Assembly: GCA_030066475.1 (NCBI GenBank)
Contig: JASJBO010000043.1
Span: 1-53,651 of the forward strand
Reading direction: 5' to 3'
Source of the DNA: Myxococcota bacterium
GTDB lineage: Bacteria; Myxococcota_A; UBA9160; PR03
DNA length: 53,651 nucleotides
Of the stretch, positions 1 to 53,651 are shown piece by piece. Every line of letters starts with the position of its first letter. The first letter of the stretch is position 1. The notes beneath the pieces were generated by a model that worked only from the letters and a program-made list of their open reading frames with translations, had not been told where the DNA came from and did not search any database. A program made the position numbers and the translations under genes.

Positions 1-165
1 GAAGCCCCGATCGGCGTAGCGCCGGACGAGACGTCGATCGTCCTCCGGGAGCGAGCTCTCGGAGAGCAGGCGCTCGAGGTGCGGTGCGTCGACCCAGGGC
101 TGCGAGAGCTCGGGGCTGGCCAGGGCGCAGGTCTCCGTCCGGGCGGCTTTCGGCACACGCAGCAT
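1..165 (-). CDS. N-terminal part of a gene running off the left edge, possibly phytanoyl-CoA dioxygenase-like
   Basis: An open frame of 55 codons begins at the ATG at 165-163 on the minus strand and runs off the window at base 1. The peptide starts MLRVPKAARTETCALASPEL and continues with a charged helical stretch ending RRYADRGF. A charged helix ending in a Gly-Phe just before the window edge resembles the start of phytanoyl-CoA dioxygenase-type Fe(II)/2-oxoglutarate oxygenases, where such a segment precedes the first beta strand. No catalytic residue lies inside the window, so this family call is weak. The gene is divergent from the serine hydrolase at 417, so the bases between hold both promoters. 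Confidence 0.4.
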   Translation of the reverse strand, partial: MLRVPKAARTETCALASPELSQPWVDAPHLERLLSESSLPEDDRRLVRRYADRGF

Positions 166-244
166 AGCGGGTGCGGGCCATGGCCCGCGTAACCCGGTGG
201 ACGGGCGCGGCATCCGTCGGGAGGAACCGATTGGGAGATTCGCC

Positions 245-505
245 GTGTGGATCGTCGTATCCCTCCTGGCCTGGCTGATGCTCGCAGGCCTGTTCGTCTC
301 CGCGCTCGCCTGGTGGCTGCCGGACGCCGTGCGCCCGGGCGCCGCCGTGGACCCGACCGCGGCGGATCGCCTACCGTCGCGAGGCGTCGCGGTCTGGCGG
401 GATCAGGGAGGGAACCATGGCCGATCTTGCCGACCGGATCCGTTCCGCGGTGGCCGAGTGGCAGGAGCGCCTTCGGGTGCCAGGCGTCGGCTACGCGCTG
501 CTTGA
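245..505 (+). CDS. Possible small membrane protein overlapping the serine hydrolase gene
   Basis: A GTG at 245 lies about 8 nt after GGGAG and opens a frame whose first 25 residues form one strong membrane segment (VWIVVSLLAWLMLAGLFVSA). After about 55 residues the frame becomes Arg-rich and runs 89 nt into the serine hydrolase gene in another frame, where its composition is that of a shadow frame. Either a short one-helix protein is encoded here with a long overlap, or the hydrophobic stretch is a remnant of a longer gene. The rest of 166-416 shows nothing else. Confidence 0.25.
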   Translation: MWIVVSLLAWLMLAGLFVSALAWWLPDAVRPGAAVDPTAADRLPSRGVAVWRDQGGNHGRSCRPDPFRGGRVAGAPSGARRRLRAA

Positions 506-1877
506 GGACGGGCGCAGCCACGTCGAGGGCTTCGGCATCACCAATGCGGATCACCCGCTCCCGGTCGACGGGCGGACGCTGTTCCAGATCGCTTCGATCA
601 CCAAGACCTTCACCGCCACCGCGCTGATGCGGCTCGAGGACGAGGGGCGACTCGAGCTCGACAGCCCGGTGGTGCGGATCCTGCCGGAGTTCCGGATCCC
701 GGACGAGGCGCGCAGCGCCGAGGTCCGCGTCGAAGACCTGCTGACCCACATGGGCGGCTGGGACGGCGACTTCTTCTTCATCCGCGCTCCCGAGGACCCG
801 AACCTCGAGAGCCTGGTCGCCGGGCTCCCGGCGGCGCGCCAGCTCGTGCCGCTGCGTTCGCAGTGGAGCTACAACAACGCGGGCTTCTCGGTGGCCGGGC
901 GCGTGCTCGAGGTCGTGGCCGGGATGCCCTACACGGCGGCGATCCGCGAGCTGCTGCTCGAGCCGCTCGGGCTCGACCACACCTTCTTCCTCGCCGACGA
1001 GGCGATCACGCACCGGGTGGCCGCGGGCCACGTGGTGGGCAAGCAGGGACCGGTCGTGCTGCGCAGCGGCGGCTGGCAGCCGCGCTGGGAGCTGCTGCCC
1101 TCGGATCATCCCGCCGGTGGCCTGGTCTCGTGCGCCGAGGACCTGCTGCACTGGACGCGCTTCCACCTTGGGGATGGAAGCGTGTCCAGGAATGGAAGCG
1201 TGCCCATGAATGGAGGCGTGCCGGACGCCGACGATGCGGCGGGTGAGGAGCCGACGCGATTGTTGCGCCGCGAGACGCTCGGGCGCATGCGGCGGCCGCT
1301 CCACTCCCGGGGCAACGACTTCCATACCATGGGTCTGGGCTGGCTCCTCGCGCGCCACGGCGAGGTCGAGACCTTCGGACACGGCGGCAACACCGTCGGC
1401 TACCTGTCGGAGATCACCCTGGTCGCCGAGCCGGCCTTCGCCCTGGTGTTGCTGACCAACGCGGTTCACGGCGCGCACCTGCTGCGCGAGGTGCGCGACG
1501 TCGCCCTGGCCGAGGCCGTGGGTGCCGACGTCGCGCCGCCGCCGCCGATGACGGATCCGCCGGACGATCTCTCCGCCTACGCGGGTCTGTACGACGCGCC
1601 GTTCTGGCTACAGCGCGTGCGCGCCGGCGACGCGCCCGGTGAGCTGGTGATCGATTCCGAGGCGCGTCCCTGGGACCCGGAGCGCTGGCAGCCGCCTCCG
1701 CCGCCGCCCTCGGCCCTGCGGCTGTACGCCCCCGACCGCGCCGTGGTGACGGCGCCCGAAGGCTCGCGCGGAGCGCTCTGCGAGTTCGGCCGCGACGCGG
1801 CCGGCGAGGTGGTCTGGCTGCGCTCCGGACTTCGCATCGCGCCGAAGCTCGACTCTCCCGACCCCGCGGGCGACTAG
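417..1877 (+). CDS. Serine hydrolase of the beta-lactamase / class C penicillin-binding family
   Basis: A 486-residue protein of the beta-lactamase-related family (class C beta-lactamases, DD-peptidases, esterases). The catalytic S-x-x-K is Ser60-Ile-Thr-Lys63. The Y-x-N motif is YNN near residue 152, and a His-Gly-Gly near residue 322 stands where the third active-site motif (K/H-T/S-G) is expected. The C-terminal ~110 residues form an extra domain of the kind common in family esterases. No signal peptide is visible, so it may be cytoplasmic. The start at 417 is supported by GGGAGGG 5-6 nt upstream. A short 18-bp triplication lies inside the gene at 1170-1223. The substrate cannot be told from sequence. 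The next gene, for a HpnN-like transporter, follows on the same strand. Confidence 0.85.
   Translation: MADLADRIRSAVAEWQERLRVPGVGYALLEDGRSHVEGFGITNADHPLPVDGRTLFQIASITKTFTATALMRLEDEGRLELDSPVVRILPEFRIPDEARSAEVRVEDLLTHMGGWDGDFFFIRAPEDPNLESLVAGLPAARQLVPLRSQWSYNNAGFSVAGRVLEVVAGMPYTAAIRELLLEPLGLDHTFFLADEAITHRVAAGHVVGKQGPVVLRSGGWQPRWELLPSDHPAGGLVSCAEDLLHWTRFHLGDGSVSRNGSVPMNGGVPDADDAAGEEPTRLLRRETLGRMRRPLHSRGNDFHTMGLGWLLARHGEVETFGHGGNTVGYLSEITLVAEPAFALVLLTNAVHGAHLLREVRDVALAEAVGADVAPPPPMTDPPDDLSAYAGLYDAPFWLQRVRAGDAPGELVIDSEARPWDPERWQPPPPPPSALRLYAPDRAVVTAPEGSRGALCEFGRDAAGEVVWLRSGLRIAPKLDSPDPAGD
1170..1223 (+). repeat. Three in-frame 18-bp direct repeats inside the serine hydrolase gene
   Basis: Three consecutive 18-base units with a shared core ATGGAAGCGTG / ATGGAGGCGTG occupy 1170-1187, 1188-1205 and 1206-1223. 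They encode GDGSVS, RNGSVP and MNGGVP, a Gly/Ser/Asn loop between the ligand-binding part and the H-G-G region. Unit length is a multiple of three, so copy-number change keeps the frame. Confidence 0.8.
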
Positions 1878-1983
1878 CGGTCGTTTGTGGTGGGCGCTCC
1901 CGGGCGCCGCTAGCGTCCGGCCCGCCAAGGGGGGACCCGGGCGAACCGGCGACGCCGGTCGCCTCGCGACGGATCGCGGACCC

Positions 1984-4611
1984 ATGACGAGGATCGAATC
2001 GGCGCTCGCCCGCGGGCTCGGCCGCTGGGTGGCCTTCGTGCGTCGGCACGCGTCACCCGTCGCGGCGGGCCTGCTCGTGCTGACGCTCGGCGCCGGGGTC
2101 TACGCCGTCCTGAACCTGGGGATCAACTCGGACAACGTCCGCATGATCGCCGACGACGTGCCGTCGCAGCGGGCGCAGCAGGAATTCTCGCGGCTCTTTC
2201 CCATCCTCGACAACGCGCTGATCGTCGTGATCGACGGCGACGCGCCCGCCCTGGCGCGGGAGGCCGCGGACCGGCTCGCGGCGCGACTGCGAGCCGACGA
2301 CGAGCACTTCGTGGACGTCTTCGAGCCGGGGGGCGGCGCCTTCTTCGAGCGCAACGGGCTGCTCTACCGCAGCGCGGAAGAGGTCGAGGAGATGTCCGAC
2401 AACCTCGTGCGCGCCCAGCCGCTGATCGCCGAGCTCGAGCGCGATCCCAGCATCGCGAATCTCGCCTCCCTCGTGACCCTCGGGCTCGAGCGCGCCCGCG
2501 CCGAGGGCGACGACACGGAAGACTGGGCGAGGGTGCTCGACCGCGTCGGGCAGGCGACGGTGGCCGTCTACGCCGAGGTGCCGGTCCACGTGTCGTGGGA
2601 GGACTTCCTGCTGCGCGGCTCCGCCCTCGAGATCAACCCGCGCCGCGTCCTGATGGTCGAGCCGGTGCTCGACTTCGACTCCCTGCTGCCCGCCGGCGAG
2701 CCGCTGTCGCGCATTCGCGCGGCCGTCGAGGAGCTGGGGCTCGGTTCCGGCAGCGGGGTCCGCGTCCGGATCACCGGCAACCCGGCCCTCAATCACGAGG
2801 AGATGCTCGGGCTGGCCTGGGACATCGGCGTCGCCGGCATCTTCTGCTTCGCGCTGGTCGCGTACGTGCTCTACCGCGCCCTCCGCTCCTGGTCCCTCGT
2901 GACCGCGGCCCTCGGGACCCTGCTCTCCGGCCTGCTCTGGACGGCCGCCTTCGCGGCGGCCGCCGTGGGGCACGTGAACCTGGTCTCGATCTGCTTCGCC
3001 ATCCTGTTCATCGGCCTGGGCGTCGACTTCGCCATCCACCTGGGCATGCACTACGCGGAGGCCCTGCGCGCGGGCGCCACGCCGCGCGAGGCGGCGCAGC
3101 GCGCGACGAGCCAGGTTGGCACGCCCCTGGTGATCTGCACCGTCAGCACCGCGATCGGGTTCTTCTCCTTCGTGCCGACCGACTACCTGGGCGTCGCCGA
3201 GCTGGGCCTGATCGCCGGCGCCGGGATGTTCGTGATCCTGATCCTCACCATGACCCTGTTCCCGGCCCTCCTGGCTTCGTGGCTGCGGGTCGATCCGACC
3301 ACGATGCGCGTGCCGCGCGGGGTGCAGGTCGGCTGGATGCGGGGGCTCGAGCGGCACCCGGGGGCGGTGTGCGCAGTGGCCGCCGGGCTCGCCGTGGCTG
3401 CCGGGACGCTGCTGCCGGGCCTGGGCTTCGACTCGAACGTGATCCGCATGCGCAACCCGGACACCGAGTCGGTGCAGGTCATGGAAGAGCTGATGGCCGA
3501 CTCGCTGACCAACCCCTGGTACGTGGACGCCATCGCGCCGGACTTCGCCGCAGCGCGCGAGCTGGCGACCGCGCTCGACGCCCTGCCCCAGGTCGGCCAG
3601 GCGGTGGCCCTCGACGCCTACGTGCCGGCCGAGCAGGACGAGAAGCTCGAGATCCTGGGCGACCTGGCGCTGCTCGCCGACTTCCCCGATCCCGGACCCA
3701 CGCGCTCCCTGCCCGTGGCCGAGCAGGTCGCCGCGCTGCGCGACCTGCAGGAGCTGCTGGCGCGCGAGGGCGTCGGCTACGGCGACTCCCCGACGGCGCG
3801 CAGCGCGAGCATGCTGCGCAGCCACATCGAGCGCTTCCTCGAACGCGCCGAACGCGAGGAGCGCCCGGAGGAGGCGCTCGACGAGCTCGGCCGCATCCTG
3901 CTGAGCAGCCTGCCCGAGCAGATCGACGGGCTGCGCGCGGCGCTCGCGGTCGGACCGGTGGGCGCGGAGGACCTGCCGGCGTCGCTGGCCCGCCGCATGC
4001 TCGCCGAGGACGGCACGGCGCGCGTGCAGGTCTTCCCGACCGAGGACCTGATCGACCTCGAGGCGATGACCACGTTCGCCGACGAGGTGCGCACGCTCGC
4101 GCCCGAAGCGACCGGGATTCCGATCAACCTCGTCGAGTTCGGACGCGCGACGATGCGCTCGCTGGCCGAGGCCACCGCGCTGGCGCTCGGCACCATCTCC
4201 CTGCTGCTGCTGCTGCTGTGGCAGCGGCCCGGGCCGGCCGCCGCCGCGCTGGCGCCGCTGGTGCTCGCCGCCATGCTCACCGGTGCCCTGATGGTGCTGC
4301 TCGGCCGCTCCTTCGACTTCGCCAACGTGGTGGTGCTGCCGCTGCTCCTGGGCGTGGGCATCGACAGCGGCATCCACCTGGTGCAGCGCGCCCGCGAGGG
4401 CGAGCCGGGCGAGCCGCTGCTCGGCACCGTCACGGCCCGAGCCGTCTTCTACAGCGCCCTCACCACGATCGCGAGCTTCGGCAGCCTGGCCTTCTCCGCC
4501 CACCGCGGCATCGCGGGGATGGGCCTCCTGCTCGTCCTCGCTCTGCTGATGGGCCTGGCCTGCAACCTCCTGGTCCTCCCGGCCCTCCTCTCCCTCCGCC
4601 ACCGAGGCTAG
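1984..4611 (+). CDS. hpnN: HpnN-like RND/MMPL-family hopanoid or lipid transporter
   Basis: An 875-residue integral membrane protein with the layout of the MMPL/RND exporters: one N-terminal helix (about residues 20-40), a large periplasmic domain, five helices (about 275-440), a second periplasmic domain, and five more helices at the C terminus (about 735-870). Segments such as LLYRSAEEVEEMSDNLVRAQ and the duplicated GLGVDFAIHLG / GVGIDSGIHL motifs fit the hopanoid-associated HpnN family, which moves hopanoids to the outer membrane in bacteria that make them. The ATG at 1984 (MTRIESALARGLGRW) is chosen because the helix follows directly; the open frame reaches back to 1885 but that part is not protein-like. 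No squalene-hopene cyclase gene is present, so a more general lipid-export role is possible. Confidence 0.75.
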   Translation: MTRIESALARGLGRWVAFVRRHASPVAAGLLVLTLGAGVYAVLNLGINSDNVRMIADDVPSQRAQQEFSRLFPILDNALIVVIDGDAPALAREAADRLAARLRADDEHFVDVFEPGGGAFFERNGLLYRSAEEVEEMSDNLVRAQPLIAELERDPSIANLASLVTLGLERARAEGDDTEDWARVLDRVGQATVAVYAEVPVHVSWEDFLLRGSALEINPRRVLMVEPVLDFDSLLPAGEPLSRIRAAVEELGLGSGSGVRVRITGNPALNHEEMLGLAWDIGVAGIFCFALVAYVLYRALRSWSLVTAALGTLLSGLLWTAAFAAAAVGHVNLVSICFAILFIGLGVDFAIHLGMHYAEALRAGATPREAAQRATSQVGTPLVICTVSTAIGFFSFVPTDYLGVAELGLIAGAGMFVILILTMTLFPALLASWLRVDPTTMRVPRGVQVGWMRGLERHPGAVCAVAAGLAVAAGTLLPGLGFDSNVIRMRNPDTESVQVMEELMADSLTNPWYVDAIAPDFAAARELATALDALPQVGQAVALDAYVPAEQDEKLEILGDLALLADFPDPGPTRSLPVAEQVAALRDLQELLAREGVGYGDSPTARSASMLRSHIERFLERAEREERPEEALDELGRILLSSLPEQIDGLRAALAVGPVGAEDLPASLARRMLAEDGTARVQVFPTEDLIDLEAMTTFADEVRTLAPEATGIPINLVEFGRATMRSLAEATALALGTISLLLLLLWQRPGPAAAALAPLVLAAMLTGALMVLLGRSFDFANVVVLPLLLGVGIDSGIHLVQRAREGEPGEPLLGTVTARAVFYSALTTIASFGSLAFSAHRGIAGMGLLLVLALLMGLACNLLVLPALLSLRHRG

Positions 4612-4666
4612 GAGCCCCCACCCCCCGCCGGCCTGCCCTCTCCGACGAGGCGAAGCAGTTCGCCCG

Positions 4667-4724
4667 CGCAAGCGCAGCCGCGAAGCGGCGGAGCGCGCAG
4701 CGAGCCGCAGGCGAGCGAAGTCCA
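4667..4724 (-). repeat. Interspersed two-hairpin repeat, copy 1
   Basis: Minus-strand copy beginning TGGACTTCGCTCG at 4724. Stem 1 is GCC-TGC-GGC. The second hairpin is GCCGC-TTC-GCGGC, followed by the conserved GCTTGCG end. It lies in the 287-bp gap between hpnN and the HD-GYP gene, which holds only this copy and copy 2. Confidence 0.85.
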
Positions 4725-4769
4725 TAAGGCCGCCACCGCCCCGGCAGCCCGGCCCAACCGAAGCGCCCC

Positions 4770-4817
4770 CGCAAGCGCCGCAGGCGCGCGCAGCGAGCCG
4801 CAGGCGAGCGAAGTCCA
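4770..4817 (-). repeat. Interspersed two-hairpin repeat, copy 2
   Basis: Second minus-strand copy in the same gap, 45 bp from copy 1. Stem 1 is GCC-TGC-GGC and hairpin 2 is GCGCC-TGC-GGCGC, ending GCTTGCG. The first ~30 bases match copy 1 exactly while hairpin 2 differs but remains paired. Confidence 0.85.
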
Positions 4818-4898
4818 CCAACCGGACCCTACAGCTTTCCCTGCAGCGTGCCGATGCTCCGAGGCGCACGGCGGCGCCTGTGCGCCCGGGGACGACGC

Positions 4899-6161
4899 AT
4901 GGCCCAGAAGACCCATCGGCTCTCGATCTTCTCGCAGAGCCTCGACCGCGCGGCGTTCCTGGCGTACCTGCTGGGCGCCGTGGTTCCGGTCGTCGCCCTG
5001 GCGATCGTGATCCAGCGCTTCGCCATCCCGGAGGGCTCCGAAGGGCCCTGGAGCCACGCCCTGATCGCCCTGCTGGTCTCGGTGGGCGGCCTCTCGGTGG
5101 CCTCGTTCCTGGCCCTGCGCCGCGTGACCTGGCGCACGATCGACCGCGTCGAGCTCGACAAGCACCGGCTCGAGGCGCTGCTCCGCACCTCCGAGGGCCT
5201 GGCGAGCGCGCCCCACGGCAGCGACGTGGCGGCGACGGTGGCGGAGTGTGCGCTGCACCTGACCGGCACCGACGCGACCTTCTTCGTGAGCGTCCAGGGC
5301 GGCGGGGCGCCCAAGCTCGAGGCTGCTGCGGGCGCCACGGCGCTGTTCGAGGCGCTGGAGCCGGGGCTGCCCGACCTGCTCGAGCAGATGCTCGCCGAGG
5401 GACGCCCGACCCTCTGGAACGCCGCCCCGCCCGCGGACTCGAGCCCCGACGCGCCCGCGCTCGGCTGCACGCTGGTGCCCGTGGACCAGGAGGGCGCGCT
5501 GATCGCAGCCTCGACGGGACCCATCCGGGGCCTGGAGCCCTCGGACCTGGGCTCGCTCTCGACCCTCGCGGCGCTGAGCTCCGTCGCACTGCGCAACGCC
5601 CGCCTGCGCGACGCGCAGCGGAACTTCTTCGTGCACGTCACCGACCTGCTGGTGGCGAGCCTCGACGTCCACGTGGACGCGCAGGCGGGGCACTCGCGGC
5701 GCGTGGCGGAGCTGGCGAACCGGGTCGCGCGCGAGCTGGAGCTGGGCGAGGAGCAGCGCCAGCGCCTGCACTTCGCGGCCCTGCTCCACGACGTCGGCAT
5801 GCTGCGCATCGAGCCGATGCGGCTCGCCGATCCGCGCGTCCATCGCCAGCACCCGACGCACGCCTACCGCATGCTGGCGCCGATCCAGCTCTGGGAGGAG
5901 ATCGCGCCGATCGTGCTGCACCACCACGAGCGGACCGACGGCAGCGGCTACCCGGAGGGCCTCGCCGGCGACGAGATCCCGCTCGAGTCGCGCATCATCG
6001 GGCTCGCCGAGGCCTTCGACTGCATGACCAGCACGGCGAGCTACCAGGAGCCAGTCGAGCGCGACGAGGCCCTGCGCCGCATCGAGAGCGGCGCCGGCAC
6101 CCAGTTCGACGCCGACGTCGCCCGGGTGTTCCTCGATCTCGCCCGGCGCGGCGAGCTGTAG
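4899..6161 (+). CDS. Membrane-bound HD-GYP phosphodiesterase with a GAF-like region
   Basis: A 420-residue protein predicted to hydrolyse cyclic di-GMP. Two membrane helices (about residues 15-35 and 47-68) are followed by a short coiled segment, a GAF-like sensory region (about 75-235) and a C-terminal HD-GYP domain. The HD pair is His297-Asp298, and HHHERTDGSGYPEG near residues 341-355 carries the further metal ligands and the GYP signature. The usual HDIGK(I/V) reads HDVGML here, so the conserved Lys is replaced by Met; the metal ligands themselves appear intact. The ATG at 4899 (MAQKTHRL) is preferred over the upstream ATG at 4848, which would add 17 basic residues next to a repeat. It forms a dispersed signalling set with the PilZ genes (24.6-26.7 kb) and the GGDEF gene (32 kb). 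Confidence 0.85.
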   Translation: MAQKTHRLSIFSQSLDRAAFLAYLLGAVVPVVALAIVIQRFAIPEGSEGPWSHALIALLVSVGGLSVASFLALRRVTWRTIDRVELDKHRLEALLRTSEGLASAPHGSDVAATVAECALHLTGTDATFFVSVQGGGAPKLEAAAGATALFEALEPGLPDLLEQMLAEGRPTLWNAAPPADSSPDAPALGCTLVPVDQEGALIAASTGPIRGLEPSDLGSLSTLAALSSVALRNARLRDAQRNFFVHVTDLLVASLDVHVDAQAGHSRRVAELANRVARELELGEEQRQRLHFAALLHDVGMLRIEPMRLADPRVHRQHPTHAYRMLAPIQLWEEIAPIVLHHHERTDGSGYPEGLAGDEIPLESRIIGLAEAFDCMTSTASYQEPVERDEALRRIESGAGTQFDADVARVFLDLARRGEL

Positions 6162-6206
6162 CCAGCGGCGGTGGCTCGAGCCGACCGTTGCGCGCCACGC
6201 TCCGGC

Positions 6207-8666
6207 TCAGCGCGCCATCCACATCTCGGCCACGCTCGGATCGGGCGGGCGCAGCAGCTCGCCGGGCACGCGCATGCGGATGCGCCCCCAGAGTTCGCGG
6301 AACTCCTGCTTGCGGTCGTCGAGGTGGAGCGCGTTGGCGCGGGCGAAGTCGGCGCCGTCCCGCGCGCGGGCTAGCACGGGCTCGAACGGAGGCCGCTCGC
6401 CGGGCACGTCGAGCAGGCTGCGCGCGAAGGCCGGCCAGTGGGTCCGCAGGAAGGCGCGCCGCTCGAGCTCGCTGACGCTTCCCGCGAGGTACTCGAAGCG
6501 CGGGCGCGCGTCGCTGTGGCGCGGCACCGCGGCCAGCCCGGGAGCAGCCGCCGCCAGGGGCCCCGCGTACAGCATCCAGAAGCCGCGCGGGTCGGTGATC
6601 CAGCGGTCCGCGACGCCGCTCGCGGCCAGTGCGCGCACCCGCTCCTCGACCGCCTCCACCGGCGCCGGGCCGTCCGCGAATCCGATCAGCGCGGCACGCG
6701 GCACCGTGTGGGTGAAGAACTCGCCGCGCCACAGCACCGCGTCGGGGAACACGTCGAGGAAGCCTGCCGCCACGGTCGCGAACGTCTGCCGCGTGTGCTG
6801 GTAGATCGGCAGCCACTGGCAGAACAGGCCACCCGGAGCCAGTCGCTCGCGCACCGCGCGGAAGTGCTCCTCGGTGTAGAGCGAGCCCACGCCGGGCCGC
6901 CACGGGGTGAACAGGTCGGCGACGATCACGTCGTAGCGCTCGCGGGTGGCGCGCACGTGGTTGCGCCCGTCCTCGACCACCAGGCGCGTGCGCGGGTCGC
7001 GGTAGACGTCGTGGTTGGTGGCCGCGAAGTGCGCGCTCGCCAGCGCCTGGACCTCGGGCACGATCTCGACCAGCACGATCTCCTCGACCTCGTGCTGCAC
7101 GGCGGCCCCCGCCGTGTGGCCGGTGGCGGAGCCGACGAAGAGCACCCGGCGCGGACGGGGATGGAGCAGCAGGGGAATGTGCCCGGCCCGCTCCTTGAGT
7201 GGCAGCAGGCGCCCCGCGCCCGCCAGGGTGTAGTGATTGTCGATCTTCATACGGCGGCCGAAGGGGCCGTCGATCACGCTCACCACGCCATAGGCACCCT
7301 CCTCGGAGGCGACCAGCGCCTCTCCGGAGCCGAGCCGGACCACGGGGAGGTCGCGCGGGCCGAGCCCGAGCGCCAGCACCGCCCCGGCAACGGCCGCGAC
7401 CGGCACGAGGCGCAGCACCCGCTCGCGGGGCGCGCCCTCGACCGCCCCCGCCGCGAGCGCATACGCCACCCCGAGCAGGGCGATCGAGGTCCACAGGCCG
7501 AGCCCGTCGAGGAGCACGAAGCTCGCGCACAGCGAGCCGAGGATGCCGCCGACCGTGTTGGCCGCGAGCAGCCCACCGATGCGCCGACCCACCGATCCGC
7601 CCGCCGCGAGCCGGAACGTGAGCGGCAGCACGAGGGCGCCCACCAGCAGGGGTGGGCCGCCCAGCAGGGCCGTCCAGCCGAGGCCGCCGAGCAGGCGCCC
7701 GGGTCCGCTGGCACCCGCGGCCGCCACCTGCGAGGCGGCCCACGGCACCGCGAACAGCAGCGCGGCCGTGGCGGCCAGCGCCGCGCCGAGCAGGAGCCGG
7801 GCCGGCACGCGCCCCTCGCTGGCCGACACCAGGGCAGCCCCCGCGGCCAGCGCCAGCAGCACGACCACCAGCACCGCGCCGTAGGAGTACACCGAGTGGT
7901 CGAAGACCAGCGCCAGCGCGCGGATCAGCAGGACCTCGAGCGCCAGCGTACCGAAGCCGGAGGCGAAGGCGACGAGCCGCAGCGAGAGCGGCGCGCGGGC
8001 GGGCTCGTCGCTCGGCGCGAACGCCGCGCGGGGGGCGGGGGCGACCGGCGCGGGACGCGAGAGCCTCCACGCAGCCAGCGCCACCAGCAGCGACAGTCCG
8101 ATGGCCACCCCGTAGGTCGCGTGCACGCCGATCCAGTCCGGCAGCCAGAGCGCGCCCGCCGCGCTGCCGCCGGCGGCCCCCAGCGTGTTGACGGCGTAGA
8201 GGCGACCGCCGTCGGCGCCCAGCCGGCGCGGATCGTCCACGTAGGCGGCGGCGAGCAGCGGCGTGGTCCCGCCGAGCAGCACCGCGGGAGGCAGCATCAC
8301 GAGCAGCGCCAGCCCGAACTTGAGCGCCACGAACGCGGCGGGACGCGCCGCCAGCTCGGCGTAGAGGCCGGCGTAGAGCGAGTCGTAGGCCGCGAACACC
8401 AGCGGAACCACGAGCGCCAGCCCGGCCGCCGCGACCTCGAGCGCGGCGTACGCGCGGAGCGGACGGCGAGCCCGCACCGCGACGCGCCCGAACCCCTCCG
8501 CCCCGATCGCCAGCCCGGCGAAGAAGGCGCACAAGGTCGCGGACGCGGCGTACGCCGTGCTGCCGAACAGCAGCTGGAACCAGCGCACCCAGACCGTCTG
8601 ATAGACGAGAGCCGCCGCGCCGGACCCCAGCGCCACCGCCAGCAGCGCTCCCCGCCACGACCTCAT
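6207..8666 (-). CDS. Polytopic membrane protein fused to a spermidine synthase-like methyltransferase-fold domain
   Basis: An 819-residue fusion. The N-terminal ~480 residues hold about a dozen hydrophobic helices (first at residues 7-25) of the type found in fused spermidine synthases. The C-terminal part is a spermidine synthase-like Rossmann domain: VLFVGSATGHTAG stands where synthases have the GGGDG nucleoside-binding loop, followed by an acidic residue (VLVEIVPEV) and VEDGRNHVR, and YDVIVADLFTPWRPG in place of the catalytic YDVI(I/V)xDxxDP. The altered loop suggests it may not make spermidine. The ATG at 8666 has no Shine-Dalgarno sequence but has TAAGCT 6 nt upstream, suggesting a leaderless message. 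It converges with the HD-GYP gene across 45 bp. Confidence 0.75.
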   Translation of the reverse strand: MRSWRGALLAVALGSGAAALVYQTVWVRWFQLLFGSTAYAASATLCAFFAGLAIGAEGFGRVAVRARRPLRAYAALEVAAAGLALVVPLVFAAYDSLYAGLYAELAARPAAFVALKFGLALLVMLPPAVLLGGTTPLLAAAYVDDPRRLGADGGRLYAVNTLGAAGGSAAGALWLPDWIGVHATYGVAIGLSLLVALAAWRLSRPAPVAPAPRAAFAPSDEPARAPLSLRLVAFASGFGTLALEVLLIRALALVFDHSVYSYGAVLVVVLLALAAGAALVSASEGRVPARLLLGAALAATAALLFAVPWAASQVAAAGASGPGRLLGGLGWTALLGGPPLLVGALVLPLTFRLAAGGSVGRRIGGLLAANTVGGILGSLCASFVLLDGLGLWTSIALLGVAYALAAGAVEGAPRERVLRLVPVAAVAGAVLALGLGPRDLPVVRLGSGEALVASEEGAYGVVSVIDGPFGRRMKIDNHYTLAGAGRLLPLKERAGHIPLLLHPRPRRVLFVGSATGHTAGAAVQHEVEEIVLVEIVPEVQALASAHFAATNHDVYRDPRTRLVVEDGRNHVRATRERYDVIVADLFTPWRPGVGSLYTEEHFRAVRERLAPGGLFCQWLPIYQHTRQTFATVAAGFLDVFPDAVLWRGEFFTHTVPRAALIGFADGPAPVEAVEERVRALAASGVADRWITDPRGFWMLYAGPLAAAAPGLAAVPRHSDARPRFEYLAGSVSELERRAFLRTHWPAFARSLLDVPGERPPFEPVLARARDGADFARANALHLDDRKQEFRELWGRIRMRVPGELLRPPDPSVAEMWMAR

Positions 8667-8711
8667 CGTGAGAGCTTATCGACTACGGCCGCCCCGGTCG
8701 TGAGGCACCCC

Positions 8712-8769
8712 CGCAAGCGCAGCCGCGCAGCGGCGGAGCGCGCAGCGAGGCGAAGCCGAGCGAAGTCCA
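8712..8769 (-). repeat. Interspersed two-hairpin repeat, copy 3
   Basis: Minus-strand copy starting TGGACTTCGCTCGG at 8769. Stem 1 is the swapped form GGC-TTC-GCC. Hairpin 2 is GCCGC-TGC-GCGGC before GCTTGCG. It lies between the spermidine synthase-like gene and copy 4. Confidence 0.85.
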
Positions 8770-8841
8770 CCGGGCCGCGTTCGCCCAGCAACCCGCCCCT
8801 CCGCAGCCGCAACCCGCTCGTCGAGGCATGCAGCCTGCGGC

Positions 8842-8922
8842 CGCAAGCGCCGCCCTCGTTGACTGCGCGAACGTCTCCGCCCCGCGCGGCGCGCGCAGCG
8901 AGCCGAAGGCGAGCGTAGTCAA
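8842..8922 (-). repeat. Interspersed two-hairpin repeat, copy 4, with an enlarged second loop
   Basis: This minus-strand copy begins TTGACTACGCTCG directly after the stop codon of the cytochrome c peroxidase gene. Stem 1 is GCC-TTC-GGC. Hairpin 2 has arms GCGCCGC and GCGGCGC separated by roughly 35 bases instead of three, then the usual GCTTGCGG. Copies 3 and 4 fill the 256-bp gap 8667-8922. Confidence 0.7.
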
Positions 8923-9954
8923 CTAAGTCGGATCCGGCGCCGGCGTCGTCGGACCCGAGGCGGGCAGCTCCGGCTTCGCGATGTACGCGGCATCCACCTC
9001 GCCGGTCAGGGCGTTCAGGAACGCGACGATCGCCTGGATCTGGTCGGCGTCGAGCTTGCGCCCGAGCTGGTGCCACGCCATCAGCCGCACCACCTCGTCG
9101 AGCTCGGTGAGGCTGCCATCGTGGAACCAGGGGCCGGTCTTCGCGACGTTGCGCAGCGAGGGGACCTTGAACACGGCGCGGTCGGACTCGTTGCCGGTGA
9201 CCTTGAAGCGGCCCGGGTCCTCGGTCTCGTAGGGCTGGACCAGGCCGAGCTTCATGTAGGTCGAGCCACCGAGGGTCGCGCCCATGTGGCAGGTCGAGCA
9301 GCCCGCCTCGAGGAACGCCTCGAGCCCGGTGCGCTCGGCGGCCGTCAGCGCCGCGACGTCCCCGCCCAGGAACGCGTCGAAGCGCGACGGGGTCGCGAGC
9401 TGCCGCTCGAAGGCCCCGATCGCCGTGGCCAGGTTGTCGTAGGTGATCGGGTCGGCTTCGCCGGGGAACGCAGCGGCGAACAGCGGCGCGTAGCCCGGGA
9501 TCGAGCGCAGCACCGCGATCACCGAGGCCTCGTCGGGCATCGCCATCTCCACCGGGTTCAGGATCGGGCCCTTCGCCTGCGCCTCGACGTCGGGCTCGCG
9601 GCCGTCCCAGAACTGCGCCACGTGCAGGTAGGCGTTGTAGACGGTGGGCGAGTTGCGGTCGCCGCGCTGGCCGCGGTGGCCGGGCGAGGTGGGCTCGTTG
9701 TCGACCCCGAAGCGATCGAGCTGGTGGCAGGAGTTGCAGGAGATGTCCTGGTTCTTCGACAGGCGTGGGTCGTAGTAGAGGACGCGCCCGAGGTCGATCC
9801 GGGCCCGGGCCGCCGCGTCAGTGGGCAGCGCCTCGCGCTGGAGCGCGCCAAGTGCGCCCTGGGCGCGCTCGCGCAGCGCGTCGGCGCCGGCGGCCGGGAC
9901 GGCGCCGGCGGTCCACAGGAGCAGGCTGGCGATGACGGCGGTGCGAAGCGACAT
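8923..9954 (-). CDS. Periplasmic di-haem cytochrome c peroxidase (CcpA/MauG family)
   Basis: A 343-residue protein with a cleavable signal peptide (residues 1 to about 24, ending PAAGADA) and two CxxCH haem c sites, C73-N-S-C-H77 and C219-S-T-C-H223. This is the standard layout of bacterial di-haem peroxidases, which reduce hydrogen peroxide in the periplasm with electrons from small cytochromes or copper proteins; MauG-like relatives oxidise protein substrates. The order of the two haem domains and the length fit the short CcpA class. The ATG at 9954 follows AAGGGGGG at good spacing; the longer open frame upstream is a shadow of the divergent gene. It is divergent from the enoyl-CoA hydratase gene with a 129-bp promoter region. 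An interspersed repeat begins at its stop codon. Confidence 0.9.
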   Translation of the reverse strand: MSLRTAVIASLLLWTAGAVPAAGADALRERAQGALGALQREALPTDAAARARIDLGRVLYYDPRLSKNQDISCNSCHQLDRFGVDNEPTSPGHRGQRGDRNSPTVYNAYLHVAQFWDGREPDVEAQAKGPILNPVEMAMPDEASVIAVLRSIPGYAPLFAAAFPGEADPITYDNLATAIGAFERQLATPSRFDAFLGGDVAALTAAERTGLEAFLEAGCSTCHMGATLGGSTYMKLGLVQPYETEDPGRFKVTGNESDRAVFKVPSLRNVAKTGPWFHDGSLTELDEVVRLMAWHQLGRKLDADQIQAIVAFLNALTGEVDAAYIAKPELPASGPTTPAPDPT

Positions 9955-10083
9955 GGGCCCCCCTTCGATCGAGATCCGGTCCGGATCGAGATTACGTCTG
10001 CGCGCCCGCCGGTCAAGGGCCGGCGGGCGGCCACCGACGAGGCGCCGGCCGGGGCTATGCTGCCAGGTCGATCGGGGGGAGCC

Positions 10084-10884
10084 ATGGCGCTGGAGCACGT
10101 CGAGTTCGAGACCCTGCGCTGCACGCGCCGGGGCCCGCTGCTCGAGGTCGTGATCGATCACCCGGACAGCGAGCTCAACGCCGTGGACGGCCGCCTCCAC
10201 GAGGAGCTCGCCACCCTGTTCCGCGAGCTGCGCCGCGAGCGCACGGCGCGCGCCGTGGTCCTCACCGGCAGCGGCCGCGCGTTCTGCGCCGGCGGCGACT
10301 TCGCCTGGTTCCCCGAGCTCCAACAGCTCGAGAAGCTCGAGGCGCTGCGCCTCGACGCGAAGCAGCTGATCTGGGACCTGCTCGACGTCGAGCTCCCGAT
10401 CGTCGCCGCGCTGAACGGGCCCGCCGTCGGGCTCGGCGCTTCGATCGCGTTGCTGTGCGACGTGGTCGTGATGGCCGACAGCGCCACGATCGCCGACCCC
10501 CACGTGCGCGTCGGGATCGTGGCGGGCGACGGCGGCGTGGCGATCTGGCCGCTGGTGCTGGGACCGGCGCGCGCCAAGGAGTTCCTGCTGACGGGCGATC
10601 CGGTGGACGCGGCCACCGCCGAGCGGCTCGGCCTGGTGAACCGCGTGGTGCCGCGCGAGCGCGTGCTCGAGGAGGCCACGGCCTTCGCCGAGCGCCTGGC
10701 CGCCGGCGCGCCGCTCGCGATCCGCTACACGAAGATCGCCGTGAACAAGTGGATCAAGGACGTGGCCAACGTGGCCTTCGACACCTCGACCGCACTCGAG
10801 CTGGTGACCTTCCAGAGCGACGACCACCGCGAGGCGCTCGCGGCGATCCGCGAGAAGCGCCCGCCGCGCTTCTCGGGACGCTGA
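10084..10884 (+). CDS. Enoyl-CoA hydratase/isomerase family protein
   Basis: A 266-residue crotonase-fold protein. Oxyanion-hole loops are visible as GRAFCAGGDF (about residues 65-74) and NGPAVGLGAS (about 112-121), and the C-terminal helices contain the family's KxxxN-type region. The first Glu of hydratases falls near ADPHVRVGIVAGDGG, where GIVAGDGG keeps an acidic residue at the second catalytic position; the first is less clear, so isomerase or other crotonase activity is possible. The ATG at 10084 follows GGGGGAG, with TATGCT near 10057 as a possible -10. It is followed 9 nt later by the DUF952 gene and may head an operon of four or five genes. Confidence 0.88.
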   Translation: MALEHVEFETLRCTRRGPLLEVVIDHPDSELNAVDGRLHEELATLFRELRRERTARAVVLTGSGRAFCAGGDFAWFPELQQLEKLEALRLDAKQLIWDLLDVELPIVAALNGPAVGLGASIALLCDVVVMADSATIADPHVRVGIVAGDGGVAIWPLVLGPARAKEFLLTGDPVDAATAERLGLVNRVVPRERVLEEATAFAERLAAGAPLAIRYTKIAVNKWIKDVANVAFDTSTALELVTFQSDDHREALAAIREKRPPRFSGR

Positions 10885-10893
10885 GGCACGCGC

Positions 10894-11235
10894 GTGCTGC
10901 ACCTGCTCCACATCGCCGCCCGCAGCGACTGGGAGGCGGCCCGGGCCGCGGGCCGCTACGAAGCGGACTCGCTCGCCAGCGAGGGCTTCATCCACTGCTC
11001 CACCGCGGCCCAGGTGGTGCGCGTGGCCGACGAGCGCTTCGCCGGCCGTCGCGACCTGGTGCTGCTGTGCATCGACCCCGCGCGCACCGGCGCCCCGCTG
11101 CGCTGGGAGAACTGCGAGGGCGGCGACGAGGACTTCCCCCACCTGTACGGCGCGCTCCCGACCGCGGCGGTCGTGGCCGCCCTGCCCTTCGCGGCCGGAC
11201 CCGACGGCCGCTTCGCCCTGCCGGAGCTGCCGTGA
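10894..11235 (+). CDS. DUF952 family protein
   Basis: A 113-residue protein matching the DUF952 pattern: LLHIAARSDWEAARAAGRY at the start, then SEGFIHCSTAAQVVRVA, a central LLCIDP, and FPHLYGALP near the end. DUF952 proteins are small cytoplasmic proteins of unknown role, sometimes annotated as glutathione S-transferase-domain proteins without biochemical support. The start is GTG at 10894, nine bases after the hydratase stop. The stop overlaps the next start in GTGA, so the two genes are probably translationally coupled. Confidence 0.8.
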   Translation: MLHLLHIAARSDWEAARAAGRYEADSLASEGFIHCSTAAQVVRVADERFAGRRDLVLLCIDPARTGAPLRWENCEGGDEDFPHLYGALPTAAVVAALPFAAGPDGRFALPELP

Positions 11236-11879
11236 GCCGAGGCGCCCTGCAGCTCGCGCTCGCGGCGCTGGCCCTGGCCGCCTGCCAGCCGAACAAGCCG
11301 CTCCCGCTGCCCGGCCACAAGACCGGCTACGTGGTCGAGGGCAACGCGCGGCGCGCCGGCTTCCTCGAGGTGCTGATCCGCAACCCCGACGACGAGTTCC
11401 GCCTGTTCTTCGCGCCGATCGACGAGTGCGCGGCGCGCCTGGTGCCCGAGACGTTGGTGAAGTACGCCGTGAGCGGTCCGCTCGGCCAGATCGTGCTGGG
11501 CAAGGAGCGCTGCGACCCGGTGGGCATCTCGCCGCTCGCGGTGCTGCGCGACCGCCATCCGCGCCCGTACATCAACCGCGGCGCCGCGCGCCGGCAGGCG
11601 ACCTTCCGGGAGATCTACCGCGACGAGGAGGTGGGCCTGGCGCGCGGCCGCTTCCCGCTGGTGAACCTGATCGGCTGGTCGGGCGGCATCGACACCATCG
11701 CGGTGCTGCCGCTCACGCCGAACTGCCTGCGCCCGCTCGACCAGGGCGTCGCCTCGATCGAGTTCCGCGACGCGGGCCCGTATCCGCTGTTCCTGATCGG
11801 ACCCTCGGGCCGCTGTCCGATCCTGGGCCTGATCCGCCCCGTGGGCGAGGAGGACCTCCCGGCGGACGAGCTTCGGTAG
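11232..11879 (+). CDS. Predicted lipoprotein of unknown function
   Basis: A 215-residue protein starting at GTG 11232, overlapping the DUF952 stop by four bases. Residues 1 to about 19 form a lipoprotein signal peptide ending in a lipobox-like LALAAC, giving a lipidated Cys near residue 19. The mature part has four or more Cys residues (DECAARL, KERCDPVG, TPNCLRP, SGRCPILG) that may form disulfides in the periplasm. I do not recognise a family. Its stop codon TAG forms the first bases of TAGCAT, the probable -10 element of the next gene. Confidence 0.7.
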   Translation: MSRGALQLALAALALAACQPNKPLPLPGHKTGYVVEGNARRAGFLEVLIRNPDDEFRLFFAPIDECAARLVPETLVKYAVSGPLGQIVLGKERCDPVGISPLAVLRDRHPRPYINRGAARRQATFREIYRDEEVGLARGRFPLVNLIGWSGGIDTIAVLPLTPNCLRPLDQGVASIEFRDAGPYPLFLIGPSGRCPILGLIRPVGEEDLPADELR

Positions 11880-11889
11880 CATCCCCGCC

Positions 11890-12762
11890 ATGCCGATGCC
11901 GACCGACGTCCCGGTGATCGACCTGATGCTGGGCATCCCCAGCCCCGACATGAAGCGCAGCTACGACTTCATGCGCCCGCTGTTCCGCGACCGCCAGAGC
12001 CTCCAGAGCTTCGACTTCCCGGTCGAGTACCTGTTCAAGGACGTGCCGAAGCTCGAGCGGCAGGAGGACACCATCAAGTACACGCTCGAGCAGATGGACC
12101 GCCACGGCATCGAGCGCGCGCTGATCGGCGTGTCGCTCACCGACGAGACCTCGCAGCGGGCGCTGCGCGAGCACCCCGACCGCTTCCTCGCCTCGTGCGG
12201 CACCGACCCGAACCGGGGCATGGAGGACGTCCGCACCATCGTGCGGCTGCACGAGAGCTACGACGTCCGTGCCGTGGCGGCCTTCCCGGCCGGCCTGCAC
12301 CCGCAGGTGCCGATCGACGACAAGCGCTTCTACCCGGTCTACGCCAAGTGCGTCGAGCTCGACGTCCCCTTCTTCTGCTGCGTGGGCGTCCCGGGCCCGC
12401 GCATCCCGATGGCCTGCCAGCACGTCGAGCGCATCGACGAGGTGTGCTGGTTCTTCCCCGAGCTGCGCTTCGTGATGCGCCACGGCGCAGAGCCGTGGAC
12501 CGAGCTGGCCGTGAAGCTGATGCTGAAGTGGCCGAACCTGTACTACTCCACCAGCGCCTTCGCCCCGAAGTACTACCCGAAGGCGATCGTCGACTACGCC
12601 AATACCCGCGGCGCCGACCGGATCTGCTACGCCGGCTACTGGCCGATGGGCCTGTCGCTCGACCGCATCTTCCGCGAGCTGCCGGACGTCCCCTTCCGCG
12701 ACGAGGTGTGGCCGAAGTTCCTGCGCGAGAACGCGCTGCGCGTGCTCGGCCTGGGCGGCTGA
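11890..12762 (+). CDS. Amidohydrolase-2 family metal-dependent hydrolase
   Basis: A 290-residue TIM-barrel protein of the amidohydrolase-related family (PF04909 type, with ACMS decarboxylase-like relatives). The N terminus begins VIDLMLGIPSPDMKRSYDF, lacking the clear DxHxH of many members. Later family features are ALIGVSLTDETSQ, RAVAAFPAGLHPQ, YPVYAKCVELDVPFFCCVG, FVMRHGAEPW and ADRICYAGYWPMG, the last standing where the final metal-binding Asp region normally is (usually FGSDxP). The weak metal ligands suggest altered or metal-independent chemistry. It starts 10 nt after the lipoprotein gene with no Shine-Dalgarno sequence but with TAGCAT at 11877-11882, 7 nt before the ATG, consistent with a leaderless internal transcript. 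Confidence 0.75.
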   Translation: MPMPTDVPVIDLMLGIPSPDMKRSYDFMRPLFRDRQSLQSFDFPVEYLFKDVPKLERQEDTIKYTLEQMDRHGIERALIGVSLTDETSQRALREHPDRFLASCGTDPNRGMEDVRTIVRLHESYDVRAVAAFPAGLHPQVPIDDKRFYPVYAKCVELDVPFFCCVGVPGPRIPMACQHVERIDEVCWFFPELRFVMRHGAEPWTELAVKLMLKWPNLYYSTSAFAPKYYPKAIVDYANTRGADRICYAGYWPMGLSLDRIFRELPDVPFRDEVWPKFLRENALRVLGLGG

Positions 12763-12800
12763 TCCCAGGCCGGCCGCGGCGCGCAGAATCGAGCGCGGAG

Positions 12801-12806
12801 TATACT
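12801..12806 (+). promoter_or_regulatory. Likely -10 element for the DUF1329 gene
   Basis: TATACT is a near-consensus -10 hexamer in very GC-rich surroundings, 35 nt before the ATG at 12841. No convincing -35 lies 16-18 nt upstream. GGGAGGG sits 6-7 nt before the start codon, so this gene has a normal leader. Confidence 0.45.
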
Positions 12807-12840
12807 CTCGGCTGGGGGACAGGCGTCGGGAGGGCTCCGC

Positions 12841-14268
12841 ATGCAGCTCGCGCGACCCGCGATCCTCCTCCTCGTGGCCGGCGCGGCCCTCGCCGCACTC
12901 GAAGCGGGCGCGTCCCCGTGGGAGATCCCGCCTGAGGGGTCGTGCGACGGGGGCGGTGCGCTGCGCGGCGAGCCGGGCGTCCGGGACGTGCCGGCCACCC
13001 CGGTCGCGCCGGGCGAGGTCTTCGACGTGACGCGCATCGAGGCGCTGCGCGACTACTTCCCCGCCGAGCTGTGGCAGCACCGCGACCGCTTCTTCCACGA
13101 GGGCATGCGGCTCGAGATCGGGCCCTGCTTCCGCGACTACTCGCCCCCGGAGTTCTTCGTGCGCGCCACCGAGAGCCACCGCGGCACGGCGCGGCTGCTC
13201 GAGAACCGCGGGCTCGAGGGCCACGGCGGCGGCCTGCCCTTCGCGCCCGACACCGTCGCCCCCGAGGCCGCCGACGCGGGCCTGCGCTGGGCCTGGAACT
13301 TCGCGCACCGCTATCAGGCCGCCGGCTTCCAGGGCAGCTTCCAGATCACCGACCTGCTCGGCAAGATCGGGCGCGCCGAGCCGTTCCGCGGCGAGATCTT
13401 CCGCGTGCTGCTCGCGCGCCGCACCGACCGCAGCGAGGCGATCCCCTACGCCGGCAGCAAGGCCTGGGTGGCGGGCGGCCTGTTCTCGGAGCCCTTCAAC
13501 GCGCGCGAGTACTCGTGGCGCCAGTATCGCGACGTGGCGCACGAGCGCGTCCAGAGGCGCACCGACGACCTGCACGCCTGGATGCCCCAGCTCCGGCGCG
13601 TCCGCCGCATCCCGTCCACCCAGGTCGAGGGGCTCTACATGCCGACCTTCTCCGTCGGCGCGACGCCCGCGCTCGGCGGCGGCGGCCAGGCCGCGTCGGT
13701 CGGCAACGTCGGCCAGATCCAGACCAAGCGCAGCGGCTTCGAGGGCCTCGAGATCCGCCCCCTGCTCTACGAGTGGCGCTTCGTCGGCGTCCACGACGTG
13801 CTCGCGCCGATCAACGCGGTGAACGCCATGTACCCGGTGGAGCGCGCGCGCGACTTCGGGCCCTGGGGCCTGTCGTTCGCGAGCGACCGCTGGGACCTGC
13901 GCCGGGCGCTGGTGCTGGAGGCGTCGCGCACCAGCGTGACGGAGCCGAGCCAGGCGTTCCGGATCGTGTTCTACGTCGACCTCCAGACGCTCCACCCGCT
14001 GTTCTACCTGTCCTACGACCGGCGCAACGAGCCGATCGACGTGGGCGTCTTCGTGGGCCGCTGGAGCGAGGACCGGCCCAACTACCCGCCCTGGCCCGAC
14101 GACCCCTCGCGCCCGGTGCGCGTGATCGACTCGGTGGGCGCGGCGTTCGCGAACCTGCAGATGCGCGGAAGCTGGCGCCGCGAGACCTGGGAGATGGTGT
14201 CGGTGCCGCCCGACGACGGCGACCTGCGGCCGCTGCTGTCGGTGCGCAACCTGACGCAGCGCCACTGA
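12841..14268 (+). CDS. DUF1329 family exported protein
   Basis: A 475-residue protein with an N-terminal signal peptide (about residues 1-24, hydrophobic core ILLLVAGAALAAL). The mature protein has the features of DUF1329: a lipoprotein-localisation-like fold with EAIPYAGSKAWVAGGLFSEPFN, repeated Trp/Tyr-rich strands, RRVRRIPSTQVEGLY, and YEWRFVGVHDVLAPIN toward the middle. DUF1329 proteins are found beside RND transporters and fatty-acid genes in proteobacteria and are proposed to act in the periplasm or outer membrane; their activity is unproven. It starts after GGGAGGG and converges with the rqcH gene, only six bases apart. Confidence 0.8.
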   Translation: MQLARPAILLLVAGAALAALEAGASPWEIPPEGSCDGGGALRGEPGVRDVPATPVAPGEVFDVTRIEALRDYFPAELWQHRDRFFHEGMRLEIGPCFRDYSPPEFFVRATESHRGTARLLENRGLEGHGGGLPFAPDTVAPEAADAGLRWAWNFAHRYQAAGFQGSFQITDLLGKIGRAEPFRGEIFRVLLARRTDRSEAIPYAGSKAWVAGGLFSEPFNAREYSWRQYRDVAHERVQRRTDDLHAWMPQLRRVRRIPSTQVEGLYMPTFSVGATPALGGGGQAASVGNVGQIQTKRSGFEGLEIRPLLYEWRFVGVHDVLAPINAVNAMYPVERARDFGPWGLSFASDRWDLRRALVLEASRTSVTEPSQAFRIVFYVDLQTLHPLFYLSYDRRNEPIDVGVFVGRWSEDRPNYPPWPDDPSRPVRVIDSVGAAFANLQMRGSWRRETWEMVSVPPDDGDLRPLLSVRNLTQRH

Positions 14269-14274
14269 GCGGGC

Positions 14275-15795
14275 TCAGTCGCCGTCCTCGACGCGCGCGG
14301 CGAGCACGCGCTCCAGGCGCCGCGGGTCGCGCCGCAGGTCGATCCGCCGGCCGCCGCTCACCGCGACCAGCCCGGGCTTGGCGCCGCGCGGCTTGCGCAC
14401 GTTCTTGATCGGGGTGACGAGCACGTGGGCGCGCGTGACCTTGCGCTGCTTCGAGAAGTGCACCGCCAGCTCGCAGGCCTCGAGCAGCGACTCGGAGGGC
14501 GGATCGGAGCGCCCGCCGGTGCGCAGCACGACGTGGGTGCCGGGCGAGGCGTCGAGGTGGAAGAAGAGGTCGTTGCCGCGCGCCAGGCGCGTGGACAGCA
14601 CGTCGTTGCCCTCGTCGCTGCGCCCGACCCAGATCTCGAGGGCGTCGCTGCTGCGATAGCGGCGCGGCCACAGCCGGCGGGGCAGCGGCTCGTTGCCGAG
14701 CCGGAAGGCGGCGGGCGGGCGGGCGGGCTTCGCGAGGCCGGCACCACGCGACGGCGCGGGCTCGGCCGCGTAGCGGCCCAGCAGCCGCGCCACCTCCGGA
14801 CGCGCGGCAAAGCCCTCGAGCGCCGCCGTGTCCTCGCGCGCGATCCGCTCGTAGTCCCCGCGCAGCGTCTCGGCGTCTCGCTCGCGCGCCTCGAGCTCGC
14901 CGAGCTCGCGGGCGGCGCGCGCGGCGCGCTTCTCCGCCTTGCGCGCGCGGCGGAAGCAGTCGTCGAGGTTGGCCTGCGGCGTGCGCGCCGGGTCGAGCGC
15001 GATCACCACCTCCTCGCCGGTCTCGAAGTCGCGCGCCCGGGCCTCGCGCGCGCCCGGACGCAGCCCCGGGAGGGCGCTCTTCAGCAGCTCGCCGCGCCGG
15101 CGCAGCGAGTCGACCTCGTCCCCGCTGGCCGCGTCGCGCTCGAGCGCGTCGCGTTTGCGCGCGAGGGTCTGCGCGCCCTTGCGCAGCGCCTTCTCGAGGC
15201 GCCGGCGCAGGGCGTCGCCCGCGTCTCCCGAGGCCTGCGCTCCGTAGTGCGCCTCGACGGCGGCGAAGAAGCCCTCGTCGGGCGCGTCCGCGAAGCGGTC
15301 CTCGCCCGCGGGCGGCGGGCCGCTCTCGGGACGCCGCCACGGCTGGCCCACCGCGAGGTCGCGTCGCGTCTCGGCGAGCGGTCGCAGCGCGTCCAGCACC
15401 CGCCCGTCGCCGTCGAGCAGGTAGAGGTTGCTGCGGGGCCCCATGAGCGCCAGGCGCAGCTCGAAGCGCCCCTCGCGACTCTCGAACCCCAGCGCCGCCA
15501 GCCGATCGCCGTCCACCAGCTCCGCGCGCCGCAGCCGCGCCCCCGCGAGCCGCGCCCGCAGCAGCTGCGCGAAGCGCGGCGGGGTGGGCGGCGCCGCCGC
15601 CTTGCGCGCCAGCATCGAGAGCCGCGCCAGCCGCAGCTCGGTCGAGAGCAGCAGGTGCCCGTTGCCGGCGTCGGGGTGGTGCAAGCTCAGCACCACGCTG
15701 CGCGCATCCGGCTGCACCACCTTGTCGACGCGCGCATCGACCCAACGCGTTCGCACCAGCTCGACCGCACGCGTCAGCTCGCAGAGGCTCAGCAC
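14275..15795 (-). CDS. rqcH: NFACT-family protein (RqcH/FbpA-like)
   Basis: A 506-residue NFACT protein. The N-terminal NFACT-N region (about 1-180) resembles the MutM-type fold, followed by helix-hairpin and charged coiled-coil segments (about 190-350) and the NFACT-R domain (about 385-485) with GNDVLSTRLARGNDLFFHLD and PGTHVVLRTG. In other bacteria RqcH binds stalled 50S subunits and adds alanine tails to incomplete peptides. The start is GTG at 15795, ten bases after the mutM stop, with GGTGG just upstream; a nearby ATG-ATG pair leads only to a six-codon frame. The mutM/NFACT adjacency is notable because both contain related folds, but a functional link is not shown. Confidence 0.85.
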   Translation of the reverse strand: MLSLCELTRAVELVRTRWVDARVDKVVQPDARSVVLSLHHPDAGNGHLLLSTELRLARLSMLARKAAAPPTPPRFAQLLRARLAGARLRRAELVDGDRLAALGFESREGRFELRLALMGPRSNLYLLDGDGRVLDALRPLAETRRDLAVGQPWRRPESGPPPAGEDRFADAPDEGFFAAVEAHYGAQASGDAGDALRRRLEKALRKGAQTLARKRDALERDAASGDEVDSLRRRGELLKSALPGLRPGAREARARDFETGEEVVIALDPARTPQANLDDCFRRARKAEKRAARAARELGELEARERDAETLRGDYERIAREDTAALEGFAARPEVARLLGRYAAEPAPSRGAGLAKPARPPAAFRLGNEPLPRRLWPRRYRSSDALEIWVGRSDEGNDVLSTRLARGNDLFFHLDASPGTHVVLRTGGRSDPPSESLLEACELAVHFSKQRKVTRAHVLVTPIKNVRKPRGAKPGLVAVSGGRRIDLRRDPRRLERVLAARVEDGD

Positions 15796-15805
15796 GGATC
15801 CACCA

Positions 15806-16681
15806 TCATGCCTGACACGTCGGGCAGTAGTGGGCGCTGCGCTGGCCGATGACGATGCGTTTGATCTTCGCGTCGCACTGCTTGCAGGGCTCGCCCTCGC
15901 GGGCGTAGACGCGGCGCTCGTCCTGGTAGGCGCCGTCGCTGCCGTCGGGCGCCACGTAGTCGCTGATGCTCGACCCGCCGGTCTCGATCGAGCGGTTCAG
16001 CACGCGCCGCAGCTCCGCGGCGATCCGCTCGCACTCGGCGCGGGTCACCCGGCCGGCGCGCCGGCGCGGGCGCACGCCGGCGCCGAACAGCGCCTCGTCG
16101 GCGTAGATGTTGCCCACGCCCGCGATCACGGCCTGGTCGAGCAGCAGGTTCTTCACCGCGACGCTGCGCTTGCGGGTCGCCTCGAACAGGCGCTCGCCGG
16201 TCACCCCGAGCGCGTCCTCGCCGAGCCGCTCGAGGCGCTCGCTGCGCGCGCCCGGCGCCAGCCACAGCACCTTGCCGAACTTGCGCGCATCGCGCATCCA
16301 CACCTCGGGTCCGCAGTCGCGGAAGCGCAGCTGGAGGTGCGTGTGCGCGTCGGGGCGGAAGCCCTGCTGCTGCTCGGGCGTCAGCACCGAGCGCTGCGAC
16401 GCCCGCAGCAGCCGTACGCTGGTGACGTCGCTGGTGAAGAGCTGGCCGGTCATGCCGAGGTGGATCACGAGCCGGCTGCGGTCGTCGAGCGCGGCGATCA
16501 GGTACTTGCCCAGCCGCTCGAGCGCCTCCACCCGCCGCCCCGGCAGCCGGCGCCGCAGCTCCGCCGGGGGCGTCAGGAAGAAGTAGCTGGGCCGGGTCGT
16601 CGCGACCGACTCGACGGTGCGCCCCACCAGCAGCGGCCCGATCCGCTGCCGCGTCACCTCGACCTCGGGCAGCTCAGGCAC
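15806..16681 (-). CDS. mutM: Formamidopyrimidine-DNA glycosylase (Fpg/MutM)
   Basis: A 291-residue bifunctional DNA glycosylase/AP lyase that removes 8-oxoguanine and other oxidised purines. The mature protein starts PELPEVE: Pro2 is the Schiff-base nucleophile and Glu3 the general acid. Lys58 lies in LGKYLI, LGMTGQL and VGNIYADEALF are the family helix-two-turn-helix signatures, and the C terminus has a complete C-x2-C-x16-C-x2-C zinc finger. An Asn-Tyr-Ala-Asp element (NIYADE) is intact. All catalytic parts are present, so it should be active. It is probably co-transcribed with rqcH. Confidence 0.95.
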   Translation of the reverse strand: MPELPEVEVTRQRIGPLLVGRTVESVATTRPSYFFLTPPAELRRRLPGRRVEALERLGKYLIAALDDRSRLVIHLGMTGQLFTSDVTSVRLLRASQRSVLTPEQQQGFRPDAHTHLQLRFRDCGPEVWMRDARKFGKVLWLAPGARSERLERLGEDALGVTGERLFEATRKRSVAVKNLLLDQAVIAGVGNIYADEALFGAGVRPRRRAGRVTRAECERIAAELRRVLNRSIETGGSSISDYVAPDGSDGAYQDERRVYAREGEPCKQCDAKIKRIVIGQRSAHYCPTCQA

Positions 16682-16723
16682 CGGCGCTCCGGCTGGCGGG
16701 CTCGCGGCGGGTGCGCTCCGCCG

Positions 16724-17752
16724 CTACCGCCACGGCTCGATCAGGATCTTCGCCTGGGCATCGGGGTGGGCGAGCGTGTCGAAGGCGCCCGCCACCCCGT
16801 CCACGCCGACCTTGTCGGTGATGAGCGGCTTCACGTCGATCTCGCCCTCGGCCAGCGCGCGCAGGGACCGCGCAAACTCGTCGGGCGTGTAGCCGAGCAC
16901 GAACTGGAGCTGCAGCTCCTTGTTGATGCCCAGGAACGGCCGGATCCGGTCCTCCTCCATGCACACGCCGGCCACCACGATGCGCGACTGCGGCGGCGCG
17001 TCGCGCATCACCTGGTCGAGCAGACCGGGGACGCCGACGCACTCGAAGATCAGCGCCGTCTTCGCGCCCGCCGCCTCGCGCCAGGCCTCGATCGCGGGCC
17101 GCTCGGCGGGGTCGACCACGACGTGGGCGCCCATGTGCTCGGCCAGCCGGCGGCGCGCCGGCGAGTAGTCCGCCGCCACGATCGGCTCGGCCCCCTCGAG
17201 GCGCAGCGCCGCGATCACCGCCAGACCCACCGGGCCGCAGCCCACCACCAGCGGCACCTCGGTCTGCTGGAGCTGGCCGCGCGCCACCGCGTGGACGCCC
17301 ACCGCCATCGGCTCGGTCGTGGCGGCGTGCTCCGTGGAGAGCCCGTTCGGAACGGGCAGCAGCAGCGGCTCGGAGAGCACCATCAGCTCGCCGTAGCCGC
17401 CCGGCACGACGTCGGAGTAGCCGACGGTCTGCACGTCGGTGCCGCGGAACAGGATCGGCATCGACACCACGCGCTCGCCGGCGGCGATGCGCTTCGTGGT
17501 GTTCGGCCCGAAGTCGACGATCTCGGCGCAGAACTCGTGGCCCATCACGACGTCGCCGAGCAGGTTCGGGATGGTCGGCGCCCCGCTCTCGCGGGCCGCC
17601 TCCATCAGCTTGTCGGCGTGCTGCAGGGCGTGCAGGTCGGAGCCGCAGATTCCGCAGGCGAGCGTCTTGACCAGCACCTCGCCGGAGCCGGGCTCGGGAT
17701 CGGGCACGGTGTCGCTCACGATCGCGTGATCGCGCATCACGGCGGCGCGCAT
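16724..17752 (-). CDS. Zinc-dependent medium-chain alcohol dehydrogenase
   Basis: A 342-residue medium-chain dehydrogenase/reductase. Catalytic zinc ligands are likely Cys36 (CGICGSD) and His72-Glu73 (GHE). The Rossmann fold is marked by VVGCGPVGLAVIAAL (about residues 170-184), with an Asp nearby (AADYSPARR) suggesting NAD preference. The loop that in many members holds four Cys for a structural zinc lacks that pattern. Substrate is unknown. The ATG at 17752 follows GGGAGGA. It lies between ychF (46 bp upstream) and mutM (42 bp downstream) on the same strand, so it may be in an operon with unrelated functions. Confidence 0.87.
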   Translation of the reverse strand: MRAAVMRDHAIVSDTVPDPEPGSGEVLVKTLACGICGSDLHALQHADKLMEAARESGAPTIPNLLGDVVMGHEFCAEIVDFGPNTTKRIAAGERVVSMPILFRGTDVQTVGYSDVVPGGYGELMVLSEPLLLPVPNGLSTEHAATTEPMAVGVHAVARGQLQQTEVPLVVGCGPVGLAVIAALRLEGAEPIVAADYSPARRRLAEHMGAHVVVDPAERPAIEAWREAAGAKTALIFECVGVPGLLDQVMRDAPPQSRIVVAGVCMEEDRIRPFLGINKELQLQFVLGYTPDEFARSLRALAEGEIDVKPLITDKVGVDGVAGAFDTLAHPDAQAKILIEPWR

Positions 17753-17797
17753 GGTGGGTCCTCCCGCCTCCAGGGTGACACGGACGTCGGGGTGCGC

Positions 17798-18832
<1,035 letters not shown>

Positions 18833-18842
18833 GCGGGAGAAG

Positions 18843-19166
18843 CTAGCAGCTCGGACGTGAAGGCCGGCCCGATGGACTCCGCTCGCCTACGGCTCGCTGC
18901 GCGCTTCGCTTGCGCCGCCAGAGCGGCCACGCCGGGAGCAGCAGCGCGATCTCCGTGCCGAACCCACACGGCGGCGCCTCCCAGTAGGGCCAGGTCTCCG
19001 AGCAGAGCGGGTCGTCGAAGTCGACCAGGCCGTCGGCATCGTTGTCGAGGCCGTCGGTGCAGCGCGGCGCCTGCTCGGCGTGGAACTCGAGCACGAACAG
19101 GCCGAACGAAGCGGGAACTCGACGGAGCTGTTCCCGACGGCGAGGAGATCTCGCCGGACGAGGCAC
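18843..19166 (-). pseudogene. Decayed remnant of a secreted protein: one Cys-bounded DxDxDG repeat and a C-terminal anchor
   Basis: This minus-strand frame holds the last ~75 residues of what looks like a larger exported protein. A hydrophobic FGLFVLEFHAEQAP is followed by a Ca-binding-like repeat CTDGLDNDADGLVDFDDPLC (residues 36-55), then SETWPYWE, PPCGFGTE, a hydrophobic run and WRRKR. The same sequence of parts closes the intact protein at 38418-41570. No signal peptide or real start codon is present; only a GTG at 19166 and Arg-rich text upstream. The final basic residues (RKRSAQR) are encoded by an interspersed repeat at 18873-18914, so the original stop is gone or the repeat inserted at the 3' end. 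It fills most of the 404-bp gap between ychF and the thiolase gene. Confidence 0.65.
18873..18914 (+). repeat. Interspersed two-hairpin repeat, copy 5 (short form)
   Basis: Plus-strand copy starting TGGACTCCGCTCG. Stem 1 is GCC-TAC-GGC. Hairpin 2 is nearly lost (GCGCGC-TTC-GCTTGCG). It overlaps the 3' end of the decayed anchor gene on the other strand and encodes its terminal basic residues there. Confidence 0.8.
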
Positions 19167-19179
19167 CTCCGATGCGGAA

Positions 19180-19210
19180 GGAGCCCAGGAGCCGTCGGCT
19201 CCCGGGCTCC
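19180..19210 (-). terminator. Strong hairpin downstream of the thiolase gene
   Basis: Two nested perfect arms: outer GGAGCCC/GGGCTCC and inner GGAGCC/GGCTCC with a GTC loop, interrupted by one A-C mismatch. It starts about 27 bases after the thiolase stop. No T-run follows on either strand, so it may be a 3'-end stabilising hairpin or a GC-genome terminator. Confidence 0.5.
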
Positions 19211-19236
19211 TGTAGCAGTCGGCGCTGAGCCGGCGA

Positions 19237-20433
19237 TCAGTCCAGCTCGGCCCGCTTGTACATCGTGACCACGGCGGCGCCGCCGAGGCCCAGGTTGTGC
19301 TGGAGCGCGACCCGGGCGCCCTCGACCTGGCGTGCCTCGGCCTGGCCGCGCAGCTGCCAGTTCAGCTCGGCGCACTGCGCCAGGCCCGTGGCCCCGAGCG
19401 GGTGGCCCTTCGAGATCAGCCCGCCCGAGGGGTTCACCACCACGCGGCCGCCGTAGGTGTTGGCGCCCGAGTCGATGAACTCGCCGGCCTCGCCCTCCGG
19501 GCACAGGCCCAGCGCCTCGTAGGTCACCAGCTCGTTGCAGCTGAAGCAATCGTGCAGCTCGACCACGTCCACGTCCTCGGGACCGGTCCCCGACTGCTCG
19601 TAGACCTTCCGTGCCGCGCTGCGGGTCATGTCGTAGCCGACCAGCTTGATGCTGCTCTTCTCTTCGAAGGTGCTGGGGAAGTCGGTGGTCATCGCCTGGC
19701 CGACGATCTCGATCGCCTGCCCCTCGAGGCCGTGCTTGCGCACGAACGCCTCGCTCGCCAGCACGGCCGCGCCGGCGCCGTCCGAGGTCGGGCAGCACTG
19801 CAGCTTGGTGAGCGGCTCGAAGACCATCGGCGCGTTCTTGATGTCCTCGAGGCTGTACTCGTCCTGGAACTGCGAGTAGGGGTTGTTGACCGAGTGCTTG
19901 TGGTTCTTCCAGCCGATCTTCGCGAAGTGCTCGGCGGTGGTGCCGTAGCGCTCCATGTGCTCGCGGCCGGCGTTGCCGAAGAACTGGGCCGCCGGCGGCG
20001 CCTTGGCGAAGCCGCGCGTCTCGATCATCTGCTTGGCGTGCAGGTCCATCGGGTTGGTGCGGTCGGTGAACTTCACGCCGAGCGAGCCCTTCTCCATCTT
20101 CTCGAAGCCCAGCGCCAGCGCGCACTCGGCGATGCCGCCCTCGACGAACTGCTTCGCCATCAGCAGGGCCGTCGAGCCGGTGGCGCAGTTGTTGTTCACG
20201 TTGTAGATCGGCACGCCCGACAGGCCGATCTCGTAGACCGCGCGCTGCCCGCAGGTGGAGTCGCCGTAGCAGTAGCCGACCGCCACCTGCTCGACGGCAT
20301 CGTAGGGAATGCCGGCGTCGGCCAGCGCCTTCGTGCCGGCCTCCTTCGCCATCTGCGGGTAGTCCCAGTCCTTCGAGCCGGGCTTCTCGAACTTGGTCAT
20401 GCCCACGCCGACCACGTACACCTTGCGTCCCAT
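19237..20433 (-). CDS. SCP-x type thiolase (lipid-transfer protein-like)
   Basis: A 398-residue thiolase-superfamily protein of the sterol carrier protein-x type, often annotated as lipid-transfer protein. The nucleophile is likely Cys83 in NNNCATGST, and [13 protein letters not shown] near the C terminus carries the catalytic His; [16 protein letters not shown] is characteristic of the SCP-x group. Such thiolases work in the breakdown or remodelling of branched fatty acids and sterol side chains. The ATG at 20433 is chosen over the GTG three bases earlier because AGGAG is then 7 nt upstream. It is divergent from the quinone reductase gene. Confidence 0.9.
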
Positions 20434-20538
20434 CACCGTTCTCCTCGGGAGTTGCGGGTTTCGGCCTCGTCCCGCAGCGCGGGCCGCCGCCGGAACCTAC
20501 CGGTCGTTCGGGAGGCCGTCAAAGCGGCCATCGCGGTC

Positions 20539-20544
20539 TAGAAT
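20539..20544 (+). promoter_or_regulatory. -10 element placed for leaderless transcription of the quinone reductase gene
   Basis: TAGAAT ends six bases before the ATG at 20551, so transcription starting about 7 nt after the hexamer would begin at the start codon. No Shine-Dalgarno sequence is present between them. Confidence 0.5.
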
Positions 20545-20550
20545 CCGCAC

Positions 20551-21522
20551 ATGACACACGGAATCGAGGTGCGGAAGACGGGCGGTCCCGAGGTGCTCGA
20601 GTGGACCGAGTGCGACCCGGGCGCCCCCGGGCCCGGCCAGGTGCGCATCGCGCTCGCGGCGGCCGGGGTGAACTTCATCGATACCTACATGCGCAGCGGC
20701 CAGTACCCGCGGCCCGTGCCCTTCGTGCTCGGCCTCGAGGGCGCCGGGCGCGTCGAGGCGCTGGGGGACGGCGTCGGGGGTCTCGCGGCCGGCGACCGCG
20801 TGGCCTGGGCCTCCGTCCCCGCGTCCTACGCCGAGGCGGTGATCGCTCCGGCGGCGAGCGTCGTGAAGGTGCCGGATCCGATCGCCGACGACGTGGCTGC
20901 CGCGGCACTGCTCCAGGGCATGACGGCACACTATCTCGTGCACGCGCTGCGCGAGCCGCGACCCGGCGACACCGCCCTGGTCCACGCCGCGGCGGGCGGC
21001 ACCGGGCTCGTGCTGGTGCAGATGCTCGCGCGCGCGGGCGTCCGCGTGCTGGGCACCTGCTCGACCGAGGCGAAGGCGGCGCTCGCGCGAGCGGCCGGCT
21101 GCCACCAGGTGATCCGCTACACCGAGGAGGACTTCGTCGAGGCGGCGCGCGCCGCGACCGACGGCCGCGGCGTCGACGTCGTCTACGACGGCGTCGGCCA
21201 GGCGACCTTCGACGGCAGCCTGGCCTGCCTGCGCCCGCGCGGCCTGCTTGCGATCTTCGGCCAGGCGAGCGGGCCGGTGCCACCCTTCGACCTGCAGCGC
21301 CTCAACCAGCACGGCTCGCTCGTCGTGACGCGCCCCTCGCTCGCCCACTTCGTGGCGACGCGCGACGAGCTCGAGCGGCGCGCGGGCGACGTGCTGTCGG
21401 GGATCGCGTCGGGGGAGCTGTCGATCCGCATCGGGGCCCGCTACCCGCTGGCCGAAGCAGCGGCGGCACACCGCGCCCTGGAGGGTCGCGAGACCACCGG
21501 CAAAGTAGTGCTGCTGCCTTAG
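20551..21522 (+). CDS. Quinone oxidoreductase-type zinc-free medium-chain dehydrogenase
   Basis: A 323-residue NADPH:quinone reductase-family protein. Family marks include AAGVNFIDTYMRSGQYP (about residues 38-54), GLEGAGRVEALG, LLQGMTAHYL and VHAAAGGTGLVLVQMLA (about 147-163, the nucleotide-binding loop). No zinc ligands are present, as usual for this group. It probably reduces quinones or enones with NADPH. It appears leaderless (TAGAAT 6 nt upstream). Two interspersed repeats follow five bases after its stop codon. Confidence 0.9.
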   Translation: MTHGIEVRKTGGPEVLEWTECDPGAPGPGQVRIALAAAGVNFIDTYMRSGQYPRPVPFVLGLEGAGRVEALGDGVGGLAAGDRVAWASVPASYAEAVIAPAASVVKVPDPIADDVAAAALLQGMTAHYLVHALREPRPGDTALVHAAAGGTGLVLVQMLARAGVRVLGTCSTEAKAALARAAGCHQVIRYTEEDFVEAARAATDGRGVDVVYDGVGQATFDGSLACLRPRGLLAIFGQASGPVPPFDLQRLNQHGSLVVTRPSLAHFVATRDELERRAGDVLSGIASGELSIRIGARYPLAEAAAAHRALEGRETTGKVVLLP

Positions 21523-21526
21523 TCCT

Positions 21527-21625
21527 TGGACTTCGTTCGGCTGCGCCTCACTGCGCGCGCCTCTCGGCGCTTGCAGTCCGACTTCGTTCGGCTGCGCCTC
21601 ACTGCGCGCGCCTCTCGGCGCTTGC
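21527..21625 (+). repeat. Interspersed two-hairpin repeat, copies 6 and 7 in tandem (51-bp period)
   Basis: Two head-to-tail copies, 21527-21574 and 21578-21625, nearly identical. Stem 1 is GGC-TGC-GCC and hairpin 2 is GCGCC-TCTC-GGCGC, ending GCTTGC. Both share C-to-T changes (CGTTCG, CTCACTG) also seen in copy 8 at 23571, marking a subfamily. Confidence 0.88.
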
Positions 21626-21673
21626 CGCGCGGTCCTGGACGCGGCTTGTGCCCCGCCGTGATACGGTCTCGGG

Positions 21674-22720
21674 ATGGTCGAGGCGCCGCTCCGCGACGAC
21701 GAGGCGCTCGAGGACGCCGGGGCATCGGGCGGCCAGCGCGCGCACTGGGGCGCGGCCGTCGCCACGGGGGTCGGCATGGCGGTCGGGCTGCTCGGCCTCT
21801 ACGCGCTCAGCATCGCGCTGTTCGCCGACGCCTCCGTGCTGCGCGACGCGGATGGCGGGATCGTGCGCCTGGGGCGCTTCAACTGCACCATGATCGTCCT
21901 CAGCGCCTTCATCTGCGCCTCGCTGCGCCACGACGGCCCCGCCACCTGCGACACCCTCGCGCGGCTGCGCAGCCGGGTCGACGCGCCGCGCGAGCGATGG
22001 GCGGACTGGACCCGGCGCGCCGTGGCGCGTCGGCCCGGGCGTCTGGCGCTCGCGGCCGCGGCGGGCACTTGCTTCGGTCTCGCCGTCAACGCGATCAGCT
22101 CGGTCCTGATGCCGCCACGAAGCCCCGACCTGTGGCAGGGCCACGGGCTCTGGGCCGCGTTCCTGACTCCCTTCCAGTTCGCGCTCCTGGGCTGCATGGC
22201 AGACCGCAGCCTGTCGCGCGCGCGGGTGCTGTTCGAGATGGGCTCGCACGCGCGCGTGAGGCTGCTCGATACCGGCGGCCTGCGCCCGTTCGCGAGCGCG
22301 GGCGTCCGCGCCGCCGCGTTCTGGCTGATCGGCAGCTCGATCGCCTCGCTGCTCGCGCTCGACGCCAGCGTGCCGGGCGTGGTGCTGGGCGTCCTGGTGA
22401 TCACGCTGGGTCTCGGGGTGTCGGCCCTGCTGCTGCCGAGCCGCGGTCTGCACCAGCGCATCCGCGCCGAGAAGGCGCGCGAGCTGGCCTGGGTGCGCGA
22501 GGCGATCGAGCGGGCGCGCGACGAGCTGGCCCGGGGACGCGGCGACCCCGAGGCGAGCCTGCCCGCCCTGCTCGCCTACGAGACGCGCGTGCAGCAGGTC
22601 CACGAGTGGCCGTTCGACACCCCGTCGCTGCTGCGCTTCGCGCTGTTCCTGCTGGTGCCGCTGGGCTCCTGGCTGGGCGGCGCGCTGGTGGAGCGGGCGG
22701 TCGACTCCGCGCTGCGCTGA
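21674..22720 (+). CDS. Multi-pass membrane protein of unknown function
   Basis: A 348-residue protein with about six hydrophobic segments: near residues 27-50 (GVGMAVGLLGLYALSIALFA), 73-84, 118-137, 157-177, 215-258 (two close helices), and 315-335 at the C terminus. A long charged helix (about 262-310, beginning LHQRIRAEKARELAWVREAI) lies between the last two and may be cytoplasmic. Four Cys residues are scattered in or near helices. I do not recognise a family. There is no Shine-Dalgarno sequence; TACGGT ends 6 nt before the ATG, consistent with leaderless expression. It follows the tandem repeats and precedes an alpha/beta hydrolase gene by 52 bp. Confidence 0.75.
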   Translation: MVEAPLRDDEALEDAGASGGQRAHWGAAVATGVGMAVGLLGLYALSIALFADASVLRDADGGIVRLGRFNCTMIVLSAFICASLRHDGPATCDTLARLRSRVDAPRERWADWTRRAVARRPGRLALAAAAGTCFGLAVNAISSVLMPPRSPDLWQGHGLWAAFLTPFQFALLGCMADRSLSRARVLFEMGSHARVRLLDTGGLRPFASAGVRAAAFWLIGSSIASLLALDASVPGVVLGVLVITLGLGVSALLLPSRGLHQRIRAEKARELAWVREAIERARDELARGRGDPEASLPALLAYETRVQQVHEWPFDTPSLLRFALFLLVPLGSWLGGALVERAVDSALR

Positions 22721-22772
22721 GCGGACCCCAGCCGGAACGGGCGCACGGAAGAGGGGAACCGGGAGGGGACCG

Positions 22773-23546
22773 ATGCCGACGGTCGAGGCAGAGGGCGCGA
22801 CGCTCTACTACGAGGTCTACGGGGACGGCCCCGGACTGGTGCTCGCGCACGGGTCCGGCGGCAACGCGCTGTCCTGGTACCAGCAGATTCCGCACTTCGA
22901 GCGCAGCCATCGCGTCGTCGTGATCGAGCACCGCGGCTTCGGGCGTTCGCGCTGCGACGACGACGCGCGCGACCCGCACCTCTTCCCGGCCGACCTGGCC
23001 GCGGTGCTGGACGACGCGGGCGTGGAACGCGCCGCCCTGGTGTGCCAGTCGATGGGCGGCTGGACCGGCCTCCCCTTCGCAGTCGCGCACCCGGAGCGCA
23101 CTGCGGCCCTGGTGCTGTGCGGCACGCCGGGGGGCGTCCTCACCGACGGGATCGTGCGCGACATGGAGCTGGTGCCGGCCAAGGCCGCGAAGCGCACCGT
23201 GGCGGGCATGACGCTGGCGCTCGACTTCCCCGAGCGCGACCCCGCGCGCACGCGGCTCTACGAGCAGATCGCCGCGCTCAATCCGCCCGACGCGATCGCC
23301 GTGTTCGGCGCCGTGCTGGCCCGCACCCGGATCGAGCCCGCCGCGCTCGCCGACTACCGCGTGCCCACCCTGCTGCTCGTCGGCAGCGACGACGCCTTCT
23401 TCTCGGTCGAGTCGCTGCGCGGCGTCGCCGACGCGATCCCGGGCGCCGACTTCCGCGTCTGCGAGGGCTGCGGGCACTCGCCGTACTTCGAGTCGCCCGA
23501 CACCTTCAACGCCTGGGTGGCGGCCTTCCTGGCCGAGCACCGCTAG
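22773..23546 (+). CDS. Alpha/beta hydrolase
   Basis: A 257-residue alpha/beta-hydrolase-fold enzyme. LAHGSGGNALSWYQQIP holds the oxyanion-hole loop. The nucleophile elbow is CQSMGGW with Ser near residue 93. VGSDDAFF supplies the likely acidic residue and CEGCGHSPYFESP the catalytic His near the C terminus. Length and motifs resemble epoxide hydrolase/haloperoxidase or carboxylesterase relatives; substrate unknown. It starts at ATG 22773 after GGGAGGGG. It may be co-expressed with the membrane protein upstream. Confidence 0.87.
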   Translation: MPTVEAEGATLYYEVYGDGPGLVLAHGSGGNALSWYQQIPHFERSHRVVVIEHRGFGRSRCDDDARDPHLFPADLAAVLDDAGVERAALVCQSMGGWTGLPFAVAHPERTAALVLCGTPGGVLTDGIVRDMELVPAKAAKRTVAGMTLALDFPERDPARTRLYEQIAALNPPDAIAVFGAVLARTRIEPAALADYRVPTLLLVGSDDAFFSVESLRGVADAIPGADFRVCEGCGHSPYFESPDTFNAWVAAFLAEHR

Positions 23547-23570
23547 GATGCTGCACGGCAGAGGCCCCCA

Positions 23571-23619
23571 GCAAGCGCCCGGAGGGCGCGCGCAGTGAGG
23601 CGAAGCCGAACGAAGTCCA
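23571..23619 (-). repeat. Interspersed two-hairpin repeat, copy 8
   Basis: Minus-strand copy starting TGGACTTCGTTCGG at 23619. Stem 1 is GGC-TTC-GCC and hairpin 2 GCGCCC-TCC-GGGCGC, ending GCTTGC. It lies between the hydrolase gene and the YciI-like gene and shares the CGTTCG variant with copies 6 and 7. Confidence 0.85.
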
Positions 23620-23637
23620 TCAGCAGGATGCCGATGC

Positions 23638-23928
23638 ATGCCGCTCTTCGTCCTGATCGGTCGCGACGGCCCCGACAGCGCCGCCCGGCGCCAGCAGCAC
23701 CGTCCGGCGCATCTGGCCCACATGGAGCCGCTCGCGGCCGCCGGCCGGGTCCCCTACGCCGGGCCGCTGCTCGACGAGGCGGAGCGGCCCTGCGGCAGCG
23801 TGATCGTGTTCGAGGCCGAGAGCCTCGACGCGGCGCGCCGCCAGGCCGCCTCGGATCCCTATGTGGTGGAGGGGATCTTCGCGAGCTGGGAGCTGCTGGG
23901 GACGCGCCAGGTCTTCCCGGCCCGCTGA
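23638..23928 (+). CDS. YciI-like protein
   Basis: A 96-residue YCII-family protein of ferredoxin-like fold. It has FVLIGRDGPDSAARRQQHRP followed by the conserved H-A/L-x-H region (AHLAHMEPLAAAGRVPYAGP), a central GSVIVFEAESLDAARRQAASDPYV and a C-terminal strand. The His-Asp pair proposed to be catalytic in YCII proteins falls at the conserved His near residue 25 and the Asp in ASDPY. Function in cells is unknown. An AGGA lies upstream of ATG 23638. Confidence 0.85.
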   Translation: MPLFVLIGRDGPDSAARRQQHRPAHLAHMEPLAAAGRVPYAGPLLDEAERPCGSVIVFEAESLDAARRQAASDPYVVEGIFASWELLGTRQVFPAR

Positions 23929-24055
23929 TCCCCGCGGGCGGGTCCGGGGCCGCTTTCTCGCGGCACTGTGAACTCGGTCATAGGCCCGAGGCCACCCCGC
24001 GGAGGATGCTCCCGGAATCGGCGGCAGCGCCCGTCGCCGCAGGAGGGCACCGGCC

Positions 24056-24310
24056 ATGACCGCCAGGACCGTTCCCAATCTGCGTTCGGTGGAGCTCGAC
24101 GAAGCAGCGCAGGGCCAGGAGTCGCGGCGCAGCTCGATGCGCGACTACCTGATCGGCGCCGGCTTTGCGCTGGTCGTGTGGATCGTGATCATCGCCGCCT
24201 CGATGGTGGTCTCCGAGGCCCCGCGCGTCCAGCACGAGGTCGAGCGGGCGCTGCTGGCGGTGGACCAGCCGCGAGCGCTGCTCGAGTGCCTGTCGCGAGG
24301 CTGCGCTTAG
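24056..24310 (+). CDS. Small single-pass membrane protein
   Basis: An 84-residue protein of unknown function. The first ~30 residues are polar, then one membrane helix (about 33-53, IGAGFALVVWIVIIAASMVV), then a charged tail that ends with two Cys (LLECLSRGCA). It has a good AGGAGGG site 8 nt before ATG 24056, which supports it being real. The 127 bp before it hold no other feature that I can see. A three-copy repeat array begins 18 bases after its stop. Confidence 0.6.
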   Translation: MTARTVPNLRSVELDEAAQGQESRRSSMRDYLIGAGFALVVWIVIIAASMVVSEAPRVQHEVERALLAVDQPRALLECLSRGCA

Positions 24311-24328
24311 GGGCGGCTGCGGGCCTGA

Positions 24329-24560
24329 TGGACTTCGCTCGCCTGCGGCTCGCTGCGCGCGCCTTCGGCGCTTGCGGGGTGCCCGCTCAGCGAGGCGTTG
24401 CCGGCGCGAGCGCGTCTTGATGGACTTCGCTCGCCTGCGGCTCGCTGCGCGCGCCTTCGGCGCTTGCGGGGTGCCCGCTTAGCGAGCCGTTGCCGGCGCG
24501 AGCGCGTCTTGGTGGACTTCGCTCGCCTGCGGCTCGCTGCGCGCGCCTTCGGCGCTTGCG
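24329..24560 (+). repeat. Tandem array of three interspersed repeats (copies 9-11, 92-bp period)
   Basis: Copies begin at 24329, 24421 and 24513, exactly 92 bp apart. Each has stem 1 GCC-TGC-GGC and hairpin 2 GCGCC-TTC-GGCGC before GCTTGCG. The ~44-bp spacers are nearly identical and end TGCCGGCGCGAGCGCGTCTT. The last copy ends at the stop codon of the minus-strand PilZ gene. This fills the 250-bp gap 24311-24560. Confidence 0.9.
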
Positions 24561-25289
24561 TCAGACCGCCAGGGCCAGGGCGACTTCGGCGACGGCTCGG
24601 CGGATGGCGGCCCGGGCGCTATCGGCGACCTCGGTGAACTCGATCCCCATGCCGACCGGGAGCGCCGCACGCTGGAGGTTGCCGGGGACGTTCGTGAACA
24701 TCACGCGCCCCTCGAGCAGCAGCGGCCCCGCGCCGAGCGGAATCTCGATCGACACGCCCACGCCGCGCTGCGCCGGGCGCTTGGTCTCGAGGTAGGCGCC
24801 GCGTGTCGAGAGCGTGTACAGCCGCGCGCTCTTCTCGCGACCCGCGTGGGTCACCAGCGCGGGCACGTCGAACGGTGCGCGGGCCTCCTCGCGACGCCGG
24901 TGGGCGGAGCCGCCGTCGAGTGCGCGGTTGAGCTGGAAGCGCAGCCGGCCGGTCCCGTGCGGCTCCCACAGCGCCAGGGATACGCCCGCCTCGCGCAGCT
25001 CGGCCAGCGTCTCGGCCTCGGGCCGGGGCCCCGCGACGATGTAGCGGAGCGCACCACCCGGCGAGCGCGCGGCGAGCGCCTCGAGAGCGCGGGGCAGATC
25101 CGCCACCGTCAGCTCCGGCGGGATCAGCGCGGCGGCGACCTGGTAGCGATGCTCGGCGACGAGCTGGAACGCCTCCTCGGGCGTCTTGGCGCGGAGCGCC
25201 CGATAGCCGAGCGCACGCACCCGGTCGGCGAGCCCGCTACGCGGGCCCTCCGGTCCGTCGATGACGAGAACGCTCTTCTCGATGGGCAT
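24561..25289 (-). CDS. Pseudo-receiver plus PilZ domain protein
   Basis: A 242-residue protein. Residues 1-125 fold like a response-regulator receiver (KSVLVIDGPEGPRSGLADRV start, then alternating strands and helices) but lack the usual acidic pocket and phosphorylatable Asp, so it is probably not phosphorylated. Residues 130-235 are a PilZ domain: RRREEAR fits the RxxxR cyclic di-GMP-binding motif, and LSTRGAYLE stands for the second D/NxSxxG motif with Thr-Leu before Ser. The second motif is degenerate, so binding should be tested. It is followed upstream on the same strand by a tandem-PilZ gene with a similar start, suggesting duplication. Confidence 0.75.
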   Translation of the reverse strand: MPIEKSVLVIDGPEGPRSGLADRVRALGYRALRAKTPEEAFQLVAEHRYQVAAALIPPELTVADLPRALEALAARSPGGALRYIVAGPRPEAETLAELREAGVSLALWEPHGTGRLRFQLNRALDGGSAHRRREEARAPFDVPALVTHAGREKSARLYTLSTRGAYLETKRPAQRGVGVSIEIPLGAGPLLLEGRVMFTNVPGNLQRAALPVGMGIEFTEVADSARAAIRRAVAEVALALAV

Positions 25290-25373
25290 GCCTCACTCCA
25301 GCCTGCTGATCGGCAGAACGCGGGCGCGGGCTGAATCTCGTCTCGGGGACGGAGGGTGGAGCCGAGCGCCGTG

Positions 25374-26672
25374 TCAGGCCTCGGCGGCGGGCTCCCGATC
25401 GGCGCCGGCGCCGTCGAGGATCTCGGAGACGACCACGCCTGCCCCTTCGCTGCCCTCGTCCTGCGGCTCGAGCACCGGCAGGAAGTCGACCATCTTGTGC
25501 AGATAGCGCGCAGCGCCCTCGCTCAGGTCCACGAAGGCCAGGCCCACGCCGCGATCCCCGTCGTTGTGCGCCACGCGCGCGCGCACGACGAGTGGCGTCT
25601 CGCCGGGGCTGACGTGGATCGCGAGGCGCAGCTCCTGGCCGGCCTGCAGCACCGGGCTCGGATCGACGCGCATGCCGCCCTGCGAGAGGTCCCGACCGAT
25701 CAGGACGCGAGCCGCCTCGTGTCCGAGCGCGATGACGCGGCGCTCGTAGGCGCGCCGCGATTCGCAGCGCCGCTCGGTACCGGACGCCGGCGCCGGATCG
25801 GCCCCGGCATCCGCTGCCTCACAGGCCGGTGCGGAGTCGGTCTCCAGGGCGGGGGCGCGCAAGACCTCGCGAGAGCCGACGGCCTTCGAGTACCCCGTGT
25901 CGGTCGACCCGTCGGGATCGATGGCGGCGGCCGGCGCGGCCAGTTCGGCCGGCTGCGCGGGCGCCTCGGCTCGCGGTGCGGACGGCGCGGCGCGCATCAC
26001 GGCGGGCCCTTCGGTGTAGGAGGACACGATCGCCGCGAGCTGCTTGCGGATGCCGGGCGAGAGGCCGGAGAACGCCACGGCGAGGGCGTGCGACGCCGGC
26101 TCGCTCTCCTCGACGGCGCCCGCCCGCACCACGCGGCCGCGCACGGACAGCGGCCGCCCTCCCGACAGCGCCTCGGGCAGCTGCACCGTGATCCGCTGTC
26201 CGGGCTCGAACGCCCGCTGCGTGAGCAGCCGACAGCCCTTCACCGAGAGGTCGGCGAGCATCGCGTCGCGCCGACGCAGGCCCGTGCGGAACCGCACCGG
26301 CGCACCGATCGGCACGCGCCGCGCTCGGCGCTCGGGTCCCCGGTAGAGGGCGTGCAGCAGCAGCAGGCGGAGGGCCTCGCGGTGCACCGGACGCCGCACG
26401 ACCAGGTCGACGCCCGTGCGGCGCAGCATCGCGCGCAGCGTGCGGGAGTCCTGATCGAGCACGGCCATCTGCACGGTGTCGGCCGACACGGCGCGGCGCC
26501 GCAGCGACTTCAGACGCCGGGGAGTGCCGACCACCAGGTCGTAGGCGGCGCCCCCGGGCGCCTGCTCCCGGTCCTCGACCAGCGCGCCCAGCCCGTCGAC
26601 GAGCTCGCGCACGTCGGCGAGCTCGCCGTCGTGCAGCAGCAGGACGCTCCGATTGGCTGCGAACTGGGTCAC
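25374..26672 (-). CDS. Pseudo-receiver plus two PilZ domains
   Basis: A protein of about 432 residues. An N-terminal receiver-like region (RSVLLLHDGELADVRELV start) is followed by PilZ 1 (about residues 115-215) with RRARRVPIGAPVRFR and LADLSVKGCRLL, a Pro/Ala-rich linker (about 230-295), and PilZ 2 (about 300-395) with RRCESRRAYERR and GRDLSQGGMRV, which matches both cyclic di-GMP motifs well. The tail is acidic. The frame extends to a TTG at 26765, but the GTG at 26672, just before the receiver-like fold, is preferred; GTG 26708 is another option. It lies 84 bp upstream of the shorter PilZ gene, likely in one operon. Its targets are unknown. Confidence 0.75.
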   Translation of the reverse strand: MTQFAANRSVLLLHDGELADVRELVDGLGALVEDREQAPGGAAYDLVVGTPRRLKSLRRRAVSADTVQMAVLDQDSRTLRAMLRRTGVDLVVRRPVHREALRLLLLHALYRGPERRARRVPIGAPVRFRTGLRRRDAMLADLSVKGCRLLTQRAFEPGQRITVQLPEALSGGRPLSVRGRVVRAGAVEESEPASHALAVAFSGLSPGIRKQLAAIVSSYTEGPAVMRAAPSAPRAEAPAQPAELAAPAAAIDPDGSTDTGYSKAVGSREVLRAPALETDSAPACEAADAGADPAPASGTERRCESRRAYERRVIALGHEAARVLIGRDLSQGGMRVDPSPVLQAGQELRLAIHVSPGETPLVVRARVAHNDGDRGVGLAFVDLSEGAARYLHKMVDFLPVLEPQDEGSEGAGVVVSEILDGAGADREPAAEA

Positions 26673-26831
26673 GTCGGTTCCGATCGGCTCGGCAGTGGTC
26701 CGCAGCACGGATCGGCCAGCGGGATTCCGCGCTGTAGCACTCCCCAAGGGGGGCGACGCATTCAACGCGCTCCGGCGTTCGGCCGAAAACGCATCCGGAG
26801 CGCGGGGCCCGGATCCCCAGGGAGGAACGCC

Positions 26832-27488
26832 ATGCGCCCGCAGCCCGTCGTGGCCATCGCCAGTGCAGCGCTGATCGGGCTCGTCGCCTGCAGCGGCGGC
26901 GAAGGCTCGCAGGCGCAGTCGCCCGCGCGGATGGTGACGGACCTGCTGGGCGGGCTGCTCGGGGCCGAGGACGAGGGGAGCGCGTCAGAGACCGAGAGCG
27001 ACGCCCCCTCGCTGCTGTCCTGGCTGGGAGACGTCGCCGAGGCGGCGCCCGGCGGTGAAAAGACCGTCTACTACTCGTTCGTCGACGAGAACGGCTCGAT
27101 GCGCTTCGTCGAGAGCCTGGAGCAGGTCCCGGCCTCGCAGCGGGCCAAGGCGGGCCGGATCGAGATGGAGGCCAACCGCCCGCCCCCGCGCCAGCGCGCG
27201 CAGGCGCCCGCGCGGCAGCCCTGGGCAGCCGCGGCAGCCGCCCCCTTCGAGCGCCGCGGGGGCCGGGAGGTGATCGTCTACACGGCACCGTGGTGCGGCT
27301 GGTGCCGCAAGGCGATGCGCTGGCTCGACGCGCGCCAGGTGCCCTACGACAACCGCGACATCGAGGCCAACCCGGCCTGGCGCGACGAGCTCGTCTCCAA
27401 GACCGGCCGCACCTCGATCCCCGTGGTCGAGATCGACGGCGAGCTGATCCGCGGCTACAGCGAAGAGGCGATGGAGCGTTTGCTTTAG
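26832..27488 (+). CDS. Glutaredoxin-domain lipoprotein
   Basis: A 218-residue predicted lipoprotein. The signal peptide ends in a lipobox LVAC with the lipidated Cys at residue 20. A low-complexity acidic stretch follows, then a DUF4124-like strand pair (VYYSFVDENGSMRFVESLEQ, about 76-95), a Pro/Arg/Ala linker, and a C-terminal glutaredoxin domain with active site C155-G-W-C158 (TAPWCGWC), TSIPVVEIDGELIRGY and the cis-Pro (TSIP). It is therefore a membrane-tethered periplasmic thiol-disulfide protein. GGAGG stands 7 nt before ATG 26832. A three-copy repeat array starts six bases after its stop codon. Confidence 0.85.
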   Translation: MRPQPVVAIASAALIGLVACSGGEGSQAQSPARMVTDLLGGLLGAEDEGSASETESDAPSLLSWLGDVAEAAPGGEKTVYYSFVDENGSMRFVESLEQVPASQRAKAGRIEMEANRPPPRQRAQAPARQPWAAAAAAPFERRGGREVIVYTAPWCGWCRKAMRWLDARQVPYDNRDIEANPAWRDELVSKTGRTSIPVVEIDGELIRGYSEEAMERLL

Positions 27489-27494
27489 TCTTGG

Positions 27495-27754
27495 TGGACT
27501 CCGCTCGGCTTCGCCTCGCTGCGCGCTCCGGCTTCGCCTCCGCTTGCGGCTTCCCCCTGCGGGCCAGCTCGATGCCGGCGCGAACGCGTCTTGGTGGACT
27601 CCGCTCGGCTTCGCCTCGCTGCGCGCTCCGGCTTCGCCTCCGCTTGCGGCTTCCCCCTGCGGGCCGGCTGGGTGCCGGCGCGGACGCGTCTTGGTGGACT
27701 CCGCTCGGCTGCGCCTCGCTGCGCGCTCCGCGGGCTACGCCCGCTCCGCTTGCG
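27495..27754 (+). repeat. Tandem array of three interspersed repeats (copies 12-14, 100-bp period)
   Basis: Copies begin at 27495, 27595 and 27695, exactly 100 bp apart. Stem 1 is GGC-TTC-GCC in the first two and GGC-TGC-GCC in the third. Hairpin 2 is GGC-TTC-GCC, GGC-TTC-GCC and GCGGGC-TAC-GCCCGC, then GCTTGCGG. The spacers end TGCCGGCGCGAACGCGTCTT or a close variant, almost the same as in the 24.3-kb array. This fills most of the 341-bp gap 27489-27829; the rest holds TATGCT at 27816, a possible -10. Confidence 0.9.
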
Positions 27755-27829
27755 GCTTCCCCCTTCGATCCGGGCGGAGGGGTGTTCGGGAGCTTCGGGC
27801 GTGAGGTGTTCCGGCTATGCTGCGAGGCC

Positions 27830-28612
27830 ATGGCAGGTGACACCATCCTCGAGGCGTGCGAAGACGGGGTGCTCACGCTGACGATGAACCGGCCGCGGCA
27901 GAAGAACGCGTTCTCGAACGTGATGTGGCGCGCGCTCGGCGACGCCTTCGTCGCCGCCCGCGAGGACGACGACGTGCGCGCGGTCGTGCTGACCGGCGCC
28001 GGCGACGCCTTCACGGCCGGCCAGGACCTCTCCGAGATGGCCGCGCCGACCGGGGAGCCGGGCTTCCCGCACCTGATGGACGCGCTGTGCGCCTTCGACA
28101 AGCCGCTGCTCGCGGCCGTGAACGGCGTGGGCGTGGGCTTCGGATTCACCGTGCTGCTGCACTGCGACGTGGTCTACGTCTCCGAGTGCGCACGCGTGAA
28201 GGCGCCCTTCGTCACGCTGGGCGTGGTGCCCGAGGCGGGCGCCAGCTACCTGCTGCCGCTCCAGATCGGCCACCAGCGCGCCGCCGACCTGCTGTTCCGC
28301 GCCGATTGGATCGAGGCGGCCGAGCTGGTGGAGCTGGGCCTGGCGAGTCGGCTGCTGGCGCCCGACGCGCTGCTGGCCGCCGCCCAGGAAACCGCCGCCC
28401 GGTTCGCGGCCCAGCCGCTGGGCTCGGTCCGCTACACCAAGCGGCTGCTGCTCGAGATGCGCCGCGAGGGCATCCGCGCCGCGCGCGCCCTCGAGGACCA
28501 GGCGTTCGCGGTGCGCGTGGGCTCGCCCGAGAACGCCGAGGCGCTGAAGGCCTTCTTCGAGAAGCGGCCCGCCGACTTCCGCAGCGTCTCGCCGAAGAAC
28601 CGCGGCGAGTAG
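27830..28612 (+). CDS. Enoyl-CoA hydratase/isomerase family protein
   Basis: A 260-residue crotonase-fold protein. NRPRQKNAFSNVM at the start, GDAFTAGQDLSEM (oxyanion loop, about residues 57-69) and AVNGVGVGFGFTVLLHCD (about 95-112) are typical. APFVTLGVVPEAGASYLLP contains Glu at the position of the second catalytic acid (PEAG) but not the first, a pattern seen in delta3-delta2-enoyl-CoA isomerases, so isomerase is the better guess. There is no Shine-Dalgarno sequence; TATGCT lies 8 nt before ATG 27830. It converges with an acyl-CoA synthetase gene 12 bases away. Confidence 0.88.
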   Translation: MAGDTILEACEDGVLTLTMNRPRQKNAFSNVMWRALGDAFVAAREDDDVRAVVLTGAGDAFTAGQDLSEMAAPTGEPGFPHLMDALCAFDKPLLAAVNGVGVGFGFTVLLHCDVVYVSECARVKAPFVTLGVVPEAGASYLLPLQIGHQRAADLLFRADWIEAAELVELGLASRLLAPDALLAAAQETAARFAAQPLGSVRYTKRLLLEMRREGIRAARALEDQAFAVRVGSPENAEALKAFFEKRPADFRSVSPKNRGE

Positions 28613-28624
28613 CCGCGCGGCGGC

Positions 28625-30166
28625 TCAATCCGGCGCGGGGCCCGGATAGGTCTCGCGCAGGACCCGCTTGAGGATCTTGCCGGTCGGGTTGCGCGGGATC
28701 TCGTCGGTGAACTCGACGCCCTTCGGCACCTTGTAGCGCGCCAGCTTGCCCTGGCAGAACTCGATGATCTCGTCGGCACTGGCGCTCTTGCCCTCCTCGA
28801 GCACCACGATCGCGATCGGCGACTCGCCCCAGCGCTCCGAAGGCTGGCCGATCACCGCCGCCTCGACGATCGCGGGGTGGCCGACGAGGACGTTCTCGAT
28901 CTCGGCCGGGTAGATGTTCTCGCCGCCCGAGATGATCATGTCCTTCTTGCGGTCCTGGATGTAGACGAAGCCGTCCTTGTCGACGGTGGCCAGGTCGCCG
29001 CTGTGGAGCCAGCCGTCGCGGATCGTGTCGGCGGTGGCGTCGGGGCGGTTCCAGTACTCCACCATGATGTGCGGCCCGCGGATCAGCACCTCGCCGATCT
29101 CGCCGGGCTCCACGTCGGCGCCGCCGGGCCCGACCACGCGCACTTCGGTGTGGAAGAAGGCGGGACCGGTCGAGCCGGCCTTGGCGATCGCGTTCTCCGA
29201 GTCGATCAGGCAGGCCGGGCCGCAGGTCTCGGTCAGGCCGTAGACCTGGTGGATCTCGATGCCGATGCCGTTGTACTGCTCGATCACCGGCACCGGCACC
29301 GGCGCCGCGCCGCACATCAGCCAGCGCAGCTTCGACACGTCGGTGGTCTCGCGGCCGGGCGCCCCCCACATGAACTGGAGCATCGCGGGCACCGCCAGCC
29401 CCACCGTGACGGCCTCGTCGCGGATCACGTCCCACGCGCGCGACGGATCGAAGGCGCGCATCAGCACCAGGGTGCCGCCCCGGTGCATGCAGGCGGTCGC
29501 CGGCGTGAGCGCCCCCACGTGGAAGAGCGGCAGCATCTGGAGGTAGCGGTCGCGGTCGCGCAGGTCGGCGGTCATGTTCACCGTGACCGACGCCGCCGCC
29601 ATCGTGTCGTGGCTGTGCACCGCGCCCTTCGGGAGGCCGGTGGTGCCCGACGTGTACATGATGAAGAGCAGGTCGTCGCCGGCCGCGCGCGTCTCGGGAT
29701 CGGCGTCGGAGGCGGCCGCGGCCACCGCGTCGTAGCCCTCCGCCCAGTCGGGCCGCGTGGCGTCGTCGCCCACCCGGATCCAGTGGCGCAGCGCGTGGTC
29801 ACGACCACGCAGGGCCCGCGCGGACTCGTCGAACTCGGTGTCGAAGATCAGCACCTCTGCGCCCGAGTCCTTCAGGATGAACTCGAGCTCGTCCGGCACG
29901 AGCCGCCAGTTGAGCGGCACCATCACGCCGCCGATCTTGGCCGCACCGAGGTAGCTCTCGAGGTACTCGGCCCCGTTCATCATCAGGAAGGCGACGCGAT
30001 CGCCCGGCTGGACGCCGCGCTCGACCAGGGCGTGGGCGATCCGGTTGGCGCGAGCGTTCAGCTCGGCGTAGGTGAAGCGCCGCCCGCGCTCCACCTCCAC
30101 CAGCGCCTCGACGCCGGGGCTCAGGCGGGCGCGCTTCTGGAGGAAGAGACCGAGGTTGTTCTGCAT
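28625..30166 (-). CDS. AMP-forming acyl-CoA synthetase
   Basis: A 513-residue member of the ANL superfamily. MYTSGTTGLPKG is the P-loop motif A3; VYGLTETCGP is A5; GWLHSGDLATVD and KKDMIISGGENIYPAE are A7-A8; NPTGKILKR at the end carries the catalytic Lys. It should activate a carboxylic acid with ATP and CoA; the medium- or long-chain type is most likely given the neighbours, but 2-alkenoic or aromatic acids cannot be excluded. The ATG at 30166 (MQNNLGLFLQKRARLSPG) is preferred to 30181 because TATGAT lies 6 nt upstream of it. It is divergent from the thioesterase gene, sharing a 68-bp promoter region. Confidence 0.92.
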   Translation of the reverse strand: MQNNLGLFLQKRARLSPGVEALVEVERGRRFTYAELNARANRIAHALVERGVQPGDRVAFLMMNGAEYLESYLGAAKIGGVMVPLNWRLVPDELEFILKDSGAEVLIFDTEFDESARALRGRDHALRHWIRVGDDATRPDWAEGYDAVAAAASDADPETRAAGDDLLFIMYTSGTTGLPKGAVHSHDTMAAASVTVNMTADLRDRDRYLQMLPLFHVGALTPATACMHRGGTLVLMRAFDPSRAWDVIRDEAVTVGLAVPAMLQFMWGAPGRETTDVSKLRWLMCGAAPVPVPVIEQYNGIGIEIHQVYGLTETCGPACLIDSENAIAKAGSTGPAFFHTEVRVVGPGGADVEPGEIGEVLIRGPHIMVEYWNRPDATADTIRDGWLHSGDLATVDKDGFVYIQDRKKDMIISGGENIYPAEIENVLVGHPAIVEAAVIGQPSERWGESPIAIVVLEEGKSASADEIIEFCQGKLARYKVPKGVEFTDEIPRNPTGKILKRVLRETYPGPAPD

Positions 30167-30172
30167 GCGCCC

Positions 30173-30178
30173 ATCATA
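30173..30178 (-). promoter_or_regulatory. -10 element for leaderless transcription of the acyl-CoA synthetase gene
   Basis: On the minus strand TATGAT is followed by GGGCGC and the ATG at 30166. The hexamer is near consensus and its spacing places the transcript start at the start codon; it also argues against the ATG at 30181, which would be upstream of the transcript start. Confidence 0.55.
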
Positions 30179-30234
30179 CATCCGGACGGGCGGGAAGTGG
30201 CTGCCGTTCGGTCGTGTGCTATCCCGCCCGCCTC

Positions 30235-31026
30235 GTGACGCGTTTCGACCGGGACACGGCCGTCGAGCAGCTGGACGCGGAGCGCTGCGCGGCGCGCATC
30301 GACCGCGGCTGGTTCGTCGCGCAGAGCCCCAACGGGGGCTACGTGGCGGCGATCGTGCTGCGCGCCCTGGGCGCCCGCGTCGAGCCGGACCGGGCGCCGC
30401 GCTCGCTCACGGTCCACTACACCGCGCCGCCCCGCGAGGGCGCCGTCGAGATCGAGACGCGCGTCGAGCGCGTGGGGCGCTCGCTCACCACCGTGAGCGG
30501 CCGCATGCGGCAGGGCGACCGGCTGCTGGCCCTGGCGCTGGGTGCCTTCTCGCGCCCGCGCGAGGGACCGCGCTTCGACCACGCCCCGCGCCCGGACGCC
30601 GCGCCCCCGGAGCGTTGCGAGGCGTTCCCGGCGATCATCCCGATCCACGAGCGCTACGAGTACCGCTGGGCGGTGGGCGAGCGTCCCGGCTCGGGGGCCG
30701 AGCAGGCGCTGGTGGGCGGCTGGATCCGACTGGCCGAGCGGCGCCGGGTGGACGCGCCCCTGCTCGCCGCCTTCTGCGACGCCTGGCCCCCGCCCTGCTT
30801 CGCGTGGGCGCCCGACCGCACGACGCTGGGCCACGTCCCGACCGTGGACCTCACGATCCACTTCCGCCGCGACCTGCCGGTGCCGGGCGCCCGTCCCGAC
30901 GACTTCGTGCTGGCCACCTTCCGCTCGCGCTTCGCCGAGCAGGGCTTCATCGAGGAGGACGGCGAGATCTGGACCCGCGACGGCACCCTGCTCGCCCAGT
31001 CGCGACAGCTCGCCGTGATCGGCTGA
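30235..31026 (+). CDS. TesB-like double-hotdog acyl-CoA thioesterase
   Basis: A 263-residue thioesterase of the double-hotdog type. IDRGWFVAQSPNGGYVAAIV (about residues 20-40) is the hallmark N-terminal hotdog, followed by SLTVHYTAPPREGAVEIET and a second hotdog with TVDLTIHFRRDLP, and the end GEIWTRDGTLLAQSRQ. It should hydrolyse acyl-CoA to free acid and CoA. GTG 30235 is chosen as the start; the frame also reads from 30214, but TATCCC at 30220-30225 looks like a -10 that would exclude it. Divergent from the acyl-CoA synthetase, which catalyses the opposite step. Confidence 0.85.
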   Translation: MTRFDRDTAVEQLDAERCAARIDRGWFVAQSPNGGYVAAIVLRALGARVEPDRAPRSLTVHYTAPPREGAVEIETRVERVGRSLTTVSGRMRQGDRLLALALGAFSRPREGPRFDHAPRPDAAPPERCEAFPAIIPIHERYEYRWAVGERPGSGAEQALVGGWIRLAERRRVDAPLLAAFCDAWPPPCFAWAPDRTTLGHVPTVDLTIHFRRDLPVPGARPDDFVLATFRSRFAEQGFIEEDGEIWTRDGTLLAQSRQLAVIG

Positions 31027-31098
31027 GCCCTCCGGCGGACCGGGCCCGCCCTCGCGCGCTACGCTTCGGAGCGGCTGCGCACGAGCGAGGGAGACCGC

Positions 31099-31875
31099 AT
31101 GCACGAGGACGCACCGGTCCTCGACCACGAGTCCGGCGAAGAGCGGTCGGCGCCCGACTGGCGCATCTGGCTGGGGCTCGGGATCACCGCCGTGTGGCTC
31201 CTGATGCAGGCCTACTACATCTTCGACGTCGTCGGGTTCGGCAAGTTCGTGTACGACGGGCCGCCGTCGGTCGGGGGCTTCCTCGAGGGCGCCTTCGCGC
31301 CGCTGGCGTTCCTGTGGCTCGTGATCGGCTACTTCCTGCAGCAGAAGGAGCTGGCCAACTCGACGCGCGCGATCCACCTGCAGTACCGCGAGATGCGCCG
31401 CACCGCCGAGCAGGCCGAGGTCCAGACCGAGGCGATCGCGGCCAGCGAGGCGCACGCGCGGCGCGAGACCTTCATGCGCATGATGGAGCTGGTGACCGAC
31501 CAGCTCGGCGCCATCCTGGGCATGCTGTTCATCTCGAGCCAGTCCCAAGGCCAGGGCGGCACGTACGACAGCGAGGCCGTCAGCGAGATGTGGGCGCGAC
31601 TGGGCTCGGGCGACCCGCAGGTCTTCGGCCGGCAGCTGATGAACGCCTACTTCACCGCCGGGGGCGCCGGGTCGCAGGAGGCGCGCGACATCTTCTGGGG
31701 AACCCCTATCCGCACCCGGCACAGCGAGAACTTCCTCCGGCACTTCCAGCGCCTGCTCGACGGCGCGCGCGACTGCGACCCCGACGGCATGCTCTACGAC
31801 GCCATCCTCGGCAGCGCGCACGGACGCATCTACCAGTACATGACGGAGCTGAAGCGGCTGCCACCGGCAGCTTGA
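31099..31875 (+). CDS. Two-helix membrane protein with a long cytoplasmic helical domain, unknown function
   Basis: A 258-residue protein. Two membrane helices (about residues 25-45, WLGLGITAVWLLMQAYYIF, and 61-78) are followed by a charged coiled-coil (about 82-125, QQKELANSTRAIHLQYREMR) and a mixed C-terminal domain containing ARDIFWGTPIRTRHSENF. The arrangement of two helices, short coil and soluble domain is seen in putative sensor or phage-defence membrane proteins, but I find no clear family and do not assign one. The ATG at 31099 follows GAGGGAG; TACGCT near 31061 may be the -10. No neighbour shares an obvious function. Confidence 0.7.
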   Translation: MHEDAPVLDHESGEERSAPDWRIWLGLGITAVWLLMQAYYIFDVVGFGKFVYDGPPSVGGFLEGAFAPLAFLWLVIGYFLQQKELANSTRAIHLQYREMRRTAEQAEVQTEAIAASEAHARRETFMRMMELVTDQLGAILGMLFISSQSQGQGGTYDSEAVSEMWARLGSGDPQVFGRQLMNAYFTAGGAGSQEARDIFWGTPIRTRHSENFLRHFQRLLDGARDCDPDGMLYDAILGSAHGRIYQYMTELKRLPPAA

Positions 31876-31959
31876 GCGCAGCTTCGCCCGCAGAACGGTT
31901 CAGTCCTGCCGCGCGGCGTCCGAAACGCCTCCCAGGCCCGGAGCGACTGCGGGAGGCGT

Positions 31960-32856
31960 GTGGACCCGAGCGAGCGCGACACGTTGAAGATGCGGATGCT
32001 GCCGCCGGACGAGGAGACCGCCGCCGCGGCCGGCGACGCCTGCCTGGTGGTGATCTACGGCCCCAGCCTGGGGCGCAAGCTGGCGCTCGACCGCAGCGAG
32101 ATCCAGATCGGGCGCGACGCGCGCTGCGACCTGGTGATTCCGCTCGAGACGGTCTCGCGGCGACACTGCCGGATCGCCCAGACGGAGGGACGACCCGCCC
32201 TGCAGGACCTGGGCTCGACCAACGGCACCTGGCTGAACGACGAGCTGCTGGCTCCCGGCGAGAGCCTTCCGCTGCGCTCCGGCGACCTGCTGCGCATCGG
32301 GAGCGCGATCTTCAAGTTCCTGGAAGGCGACAACGTCGAGGCCCAGTACCACGAGGAGGTCTACCGGACCATGATCGTGGACGGCCTCACCAAGGCCTAC
32401 AACCGGCGCTACCTGACCGAGTTCCTCGAGCGCGAGATGTCGCGCTGTCGGCGCCACGACCGGCCCCTGGCGCTGATGCTGTTCGACCTCGACCACTTCA
32501 AGCGGGTCAACGACGAGTACGGCCACCTGGCCGGCGACGCGGTGCTGCGCGAGGTGGCGCTGCTGGTGCGCGGTCGCGTGCGCCGCGACGAGTGCCTGGC
32601 GCGCTTCGGGGGCGAGGAGTTCGCGATCGTGATGCCCGAGACCGACCTCGACAGCGCGCGGCAGTTCGCCGAGCGGCTGCGCGCGCTGGTGGCCCAGCAC
32701 CCCTTCGTGGTGGGCGATCAGCAGGTGCTGGTGACGATCTCCGCGGGCATCGCCGACCTGACCAAGGAGATCGAGGACTCGGCCCGCTTCCTGGCGGAGG
32801 CGGATGCCCGGCTCTACGACGCCAAGCGGGCCGGCCGCAACCGCGTCGTGGGCTGA
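31960..32856 (+). CDS. FHA-GGDEF diguanylate cyclase
   Basis: A 298-residue protein with an FHA domain (about residues 27-122: QIGRDARCDLVIP, SRRHCRI, DLGSTNGTWLND, all phosphothreonine-binding marks) and a GGDEF domain (about 135-296) with intact active site GGEEF at 217-221 and FDLDHFKRVND for metal and nucleotide. It should make cyclic di-GMP under control of a phosphorylated partner. The inhibitory I-site, normally RxxD five residues before GGEEF, is R208-R-D-E211 here (RxxE), so feedback inhibition may be weakened. The start is GTG 31960 after GGGAGG. No Ser/Thr kinase gene is in the window. Confidence 0.9.
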   Translation: MDPSERDTLKMRMLPPDEETAAAAGDACLVVIYGPSLGRKLALDRSEIQIGRDARCDLVIPLETVSRRHCRIAQTEGRPALQDLGSTNGTWLNDELLAPGESLPLRSGDLLRIGSAIFKFLEGDNVEAQYHEEVYRTMIVDGLTKAYNRRYLTEFLEREMSRCRRHDRPLALMLFDLDHFKRVNDEYGHLAGDAVLREVALLVRGRVRRDECLARFGGEEFAIVMPETDLDSARQFAERLRALVAQHPFVVGDQQVLVTISAGIADLTKEIEDSARFLAEADARLYDAKRAGRNRVVG

Positions 32857-32909
32857 GCGCGGGGGCGCGCGGCGCTACCGTGGCGGCTCCGCACGACGAA
32901 GGAGCCCCG

Positions 32910-33155
32910 ATGCCGCTCGATCCCCAGGCCCAGCTCATCCTTCAGCAGCTCGCCGCGGCCGAAGGCCCCAAGCTCCACGAGGTGTCGCCCGAGCAGGCGC
33001 GCACCCTGTTCGAGCAGATGCAGGCGGCGCTCCCGGTCGAGGACGTCGGCCGCGTCGAGGAGCACTCCGCGCCGGGCTCCCAGCTCACCATCCTCGACAA
33101 GTACCAGCAGGCCGTCGCCCAGTCCGCCCACGCCCTCCGCACCGCCTTCGAGTAG
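32910..33155 (+). CDS. 81-residue protein resembling only the N-terminal lid of HSL-family esterases
   Basis: The first ~58 residues, starting MPLDPQAQLILQQLAAAEGP and continuing KLHEVSPEQARTLFEQM and VEDVGRVEEHSAPG, closely match the N-terminal cap of hormone-sensitive-lipase-type esterases. The catalytic alpha/beta-hydrolase domain is absent: after PGSQLTILDK the protein ends with a short helix (YQQAVAQSAHALRTAFE). AAGGAG precedes ATG 32910 at good spacing, with TACCGT upstream, so it appears to be expressed. It may be a truncated gene with a replaced 3' end or a stand-alone regulatory cap. It converges with the amine oxidase gene, eight bases away. Confidence 0.65.
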   Translation: MPLDPQAQLILQQLAAAEGPKLHEVSPEQARTLFEQMQAALPVEDVGRVEEHSAPGSQLTILDKYQQAVAQSAHALRTAFE

Positions 33156-33163
33156 GGGCTGCG

Positions 33164-34552
33164 CTACGCGGGGGAGGTTCCCTCGAGGCGGTGCTGGAGC
33201 AGCTGGGAGGCGGCGCGGAGGCCGGAGAGGTACGCGCCGTGGACGGTGGCGGGGTGGGTGCGGGCGGTGGCTTCGCCGGCGAAGAGGAGGCAGCCACCGG
33301 CGTGCAGCTCGGCCAGCGCGTCGTAGTCGGCGCCCGTCGCGCCCGGCGGCAGGTAGGAGCCGGAGCCGCGGGCGAAGGGATCGCGCGCCCAGCGCGTCAC
33401 GCGCACCGACTCGGGCTCGGGGATGTGGGGGCCGTGTGCGCGGCGCAGCCGCGTCATCAGCTCGGCGACGATCTCGGCGTCGGAGCGGTCCTCGGCCTCG
33501 CGCGCCGAGCGCCCGCCGGTGAGCGCCACCAGGACCGGGTGCGGCGCATGCATCCGCAGGTTCAGGAACAGCGGGTACGTGCCGGGGGGCTCGGCGATGT
33601 GGCCCAGGAAGTCCGCGTCGAGCGACCAGAACAGCCGCGGAAAGCGCAGCGCCACCTTGTCGACGACTCCCACCCCGAGCCGCCCGATGGCGTGGCGCGT
33701 CGACGCCGGCAGCGGCGGGTCGAAGGCGACGATCCCCGCCTGGAGCACACCGAGCGGCAGCGTCACCACCACGGCTTCGCCCGCCAGCTCGCCCTGCGAG
33801 GTGGCGACCCGTACGCCCTCGCGTCCCCAGTGCACGGCATCCACCCGGTGCTCGAGGCGCACGTCGGCTCGCGCTGCCAGAGCACCGACGATCTGGTCGT
33901 AGCCGCCCGGCAGGAGCAGGTCGCCCCCCGGCGCCGGCGTTGCGTCGCCCGCGTGCAGCAGCGAGAGCTCATCGAGCTCGGCACCGGACTCGACCACGCC
34001 GTGGCGCGCGACCCACGCGAGCGTCCGGCGCTCGTCGACGTCCCCGATCTCCGCGTCGGCCAGCAGCTTCCGCCACACCGAGCCCGCCGATGCGTCCTGG
34101 GCCCGCCCGGCGGCGCGCTGCACGAGCGCCGCCCGCAGCTCTCGGTGGCGGTGGCGCGCACGCGCCAGCCGCTCGGCCGGCACGGGCTTCCCGGCGTCGT
34201 CGTACGCCGAGACGGCGGTCCCGAGCGGCGTGGTGCGAAAGCCGTAGCGGCGGGCGAGCTGCAGGATCGGGTTGCCGCGCGCACCGCGGATCCGGCCGGC
34301 GCCCAGGTCCACCGCGGTGCCCAGCGAGCGGTCGGTCCACACCCGACCCCCGAGGCGCGGGCGCGCCTCGAGCACGACGGCGTCGAGCCCGTGCTGGCGC
34401 AGGGCGTGCGCCGCCGTCAGACCGGCCACCCCCGCCCCGATCACGATCACCCGGAGGCCGCTGCGCGGCGCCGCCGGCGCCCGCGGCGGCACCGCGAGAC
34501 CCGCGGCCGCACCGGCCAGGCCCCACAGAAAACGGCGTCGGCTCGGCTCCAC
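33164..34552 (-). CDS. Tat-exported flavin amine oxidase
   Basis: A 462-residue FAD-dependent amine oxidase. The N terminus has a twin-arginine signal (RRRFLWGL) and hydrophobic region to about residue 28. VIVIGAGVAGLTAAHALRQHG (residues ~35-55) is the FAD dinucleotide fold and EARPRLGGRVWT the following GG motif; LLFAGEATARTHPATVHGAYLSG near the C terminus closes the FAD site as in monoamine oxidases. It probably acts in the periplasm, loaded with FAD before export. Substrate is unknown. It lies downstream of trpE(G) on the same strand, separated by an interspersed repeat. Confidence 0.88.
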   Translation of the reverse strand: MEPSRRRFLWGLAGAAAGLAVPPRAPAAPRSGLRVIVIGAGVAGLTAAHALRQHGLDAVVLEARPRLGGRVWTDRSLGTAVDLGAGRIRGARGNPILQLARRYGFRTTPLGTAVSAYDDAGKPVPAERLARARHRHRELRAALVQRAAGRAQDASAGSVWRKLLADAEIGDVDERRTLAWVARHGVVESGAELDELSLLHAGDATPAPGGDLLLPGGYDQIVGALAARADVRLEHRVDAVHWGREGVRVATSQGELAGEAVVVTLPLGVLQAGIVAFDPPLPASTRHAIGRLGVGVVDKVALRFPRLFWSLDADFLGHIAEPPGTYPLFLNLRMHAPHPVLVALTGGRSAREAEDRSDAEIVAELMTRLRRAHGPHIPEPESVRVTRWARDPFARGSGSYLPPGATGADYDALAELHAGGCLLFAGEATARTHPATVHGAYLSGLRAASQLLQHRLEGTSPA

Positions 34553-34607
34553 GGCGCTCCTCCCCGAGCGTCAACGGACGACCGGGGGCCCCGATTGAGC
34601 AAGATCG

Positions 34608-34661
34608 TGGACTTCGCTCGCCGGCGGCTCGCTGCGCGCGCCGGCTGCGCCGGCGCTTGCG
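34608..34661 (+). repeat. Interspersed two-hairpin repeat, copy 15
   Basis: Plus-strand copy starting TGGACTTCGCTCG. Stem 1 is GCC-GGC-GGC. Hairpin 2 is the longest perfect one, GCGCCGGC-TGC-GCCGGCGC, ending GCTTGCG two bases before the trpE(G) stop codon region. Confidence 0.88.
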
Positions 34662-34663
34662 GG

Positions 34664-36814
34664 CTAGCGGGTCAGCCGGCCCACCGCGTTGGCCAGCAGC
34701 TGCAGGCCCAGCTCGCCCGGCGTGAGGATCGATTCCGGGTGGAACTGCACCGCCGCGAGCGGCAGCTCGGCGTGCTCCAGCGCCATCACCACCCCATCGT
34801 CGCTCTCGGCGGTGATGCGCAGCACCTGGGGCAGCGAGTCGCGCACCGCGTACAGCGAGTGGTAGCGCGCCGCCTGGAAGCGCTCGGGCATGCCGTCCCA
34901 CAGCGCCCCGCCGCACGGCGTGATCGTCGAGGGCTTGCCGTGGACGGGGACTCCCAGCACGTCGAGCTTGCCGCCGCAGAACTCCACCAGACCCTGGAGC
35001 CCCAGGCAGACGCCGAAGGCGGGCAGCTCGCGCGCGCGCAGCGCCTCGAGCGTACCGCGCACGTCGAAGTCGGCGGGCGAGCCCGGACCGGGCGACAGCA
35101 CCACCAGGTCGGGCGCCAGCGCGTCGAGCTCCGCGTGCGGGAAGCCAGCCCGCCAGGTCACGACCTCCGCCCCGGTCTGGCGCAGGTAGTTCGCCAGCGT
35201 GTGCACGAACGAGTCCTGGTGGTCGACCAGCAGGATGCGCTTGCCGCTCGCGGTGGGCGCCCACGCGTCGGCGCCGCGCTCGGGCCCGTGGCCGGGGCGC
35301 CGGATCGCGTCGATCAGGGCCGACGCCTTGACGTGCGTCTCCTCCTCCTCGGCCTCGGGATCCGAGTCGTAGAGCAGCGTCGCGCCGGCGCGCACGCGGG
35401 CCACCCCGTCGAGCACGCGGATCGTGCGCAGGGTGAGGCCCGTGTTCATGTTGCCGTCGAAGCCGATCATGCCAACGGCGCCCCCGTACCAGGCGCGCGC
35501 CGACTGCTCGTGGTCCTCGACGAACTGCATCGCCCACGTCTTCGGCGCGCCGGTGACGGTGACGGCCCAGGCGTGGCAGAGGAACGCGTCGAGACTGTCG
35601 AAGCCCGGGCGCAGCACGCCCTCGACGTGGTCGACGGTGTGGATCAGCCGCGAGTACAGCTCGATCTGGCGGCGCCCGATCACGCGCACCGAGCCCGGCT
35701 CGCAGATCCGCGACTTGTCGTTGCGGTCGACGTCGGTGCACATCGTGAGCTCCGACTCGTCCTTGGTCGAGTTGAGCAGCGCGCGGATCTGCTCGGCGTC
35801 CTCGATCGCGTCGCGACCGCGCGGGATCGTCCCCGAGATCGGACAGGTCTCGACCCGGCGCCCCTCCACGCGCACGTACATCTCGGGCGAGGCGCCCACC
35901 AGGTAGTCGCGCTCGCCCAGGTTCATCAGGAAGCCGTAGGGCGAGGGGTTGCGCTCGCGCAGGCGCCGGAACAGCTCGGAGGGCGGCGTCTCGCCCGGCT
36001 CGAGGAAGGTCTGGCTCAGCACGACCTCGAACAGGTCGCCGCGCCGGAACGCCTCGCGCGCGGCGCGCACCGACTCGGCGTAGGCGCCGGGCGGCTGGTC
36101 GGCGCCGGGCTCACCGGGGGCGCCGCGGAAGGGCTCCTCGGCGCCGGCGCGCGGCAGCTCGCGCGTCGAGCGCCCGTCGATCTCGAAGTCGTAGCGCCGC
36201 CGCACGGCCTGCTCGCGGCGATGGTCGACGATCAGCACCTCGTCGGGCAGGTAGAGCACGACGTCGCGCTGCCCGGGCGGCCGCTCCAGGCGCAGCCGCA
36301 GCGGCTCGAACTGGAAGGCCAGGTCGTAGCCGAAGGCGCCGTACAGACCCAGGTGCGCGTCGGCATCCGAGCCGAACAGGTCGACCAGCGCGCGCAGCAG
36401 CGAGAACACCGAGGGCTGTCGGCTGCGCTCCTCCTCGGGGAAGCGCCCCTCGGGCTCCCGGATCGCGCAGCGCAGCTCGCCGCGCTCGCGCTCGAGCGAG
36501 GCGACGGCCGGCAGCGCCTCGAAGGTCCGAGCGATCGGCCCGAGCAGCAGCGCGCCGCGCTCGTTCAGCGCGGTGACCCGCGCCTCGCGCCCCCGCGACG
36601 TCAGCACCAGGGGCGGGTCGACGAAGCCCATGTCCCAGCGCGTGTAGCGCCCGGGATACTCGTAGCTGGAGGCCAGCAGCACGCCGCGCCGCGCGTCGAG
36701 CGCGTCGATCAGCGCCTCGAGCGAGGCGTGCCCCTCCACCGCCTCGAGGCGGCGCCGCACCCGCAGTCCACCCCGGGTGGCGTAGTCCCGTTCGCCGTCG
36801 TCCGACCCGATCAT
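34664..36814 (-). CDS. trpE(G): Fused anthranilate synthase TrpE-TrpG
   Basis: A 716-residue fusion that converts chorismate and glutamine to anthranilate, the first step of tryptophan synthesis. Residues 1 to about 510 are the TrpE part: LLASSYEYPGRYTRWDMGFVD is the N-terminal region with the Trp-sensing LxxS-type site, and EVVLSQTF, GASPEMYVRVEGRRVETCPI, SGTIPRGRD and CTDVDRNDKSR are chorismate-binding motifs. Residues ~525-716 are the glutamine amidotransferase: VLSPGPGSPADFD, FGVCLGLQG with the nucleophilic Cys, and VQFHPESILTPG with His-Glu. This matches the single-chain form of rhizobial TrpE(G). The ATG at 36814 follows AGGAG. The gene is preceded by a complete attenuator (36815-37051). 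No other trp gene follows; an amine oxidase is next. Confidence 0.95.
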   Translation of the reverse strand: MIGSDDGERDYATRGGLRVRRRLEAVEGHASLEALIDALDARRGVLLASSYEYPGRYTRWDMGFVDPPLVLTSRGREARVTALNERGALLLGPIARTFEALPAVASLERERGELRCAIREPEGRFPEEERSRQPSVFSLLRALVDLFGSDADAHLGLYGAFGYDLAFQFEPLRLRLERPPGQRDVVLYLPDEVLIVDHRREQAVRRRYDFEIDGRSTRELPRAGAEEPFRGAPGEPGADQPPGAYAESVRAAREAFRRGDLFEVVLSQTFLEPGETPPSELFRRLRERNPSPYGFLMNLGERDYLVGASPEMYVRVEGRRVETCPISGTIPRGRDAIEDAEQIRALLNSTKDESELTMCTDVDRNDKSRICEPGSVRVIGRRQIELYSRLIHTVDHVEGVLRPGFDSLDAFLCHAWAVTVTGAPKTWAMQFVEDHEQSARAWYGGAVGMIGFDGNMNTGLTLRTIRVLDGVARVRAGATLLYDSDPEAEEEETHVKASALIDAIRRPGHGPERGADAWAPTASGKRILLVDHQDSFVHTLANYLRQTGAEVVTWRAGFPHAELDALAPDLVVLSPGPGSPADFDVRGTLEALRARELPAFGVCLGLQGLVEFCGGKLDVLGVPVHGKPSTITPCGGALWDGMPERFQAARYHSLYAVRDSLPQVLRITAESDDGVVMALEHAELPLAAVQFHPESILTPGELGLQLLANAVGRLTR

Positions 36815-36857
36815 GTCCGCTCTCCTGCGCCGCGGGGTCCGCGGAACCCCGCAACGC

Positions 36858-36893
36858 GAAACCGCCGCCCCGATTCACCGGGGCGGCGGTTTC
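36858..36893 (-). terminator. Attenuator terminator hairpin of the trp leader
   Basis: Perfect 15-bp stem GAAACCGCCGCCCCG / CGGGGCGGCGGTTTC with a six-base loop, between the leader peptide and trpE(G). The 3' arm ends GGTTTC but no clear U-run follows, so strong GC pairing must do most of the work. The 5' arm can pair instead with 36912-36921. Confidence 0.75.
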
Positions 36894-36910
36894 GAGCCCT
36901 GTACGACGAA

Positions 36911-36931
36911 GGCCGCCCCGGGGAGGCGGCC
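36911..36931 (-). promoter_or_regulatory. Antiterminator segment of the trp attenuator
   Basis: On the minus strand this segment can fold on itself (GGCCGCC with GGCGGCC). Alternatively, CCGGGGCGGC within it (36912-36921) can pair with GCCGCCCCGG (36878-36887), the 5' arm of the terminator. The two pairings exclude each other, as expected for segments 2 and 3 of an attenuator. Confidence 0.6.
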
Positions 36932-36965
36932 TGGATCGACTGCACGCGCAGCGGGGGCCACCTCG

Positions 36966-37013
36966 TCAGCGAGGGACCCACCACCATCGGAGCGTTCGTG
37001 CAGCCGTCGACAT
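36966..37013 (-). CDS. trpL: trp leader peptide with three consecutive Trp codons
   Basis: A 16-codon frame (ATG at 37013, TGA at 36968-36966) encodes MSTAARTLRWWWVPR, with TGG-TGG-TGG at 36986-36978. Three adjacent Trp codons, a basic C terminus and position ahead of fused trpE(G) match the rhizobial leader peptides, which end in IWWWAR in Sinorhizobium. When charged Trp-tRNA is scarce the ribosome should stall on the Trp codons and favour the antiterminator. No Shine-Dalgarno sequence is well placed; TTGACG at 37051-37046 could be a -35 giving a transcript start close to the ATG, so the leader may be leaderless as in Sinorhizobium. It overlaps no other gene. Confidence 0.8.
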   Translation of the reverse strand: MSTAARTLRWWWVPR

Positions 37014-37047
37014 CGCGGCGTGAACTTCCCACAGCGGCCCGTTCCCG

Positions 37048-38069
<1,022 letters not shown>

Positions 38070-38073
<4 letters not shown>

Positions 38074-38369
38074 CGCCGCGGCAGCTCGATGCTCGGCTCG
38101 TCGGGATCGGGGCGGTACAGGATCACGGTGTGCCCGACCAGGCCACACAGCGCCGCCTCGGCGGCGTCGGCCAGCTCGGCGGCTGCGGCCTTCTTGTCCT
38201 CGGGCGCGCGCAGGCGCACCTTCACCAGCTCGTGGGCGCCCAGCGCCTCGTCGAGCGCGCGCAGCACGCTGGGCGTGACGCCCGACTCGCCGACGAACAC
38301 CACCGGCTTGAGGCGCTGGGCCAGGCTGCGCAGGTAGCGCCGCTGGCGCCCGTCGAGCTCCACCGTCAT
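38070..38369 (-). CDS. yhbY: YhbY-family (CRS1-YhbY) RNA-binding protein
   Basis: A 99-residue protein with the complete CRM fold: [19 protein letters not shown] at the start, the GxxG loop as GESGVTP, then [20 protein letters not shown] and a C-terminal strand ending VILYRPDP. YhbY associates with precursors of the large ribosomal subunit. The ATG at 38369 has no Shine-Dalgarno sequence but has TACCCT 8 nt upstream, consistent with a leaderless message. Its stop overlaps the start of ltaE by four bases. Confidence 0.9.
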
Positions 38370-38417
38370 GACGCGCCAGGGTAGTGGACGGCGCGGGCGG
38401 CCGCGCGGGGCGCCCGG

Positions 38418-41400
38418 TCAGCGCCGCGCGGCCCGCCGGCGCCACGCCGCGAGCAGCGGCACCACGACCACCAGCTCGACGCCGAGCCCGCAGCCCATCT
38501 CGAGGTAGGGCCAGACCCGGCTGCAGTCGGGATCGTCGAAGTCGGTGGCGCCGTCGCCGTCGTCGTCGCTGCCGTTGTCGCACACCGGGTCCTCGAGGAC
38601 CGCGTGGGGGAACGGGCAGCCGGGATCCGCGGCGTCCACGAGCTCGTCGCCGTCGTCGTCGAGTCCGTTGTCGCAGGCCAGCTCCGGTGTCTGCTCGTCG
38701 TCCTCGCCGAATGCGTCGCAGCCCGGGTCGTCCGGGAAGTCGGCGAAGCCGTCGCGGTCGTCGTCGCGGCCGTTGCCGCAGGCCGAGCAGCCGTCGGTAC
38801 CCGGCACGCACAGCGCCACCAGGGTGTGCGGGATGCGGGAGGTGAAGTCGGAGATGTCGTCGGGGTCTCCCGTGCGGGTGCCGATGCCGGTGCCCACCAG
38901 CAGCGTGCCGTCGATCACGGTCGGCGCCGAGGCGACGGCGCTGAACAGCACCTGCTGGCCGATGAACCCGTTGTAGAGGATCTCGCCCGTCGCGGCGTCG
39001 AAGGCGCGCAGCGACGGCGAGATCACGCTGCCGGTGAAGTGGACGCCGGGGACGCCGCCGTTGGGCGAGAAGCTGCTGTCCCCGTCCAGGCCGACGGCGC
39101 CGACGTTCTGCCAGAGCACGTCGCCGCTGTCCAGGTCGAGCACGTGCACGGTGGGGCGCTGCGGATCGAGCGGGTCGAAGCCGGGCGCCGTCGCGAAGAA
39201 GATGCGCCGCGCCTCCGTGTCCACCGAGGGGGTGCCGATGATGCCGCCCACGGCGCCGCCCCGCAGGACCTTGGTGCGCCAGTACGGCAGCGCCAGGGGG
39301 TTCGGCGCGTCCCACCGAAGCCCGCTCTCCTCGTTGACGCCGTCGCGGTCGAGCACGGTGTAGGAGGCGTCCTTGTTGCCGATGCCGACCACGTCGATCG
39401 CGCGCCCGTCGCGTTCGATCGTGAAGAGCTGGGGCACCGCGCCGTAGGCCAGGTCGGCCAGGTCGAACTCGCGCGCCCGCCAGCGCCAGGCGGGCACCCC
39501 GTCGGTGTCGAGCGCGAAGATCGCCTCGTCGTACGGCGGCATCACGAAGCCGCCCAGGGTGGGCTGCGGGGTGTCCGGGTCGTCGTCGGTGTCGCAGTTG
39601 CTCGACGCCACGTACAGCAGGCCGCGCTCGGCGTCCCAGGCGGGCGACGACCAGACGTTGCCGCAGCCCGTGGGCTGGCGCGGGAAGTCGCAGCCGGGGC
39701 GCGTGGTCGAGAAGTCGGGGATGTCGATGCCCAGCTCCTCGAGCGTGTGGTAGCCGTCGAAGTGGGTGACCTGGTCGCCCGGAAGCGGCGTACAGGTCTG
39801 ACCGGACTGGAGGTCGAAGTACCAGGCCAGGAAGCCGGTCTCGACGTCGACCGCGAAGAAGCCGCCGGTGCCGCTGACGTTGTCGTTCACGTCCATGCCG
39901 AAGAAGACCTTGCCGTCGGCCACGACGCCCGAGGACTCGATCTCGTTGCGCTCGCCGTCGAAGGCGCACAGCCCGGGCGGGACGCCGTTCTCGTCGGCAC
40001 AGCCCGTGCCGGCGTAGAAGCGCCACTGCTCGGCGCCGGTGGCGGCGTCGAGCGCGTACATGACCTCGCCGATGCCCACCAGCACCAGGTCGCGCTCGCC
40101 CACCCGCTCGACGTGCGCCGAGGCGGCGGCGGGGAACGAGGCGCCCGGCTGCGGGTCGGCCTCGAAGCGCCACAGCTCGGAGCCGTCGCGCATGCGCACC
40201 GCATACAGGCGTTCGTCCCAGCTCGGCACGTAGACCACCTGCACGCGGCCCTCGCCGGGCACGTCCACCACCGCCACGATCGGCGAGGCGGTGATGATCG
40301 CGTCGGCCGGGAACTCCCAGCGCGTCACCAGCTCGCCCACGTTGTCGCGGGTCACGATCGACTCGTCGGGGTTGAAGAACAGCCGCTCCGGACTGCCGCC
40401 GTAGGTGCGCCACTCGCTGGGCTCGAGATCGCCCGGCAGCAGCGCCACGCCGTCGGGGAAGCGCAGCCCGTCGACCAGCGTCTCGGGCGGCTGCGGCGCG
40501 CCGGCGGCGTCGAAGCGCACGCGCCGCAGCGAGCCGTTGGCGCCGGTGGAGGGGATCAGCAGGCTGCCGCGCAGGTCGAGGTCGGCGTAGTAGATCGTGC
40601 CGTCCGGGCCTACGGCCAGCGACTGCGGGTGCCCGGTCGACACCGGCAGCATCGTGATGTCCTCGCCGGGCGGCGGCGCCGCGATCGTGCGCACCCAGGC
40701 GCCGTTCGCGTCGAACTCCTCGATGCGGCCGAACAGCACGCTCGAGGCGTACCAGCCGCCGGTCGGCGCCCGGGCGATGCCGGTGGGTGTGGCGACGCGC
40801 GAGTCCATGATGAAGCTCTCGCGCTCGATGCGGCCCGCGTCGACCAGCGGGTCCCCCACGCCGTCGGTCCGCCCGCAGCCGCCCGCGGCGTCGGGGCCCG
40901 TCGGGAAGTCTCCGGAGAAGCGGAACACGGTGCCGGCGCGCGAAGCGGCGACCAGCACGCGGCCCTCGTCGTCCACCGCGACCCCGGTCGCGGTGCCGAG
41001 GTCGGTGGCGATCTTGCAGAAGCGGCCGTTCACCTCGCCCTCGCCGGGGAAGCCCTCGAAGGGCGGGAACCACAGGATCAGCTGGCCGTTCTGCTCGCCG
41101 AACGCCTGGTTGCCGATCTCGGTGGTGAACAGCCGGCCGTCCGGCGCGAAGGCGCAGCCGAAGGGCTCCGCCTGCCCCGCGAAGCTGTGCGCGGCCAGCT
41201 TGGCCTGCTGGATGCCGTCGGCGCCGAAGATCCCCCAGCCCGGGATCCGCTCGGGCTGCCCGGTGTCCTCGCCGGCCACGAAGCGACCGCTGCCGTCGGG
41301 CAGCGCGCAGACGATGCCGTTCACGTCGCGCCCGGGCCCGTCGCCACCGCCCTGCTCGCTGTCGCTGGCGGACTCGATCAGGACGTCCTGGAGCAGCGGC

Positions 41401-41570
41401 GGCGCGTCGAAGCTGTCGACGTCGAGCCGCCGCAGGCGGTTGTTCTCCGTGGAGTAGAGCAGCAGCTCCTGGGCCGACGCCGGCAGCGCCAACGCGAACG
41501 CCAGGGCGACCGCGACGCCCGCACCCGTCGAGCCTCCCACACCGCTTCCGATCCGCTCGAGTCCAGCCAT
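38418..41570 (-). CDS. Secreted beta-propeller protein with Cys-bounded DxDxDG repeats and a C-terminal anchor
   Basis: A 1050-residue exported protein. A signal peptide (core [17 protein letters not shown]) is followed by an SMP-30/NHL-like propeller (about residues 40-390), then a PQQ-dehydrogenase-like quinoprotein propeller (about 395-910: [49 protein letters not shown]). Next are three repeats of the type [20 protein letters not shown] (last at 997-1016), which should bind calcium and form disulfides. The last 34 residues (1017-1050) are an anchor-like tail: [15 protein letters not shown], a hydrophobic run and WRRRAARR. No haem or covalent PQQ site is visible, so an alcohol dehydrogenase-like role is possible but unproven. 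A small gene lies just upstream on the same strand. Confidence 0.8.
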
Positions 41571-41597
41571 TCCCGCTCCGTCTCCGTGCTCGCCCGG

Positions 41598-41759
41598 CTA
41601 GTCGCCGAGCTTCCCGCCCTCGTGCGCCCGTTGGCGCGCCTGCTCCACCGCCTCGCGCGGCACCGGGTCGAAGCGCCGCATCCCGGCCCGCAGCAGCCCC
41701 GGCGCCACCAGCCGCAGGGCGCGCGCGAGCATGAGCTGGGGGTTGCGCCGGGGCACCAC
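41598..41759 (-). CDS. Short conserved-looking protein upstream of the propeller gene
   Basis: A 53-residue frame starting at GTG 41759 (or 41756), stop at 41598. It begins [20 protein letters not shown] and continues with [20 protein letters not shown], ending GGKLGD. It is basic, probably helical, with no membrane segment. Codon positions look protein-like (G/C at third positions), and it ends 27 bp before the start of the propeller gene on the same strand. No ATG start exists in this frame upstream. Function unknown; it could also be chance coding in GC-rich DNA. Confidence 0.4.
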
Positions 41760-41832
41760 GACCCCCGATGGTCCAGCCGACGCCCCGCCAGGGCAAGCGC
41801 CGGCGGCCGGAAGCGACTGACCACGAGTCCGT

Positions 41833-41861
41833 TTGTGTGCCCCTAAGTCCCGGGTTAGCCT
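41833..41861 (+). promoter_or_regulatory. Probable ileS promoter
   Basis: TTGTGT (41833-41838), a 17-base spacer and TAGCCT (41856-41861) precede the ileS start by about 34 nt, in a locally AT-rich patch. AGAGG follows just before the ATG. No T-box structure is seen. Confidence 0.45.
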
Positions 41862-41895
41862 ACCGATTTTCGGATTCCCCGCAGGACGAGAGGCG

Positions 41896-44800
41896 ATGCC
41901 CCAGAAGCGCCGGACGCCGCGCTACCCCACCGTCGACCCGCAGCCCCGCTATCCGGCCGTGGAGCGCGAGATCCTCGACTTCTGGCAGCGCGAGGGGATC
42001 TTCCGCAGCTCGGTCGAGGCGCGCCCGGCGGGCGAGAACGGCGCCAACGAGTACGTGTTCTACGACGGCCCGCCCTTCGCGAACGGCCTGCCCCACTACG
42101 GGCACCTGGTCACCGGCTACGTGAAGGACATCGTGCCGCGCTACCAGACGATGCGCGGCCGCCGGGTCGAGCGGCGCTTCGGCTGGGACTGCCACGGGCT
42201 GCCCGCCGAGATGGAGGCCGAGAAGGAGCTGGGCGTGTCGGGCCGGGCCGCGATCCAGGCCTACGGCATCGACCGCTTCAACCAGCACTGCCGCACCTCG
42301 GTGATGCGCTACGCGGGCGAGTGGGAGCGCTACGTCACGCGGCAGGCGCGCTGGGTCGACTTCGAGCACGACTACAAGTCGATGGACCTCTCCTACATGG
42401 AGAGCATCATCTGGGGCTTCAAGCGGCTCTGGGACCAGGGGCTGATCTACGAGGGCGAGCGCGTGCTGCCCTACTCGTGGGCGGCCGAGACGCCGCTCTC
42501 GAACTTCGAGACGCGCCTCGACGACGCCACCCGCGAGCGGCAGGACCCCGCCATCACCGTGCGCTTCGCGGTGCGCGAGCCGCGCGCCGACGGTCCCACC
42601 GAGATCTGGGCATGGACCACGACGCCCTGGACGCTGCCGTCGAACCTGGCGCTCGCGGTCGGACCCGACATCGAGTACGCCGTCCTGCGCCTGGGCGAGC
42701 GGCGCGTGCTGGTGGCCGAGGCCGCGCGCGAGCGCTTCGCCGCCGAGCTGGGCGACGCCGAGCGCGTGGGCGGCGGCCGCGGCGCCGCCTACGCGGGCCT
42801 GCGCTACGCGCCGCTGTTCCCGTTCTTCACCGAGACCGAGAACGCGTTCCGGGTGGTCGCCGACGACTTCGTCACCACCGAGGACGGCACCGGCATCGTG
42901 CACCTGGCGCCCGGCTTCGGCGAGGACGACATGCGGGTGTGCCGCCGCGAGGGCATCCCGGTGGTGATGCCCGTGGACGACCAGGGACGCTTCACGGAGC
43001 CGGTGGGGCCCTGGGCCGGCGAGCGGGTGTTCGACGCCAACAAGCCGATCATCCGCGCGCTGCGCGACACGGGCGACCAGGTGCGCCACGAGACCATCGT
43101 CCACAACTACCCGCACTGCTGGCGCACCGACGAGCCGCTGATCTACCGCGCCATGAGCTCGTGGTACGTGAAGGTCACCGAGATCTCGGGACGCATGCTC
43201 GAGCTGAATCAGCAGATCCAGTGGATCCCCGAGCACATCCGCGAGGGACGCTTCGGCAAGTGGCTCGAGGGCGCGCAGGACTGGTCGATCAGCCGCAACC
43301 GCTTCTGGGGCTCCCCGATCCCGGTGTGGCGCAGCGACGACCCGGCGCACCCGCGCACCGACGTGTACGGCAGCCTCGACGAGCTCGAGCGCGACTTCGG
43401 CGTGCGGCCCGACGACCTGCACCGCCCGGCGGTCGACCAGCTCACCCGACCGAACCCCGACGACCCGAGCGGGCGCAGCACCATGCGCCGCGTCCCCGAC
43501 GTGCTCGACTGCTGGTTCGACTCGGGCTCGATGTTCTACGCCTCGGTGCACTACCCGTTCGAGAACCGCGAGTGGTTCGAGCACCACTTCCCGGCCGACT
43601 TCATCGTCGAGTACATCAACCAGACGCGCGGCTGGTTCTACACCATGATGGTGCTGGGCACGGCGCTGTTCGACCGCCCCCCGTTCAAGACGTGCATCTG
43701 CCACGGCATCATCCTGCACGAGTCGGGCGCCAAGCTCTCGAAGCGGCTGCGCAACTACACCGACCCGCTCGAGGTGATGGACTCGCTCGGCAGCGACGCG
43801 CTGCGCTGGTACCTGGTGGCGTCGCCGGTGCTGCGCGGCCTCGACCTGCGGCTCGACGAGAAGGGCATCGCCGAGGTCGTGCGCAACGTGCTGAACCCGA
43901 TCTGGAACGCGTACGCCTTCTTCTGCCTGTACGCGAACACCGACGGGGTCGAGGCGCGCCTGCGCACCGACGCCACGGGCCTGCTCGACCGCTACCTGCT
44001 GGCCAAGACCCACGAGCTGGTGGCGTGCCTGACCGAGGACCTCGACGCCTACGAGCTGGGCGCGGCCTGCGACCGGGTGCTCGCCTTCAACGACGCGCTC
44101 ACCAACTGGTACGTGCGCCGCAGCCGCGAGCGCTTCTGGCGCAGCGGCCTCGACGCCGACAAGCGCGATGCCTACGACACGCTCTACACCGTGCTGGTGA
44201 CGCTCTCGCGCGCGCTGGCGCCGCTGCTCCCCTTCGTGGCCGAGGCGATCCACAAGGGGCTGACCGGCGAGCTGAGCGTGCACCTGTGCGACTGGCCCGA
44301 CGCCGAGGCACTGCCGGCCGATCCCGCCCTGGTGGCGGAGATGGACCGCGTGCGCGACGCGTGCTCGAGCGCGCGCACCCTGCGCGAGCGCGAGGGCGTG
44401 CGCGTCCGCCAGCCGCTCGCGCGCCTCACGCTCGCCGGCCCCGGGGTCTCGGCGCTGGCGCCCTACCGCGACCTCCTCGCGGACGAGGTGAACGTGAAGC
44501 AGGTCGAGCTGGACGAGTCGATCGAGACGTGGGCCACCTTCCAGCTCCAGGTGAACGCCCGCGCGCTCGGGCCGCGGCTCGGCCCGGCCATGAAGGACGT
44601 GCTGGCGGCGGCGAAGCGCGGCGACTGGAAGCGCGGCGACGACGGGCGCGTCGTGGTGAACGACCAGGTGCTCGAGGAGGGCGAGTACCAGCTCCGCCTC
44701 CAGCCCAAAGACGGCGTGGCCTGCGAGCCGCTCTCGACGAACGACGCGATCGCGGTGCTCGACACCGAGCTGTCCGATGCGCTGGTGCAGGAGGGCATCG

Positions 44801-45069
44801 CCCGCGACGTCGTGCGCGGCGTGCAGCAGGCGCGCAAGGACGCCGGGCTGCACGTGGCCGACCGCATCCAGCTCGCGCTGGCGCTGCCGGCCGCCTGGCG
44901 GCCCGCCGCGGAGAGCTTCCGCGACTGGATTGCCGAGCAGACCCTCGCCTGGCACGTCGACCTGGTCGACCGCATCGACGATCCCGCCCTCTCGCGCCAC
45001 GAGGCCCGCTTCGGCGACCACGCGCTCGAGATCGGCATCGCCCCAACCACCAAGGAGTCCCCGCGATGA
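41896..45069 (+). CDS. ileS: Isoleucyl-tRNA synthetase, eukaryote-like (type 2) form
   Basis: A 1057-residue class I synthetase that charges tRNA-Ile. The HIGH motif is HYGH (residues 67-70, GLPHYGHLVTG) and KMSKS is KLSKR (613-617, SGAKLSKRLRNYTDPLEV). Both forms, with ERRFGWDCHGLPAEMEAEKE, are those of the IleRS2 class found in eukaryotes and some bacteria, often weakly sensitive to mupirocin. An editing CP1 domain is present (WTTTPWTLPSNLA, EDGTGIVHLAPGFGEDD). The C-terminal anticodon-binding domain lacks the zinc ribbon of bacterial type 1 enzymes. The ATG at 41896 follows GAGAGG. The stop overlaps the next start in ATGA. Confidence 0.95.
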   Translation: MPQKRRTPRYPTVDPQPRYPAVEREILDFWQREGIFRSSVEARPAGENGANEYVFYDGPPFANGLPHYGHLVTGYVKDIVPRYQTMRGRRVERRFGWDCHGLPAEMEAEKELGVSGRAAIQAYGIDRFNQHCRTSVMRYAGEWERYVTRQARWVDFEHDYKSMDLSYMESIIWGFKRLWDQGLIYEGERVLPYSWAAETPLSNFETRLDDATRERQDPAITVRFAVREPRADGPTEIWAWTTTPWTLPSNLALAVGPDIEYAVLRLGERRVLVAEAARERFAAELGDAERVGGGRGAAYAGLRYAPLFPFFTETENAFRVVADDFVTTEDGTGIVHLAPGFGEDDMRVCRREGIPVVMPVDDQGRFTEPVGPWAGERVFDANKPIIRALRDTGDQVRHETIVHNYPHCWRTDEPLIYRAMSSWYVKVTEISGRMLELNQQIQWIPEHIREGRFGKWLEGAQDWSISRNRFWGSPIPVWRSDDPAHPRTDVYGSLDELERDFGVRPDDLHRPAVDQLTRPNPDDPSGRSTMRRVPDVLDCWFDSGSMFYASVHYPFENREWFEHHFPADFIVEYINQTRGWFYTMMVLGTALFDRPPFKTCICHGIILHESGAKLSKRLRNYTDPLEVMDSLGSDALRWYLVASPVLRGLDLRLDEKGIAEVVRNVLNPIWNAYAFFCLYANTDGVEARLRTDATGLLDRYLLAKTHELVACLTEDLDAYELGAACDRVLAFNDALTNWYVRRSRERFWRSGLDADKRDAYDTLYTVLVTLSRALAPLLPFVAEAIHKGLTGELSVHLCDWPDAEALPADPALVAEMDRVRDACSSARTLREREGVRVRQPLARLTLAGPGVSALAPYRDLLADEVNVKQVELDESIETWATFQLQVNARALGPRLGPAMKDVLAAAKRGDWKRGDDGRVVVNDQVLEEGEYQLRLQPKDGVACEPLSTNDAIAVLDTELSDALVQEGIARDVVRGVQQARKDAGLHVADRIQLALALPAAWRPAAESFRDWIAEQTLAWHVDLVDRIDDPALSRHEARFGDHALEIGIAPTTKESPR

Positions 45070-46802
45070 GCGACTACTTCGCCCGCACCATGCAGCTCTA
45101 CGTCGACCGCCTGGTCGACTGGGATCGCTACCTGCGCCTGCGCGCCGGCGGCGAGCCCGACGTCGAGGCCGAGGTCGGCGCCTTCCGCACCGTGCTCGAG
45201 ACCACGGGAGAGCTGGCAGCCACCTTCGAGCGCCCGGCGCGCGAGAACTGGCACGACGAGGCCGAGCTGACCGAGGACGGCGGCGCGCGCCCCCCCGAGC
45301 ACATCCGCGCCGCCTACGAGCAGCTCAAGGAAGCCGGCCTGGTGTCGCTGCTGATCTCCGACGAGTACGGCGGCCCCGCGCTGCCCGGTCTGCTGAACGG
45401 CATGTACCTCGAGATGCTGTCGCGCGCCGACGCCAGCCTGATGACCGTGGTCGGACTCCAGACCGGCGCCGCCGGCGACATCGAGAAGTACGGCAGCGAG
45501 GAGCTCAAGCAGAAGTACCTGCCGCGCTTCACCGCGGGCGAGGTGCAGGGCGCCATGGACCTGACCGAGCCGCAGGCGGGCAGCGACCTGGGCGGCATCT
45601 CCACCCGCTGCGACGAGCAGCCCGACGGCACCTTGCGGGTCTCGGGCACCAAGATCTTCATCACCAACGGGGGCTCCGAGATCCACCTGGTGCTGGCCCG
45701 CGACGGCGACAGCTACGACGAGTCGAAGGGCACCACCAACGGCCTGTCGCTGGTGCTGGTGCCGCGGCATCTCGACGACGGCAGCCGCAACGGCGTCCGC
45801 GTGTCGCGGCTCGAGGAGAAGCTCGGCATCCACGGCTCGCCCACCTGCGAGGTGGTGTTCGAGGACGCCGTCGGCTACCGGCTCGGCGAGAAGGGCCAGG
45901 GCTTCCGCGCCATGCTCGACCTGATGAACAACGCGCGGCTCGGCGTCGCGGCGCAGGGACTGGGCGTGGCGGCCGCGGCCTTCCACGACGCCGTGCGCTA
46001 TGCGCACGAGCGCGAGCAGTTCGGCCAGCCGATCGTGCGCCAGCCGCTGGTCGCCGCCATGCTGTCGCACATGGCCACGGACCTCGAGGGGGCGCGCGCC
46101 CTGCTGTATCGCGCGCTCGAGCTGATCGACATCAACGCGGCGAGCGAGGCCGCCCTGGAGCGCGGCGACGTCCCCGAGGCCGAGGCGCCGGCACTGCGCG
46201 AGGAGGTCGAGCGCGATCACGCCCGCGTCCGCCTGCTGACCCCGCTCTGCAAGTACTTCGCCACCGAGCTCTGCCACCGCGTGACGCAGCAGGCGATGCA
46301 GGTCTTCGGCGGCATCGGCTACACGATGGACGTCGACGTGGCAAAGCTCCACGCCGACAGCCTGATCCTGACCGTCTACGAGGGCACCAGCGAGATCCAG
46401 GCCTCCTTCGCGCTGCGCGAGATGGGCAAGGGGGCGCTCGGCGTGGTGGCCCAGCAGGTGCGGGGCGAGCTCGGCGAGATGCTCGCCGACCCGAAGCGCA
46501 CCGAGCTGGCCAAGCTGGTGGAGGCCACGATCGGCCGCATCGAGGAGTGCGCCGAGATCCTGTTCGGCGACATCGGCTACGCCCTGCACCGGGCCAAGAT
46601 GCTGGCCGAGATGGTGATCAGCGTGATCGCCTCCTCCGAGATGCTGCGCCAGGTCGGCGTGGACGAGGGTCGCCTCGACCTGGCCGAGGCCTTCATCCGC
46701 CGTCACATGCTCGAGACCGAGGCGATGGCGCGCCGCATCGAGGAGAACCACGAAGGTCGCCTCGAGCGCGACGCACGCATCCTCGCGCGCTACGCACCTT
46801 AG
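45066..46802 (+). CDS. Acyl-CoA dehydrogenase
   Basis: A 578-residue flavoprotein dehydrogenase, longer than the usual ~390 because of N- and C-terminal helical extensions. AMDLTEPQAGSDLGGISTR and TKIFITNGG bind FAD, FGQPIVRQPLV and MQVFGGIGYTMDVDVAKLHADS are family blocks, and YEGTSEIQ carries the catalytic base region (Glu of EGTSEIQ). Such long forms act on long-chain or bulky acyl-CoAs; electron acceptor is presumably ETF. ATG 45066 lies inside the ileS stop (ATGA) and follows AAGGAG, so it is translationally coupled to ileS, an unusual pairing. Confidence 0.93.
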   Translation: MSDYFARTMQLYVDRLVDWDRYLRLRAGGEPDVEAEVGAFRTVLETTGELAATFERPARENWHDEAELTEDGGARPPEHIRAAYEQLKEAGLVSLLISDEYGGPALPGLLNGMYLEMLSRADASLMTVVGLQTGAAGDIEKYGSEELKQKYLPRFTAGEVQGAMDLTEPQAGSDLGGISTRCDEQPDGTLRVSGTKIFITNGGSEIHLVLARDGDSYDESKGTTNGLSLVLVPRHLDDGSRNGVRVSRLEEKLGIHGSPTCEVVFEDAVGYRLGEKGQGFRAMLDLMNNARLGVAAQGLGVAAAAFHDAVRYAHEREQFGQPIVRQPLVAAMLSHMATDLEGARALLYRALELIDINAASEAALERGDVPEAEAPALREEVERDHARVRLLTPLCKYFATELCHRVTQQAMQVFGGIGYTMDVDVAKLHADSLILTVYEGTSEIQASFALREMGKGALGVVAQQVRGELGEMLADPKRTELAKLVEATIGRIEECAEILFGDIGYALHRAKMLAEMVISVIASSEMLRQVGVDEGRLDLAEAFIRRHMLETEAMARRIEENHEGRLERDARILARYAP

Positions 46803-46858
46803 TCGCGACGAAACAGCCGCACCCGAGTCAGCGTCTTCCGAGACGTGGAGGGAGAGCC

Positions 46859-47737
46859 ATGCCCCGATCCCTGTCGATCCCGCTGGCGCTCGTCGTCCTG
46901 GGATCCGTCGCCCGCGCCGACACCCTCGTGCTCGAGAACGGCGACAAGCTGACGGGAGAGATCGTCGAGTGGGCGGTCGAGCACGTGGTGATCGAGCACC
47001 CGCAGCTCGGCACCATGCGGCTCTCGCTCGACCAGCTCAAGATCGACACCGGCAAGCCGCCGAGCCCGGGCCTGTTCAACACGCGCCTGCTGCGCGGCTG
47101 GAAGCGCACCTTGAGCTTCGGCATGCTCGGCGAGGCGGGCGAGTCGCTGACCCTGCGCGGCGGCGCGAAGTTCGGCTACGCCGACGCCTTCAAGCGCTGG
47201 CGACTCACCGGCCGCTACTACTACAACCAGAACGACGACGACGAGAACGACAACAACTCCCGCATCGACCTGCGGCGCGACTGGCTCGTTCCCACCTCGA
47301 AGTGGTTCACCTTCGCGGCCTTCCGGCACCAGTACGACGACACGGAGAACTGGCGGAACCGCTTCACGTCGAGCCTGGGCCCCGGGTACAACGTGTTCAC
47401 CGCCGAGACGGCCAAGCTCGAGGTCTTCGCCGGCCCCGTCTACGTCCGCGAGCAGGGCAATCGCCGCGACAACATCTTCGACTCGATCGTCGGCCTGGAC
47501 TTCGAGTGGCAGATCACCGAGCGGATCCGGTTCGAGCTGCACAACGGCTGGTTCACGGAGCTCTCGCCCGATCTGGCGGACCTGCGCAACCTGAGCATCG
47601 GGGCGCTCAGCTACAAGATCAGCGACGCGCCCTCGCTGAGCCTCGTCCTGAACGGCGAGAACGAGTACGAGTACGACGACGACGACGGGGTGTCGAACAC
47701 CCTCAACTACTCGATCTCGCTCGACCTCGACTTCTGA
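46859..47737 (+). CDS. DUF481 family outer-membrane-type beta-barrel protein
   Basis: A 292-residue exported protein. A signal peptide (residues 1 to about 20) is followed by a short SH3-like region (DTLVLENGDKLTGEIVEWAV) and then the DUF481 barrel: alternating amphipathic strands such as KFGYADAFKRWRLTGRYYYN, FTFAAFRHQYDDTENWRNRF and FEWQITERIRFELHNGWFTE, ending in Leu-Asp-Phe, a typical outer-membrane C-terminal Phe. An acidic loop (NDDDENDNN) may bind metal. It probably forms a small outer-membrane barrel; function unknown. GGAGGGAGAG lies before ATG 46859. Confidence 0.85.
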   Translation: MPRSLSIPLALVVLGSVARADTLVLENGDKLTGEIVEWAVEHVVIEHPQLGTMRLSLDQLKIDTGKPPSPGLFNTRLLRGWKRTLSFGMLGEAGESLTLRGGAKFGYADAFKRWRLTGRYYYNQNDDDENDNNSRIDLRRDWLVPTSKWFTFAAFRHQYDDTENWRNRFTSSLGPGYNVFTAETAKLEVFAGPVYVREQGNRRDNIFDSIVGLDFEWQITERIRFELHNGWFTELSPDLADLRNLSIGALSYKISDAPSLSLVLNGENEYEYDDDDGVSNTLNYSISLDLDF

Positions 47738-47749
47738 CGGGGCGGCGCC

Positions 47750-48574
47750 TCAGGGTCGGCGCAGGCCGGGCATGCCGGCCGCCGCCCGCAGCAGCGACGG
47801 GTCGGTCTCGCGGCGGGCCAGCAGCACCGCGCTGGTGCAGATCGTCGGCACGGCGGGCGCGCCGCGCGCGAGCCGGACCTCTCCGGGCTCGTAGACCCGG
47901 CTGCCGTCGGGCAGCTCGTCGGCGAGCGCGGCGGCGTCGAGGGCGGCCAGCTCGAGCGCGGCGCTCTCGCGCACCGCGCGGAGCATGCGGTGCTCCAGGT
48001 TGTCCGGGTCGGTGACCCAGACCACGGCGTCGAAGGTGCCGCGTTCGAGGTAGCGGAGCGCAACGCGGTCGCCGACCGGATGGGCCACGGCCGCCTTCAG
48101 CTCGGGGCGCAGCGTGACGAGATGGCGCCAGGTCCCGCTGGGCCCGCCCTTGGCGGGCCCCACGGCGATCTCGGCCGGCCGCTCTCCCACCGGAGCGCCG
48201 AGCGCCTCGAGCGTGCGCACCGGTCCGTCCCGGCGCACCGCGAGATAGACGCACTCGCGGCCCAGGCGCCCCACCACGCCCAGCACTCCGAAGCGCTCGG
48301 GCTCCGCGCGGAGCAGTCCGGCGAAGACGTCCGCCTGCGCGAACGCGAAGTCGGCACGCCCGGCGGCGAGCAGCTGGAGGTTCTCGCCCGAGCCCGAGCT
48401 CAGCCGGTGGATCACGGTGCGGCCGGGCCCGAGCCGCGCCTCGAGGTCCTTGGCGTAGACGCTCCGGTAGGTGCCGCCCGAGACGCCGCTGGCGATCGTG
48501 ACGAGGTCGTCGGCCGCCGCGGAGGCGGCGAGCGCCAGCGAGAGCGCGAGATTCAGCGCGAGTCCGAGGCGCAT
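47750..48574 (-). CDS. TAXI-family periplasmic solute-binding protein
   Basis: A 274-residue exported protein (signal peptide to about residue 21, ending ASAAADD). IASGVSGGTYRSVYAKDLEARLG, SSGSGENLQLLAAGRADFAFAQAD and DAVVWVTDPDNLEHR match TAXI-type binding proteins of TRAP transporters. No TRAP membrane subunits (DctQ/DctM or fused 4TM-12TM) are nearby; instead its ATG overlaps the stop of the RND pump gene (TGATG), so it is translationally coupled to an efflux operon. It converges with the DUF481 gene twelve bases away. Confidence 0.82.
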   Translation of the reverse strand: MRLGLALNLALSLALAASAAADDLVTIASGVSGGTYRSVYAKDLEARLGPGRTVIHRLSSGSGENLQLLAAGRADFAFAQADVFAGLLRAEPERFGVLGVVGRLGRECVYLAVRRDGPVRTLEALGAPVGERPAEIAVGPAKGGPSGTWRHLVTLRPELKAAVAHPVGDRVALRYLERGTFDAVVWVTDPDNLEHRMLRAVRESAALELAALDAAALADELPDGSRVYEPGEVRLARGAPAVPTICTSAVLLARRETDPSLLRAAAGMPGLRRP

Positions 48575-51500
48575 CAGGCCGACTCCGCCCGCACGCGGAA
48601 GAAGAGCGCATAGAGCACCGGAACCACCCCCAGCGTGAGCAGCGTGCCGCCGGCCAGCCCGGCGGCGATCACCACCGCCATCCCGAACCACAGCTCGCCC
48701 CCGAACAGCATGAGCGGCAGCAGGCCCACGATCGTGGTCAGCGTGGTCATCACGATCGGGCGCAGCCGCCGCATGCACGAGGAGAGGATCGCCTGGTAGG
48801 GGGCCTTGCCGGCGGCGATCTCGAGGTCGATGCGGTCGATCAGCACGATCGCGTTGTTGATGACGATTCCCGCCAGCGAGAGCATGCCGAGCGTCTCCAT
48901 GAAGCCGAACGGCGCCCGGGTCGCAAGGAGCCCCAGGGTGGCGCCGATCAGCGTGAGGGGGATGGTGAGGAAGATGATCAGCGGCCGCCGCACCGAGTCG
49001 AACTGCCAGACCAGGAGCAGCACGATGGCGCCGAAGCACAGCGGCAGGCTCGCGAACAGGGCGCTGTTGGCCTCGCGCGAGCTCTCCAGCTCGCCGCCCT
49101 GGTCGAGCTGGTAGCCGGGCGGCAGCTCGAGGTCCGCGAGCTCGTCCTGGATCGCCGCGGCGAACTCGGCGGCGGTCCAGACGGCGTGGCGGCCGGCGAC
49201 CGTGACGGTCCGCTCGAGGTCGCGGCGCTCGATGTTCCCGTACTCGAAGGCGAGGTCGAAGTCGGCGATCTGCGCCAGGGGGACCGCGTGCAGGTTCGTG
49301 TCGTCGAAGATCGGCAGGGTGTGGATCCGGTCCAGCTCCCCGAGATCGCTCGGCTGGGGGCGGACCACGATCGGGATCGTCTCGTCGCCCTCGCTGAAGT
49401 CGCTGACGGGGCGCCCGTCGAAGGCGCCGCTCAGGCTCTCGGCGATGTCGGCCGAGGTGATCGAGGTGCGCCGCGCGCGGGCCTGCTCGACGTCCACGAC
49501 GATCTTGCGGGTGCGGTTGCCCCAGTCGTCGCGCACGTCGAGCGCGTGCGGGATGCGGAGGAACGCCGCCCGCACCTCGTTGGCGATCGCCATCAGGCGC
49601 TCGCGATCCCGCCCGCCGACGCGCAGCTCGACCAGGCCCGGCTCCGAGGGCCCGGTGCCCAGCTTGTTGACGCGCGCCCGCACCTCGGGGAAGTGGGCGG
49701 CCAGCTCGCGGCGCGCCCGCTGCATCACCGACTCCATGCCGCCCAGGGAGCGCAGGTTCACCACGAACACCGCCTGGTGGTCGCCCGACTGCGGCGGCGC
49801 GAAGCCCAGCACGAAGCGCGGCCCCCCGCTGCCGACGTAGCCGATGTGGCTCTCGATCTCCGGGTTCACCGCCGGATCGCGTAGCCAGTGCGCGAAGCGC
49901 TCCACCTCGGCCGCGGTCTGCTCCACGCTCGCCCCGGCCGCGAGCTCGAAGTAGACCAGGAACTGGTTCCGGCTCGAGTCGGGAAAGAACTGGACCGCGA
50001 CGAAGCGGAACAGGAAGATCGCCAGACCGAAGGCGAGCGCCATGGCCCCGAGGAACCGGATCGGGCGCGCCAGGATGCCGCGCAGGAAACGGCCGTAGCG
50101 CTCCGGGCCGGCCCCCTCCTCGCGGGCGCGCCCGGGCCGGACGAACCACACGCAGGCCAGCGGCGTCACGAAGAGGGCCAGGATCCACGAGCACAGCAGG
50201 GTGATCATGATCACCTGCGAGAGCGCGCGCGTGTACTCGCCCGCCGAGTTCTGGGCCAGCATGAGGGGCATGAAGGCGAGGATCGTGGTGAGCGACGACG
50301 TGAGCAGCGGCATGGCGAGCTCGCGGCCGGCGTTGCGCGCGGCGTCCTCGCGCCCCTCGCCCGCCTCGATCCGGGTGCGGATGTCCTCCGCCATCACGAT
50401 GCCGTTGTCGACGAGCAGCCCGAGCGAGATGATCAGCGCTGCGATCGAGACGCTGTGCAGCGGGATCCCGACCAGACGCATCACCAGCAGCGAGGCGAGG
50501 ATCGTGAACGGCACGATCAGGCCCACGATCAGGCCGGTCCGGATGCCCAGGAACAGCACCACGACCAGCAGCACCACGCCGATCGTCTGGTAGAGGTTGC
50601 CGAGGAAGTCGTCGATGCTCTCCTCGACGCGCGAGGGCTGGAAGGTCGCGAAGGAGAGCCGCAGCCCCACCGGCAGGGTCGTCTCGAAGGCGCGCACGCG
50701 GGCGGCGAGCCGCTCGCCGTACTCGACGATGTTCTCGCCCGCCACCATCGACACGCCCAGCGAGAGCGCGGGCTCGCCGTCGAACAGGACGGGCTGCTCG
50801 GGCGGGTCCTCGTAGCCGAAGCGGAGCGTGGCCAGGTCGCGCAGCAGCAGCGCGCCGCCGTCGGGAGTGGAGACCCGCACCTCCCCCACCTCCTCGAGGC
50901 GCTTGAAGCGTCCGGTCGGCTCGACCAGGAAGTCGTAGCCCCCGACGTCGAAGCGTCCGCCCGGCAGGATGACGTTCTGGTCCGAGAGCGCGGCGAACAG
51001 CGCGCCGGGGGCCACGTCGTACTCGCCGAGCCGCGCCGTGTCGACCTCGACGAAGATGGCGCGCTCCTGCTCGCCGAAGATGTCGACCTGACTCGTCCCC
51101 GCCACCAGGTAGAGCTCCTGGCGCAGCCGCTTCGCTACCGCGTGCAGCTCGTCGAATCCGAAGCCCGCGCCCGTGATCGCGATCGTCGCGACGGCGACCC
51201 GCCCGAAGTCGTCGTTCACGAACGGTCCGCGCGTGCCCTTGGGCAGCTCGCGGCGCAGGTCCTCCATCTCGTTGCGCAGATCGGCCCAGATCGGATCGAG
51301 GTCGAAGTAGCGGTCGTACAGCTCGACCCGAACCACCGAGACACCGGCCCGCGAGCTGGATCGGATGCGCTTGACCTCCGGGATCTTGCGGGCCGCCTCC
51401 TCGACCTCGCGCGTGATCAGGTCCTCGATGCGCTCCGCCGACATGCCGGGGAACTGCGTGGTGACGACCGCCTCGCGGATGGTGAACTCGGGGTCCTCCT

Positions 51501-51603
51501 GGCTCGGGTGGCTCGGGCACTGGCTCAGCCCGATGACCGCGAGCGCCAGCGCGAAGACCGCCGTGAAGCGGGGGCGCGCGAGTGCGGCCTCCGTCAGGGT
51601 CAC
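48574..51603 (-). CDS. RND efflux pump inner-membrane transporter
   Basis: A 1009-residue AcrB-type RND permease with twelve helices in two repeats. The N terminus (LARPRFTAVFALALAVIGLS) is followed by a large porter domain, helices 2-6 (about 330-540), a second porter domain and helices 8-12 (about 830-1000). The helix-4 proton-relay site reads LLVDNGIVMAED: the first Asp of the AcrB Asp-Asp pair is kept and the second is Asn. Such Asp-Asn forms occur in many metal- or drug-exporting RND permeases. GTG 51603 overlaps the adaptor stop (GTGA). It probably expels amphipathic compounds, in an assembly with the adaptor and an unlinked TolC-like porin. Confidence 0.93.
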   Translation of the reverse strand: MTLTEAALARPRFTAVFALALAVIGLSQCPSHPSQEDPEFTIREAVVTTQFPGMSAERIEDLITREVEEAARKIPEVKRIRSSSRAGVSVVRVELYDRYFDLDPIWADLRNEMEDLRRELPKGTRGPFVNDDFGRVAVATIAITGAGFGFDELHAVAKRLRQELYLVAGTSQVDIFGEQERAIFVEVDTARLGEYDVAPGALFAALSDQNVILPGGRFDVGGYDFLVEPTGRFKRLEEVGEVRVSTPDGGALLLRDLATLRFGYEDPPEQPVLFDGEPALSLGVSMVAGENIVEYGERLAARVRAFETTLPVGLRLSFATFQPSRVEESIDDFLGNLYQTIGVVLLVVVLFLGIRTGLIVGLIVPFTILASLLVMRLVGIPLHSVSIAALIISLGLLVDNGIVMAEDIRTRIEAGEGREDAARNAGRELAMPLLTSSLTTILAFMPLMLAQNSAGEYTRALSQVIMITLLCSWILALFVTPLACVWFVRPGRAREEGAGPERYGRFLRGILARPIRFLGAMALAFGLAIFLFRFVAVQFFPDSSRNQFLVYFELAAGASVEQTAAEVERFAHWLRDPAVNPEIESHIGYVGSGGPRFVLGFAPPQSGDHQAVFVVNLRSLGGMESVMQRARRELAAHFPEVRARVNKLGTGPSEPGLVELRVGGRDRERLMAIANEVRAAFLRIPHALDVRDDWGNRTRKIVVDVEQARARRTSITSADIAESLSGAFDGRPVSDFSEGDETIPIVVRPQPSDLGELDRIHTLPIFDDTNLHAVPLAQIADFDLAFEYGNIERRDLERTVTVAGRHAVWTAAEFAAAIQDELADLELPPGYQLDQGGELESSREANSALFASLPLCFGAIVLLLVWQFDSVRRPLIIFLTIPLTLIGATLGLLATRAPFGFMETLGMLSLAGIVINNAIVLIDRIDLEIAAGKAPYQAILSSCMRRLRPIVMTTLTTIVGLLPLMLFGGELWFGMAVVIAAGLAGGTLLTLGVVPVLYALFFRVRAESA

Positions 51604-52724
51604 CGCAGTGGCTCCTCCAGGAGGGCGACCCGCTGGCCGTCGAGCAGGAAGGGCGCGCCGGCCACCACCACGAGGTCGCCCTCGGCGAGCCCGTCGCGGA
51701 TCTCGACGCTCTCCCCCCGCATTCCGGCGATCCTCACGCTCCGCTTCTCGACGCGGGAGCTCTCCGGCCGGTAGACGAACACGAACACCTCGCGCTGCGT
51801 GATGTGCGCGTCGGAGTCCTCCTCGCCCGGCACGATCGCGTGGACCGGGAGCAGCCAGCCGGTCTCGTCGACGCTGCCCTGGAAGCGGAAGTCCACGTAG
51901 GCGGTCATGCCCGCACGCATGCGGGGGTCCGGCGCGGCAATCGAGATCGTAGCGGGATAGGCATTGCCGTCCTGCGCGGCTGCGGAGAGCTTGGTGACGC
52001 TCCCCTCGAACGCCTGGCCCCCGAAGACCCGCATCGCGACGCGGACCTCGACGGGCTGACCGACCTGCACCTCGTGGACCAGCGTCTCGGGAACCCGCAC
52101 GTCCACCTCGACGCCGCCGCGGCTCTGGATCAGCAGCACGACCTGGCCGGGAGCCACCTCCTGGAACGGCTCGAGGCGGCGGTCGGCGATCAGGCCCTCG
52201 ATCGGAGCCGCGAGGACGGTCTGGTCGAGGTCGCGCTGCGCGAGGCTGACGGCCGCCTCGGCGGCCTGCACGCTGCTCTCGGCCGACTCGAACGCGGCCT
52301 GCGCGCTGTCGAAGTCCTGGCGCGAGGCGATGTTGCGGCGGTACAGCAGGCGCGTGGACGTCGCCTTGCGCTCCGCCTCGTGGAGCCGGGCCCGCGCCGA
52401 CTGGAGGTCGGCGATCGCCGAGTCGAGGCGGATCTGATACTCCGACGCGTCGAGCGAGGCCAGCAGCTGGCCGGCGCGCACGCGCTCGCCCGCCTTCACC
52501 GCGACGGACTGGACGCGTCCTCCGACCTGGAACGAGAGGTCGGACTTCTCGCTGGCCGACAGCACCCCGGTCAGGCGCCGGAGCTGACCCATGGGACGCC
52601 GCGACACGGCCACGGTCTTGACCGAGCGCACGATCTCCTCCGGCGGAGCCGGCGGCTCGGAGCAGCCCGGGAGGCCGAGCGAGAGGAGAGCCCCGAGCCC
52701 CAGGGCGCGGAGGGTCGACTTCAT
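51600..52724 (-). CDS. RND efflux periplasmic adaptor (membrane fusion protein), lipoprotein
   Basis: A 374-residue HlyD/AcrA-type adaptor. The signal peptide ends in a lipobox (GLPGC, lipidated Cys near residue 21). LSFQVGGRVQSVAVKAGERVRAGQLLASLD is a lipoyl half, and the hairpin (about 100-170, QIRLDSAIADLQSARARLHEAE to AVSLAQRDLDQT) and second lipoyl/beta-barrel regions follow, ending GLAEGDLVVVAG. It bridges the permease to an outer-membrane porin not encoded here. Its stop overlaps the permease start by four bases. TAGAGA lies 7 nt before the ATG and no Shine-Dalgarno sequence is obvious, so this may also be a leaderless message. Confidence 0.92.
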   Translation of the reverse strand: MKSTLRALGLGALLSLGLPGCSEPPAPPEEIVRSVKTVAVSRRPMGQLRRLTGVLSASEKSDLSFQVGGRVQSVAVKAGERVRAGQLLASLDASEYQIRLDSAIADLQSARARLHEAERKATSTRLLYRRNIASRQDFDSAQAAFESAESSVQAAEAAVSLAQRDLDQTVLAAPIEGLIADRRLEPFQEVAPGQVVLLIQSRGGVEVDVRVPETLVHEVQVGQPVEVRVAMRVFGGQAFEGSVTKLSAAAQDGNAYPATISIAAPDPRMRAGMTAYVDFRFQGSVDETGWLLPVHAIVPGEEDSDAHITQREVFVFVYRPESSRVEKRSVRIAGMRGESVEIRDGLAEGDLVVVAGAPFLLDGQRVALLEEPLR

Positions 52725-52784
52725 CCCCGCTCTCTAACACAGCCGGCCCCGCTTGCCCGCTCCCCGGGATCGCCTCGGCCGGGG

Positions 52785-53651
52785 TCAGGCGCGCTCGCCC
52801 TCGATCACGGCCACTCCGGACAGGGTCGGCACGATCCGCGTCAGCCGGAATCCCGCCCCGGCGTAGAGCTCGCGGAACTCGGCCTCGTTGCGCTGCCGGC
52901 CACCCGCGACCACCAGCATGTTGACGTCGTTGGCCGCCGCCGCGCGGCTGATCAGATCGCGGCCGATCCGCTCCGGGTAGACGCCCTCGACGACCAGCAG
53001 CTTCGCGTGCTCGGGCATGGCCTGGCGCACGCGCCCCAGGATGGCGGCCGCGCGCTCGTCGTCCCAGTCGTGGATCACGTGCTTGAGCAGGTAGGCATCG
53101 CCGCCCTCCACGACGCGGTCGAAGAAGCTCCCGCCCACCGCCTCGCAGCGGTCGGCCACGCCTTCGTGGGCCAGGTGCGCCCGCGCGCGCTCGGCGACGT
53201 GAGCCTGGTCGAACACGACGCCCCGCAGTGCGGGATGGGCGCGCAGGATCCCGACCAGCAGCGCCCCGTTGCCGCCGCCCACGTCGACCACCCGCCCGAA
53301 GCCGGAGAAGTCGTAGGCGTCGGCCACGGCGACGGCCGTCTGGCTCGTGAACGCGGCCATGGCGCGGTCGAAGGTCGCCGCCTGCTCCGGATCGCGCTCC
53401 ATCTCGGCGAAGGGATCGGCCTCGCCGCGCTTCCGGAAGGCCGGCTCACCGGTACGCACGCAGTACTCGAGCTCCTTCCAGCTGTCCTGGATCGCCGTGC
53501 CCGCGAACACCAGCATGGCATCGCGCATCGAACCCGGGACGTCGGCGCGCAGCAGGTGACTGGCATCGGTGTGGGCGAAGCGGCCGTCGCCGCGCTCCTC
53601 GAAGACGCCGACGCTGGCCAGCAGGCGCAGCACGCGGCGCAGCGCCGGGGC
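52785..53651 (-). CDS. SAM-dependent O-methyltransferase, 5' end beyond the window
   Basis: The right-edge gene is truncated: its frame is open through base 53651 and the GTG at 53633 appears internal (ALRRVLRLLASVGVFEE is the dimerisation winged helix of small-molecule O-methyltransferases). FGRVVDVGGGNGALLVGIL is the SAM-binding loop (E/D-x-G-x-G-x-G type), DQAHVAERARAHL the following acidic helix, and HVIHDWDDERAAAILGRVR contains the catalytic His-Asp region of plant- and actinobacterial-type enzymes. It methylates a hydroxyl or carboxyl group of an unknown small molecule. It is separated from the RND adaptor gene by 60 bp on the same strand. Confidence 0.88.
   Translation of the reverse strand, partial: APALRRVLRLLASVGVFEERGDGRFAHTDASHLLRADVPGSMRDAMLVFAGTAIQDSWKELEYCVRTGEPAFRKRGEADPFAEMERDPEQAATFDRAMAAFTSQTAVAVADAYDFSGFGRVVDVGGGNGALLVGILRAHPALRGVVFDQAHVAERARAHLAHEGVADRCEAVGGSFFDRVVEGGDAYLLKHVIHDWDDERAAAILGRVRQAMPEHAKLLVVEGVYPERIGRDLISRAAAANDVNMLVVAGGRQRNEAEFRELYAGAGFRLTRIVPTLSGVAVIEGERA

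Follow-up and report, generated by a model that had tools for sequence, protein, structure and literature searches.

The window, by which we mean the whole 53,651-nt stretch of DNA that was analysed, carries before its fused anthranilate synthase gene what we consider, with a probability of about 0.87, to be a ribosome-mediated trp attenuator of the same kind as rhizobial trpL, situated outside the Alphaproteobacteria and most likely in Myxococcota. An earlier note on this DNA had proposed such an arrangement before a fused trpE(G) beyond the rhizobia, and we uphold that proposal; the case is decided by the related genomes, in which leader peptides with two or three consecutive tryptophans (WW or WWW) are frequent. 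The leader ORF, the promoter motif with its spacing, the mutually exclusive pairings, and their position and conservation were computed directly. All elements of the attenuator, the leader ORF and trpE(G) are encoded on the minus strand, and are listed here in the order of transcription.

37048..38073, minus strand: upstream gene, threonine-aldolase-like (Beta_elim_lyase, PF01212)
37046..37051, minus strand: -35 box TTGACG of the leader promoter, assigned from the TTGAC spacing conserved in relatives
37023..37028, minus strand: -10 box GAAGTT, 17 nt from the -35 box, assigned from positions conserved in relatives
36966..37013, minus strand: leader ORF MSTAARTLRWWWVPR, 15 codons, ATG at 37013, TGA ending at 36966
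36978..36986, minus strand: three consecutive Trp codons TGGTGGTGG, proposed from the sequence as the ribosome stall site
36972..36979, minus strand: region 1, with a possible 7-bp pairing to 36962..36955, overlapping region 2
36956..36964, minus strand: region 2, GAGGTGGCC, immediately following the stop codon of the leader, with 9-bp complementarity to region 3
36910..36932, minus strand: hairpin 1 (regions 3:4), AGGCCGCCTCCCCGGGGCGGCCT, 10-bp, putative terminator by homology, its position and sequence being common with relatives
36923..36931, minus strand: region 3, common to antiterminator 2:3 and terminator 3:4 (pairing, covariation, folding)
36912..36921, minus strand: region 4 stretch CCGGGGCGGC, able to pair with region 5 (pairing, folding)
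36858..36893, minus strand: hairpin 2 (regions 5:6), 15-bp perfect stem, loop GTGAAT, without a U-tract (fold)
36878..36887, minus strand: region 5, GCCGCCCCGG, 10-bp pairing with region 4 (pairing, folding)
36827..36857, minus strand: third hairpin, 14-bp stem, its end adjoining the trpE(G) ribosome-binding site (fold)
36822..36826, minus strand: AGGAG ribosome-binding site of trpE(G), by sequence
34664..36814, minus strand: fused anthranilate synthase trpE(G), 716 aa (TIGR01815, TrpE-clade3, 1092.3 bits, cutoff 739.15)

Leader peptide, promoter and locus

The 15-residue leader with TGG TGG TGG that had been reported is present at 37013..36966; as in trp attenuators generally, a trp gene is preceded by a small reading frame with Trp codons in a row, and that gene is a fused trpE(G) of TIGR01815, as in the rhizobial type. 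Metagenomic relatives of trpE(G), P0002-P0064 among them, are 70-77% identical. TGGTGG is invariant across the 20 aligned leaders. The Beta_elim_lyase neighbour is also found upstream by tblastn in the four closest relatives (L081, L082, L001 and L084), which account for 4 of the 21 loci searched. No Rfam family corresponds to the leader within 36000..37500, where the sole match at E <= 1, to Plasmid_R1162 (E 0.16, below gathering), was taken as chance.

The TTGACG previously noticed near the leader start lies at 37051..37046, the conserved spacing for a -35 box, and the TGA inside it serves as the stop codon of the upstream Beta_elim_lyase gene as well. Among 28 non-alphaproteobacterial WW leaders, 19 have TTGAC 35-39 nt before the leader start codon, set against a background expectation of 0.012 per locus; start codons were chosen as those nearest 38 nt from TTGAC among candidates 30-60 nt away, so this spacing value is favoured. 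At a 17-nt spacing, the -10 box has A at position 2 in 19/19 loci and T at position 6 in 18/19, and simple scanners report no sigma-70 site in 36300..37400. From the promoter spacing we infer that transcription begins at the leader ATG or no more than a few bases from it, and the leader mRNA is therefore probably leaderless, as in Sinorhizobium; the spacing, taken alone, is compatible with the rhizobial arrangement in which the mRNA begins at the leader ATG.

Tandem-Trp leaders in other genomes

Within 300 nt upstream of non-alphaproteobacterial trpE(G), a WW ORF occurs in 30 of 51 loci (0.6 expected from shuffles) and a WWW ORF in 21 (0.0 expected from dinucleotide shuffles), the 30 including the window, the aromatic-rich leaders L023 and L032 and the doubtful ORF L088, with L099, whose leader lies partly beyond 300 nt, scored as a miss. 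Alphaproteobacterial trpE(G) has a WW ORF in 46/52 loci, where 1.45 are expected; the sets of 51 and 52 loci exclude second copies from the same genome, two fragments, unfused genes and loci with less than 300 nt upstream. By group, a WW/WWW leader precedes fused trpE(G) in 10 of the 13 loci of the nearest class (including L130, which is the second contig of G033) and is absent in the other three; it precedes trpE(G) in 14/15 loci of a Binatia order, all five in the class of G006, and 4/11 in the order of G009, where one more locus has WCW. Contamination as the source of the L009 leader, which lies on a 3.4-kb contig, is unlikely, since 5/5 gene-bearing loci of its class have the leader.

A covariance model made from non-alphaproteobacterial sequences only matches 41 of 52 alphaproteobacterial leaders at E <= 0.01 and 46 at E <= 0.1, and the six that it misses are the six without WW. 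When 282 genomes from the phylum of Sorangium were searched with model R1, matches occurred in 26 at E <= 0.001. Thirteen further loci were inspected (L123-L128, L130-L136), and the WW leader is found only in L130, while 11 have no TGGTGG and resemble plain terminators and in L124 TGGTGG is present but no leader ORF goes with it, so that the model alone does not reveal attenuators. Furthermore, terminators with GCCGCC/GGCGGC are common in these genomes, and model matches by themselves are therefore weak evidence of descent. No Rfam family reaches gathering in 14 loci without a WW leader.

The same layout stands before trpE(G) in genomes recorded as Deltaproteobacteria, Binatia/Binatota, Acidimicrobiales and Chloroflexi; hence, gene and switch seem to have been passed on as a unit, by inheritance or transfer, and often lost or gained. 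The tree was built with FastTree only and includes 23 of the 52 alphaproteobacterial loci, and its deep forks are weak. These occurrences indicate that the rhizobia are not alone in using a WWW leader peptide, probably leaderless, for trp attenuation.

Alternative pairings of the leader RNA

In the mechanism that we propose, RNA polymerase would start at or a few bases from the leader ATG and a ribosome would translate MSTAARTLRWWWVPR. When charged tRNA-Trp is plentiful, the ribosome would reach the stop codon and cover region 2 (36964..36956), allowing 3:4 to pair and the terminator hairpin at 36932..36910 to form; when it is scarce, the ribosome would stall on the Trp codons and leave region 2 free to pair with region 3 while region 4 is still to be synthesised, in which case no terminator would arise and trpE(G) would be transcribed. 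Hairpin 2 is an added element; once region 4 has been freed, the 5' arm of this hairpin can pair with it, which would hold the RNA in the read-through state for a time. On geometry only and with an assumed footprint (offsets: stop 18, region 2 22-30), region 2 would be masked by a ribosome at the stop and free with a stall at the Trp codons; these footprints and the response to tryptophan are what we infer, and termination in the window is putative, given the poor U-tracts at both hairpins.

By sequence and folding, antiterminator 2:3 and terminator 3:4 are mutually exclusive, both using region 3. Folding of truncated RNA gives 2:3 a probability of 1.0 when region 2 is free and region 3 has emerged, and 3:4 a probability of 0.99 with the ribosome at the stop. 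At equilibrium, the complete hairpin 1 beats 2:3 even with a stalled ribosome (0.70-0.97), so antitermination must depend on timing.

The terminator homologous to that of the relatives is hairpin 1 (36932..36910), with region 2 as its antiterminator partner, and it is putative in the window. In the four closest relatives the hairpin that bears the U-tract is the first after the leader, and region 2 forms the antiterminator with its 5' arm; it lies 54, 54, 56 and 57 nt from the first Trp codon, compared with 54 nt in the window. In 25 of the 28 loci the distance from the first Trp codon to the start of hairpin 1 is 49-67 nt, and in 24 the 10 nt at the end of that hairpin hold at least 5 T, the hairpin-1 strings having been set by hand after automatic choice had taken hairpin 2 in the window, L097, L098, L099 and L114. 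The earlier note had looked to covariation of the stems across homologous leaders, and this is borne out for hairpin 1, where 12 cells of alignment A2 are changed on both sides (a value reached by 0/500 shuffles), but not for 2:3, which has none beyond shuffles. That alignment holds 20 of the 28 leaders, omitting L085, L086, L091 and L092 with their long spacers and the near-copies L105, L106, L108 and L114. Pairing 2:3 is nevertheless retained in 89% of cells versus 34-61% when slid, and in L115 its two sides are altered together. Own 2:3 partners are barely better than swapped ones (-18.9 vs -18.2 kcal/mol), and the pairing beats 95% of shuffles individually in only 15/28 loci; in the window the duplex has -19.7 kcal/mol, and 3.8% of shuffles are equally good.

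The 15-bp perfect stem at 36893..36858 exists as the earlier note described it, and was taken there for the terminator, which would make 4:5 the antiterminator and hairpin 1 an ordinary upstream hairpin. No other hairpin is as stable as this one (-37.4 kcal/mol with flanks), and the competing 10-bp pairing is real: CCGGGGCGGC (36921..36912) and GCCGCCCCGG (36887..36878) are perfectly complementary, with a duplex of -26.1 kcal/mol that 0/300 shuffles reach. We nonetheless regard this assignment as very unlikely, given that hairpin 2 lacks a U-tract and, once made, has probability 1.0 in every ribosome state, and that the four closest relatives have their U-tract at the first hairpin and no comparable second one (none found in L081; in L082, L001 and L084 the best reach -10.0 to -14.3 kcal/mol). 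Pairing 4:5 is not supported as the antiterminator, and is better described as later and additional. Both hairpins might instead halt transcription or expression in a coupled manner, stalling leading to 2:3 and then 4:5 so that both are disabled. The 14 Binatia loci tested all have a second hairpin whose 5' arm is able to pair with region 4 (shuffles as good, 0 to 0.087), with a T-rich tail in 11, which suggests a coupled double attenuator in those relatives. Own 4:5 partners also beat swapped ones over 12 loci (6/20000 permutations as low) and over 7 Binatia representatives (128/5040), in segments picked by eye after the pairing was seen and with statistics that ignore kinship. For the window we hold the coupled reading to be rather doubtful: there hairpin 2 lacks a U-tract and prevails over 4:5 at equilibrium, only in the window, L089 and L002 does the own partner rank first among the 12, and the folding outcome in L103 and L105 shifts with ribosome position and RNA length. 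Moreover, 4:5 is no better than 10% of shuffles in 8 of the 10 other scored loci (L082, L001, L084, L085, L086, L089, L092 and L012; the poor scores of L089 and L092 stem partly from the script choosing another hairpin), and L081, L115 and L116 have no second hairpin to score.

A role after transcription, in which hairpins 2 and 3 act as an RNase barrier or on trpE(G) translation independently of the attenuator, is a serious candidate, if one we would still bet against. It accords with the missing U-tract after hairpin 2, with hairpin 3 adjoining AGGAG, and with L091 and L092, where a hairpin buries the AGGAGG site; in the window fold, however, AGGAG lies outside the hairpin, and the 4:5 complementarity would be superfluous. 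Finally, the attenuator might be an inherited fossil whose termination was lost in the window genome through U-tract decay. Hairpin 1 is followed only by TCGTCGT, and the 10 nt at its end contain 4 T; no terminator is reported by simple scanners in 36300..37400, in agreement with the weak U-tract that the earlier note conceded. Decay is nevertheless improbable when the leader ORF, promoter, region 2 and both arms of hairpin 1 are intact, and the tail of L085 also opens with TTCGTT. Separately, a repeated palindrome was rejected as an origin of hairpin 2, its closest other plus-strand copies in the window having at least 8 mismatches in 28 bases.

Taken together with the attenuator reading, we tentatively offer a wider scheme that we think has well under an even chance of being right as a whole: trpE(G) and a leaderless WWW attenuator would often have moved or been inherited across phyla, and a double lock, 2:3 then 4:5, by which one stalled ribosome disables two serial hairpins, would operate in the window, the Binatia order and one genome of the G006 class, the second hairpin terminating in Binatia and, in the window and L091/L092, perhaps affecting the stability or translation of the RNA. 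Binatia, with their two-hairpin form, offer a natural test of how a single stalled ribosome could control both hairpins in series.

Comparison with known systems

The rhizobial trpL-trpE(G) attenuator of Sinorhizobium meliloti yields a trans-acting sRNA, rnTrpL, and a trans-acting peptide, peTrpL, and is represented in Rfam by the RcsR1 model, RF02552. The window shares with it the fused trpE(G), a leader peptide with WWW, a region 2 close to the leader stop and the GGCGGC/GCCGCC terminator hairpin; a leader start that coincides with the transcript start is predicted here from promoter spacing. The window differs in its phylum, in a leader sequence dissimilar apart from WWW, in the extra second hairpin and in the weak U-tract. 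PMC7298713 places the 5' end of the S. meliloti transcript at the trpL ATG and describes trp attenuators as joining tandem Trp codons to exclusive pairings, and according to PMC7143759 the positions from which RcsR1 and rnTrpL are transcribed are identical. RF02552 matches L045, L058 and L066 with E no higher than 5.1e-9 (L066 below gathering), and has no match in the window at E <= 1 or at gathering, nor in L003, L081, L082 and L096 at E <= 0.1. Through these distant leaders, which may themselves act in trans, a possibility that the earlier note raised for this DNA, the age of the trans-acting RNA and peptide of S. meliloti becomes a testable question. Among open-licence papers we found nothing on a trp attenuator in Deltaproteobacteria, attenuation in Binatota, a leader peptide in Myxococc*, or tandem terminators with a leader peptide.

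The trp leader of Escherichia coli has two Trp codons; its mechanism, based on tandem Trp codons and exclusive pairings, is the one proposed for the window, and its leader differs. The his attenuator of Salmonella has His codons and six alternating regions, A-F, of which only the last hairpin terminates. Its counterpart here, hairpin 2, has no U-tract in the window and does not qualify as a terminator of this type, whereas the his-type pairing between successive hairpins is present as 4:5. The window thus resembles the his system in its chain of 1:2, 3:4 and 5:6 against 2:3 and 4:5, and departs from it in that the first hairpin is the homologous terminator and the codons specify Trp rather than His.

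The leader and its relatives

A Trp leader lies ahead of a fused anthranilate synthase gene on the minus strand of the window, where the earlier note put it, and three strong hairpins share the intergenic interval with it.

Start 36814, minus strand: fused anthranilate synthase trpE(G), 716 aa (TIGR01815, 1092.3 bits; cutoff 739.15)
233-base interval from the threonine-aldolase-like gene to trpE(G), minus strand: leader ORF MSTAARTLRWWWVPR, 15 codons, containing TGGTGGTGG
End 37048, minus strand: threonine-aldolase-like gene, upstream of the leader

The other items that the note described, a 15-bp stem, a competing pairing of 10 bp and TTGACG, are likewise all in place. The -35 box, at 37046-37051, overlaps the stop codon of the threonine-aldolase-like gene, a neighbour retained at the four closest trpE(G) loci of other genomes (L081, L082, L001 and L084). 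Among proteins whose gene neighbourhood is known, the nearest share 75-77% identity and belong to a single class, members of which (G033, G034, G035, G037, G062 and G074) are included among 282 genomes drawn from the phylum of Sorangium cellulosum; hence the relatives are Myxococcota, and a single protein, together with a FastTree tree, leads us to infer that the genome belongs with this nearest class.

Leaders were counted at 52 alphaproteobacterial and 51 non-alphaproteobacterial trpE(G) loci, the latter having at least 300 nt upstream. The WWW frame that the earlier note expected of homologues occurs upstream of 37/52 and 21/51 respectively, and WW in 46/52 and 30/51, where dinucleotide shuffles expect 0.0 (WWW) and 1.45 (WW) for the former and 0.0 and 0.6 for the latter. 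In the nearest class the leader precedes 10 of 13 fused loci, being absent from L087, L088 and L090; the 13 leave out two more matches, 42% identical, that belong to another type. It is found at 14 of 15 loci of a Binatia order (the remaining one, L100, has just 199 nt of upstream sequence), at all five in the class of genome G006, and at four of 11 in the order of G009, together with one locus having WCW. No WW leader was found at L004 and L007 (Sorangium), L006, L010 (Rokubacteria), L011, L087 and L090; gammaproteobacterial L015, L020 and L026; Chloroflexi L017, L018, L021 and L024; Actinomycetota L013, L014, L016, L022, L041 and L073; or six of the 52 alphaproteobacterial loci. Since the WW leader was gained or lost at least eight times on the FastTree trpE(G) tree, it does not simply track the gene.

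Other leaders were seen in passing. All ten trpE(G) loci found among 16 genomes searched in the class of G012 and G013, with record titles of Gemmatimonadetes and Latescibacterota (L153-L162), are preceded by a U-tract terminator and by an ORF of 39 aa rich in aromatic residues (...SDLFTWWPFYGTRRHVMRSGA). Identity over some 140 nt of this leader averages 98.9%, whereas third codon positions of trpE(G) reach 76.9%; such conservation would seem to exceed what attenuation alone needs. In L112 and L113, from other Binatia-class genomes, trpE is probably unfused, with a stop within the trpE(G) match; their leaders, MLITGCSVGAWAAWWWRATQQACAPVP and MNVEAMTLKLEAGSRRWWHTIALACAPGS, have ACAP in common near the end, and L112 has a U-tract terminator. 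Chloroflexi L017, L018 and L024 have a terminator-like hairpin and T-run about 30 nt before trpE(G), a region without a match in Rfam.

The predicted terminator hairpin

The earlier note took the 15-bp stem for the terminator, an assignment that the relatives overturn. L081, L082, L001 and L084 lack this stem; each has a single strong hairpin, AGGCCGCCTC...GAGGCGGCCT or near-identical, 54-57 nt past the first Trp codon and tailed by TTTTTCG or similar. The same hairpin stands in the window at 36932..36910 (hairpin 1, regions 3:4), 54 nt past the first Trp codon, and the 15-bp stem is a second hairpin. The predicted terminator, as settled by the relatives, is hairpin 1. The weak U-tract that the note conceded is real: none follows hairpin 2, hairpin 1 is followed by the poorer TCGTCGT, and the 10 nt at the end of hairpin 1 hold 4 T, where 24 of 28 loci have at least five. 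The hairpin 1 offset is 49-67 nt in 25/28.

Covariation, which the note had proposed as a check, upholds hairpin 1. Across a 20-leader alignment 98.5% of hairpin 1 cells are paired and 12 are changed on both sides, neither value being reached in 500 shuffles, although weaker measures are less distinct (pairs changed on both sides, 24/500; further pair types, 111/500). The antiterminator 2:3 is paired in 89% of cells, a percentage reached by 360/500 shuffles and a covariation score reached by 68/500; it shows no covariation because the sequence is too invariant. Region 2 (consensus GAGG[CT]GGC(C), near the leader stop) is complementary to the 5' arm of hairpin 1, and the pairing beats 95% of shuffles in 15 of 28 individual loci, the window among them (3.8%). 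In L115 both region 2 (GTGAGACGG) and region 3 (CCGTCTCAC) are altered and complementarity is kept.

Ribosome position and the second hairpin

A ribosome at the leader stop would cover region 2 and let the 3:4 terminator form; one stalled on the Trp codons would leave region 2 free to pair with region 3 before region 4 emerges. From the first Trp codon of the window the stop is at 18 and region 2 at 22-30, and on an assumed footprint, on which the masking rests, the stop-codon ribosome masks region 2 and the Trp-codon ribosome leaves it exposed. In folding of growing RNAs, 2:3 has probability 1.0 as region 3 emerges with region 2 free, and 3:4 has 0.99 with the ribosome at the stop. Once region 4 has emerged 3:4 is favoured at equilibrium even with a stalled ribosome (0.70-0.97), so the choice must be kinetic; when region 5 emerges with the ribosome stalled, 2:3 and 4:5 jointly return to 1.0. 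Hairpin 2 of the window, once complete, forms in every ribosome state; in L103 and L105 the outcome varies with ribosome position and RNA length.

This second, coupled hairpin (regions 5:6, 36893..36858) is the most unusual part of the element. Its pairing to hairpin 1 through 4:5 reaches -26.1 kcal/mol in the window, with 0/300 shuffles as good. A second hairpin follows hairpin 1 in 14/14 Binatia loci, with a T-rich tail in 11, and its 5' arm is complementary to region 4, a pairing equalled by a fraction of 0 to 0.087 of shuffles; in Binatia this speaks for an attenuator of two coupled hairpins. In the window, where hairpin 2 lacks a U-tract, its role may or may not be the same. L091 and L009 share the window's pairing, which is absent from eight of ten other scored loci; three had no second hairpin to score. 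Own 4:5 partners are better than swapped ones (6/20000 permutations as low over 12 loci; 128/5040 for seven Binatia representatives), the own partner ranking best of 12 in only three loci. In L002 and L096 the 4:5 helix runs on into loop bases of differing sequence, and L151, in the class of G006, has by eye two hairpins in series.

Separately, in L091 and L092 the AGGAGG ribosome-binding site just before trpE(G) is paired with GCCTCC in a hairpin whose 5' arm seems able to pair with region 4 (in L092 by eye), a pairing that, if formed, would couple the attenuator to translation. By eye, L098, L002, L003 and other Binatia leaders have, downstream of hairpin 2 and ahead of trpE(G), a GGCC.GGCTC-like stretch with partial complementarity to the first bases of region 3.

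Promoter and relation to the rhizobial attenuator

TTGAC lies 35-39 nt before a leader start codon in 19 of 28 non-alphaproteobacterial WW leaders (background 0.012 per locus) and is absent there from the other nine; six of seven Binatia leaders without it have, by eye, a TATAAT-like box at the equivalent place. A -10 box at exactly 17 nt spacing has A at position 2 in 19/19 and T at position 6 in 18/19. This conserved spacing would place the transcript start at, or a few nucleotides from, the leader ATG, and the leader mRNA is probably leaderless; the S. meliloti leader RNA is described as having its 5' end at the trpL ATG (PMC7298713).

When alphaproteobacterial sequences were kept out of the covariance model, it recognised 46 of the 52 trpE(G) leaders from that class at E <= 0.1 and 41 at the stricter E <= 0.01; those that escaped it are the six without WW. 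In the same search, weaker hits fell on the opposite strand and on bare terminators. At L045, L058 and L066 the match overlaps RcsR1 of Rfam, for which a transcription position identical to that of rnTrpL, the rhizobial trp leader RNA, is given in PMC7143759. The earlier note's proposal of a trp attenuator ahead of trpE(G) outside rhizobia is borne out: judged by its sequence, the leader appears to be a true attenuator, of a kind already known, in a lineage new for it. It differs from the rhizobial attenuator in that the RcsR1 model has no match in the window; it is predicted to work like that attenuator, to which it is probably related.
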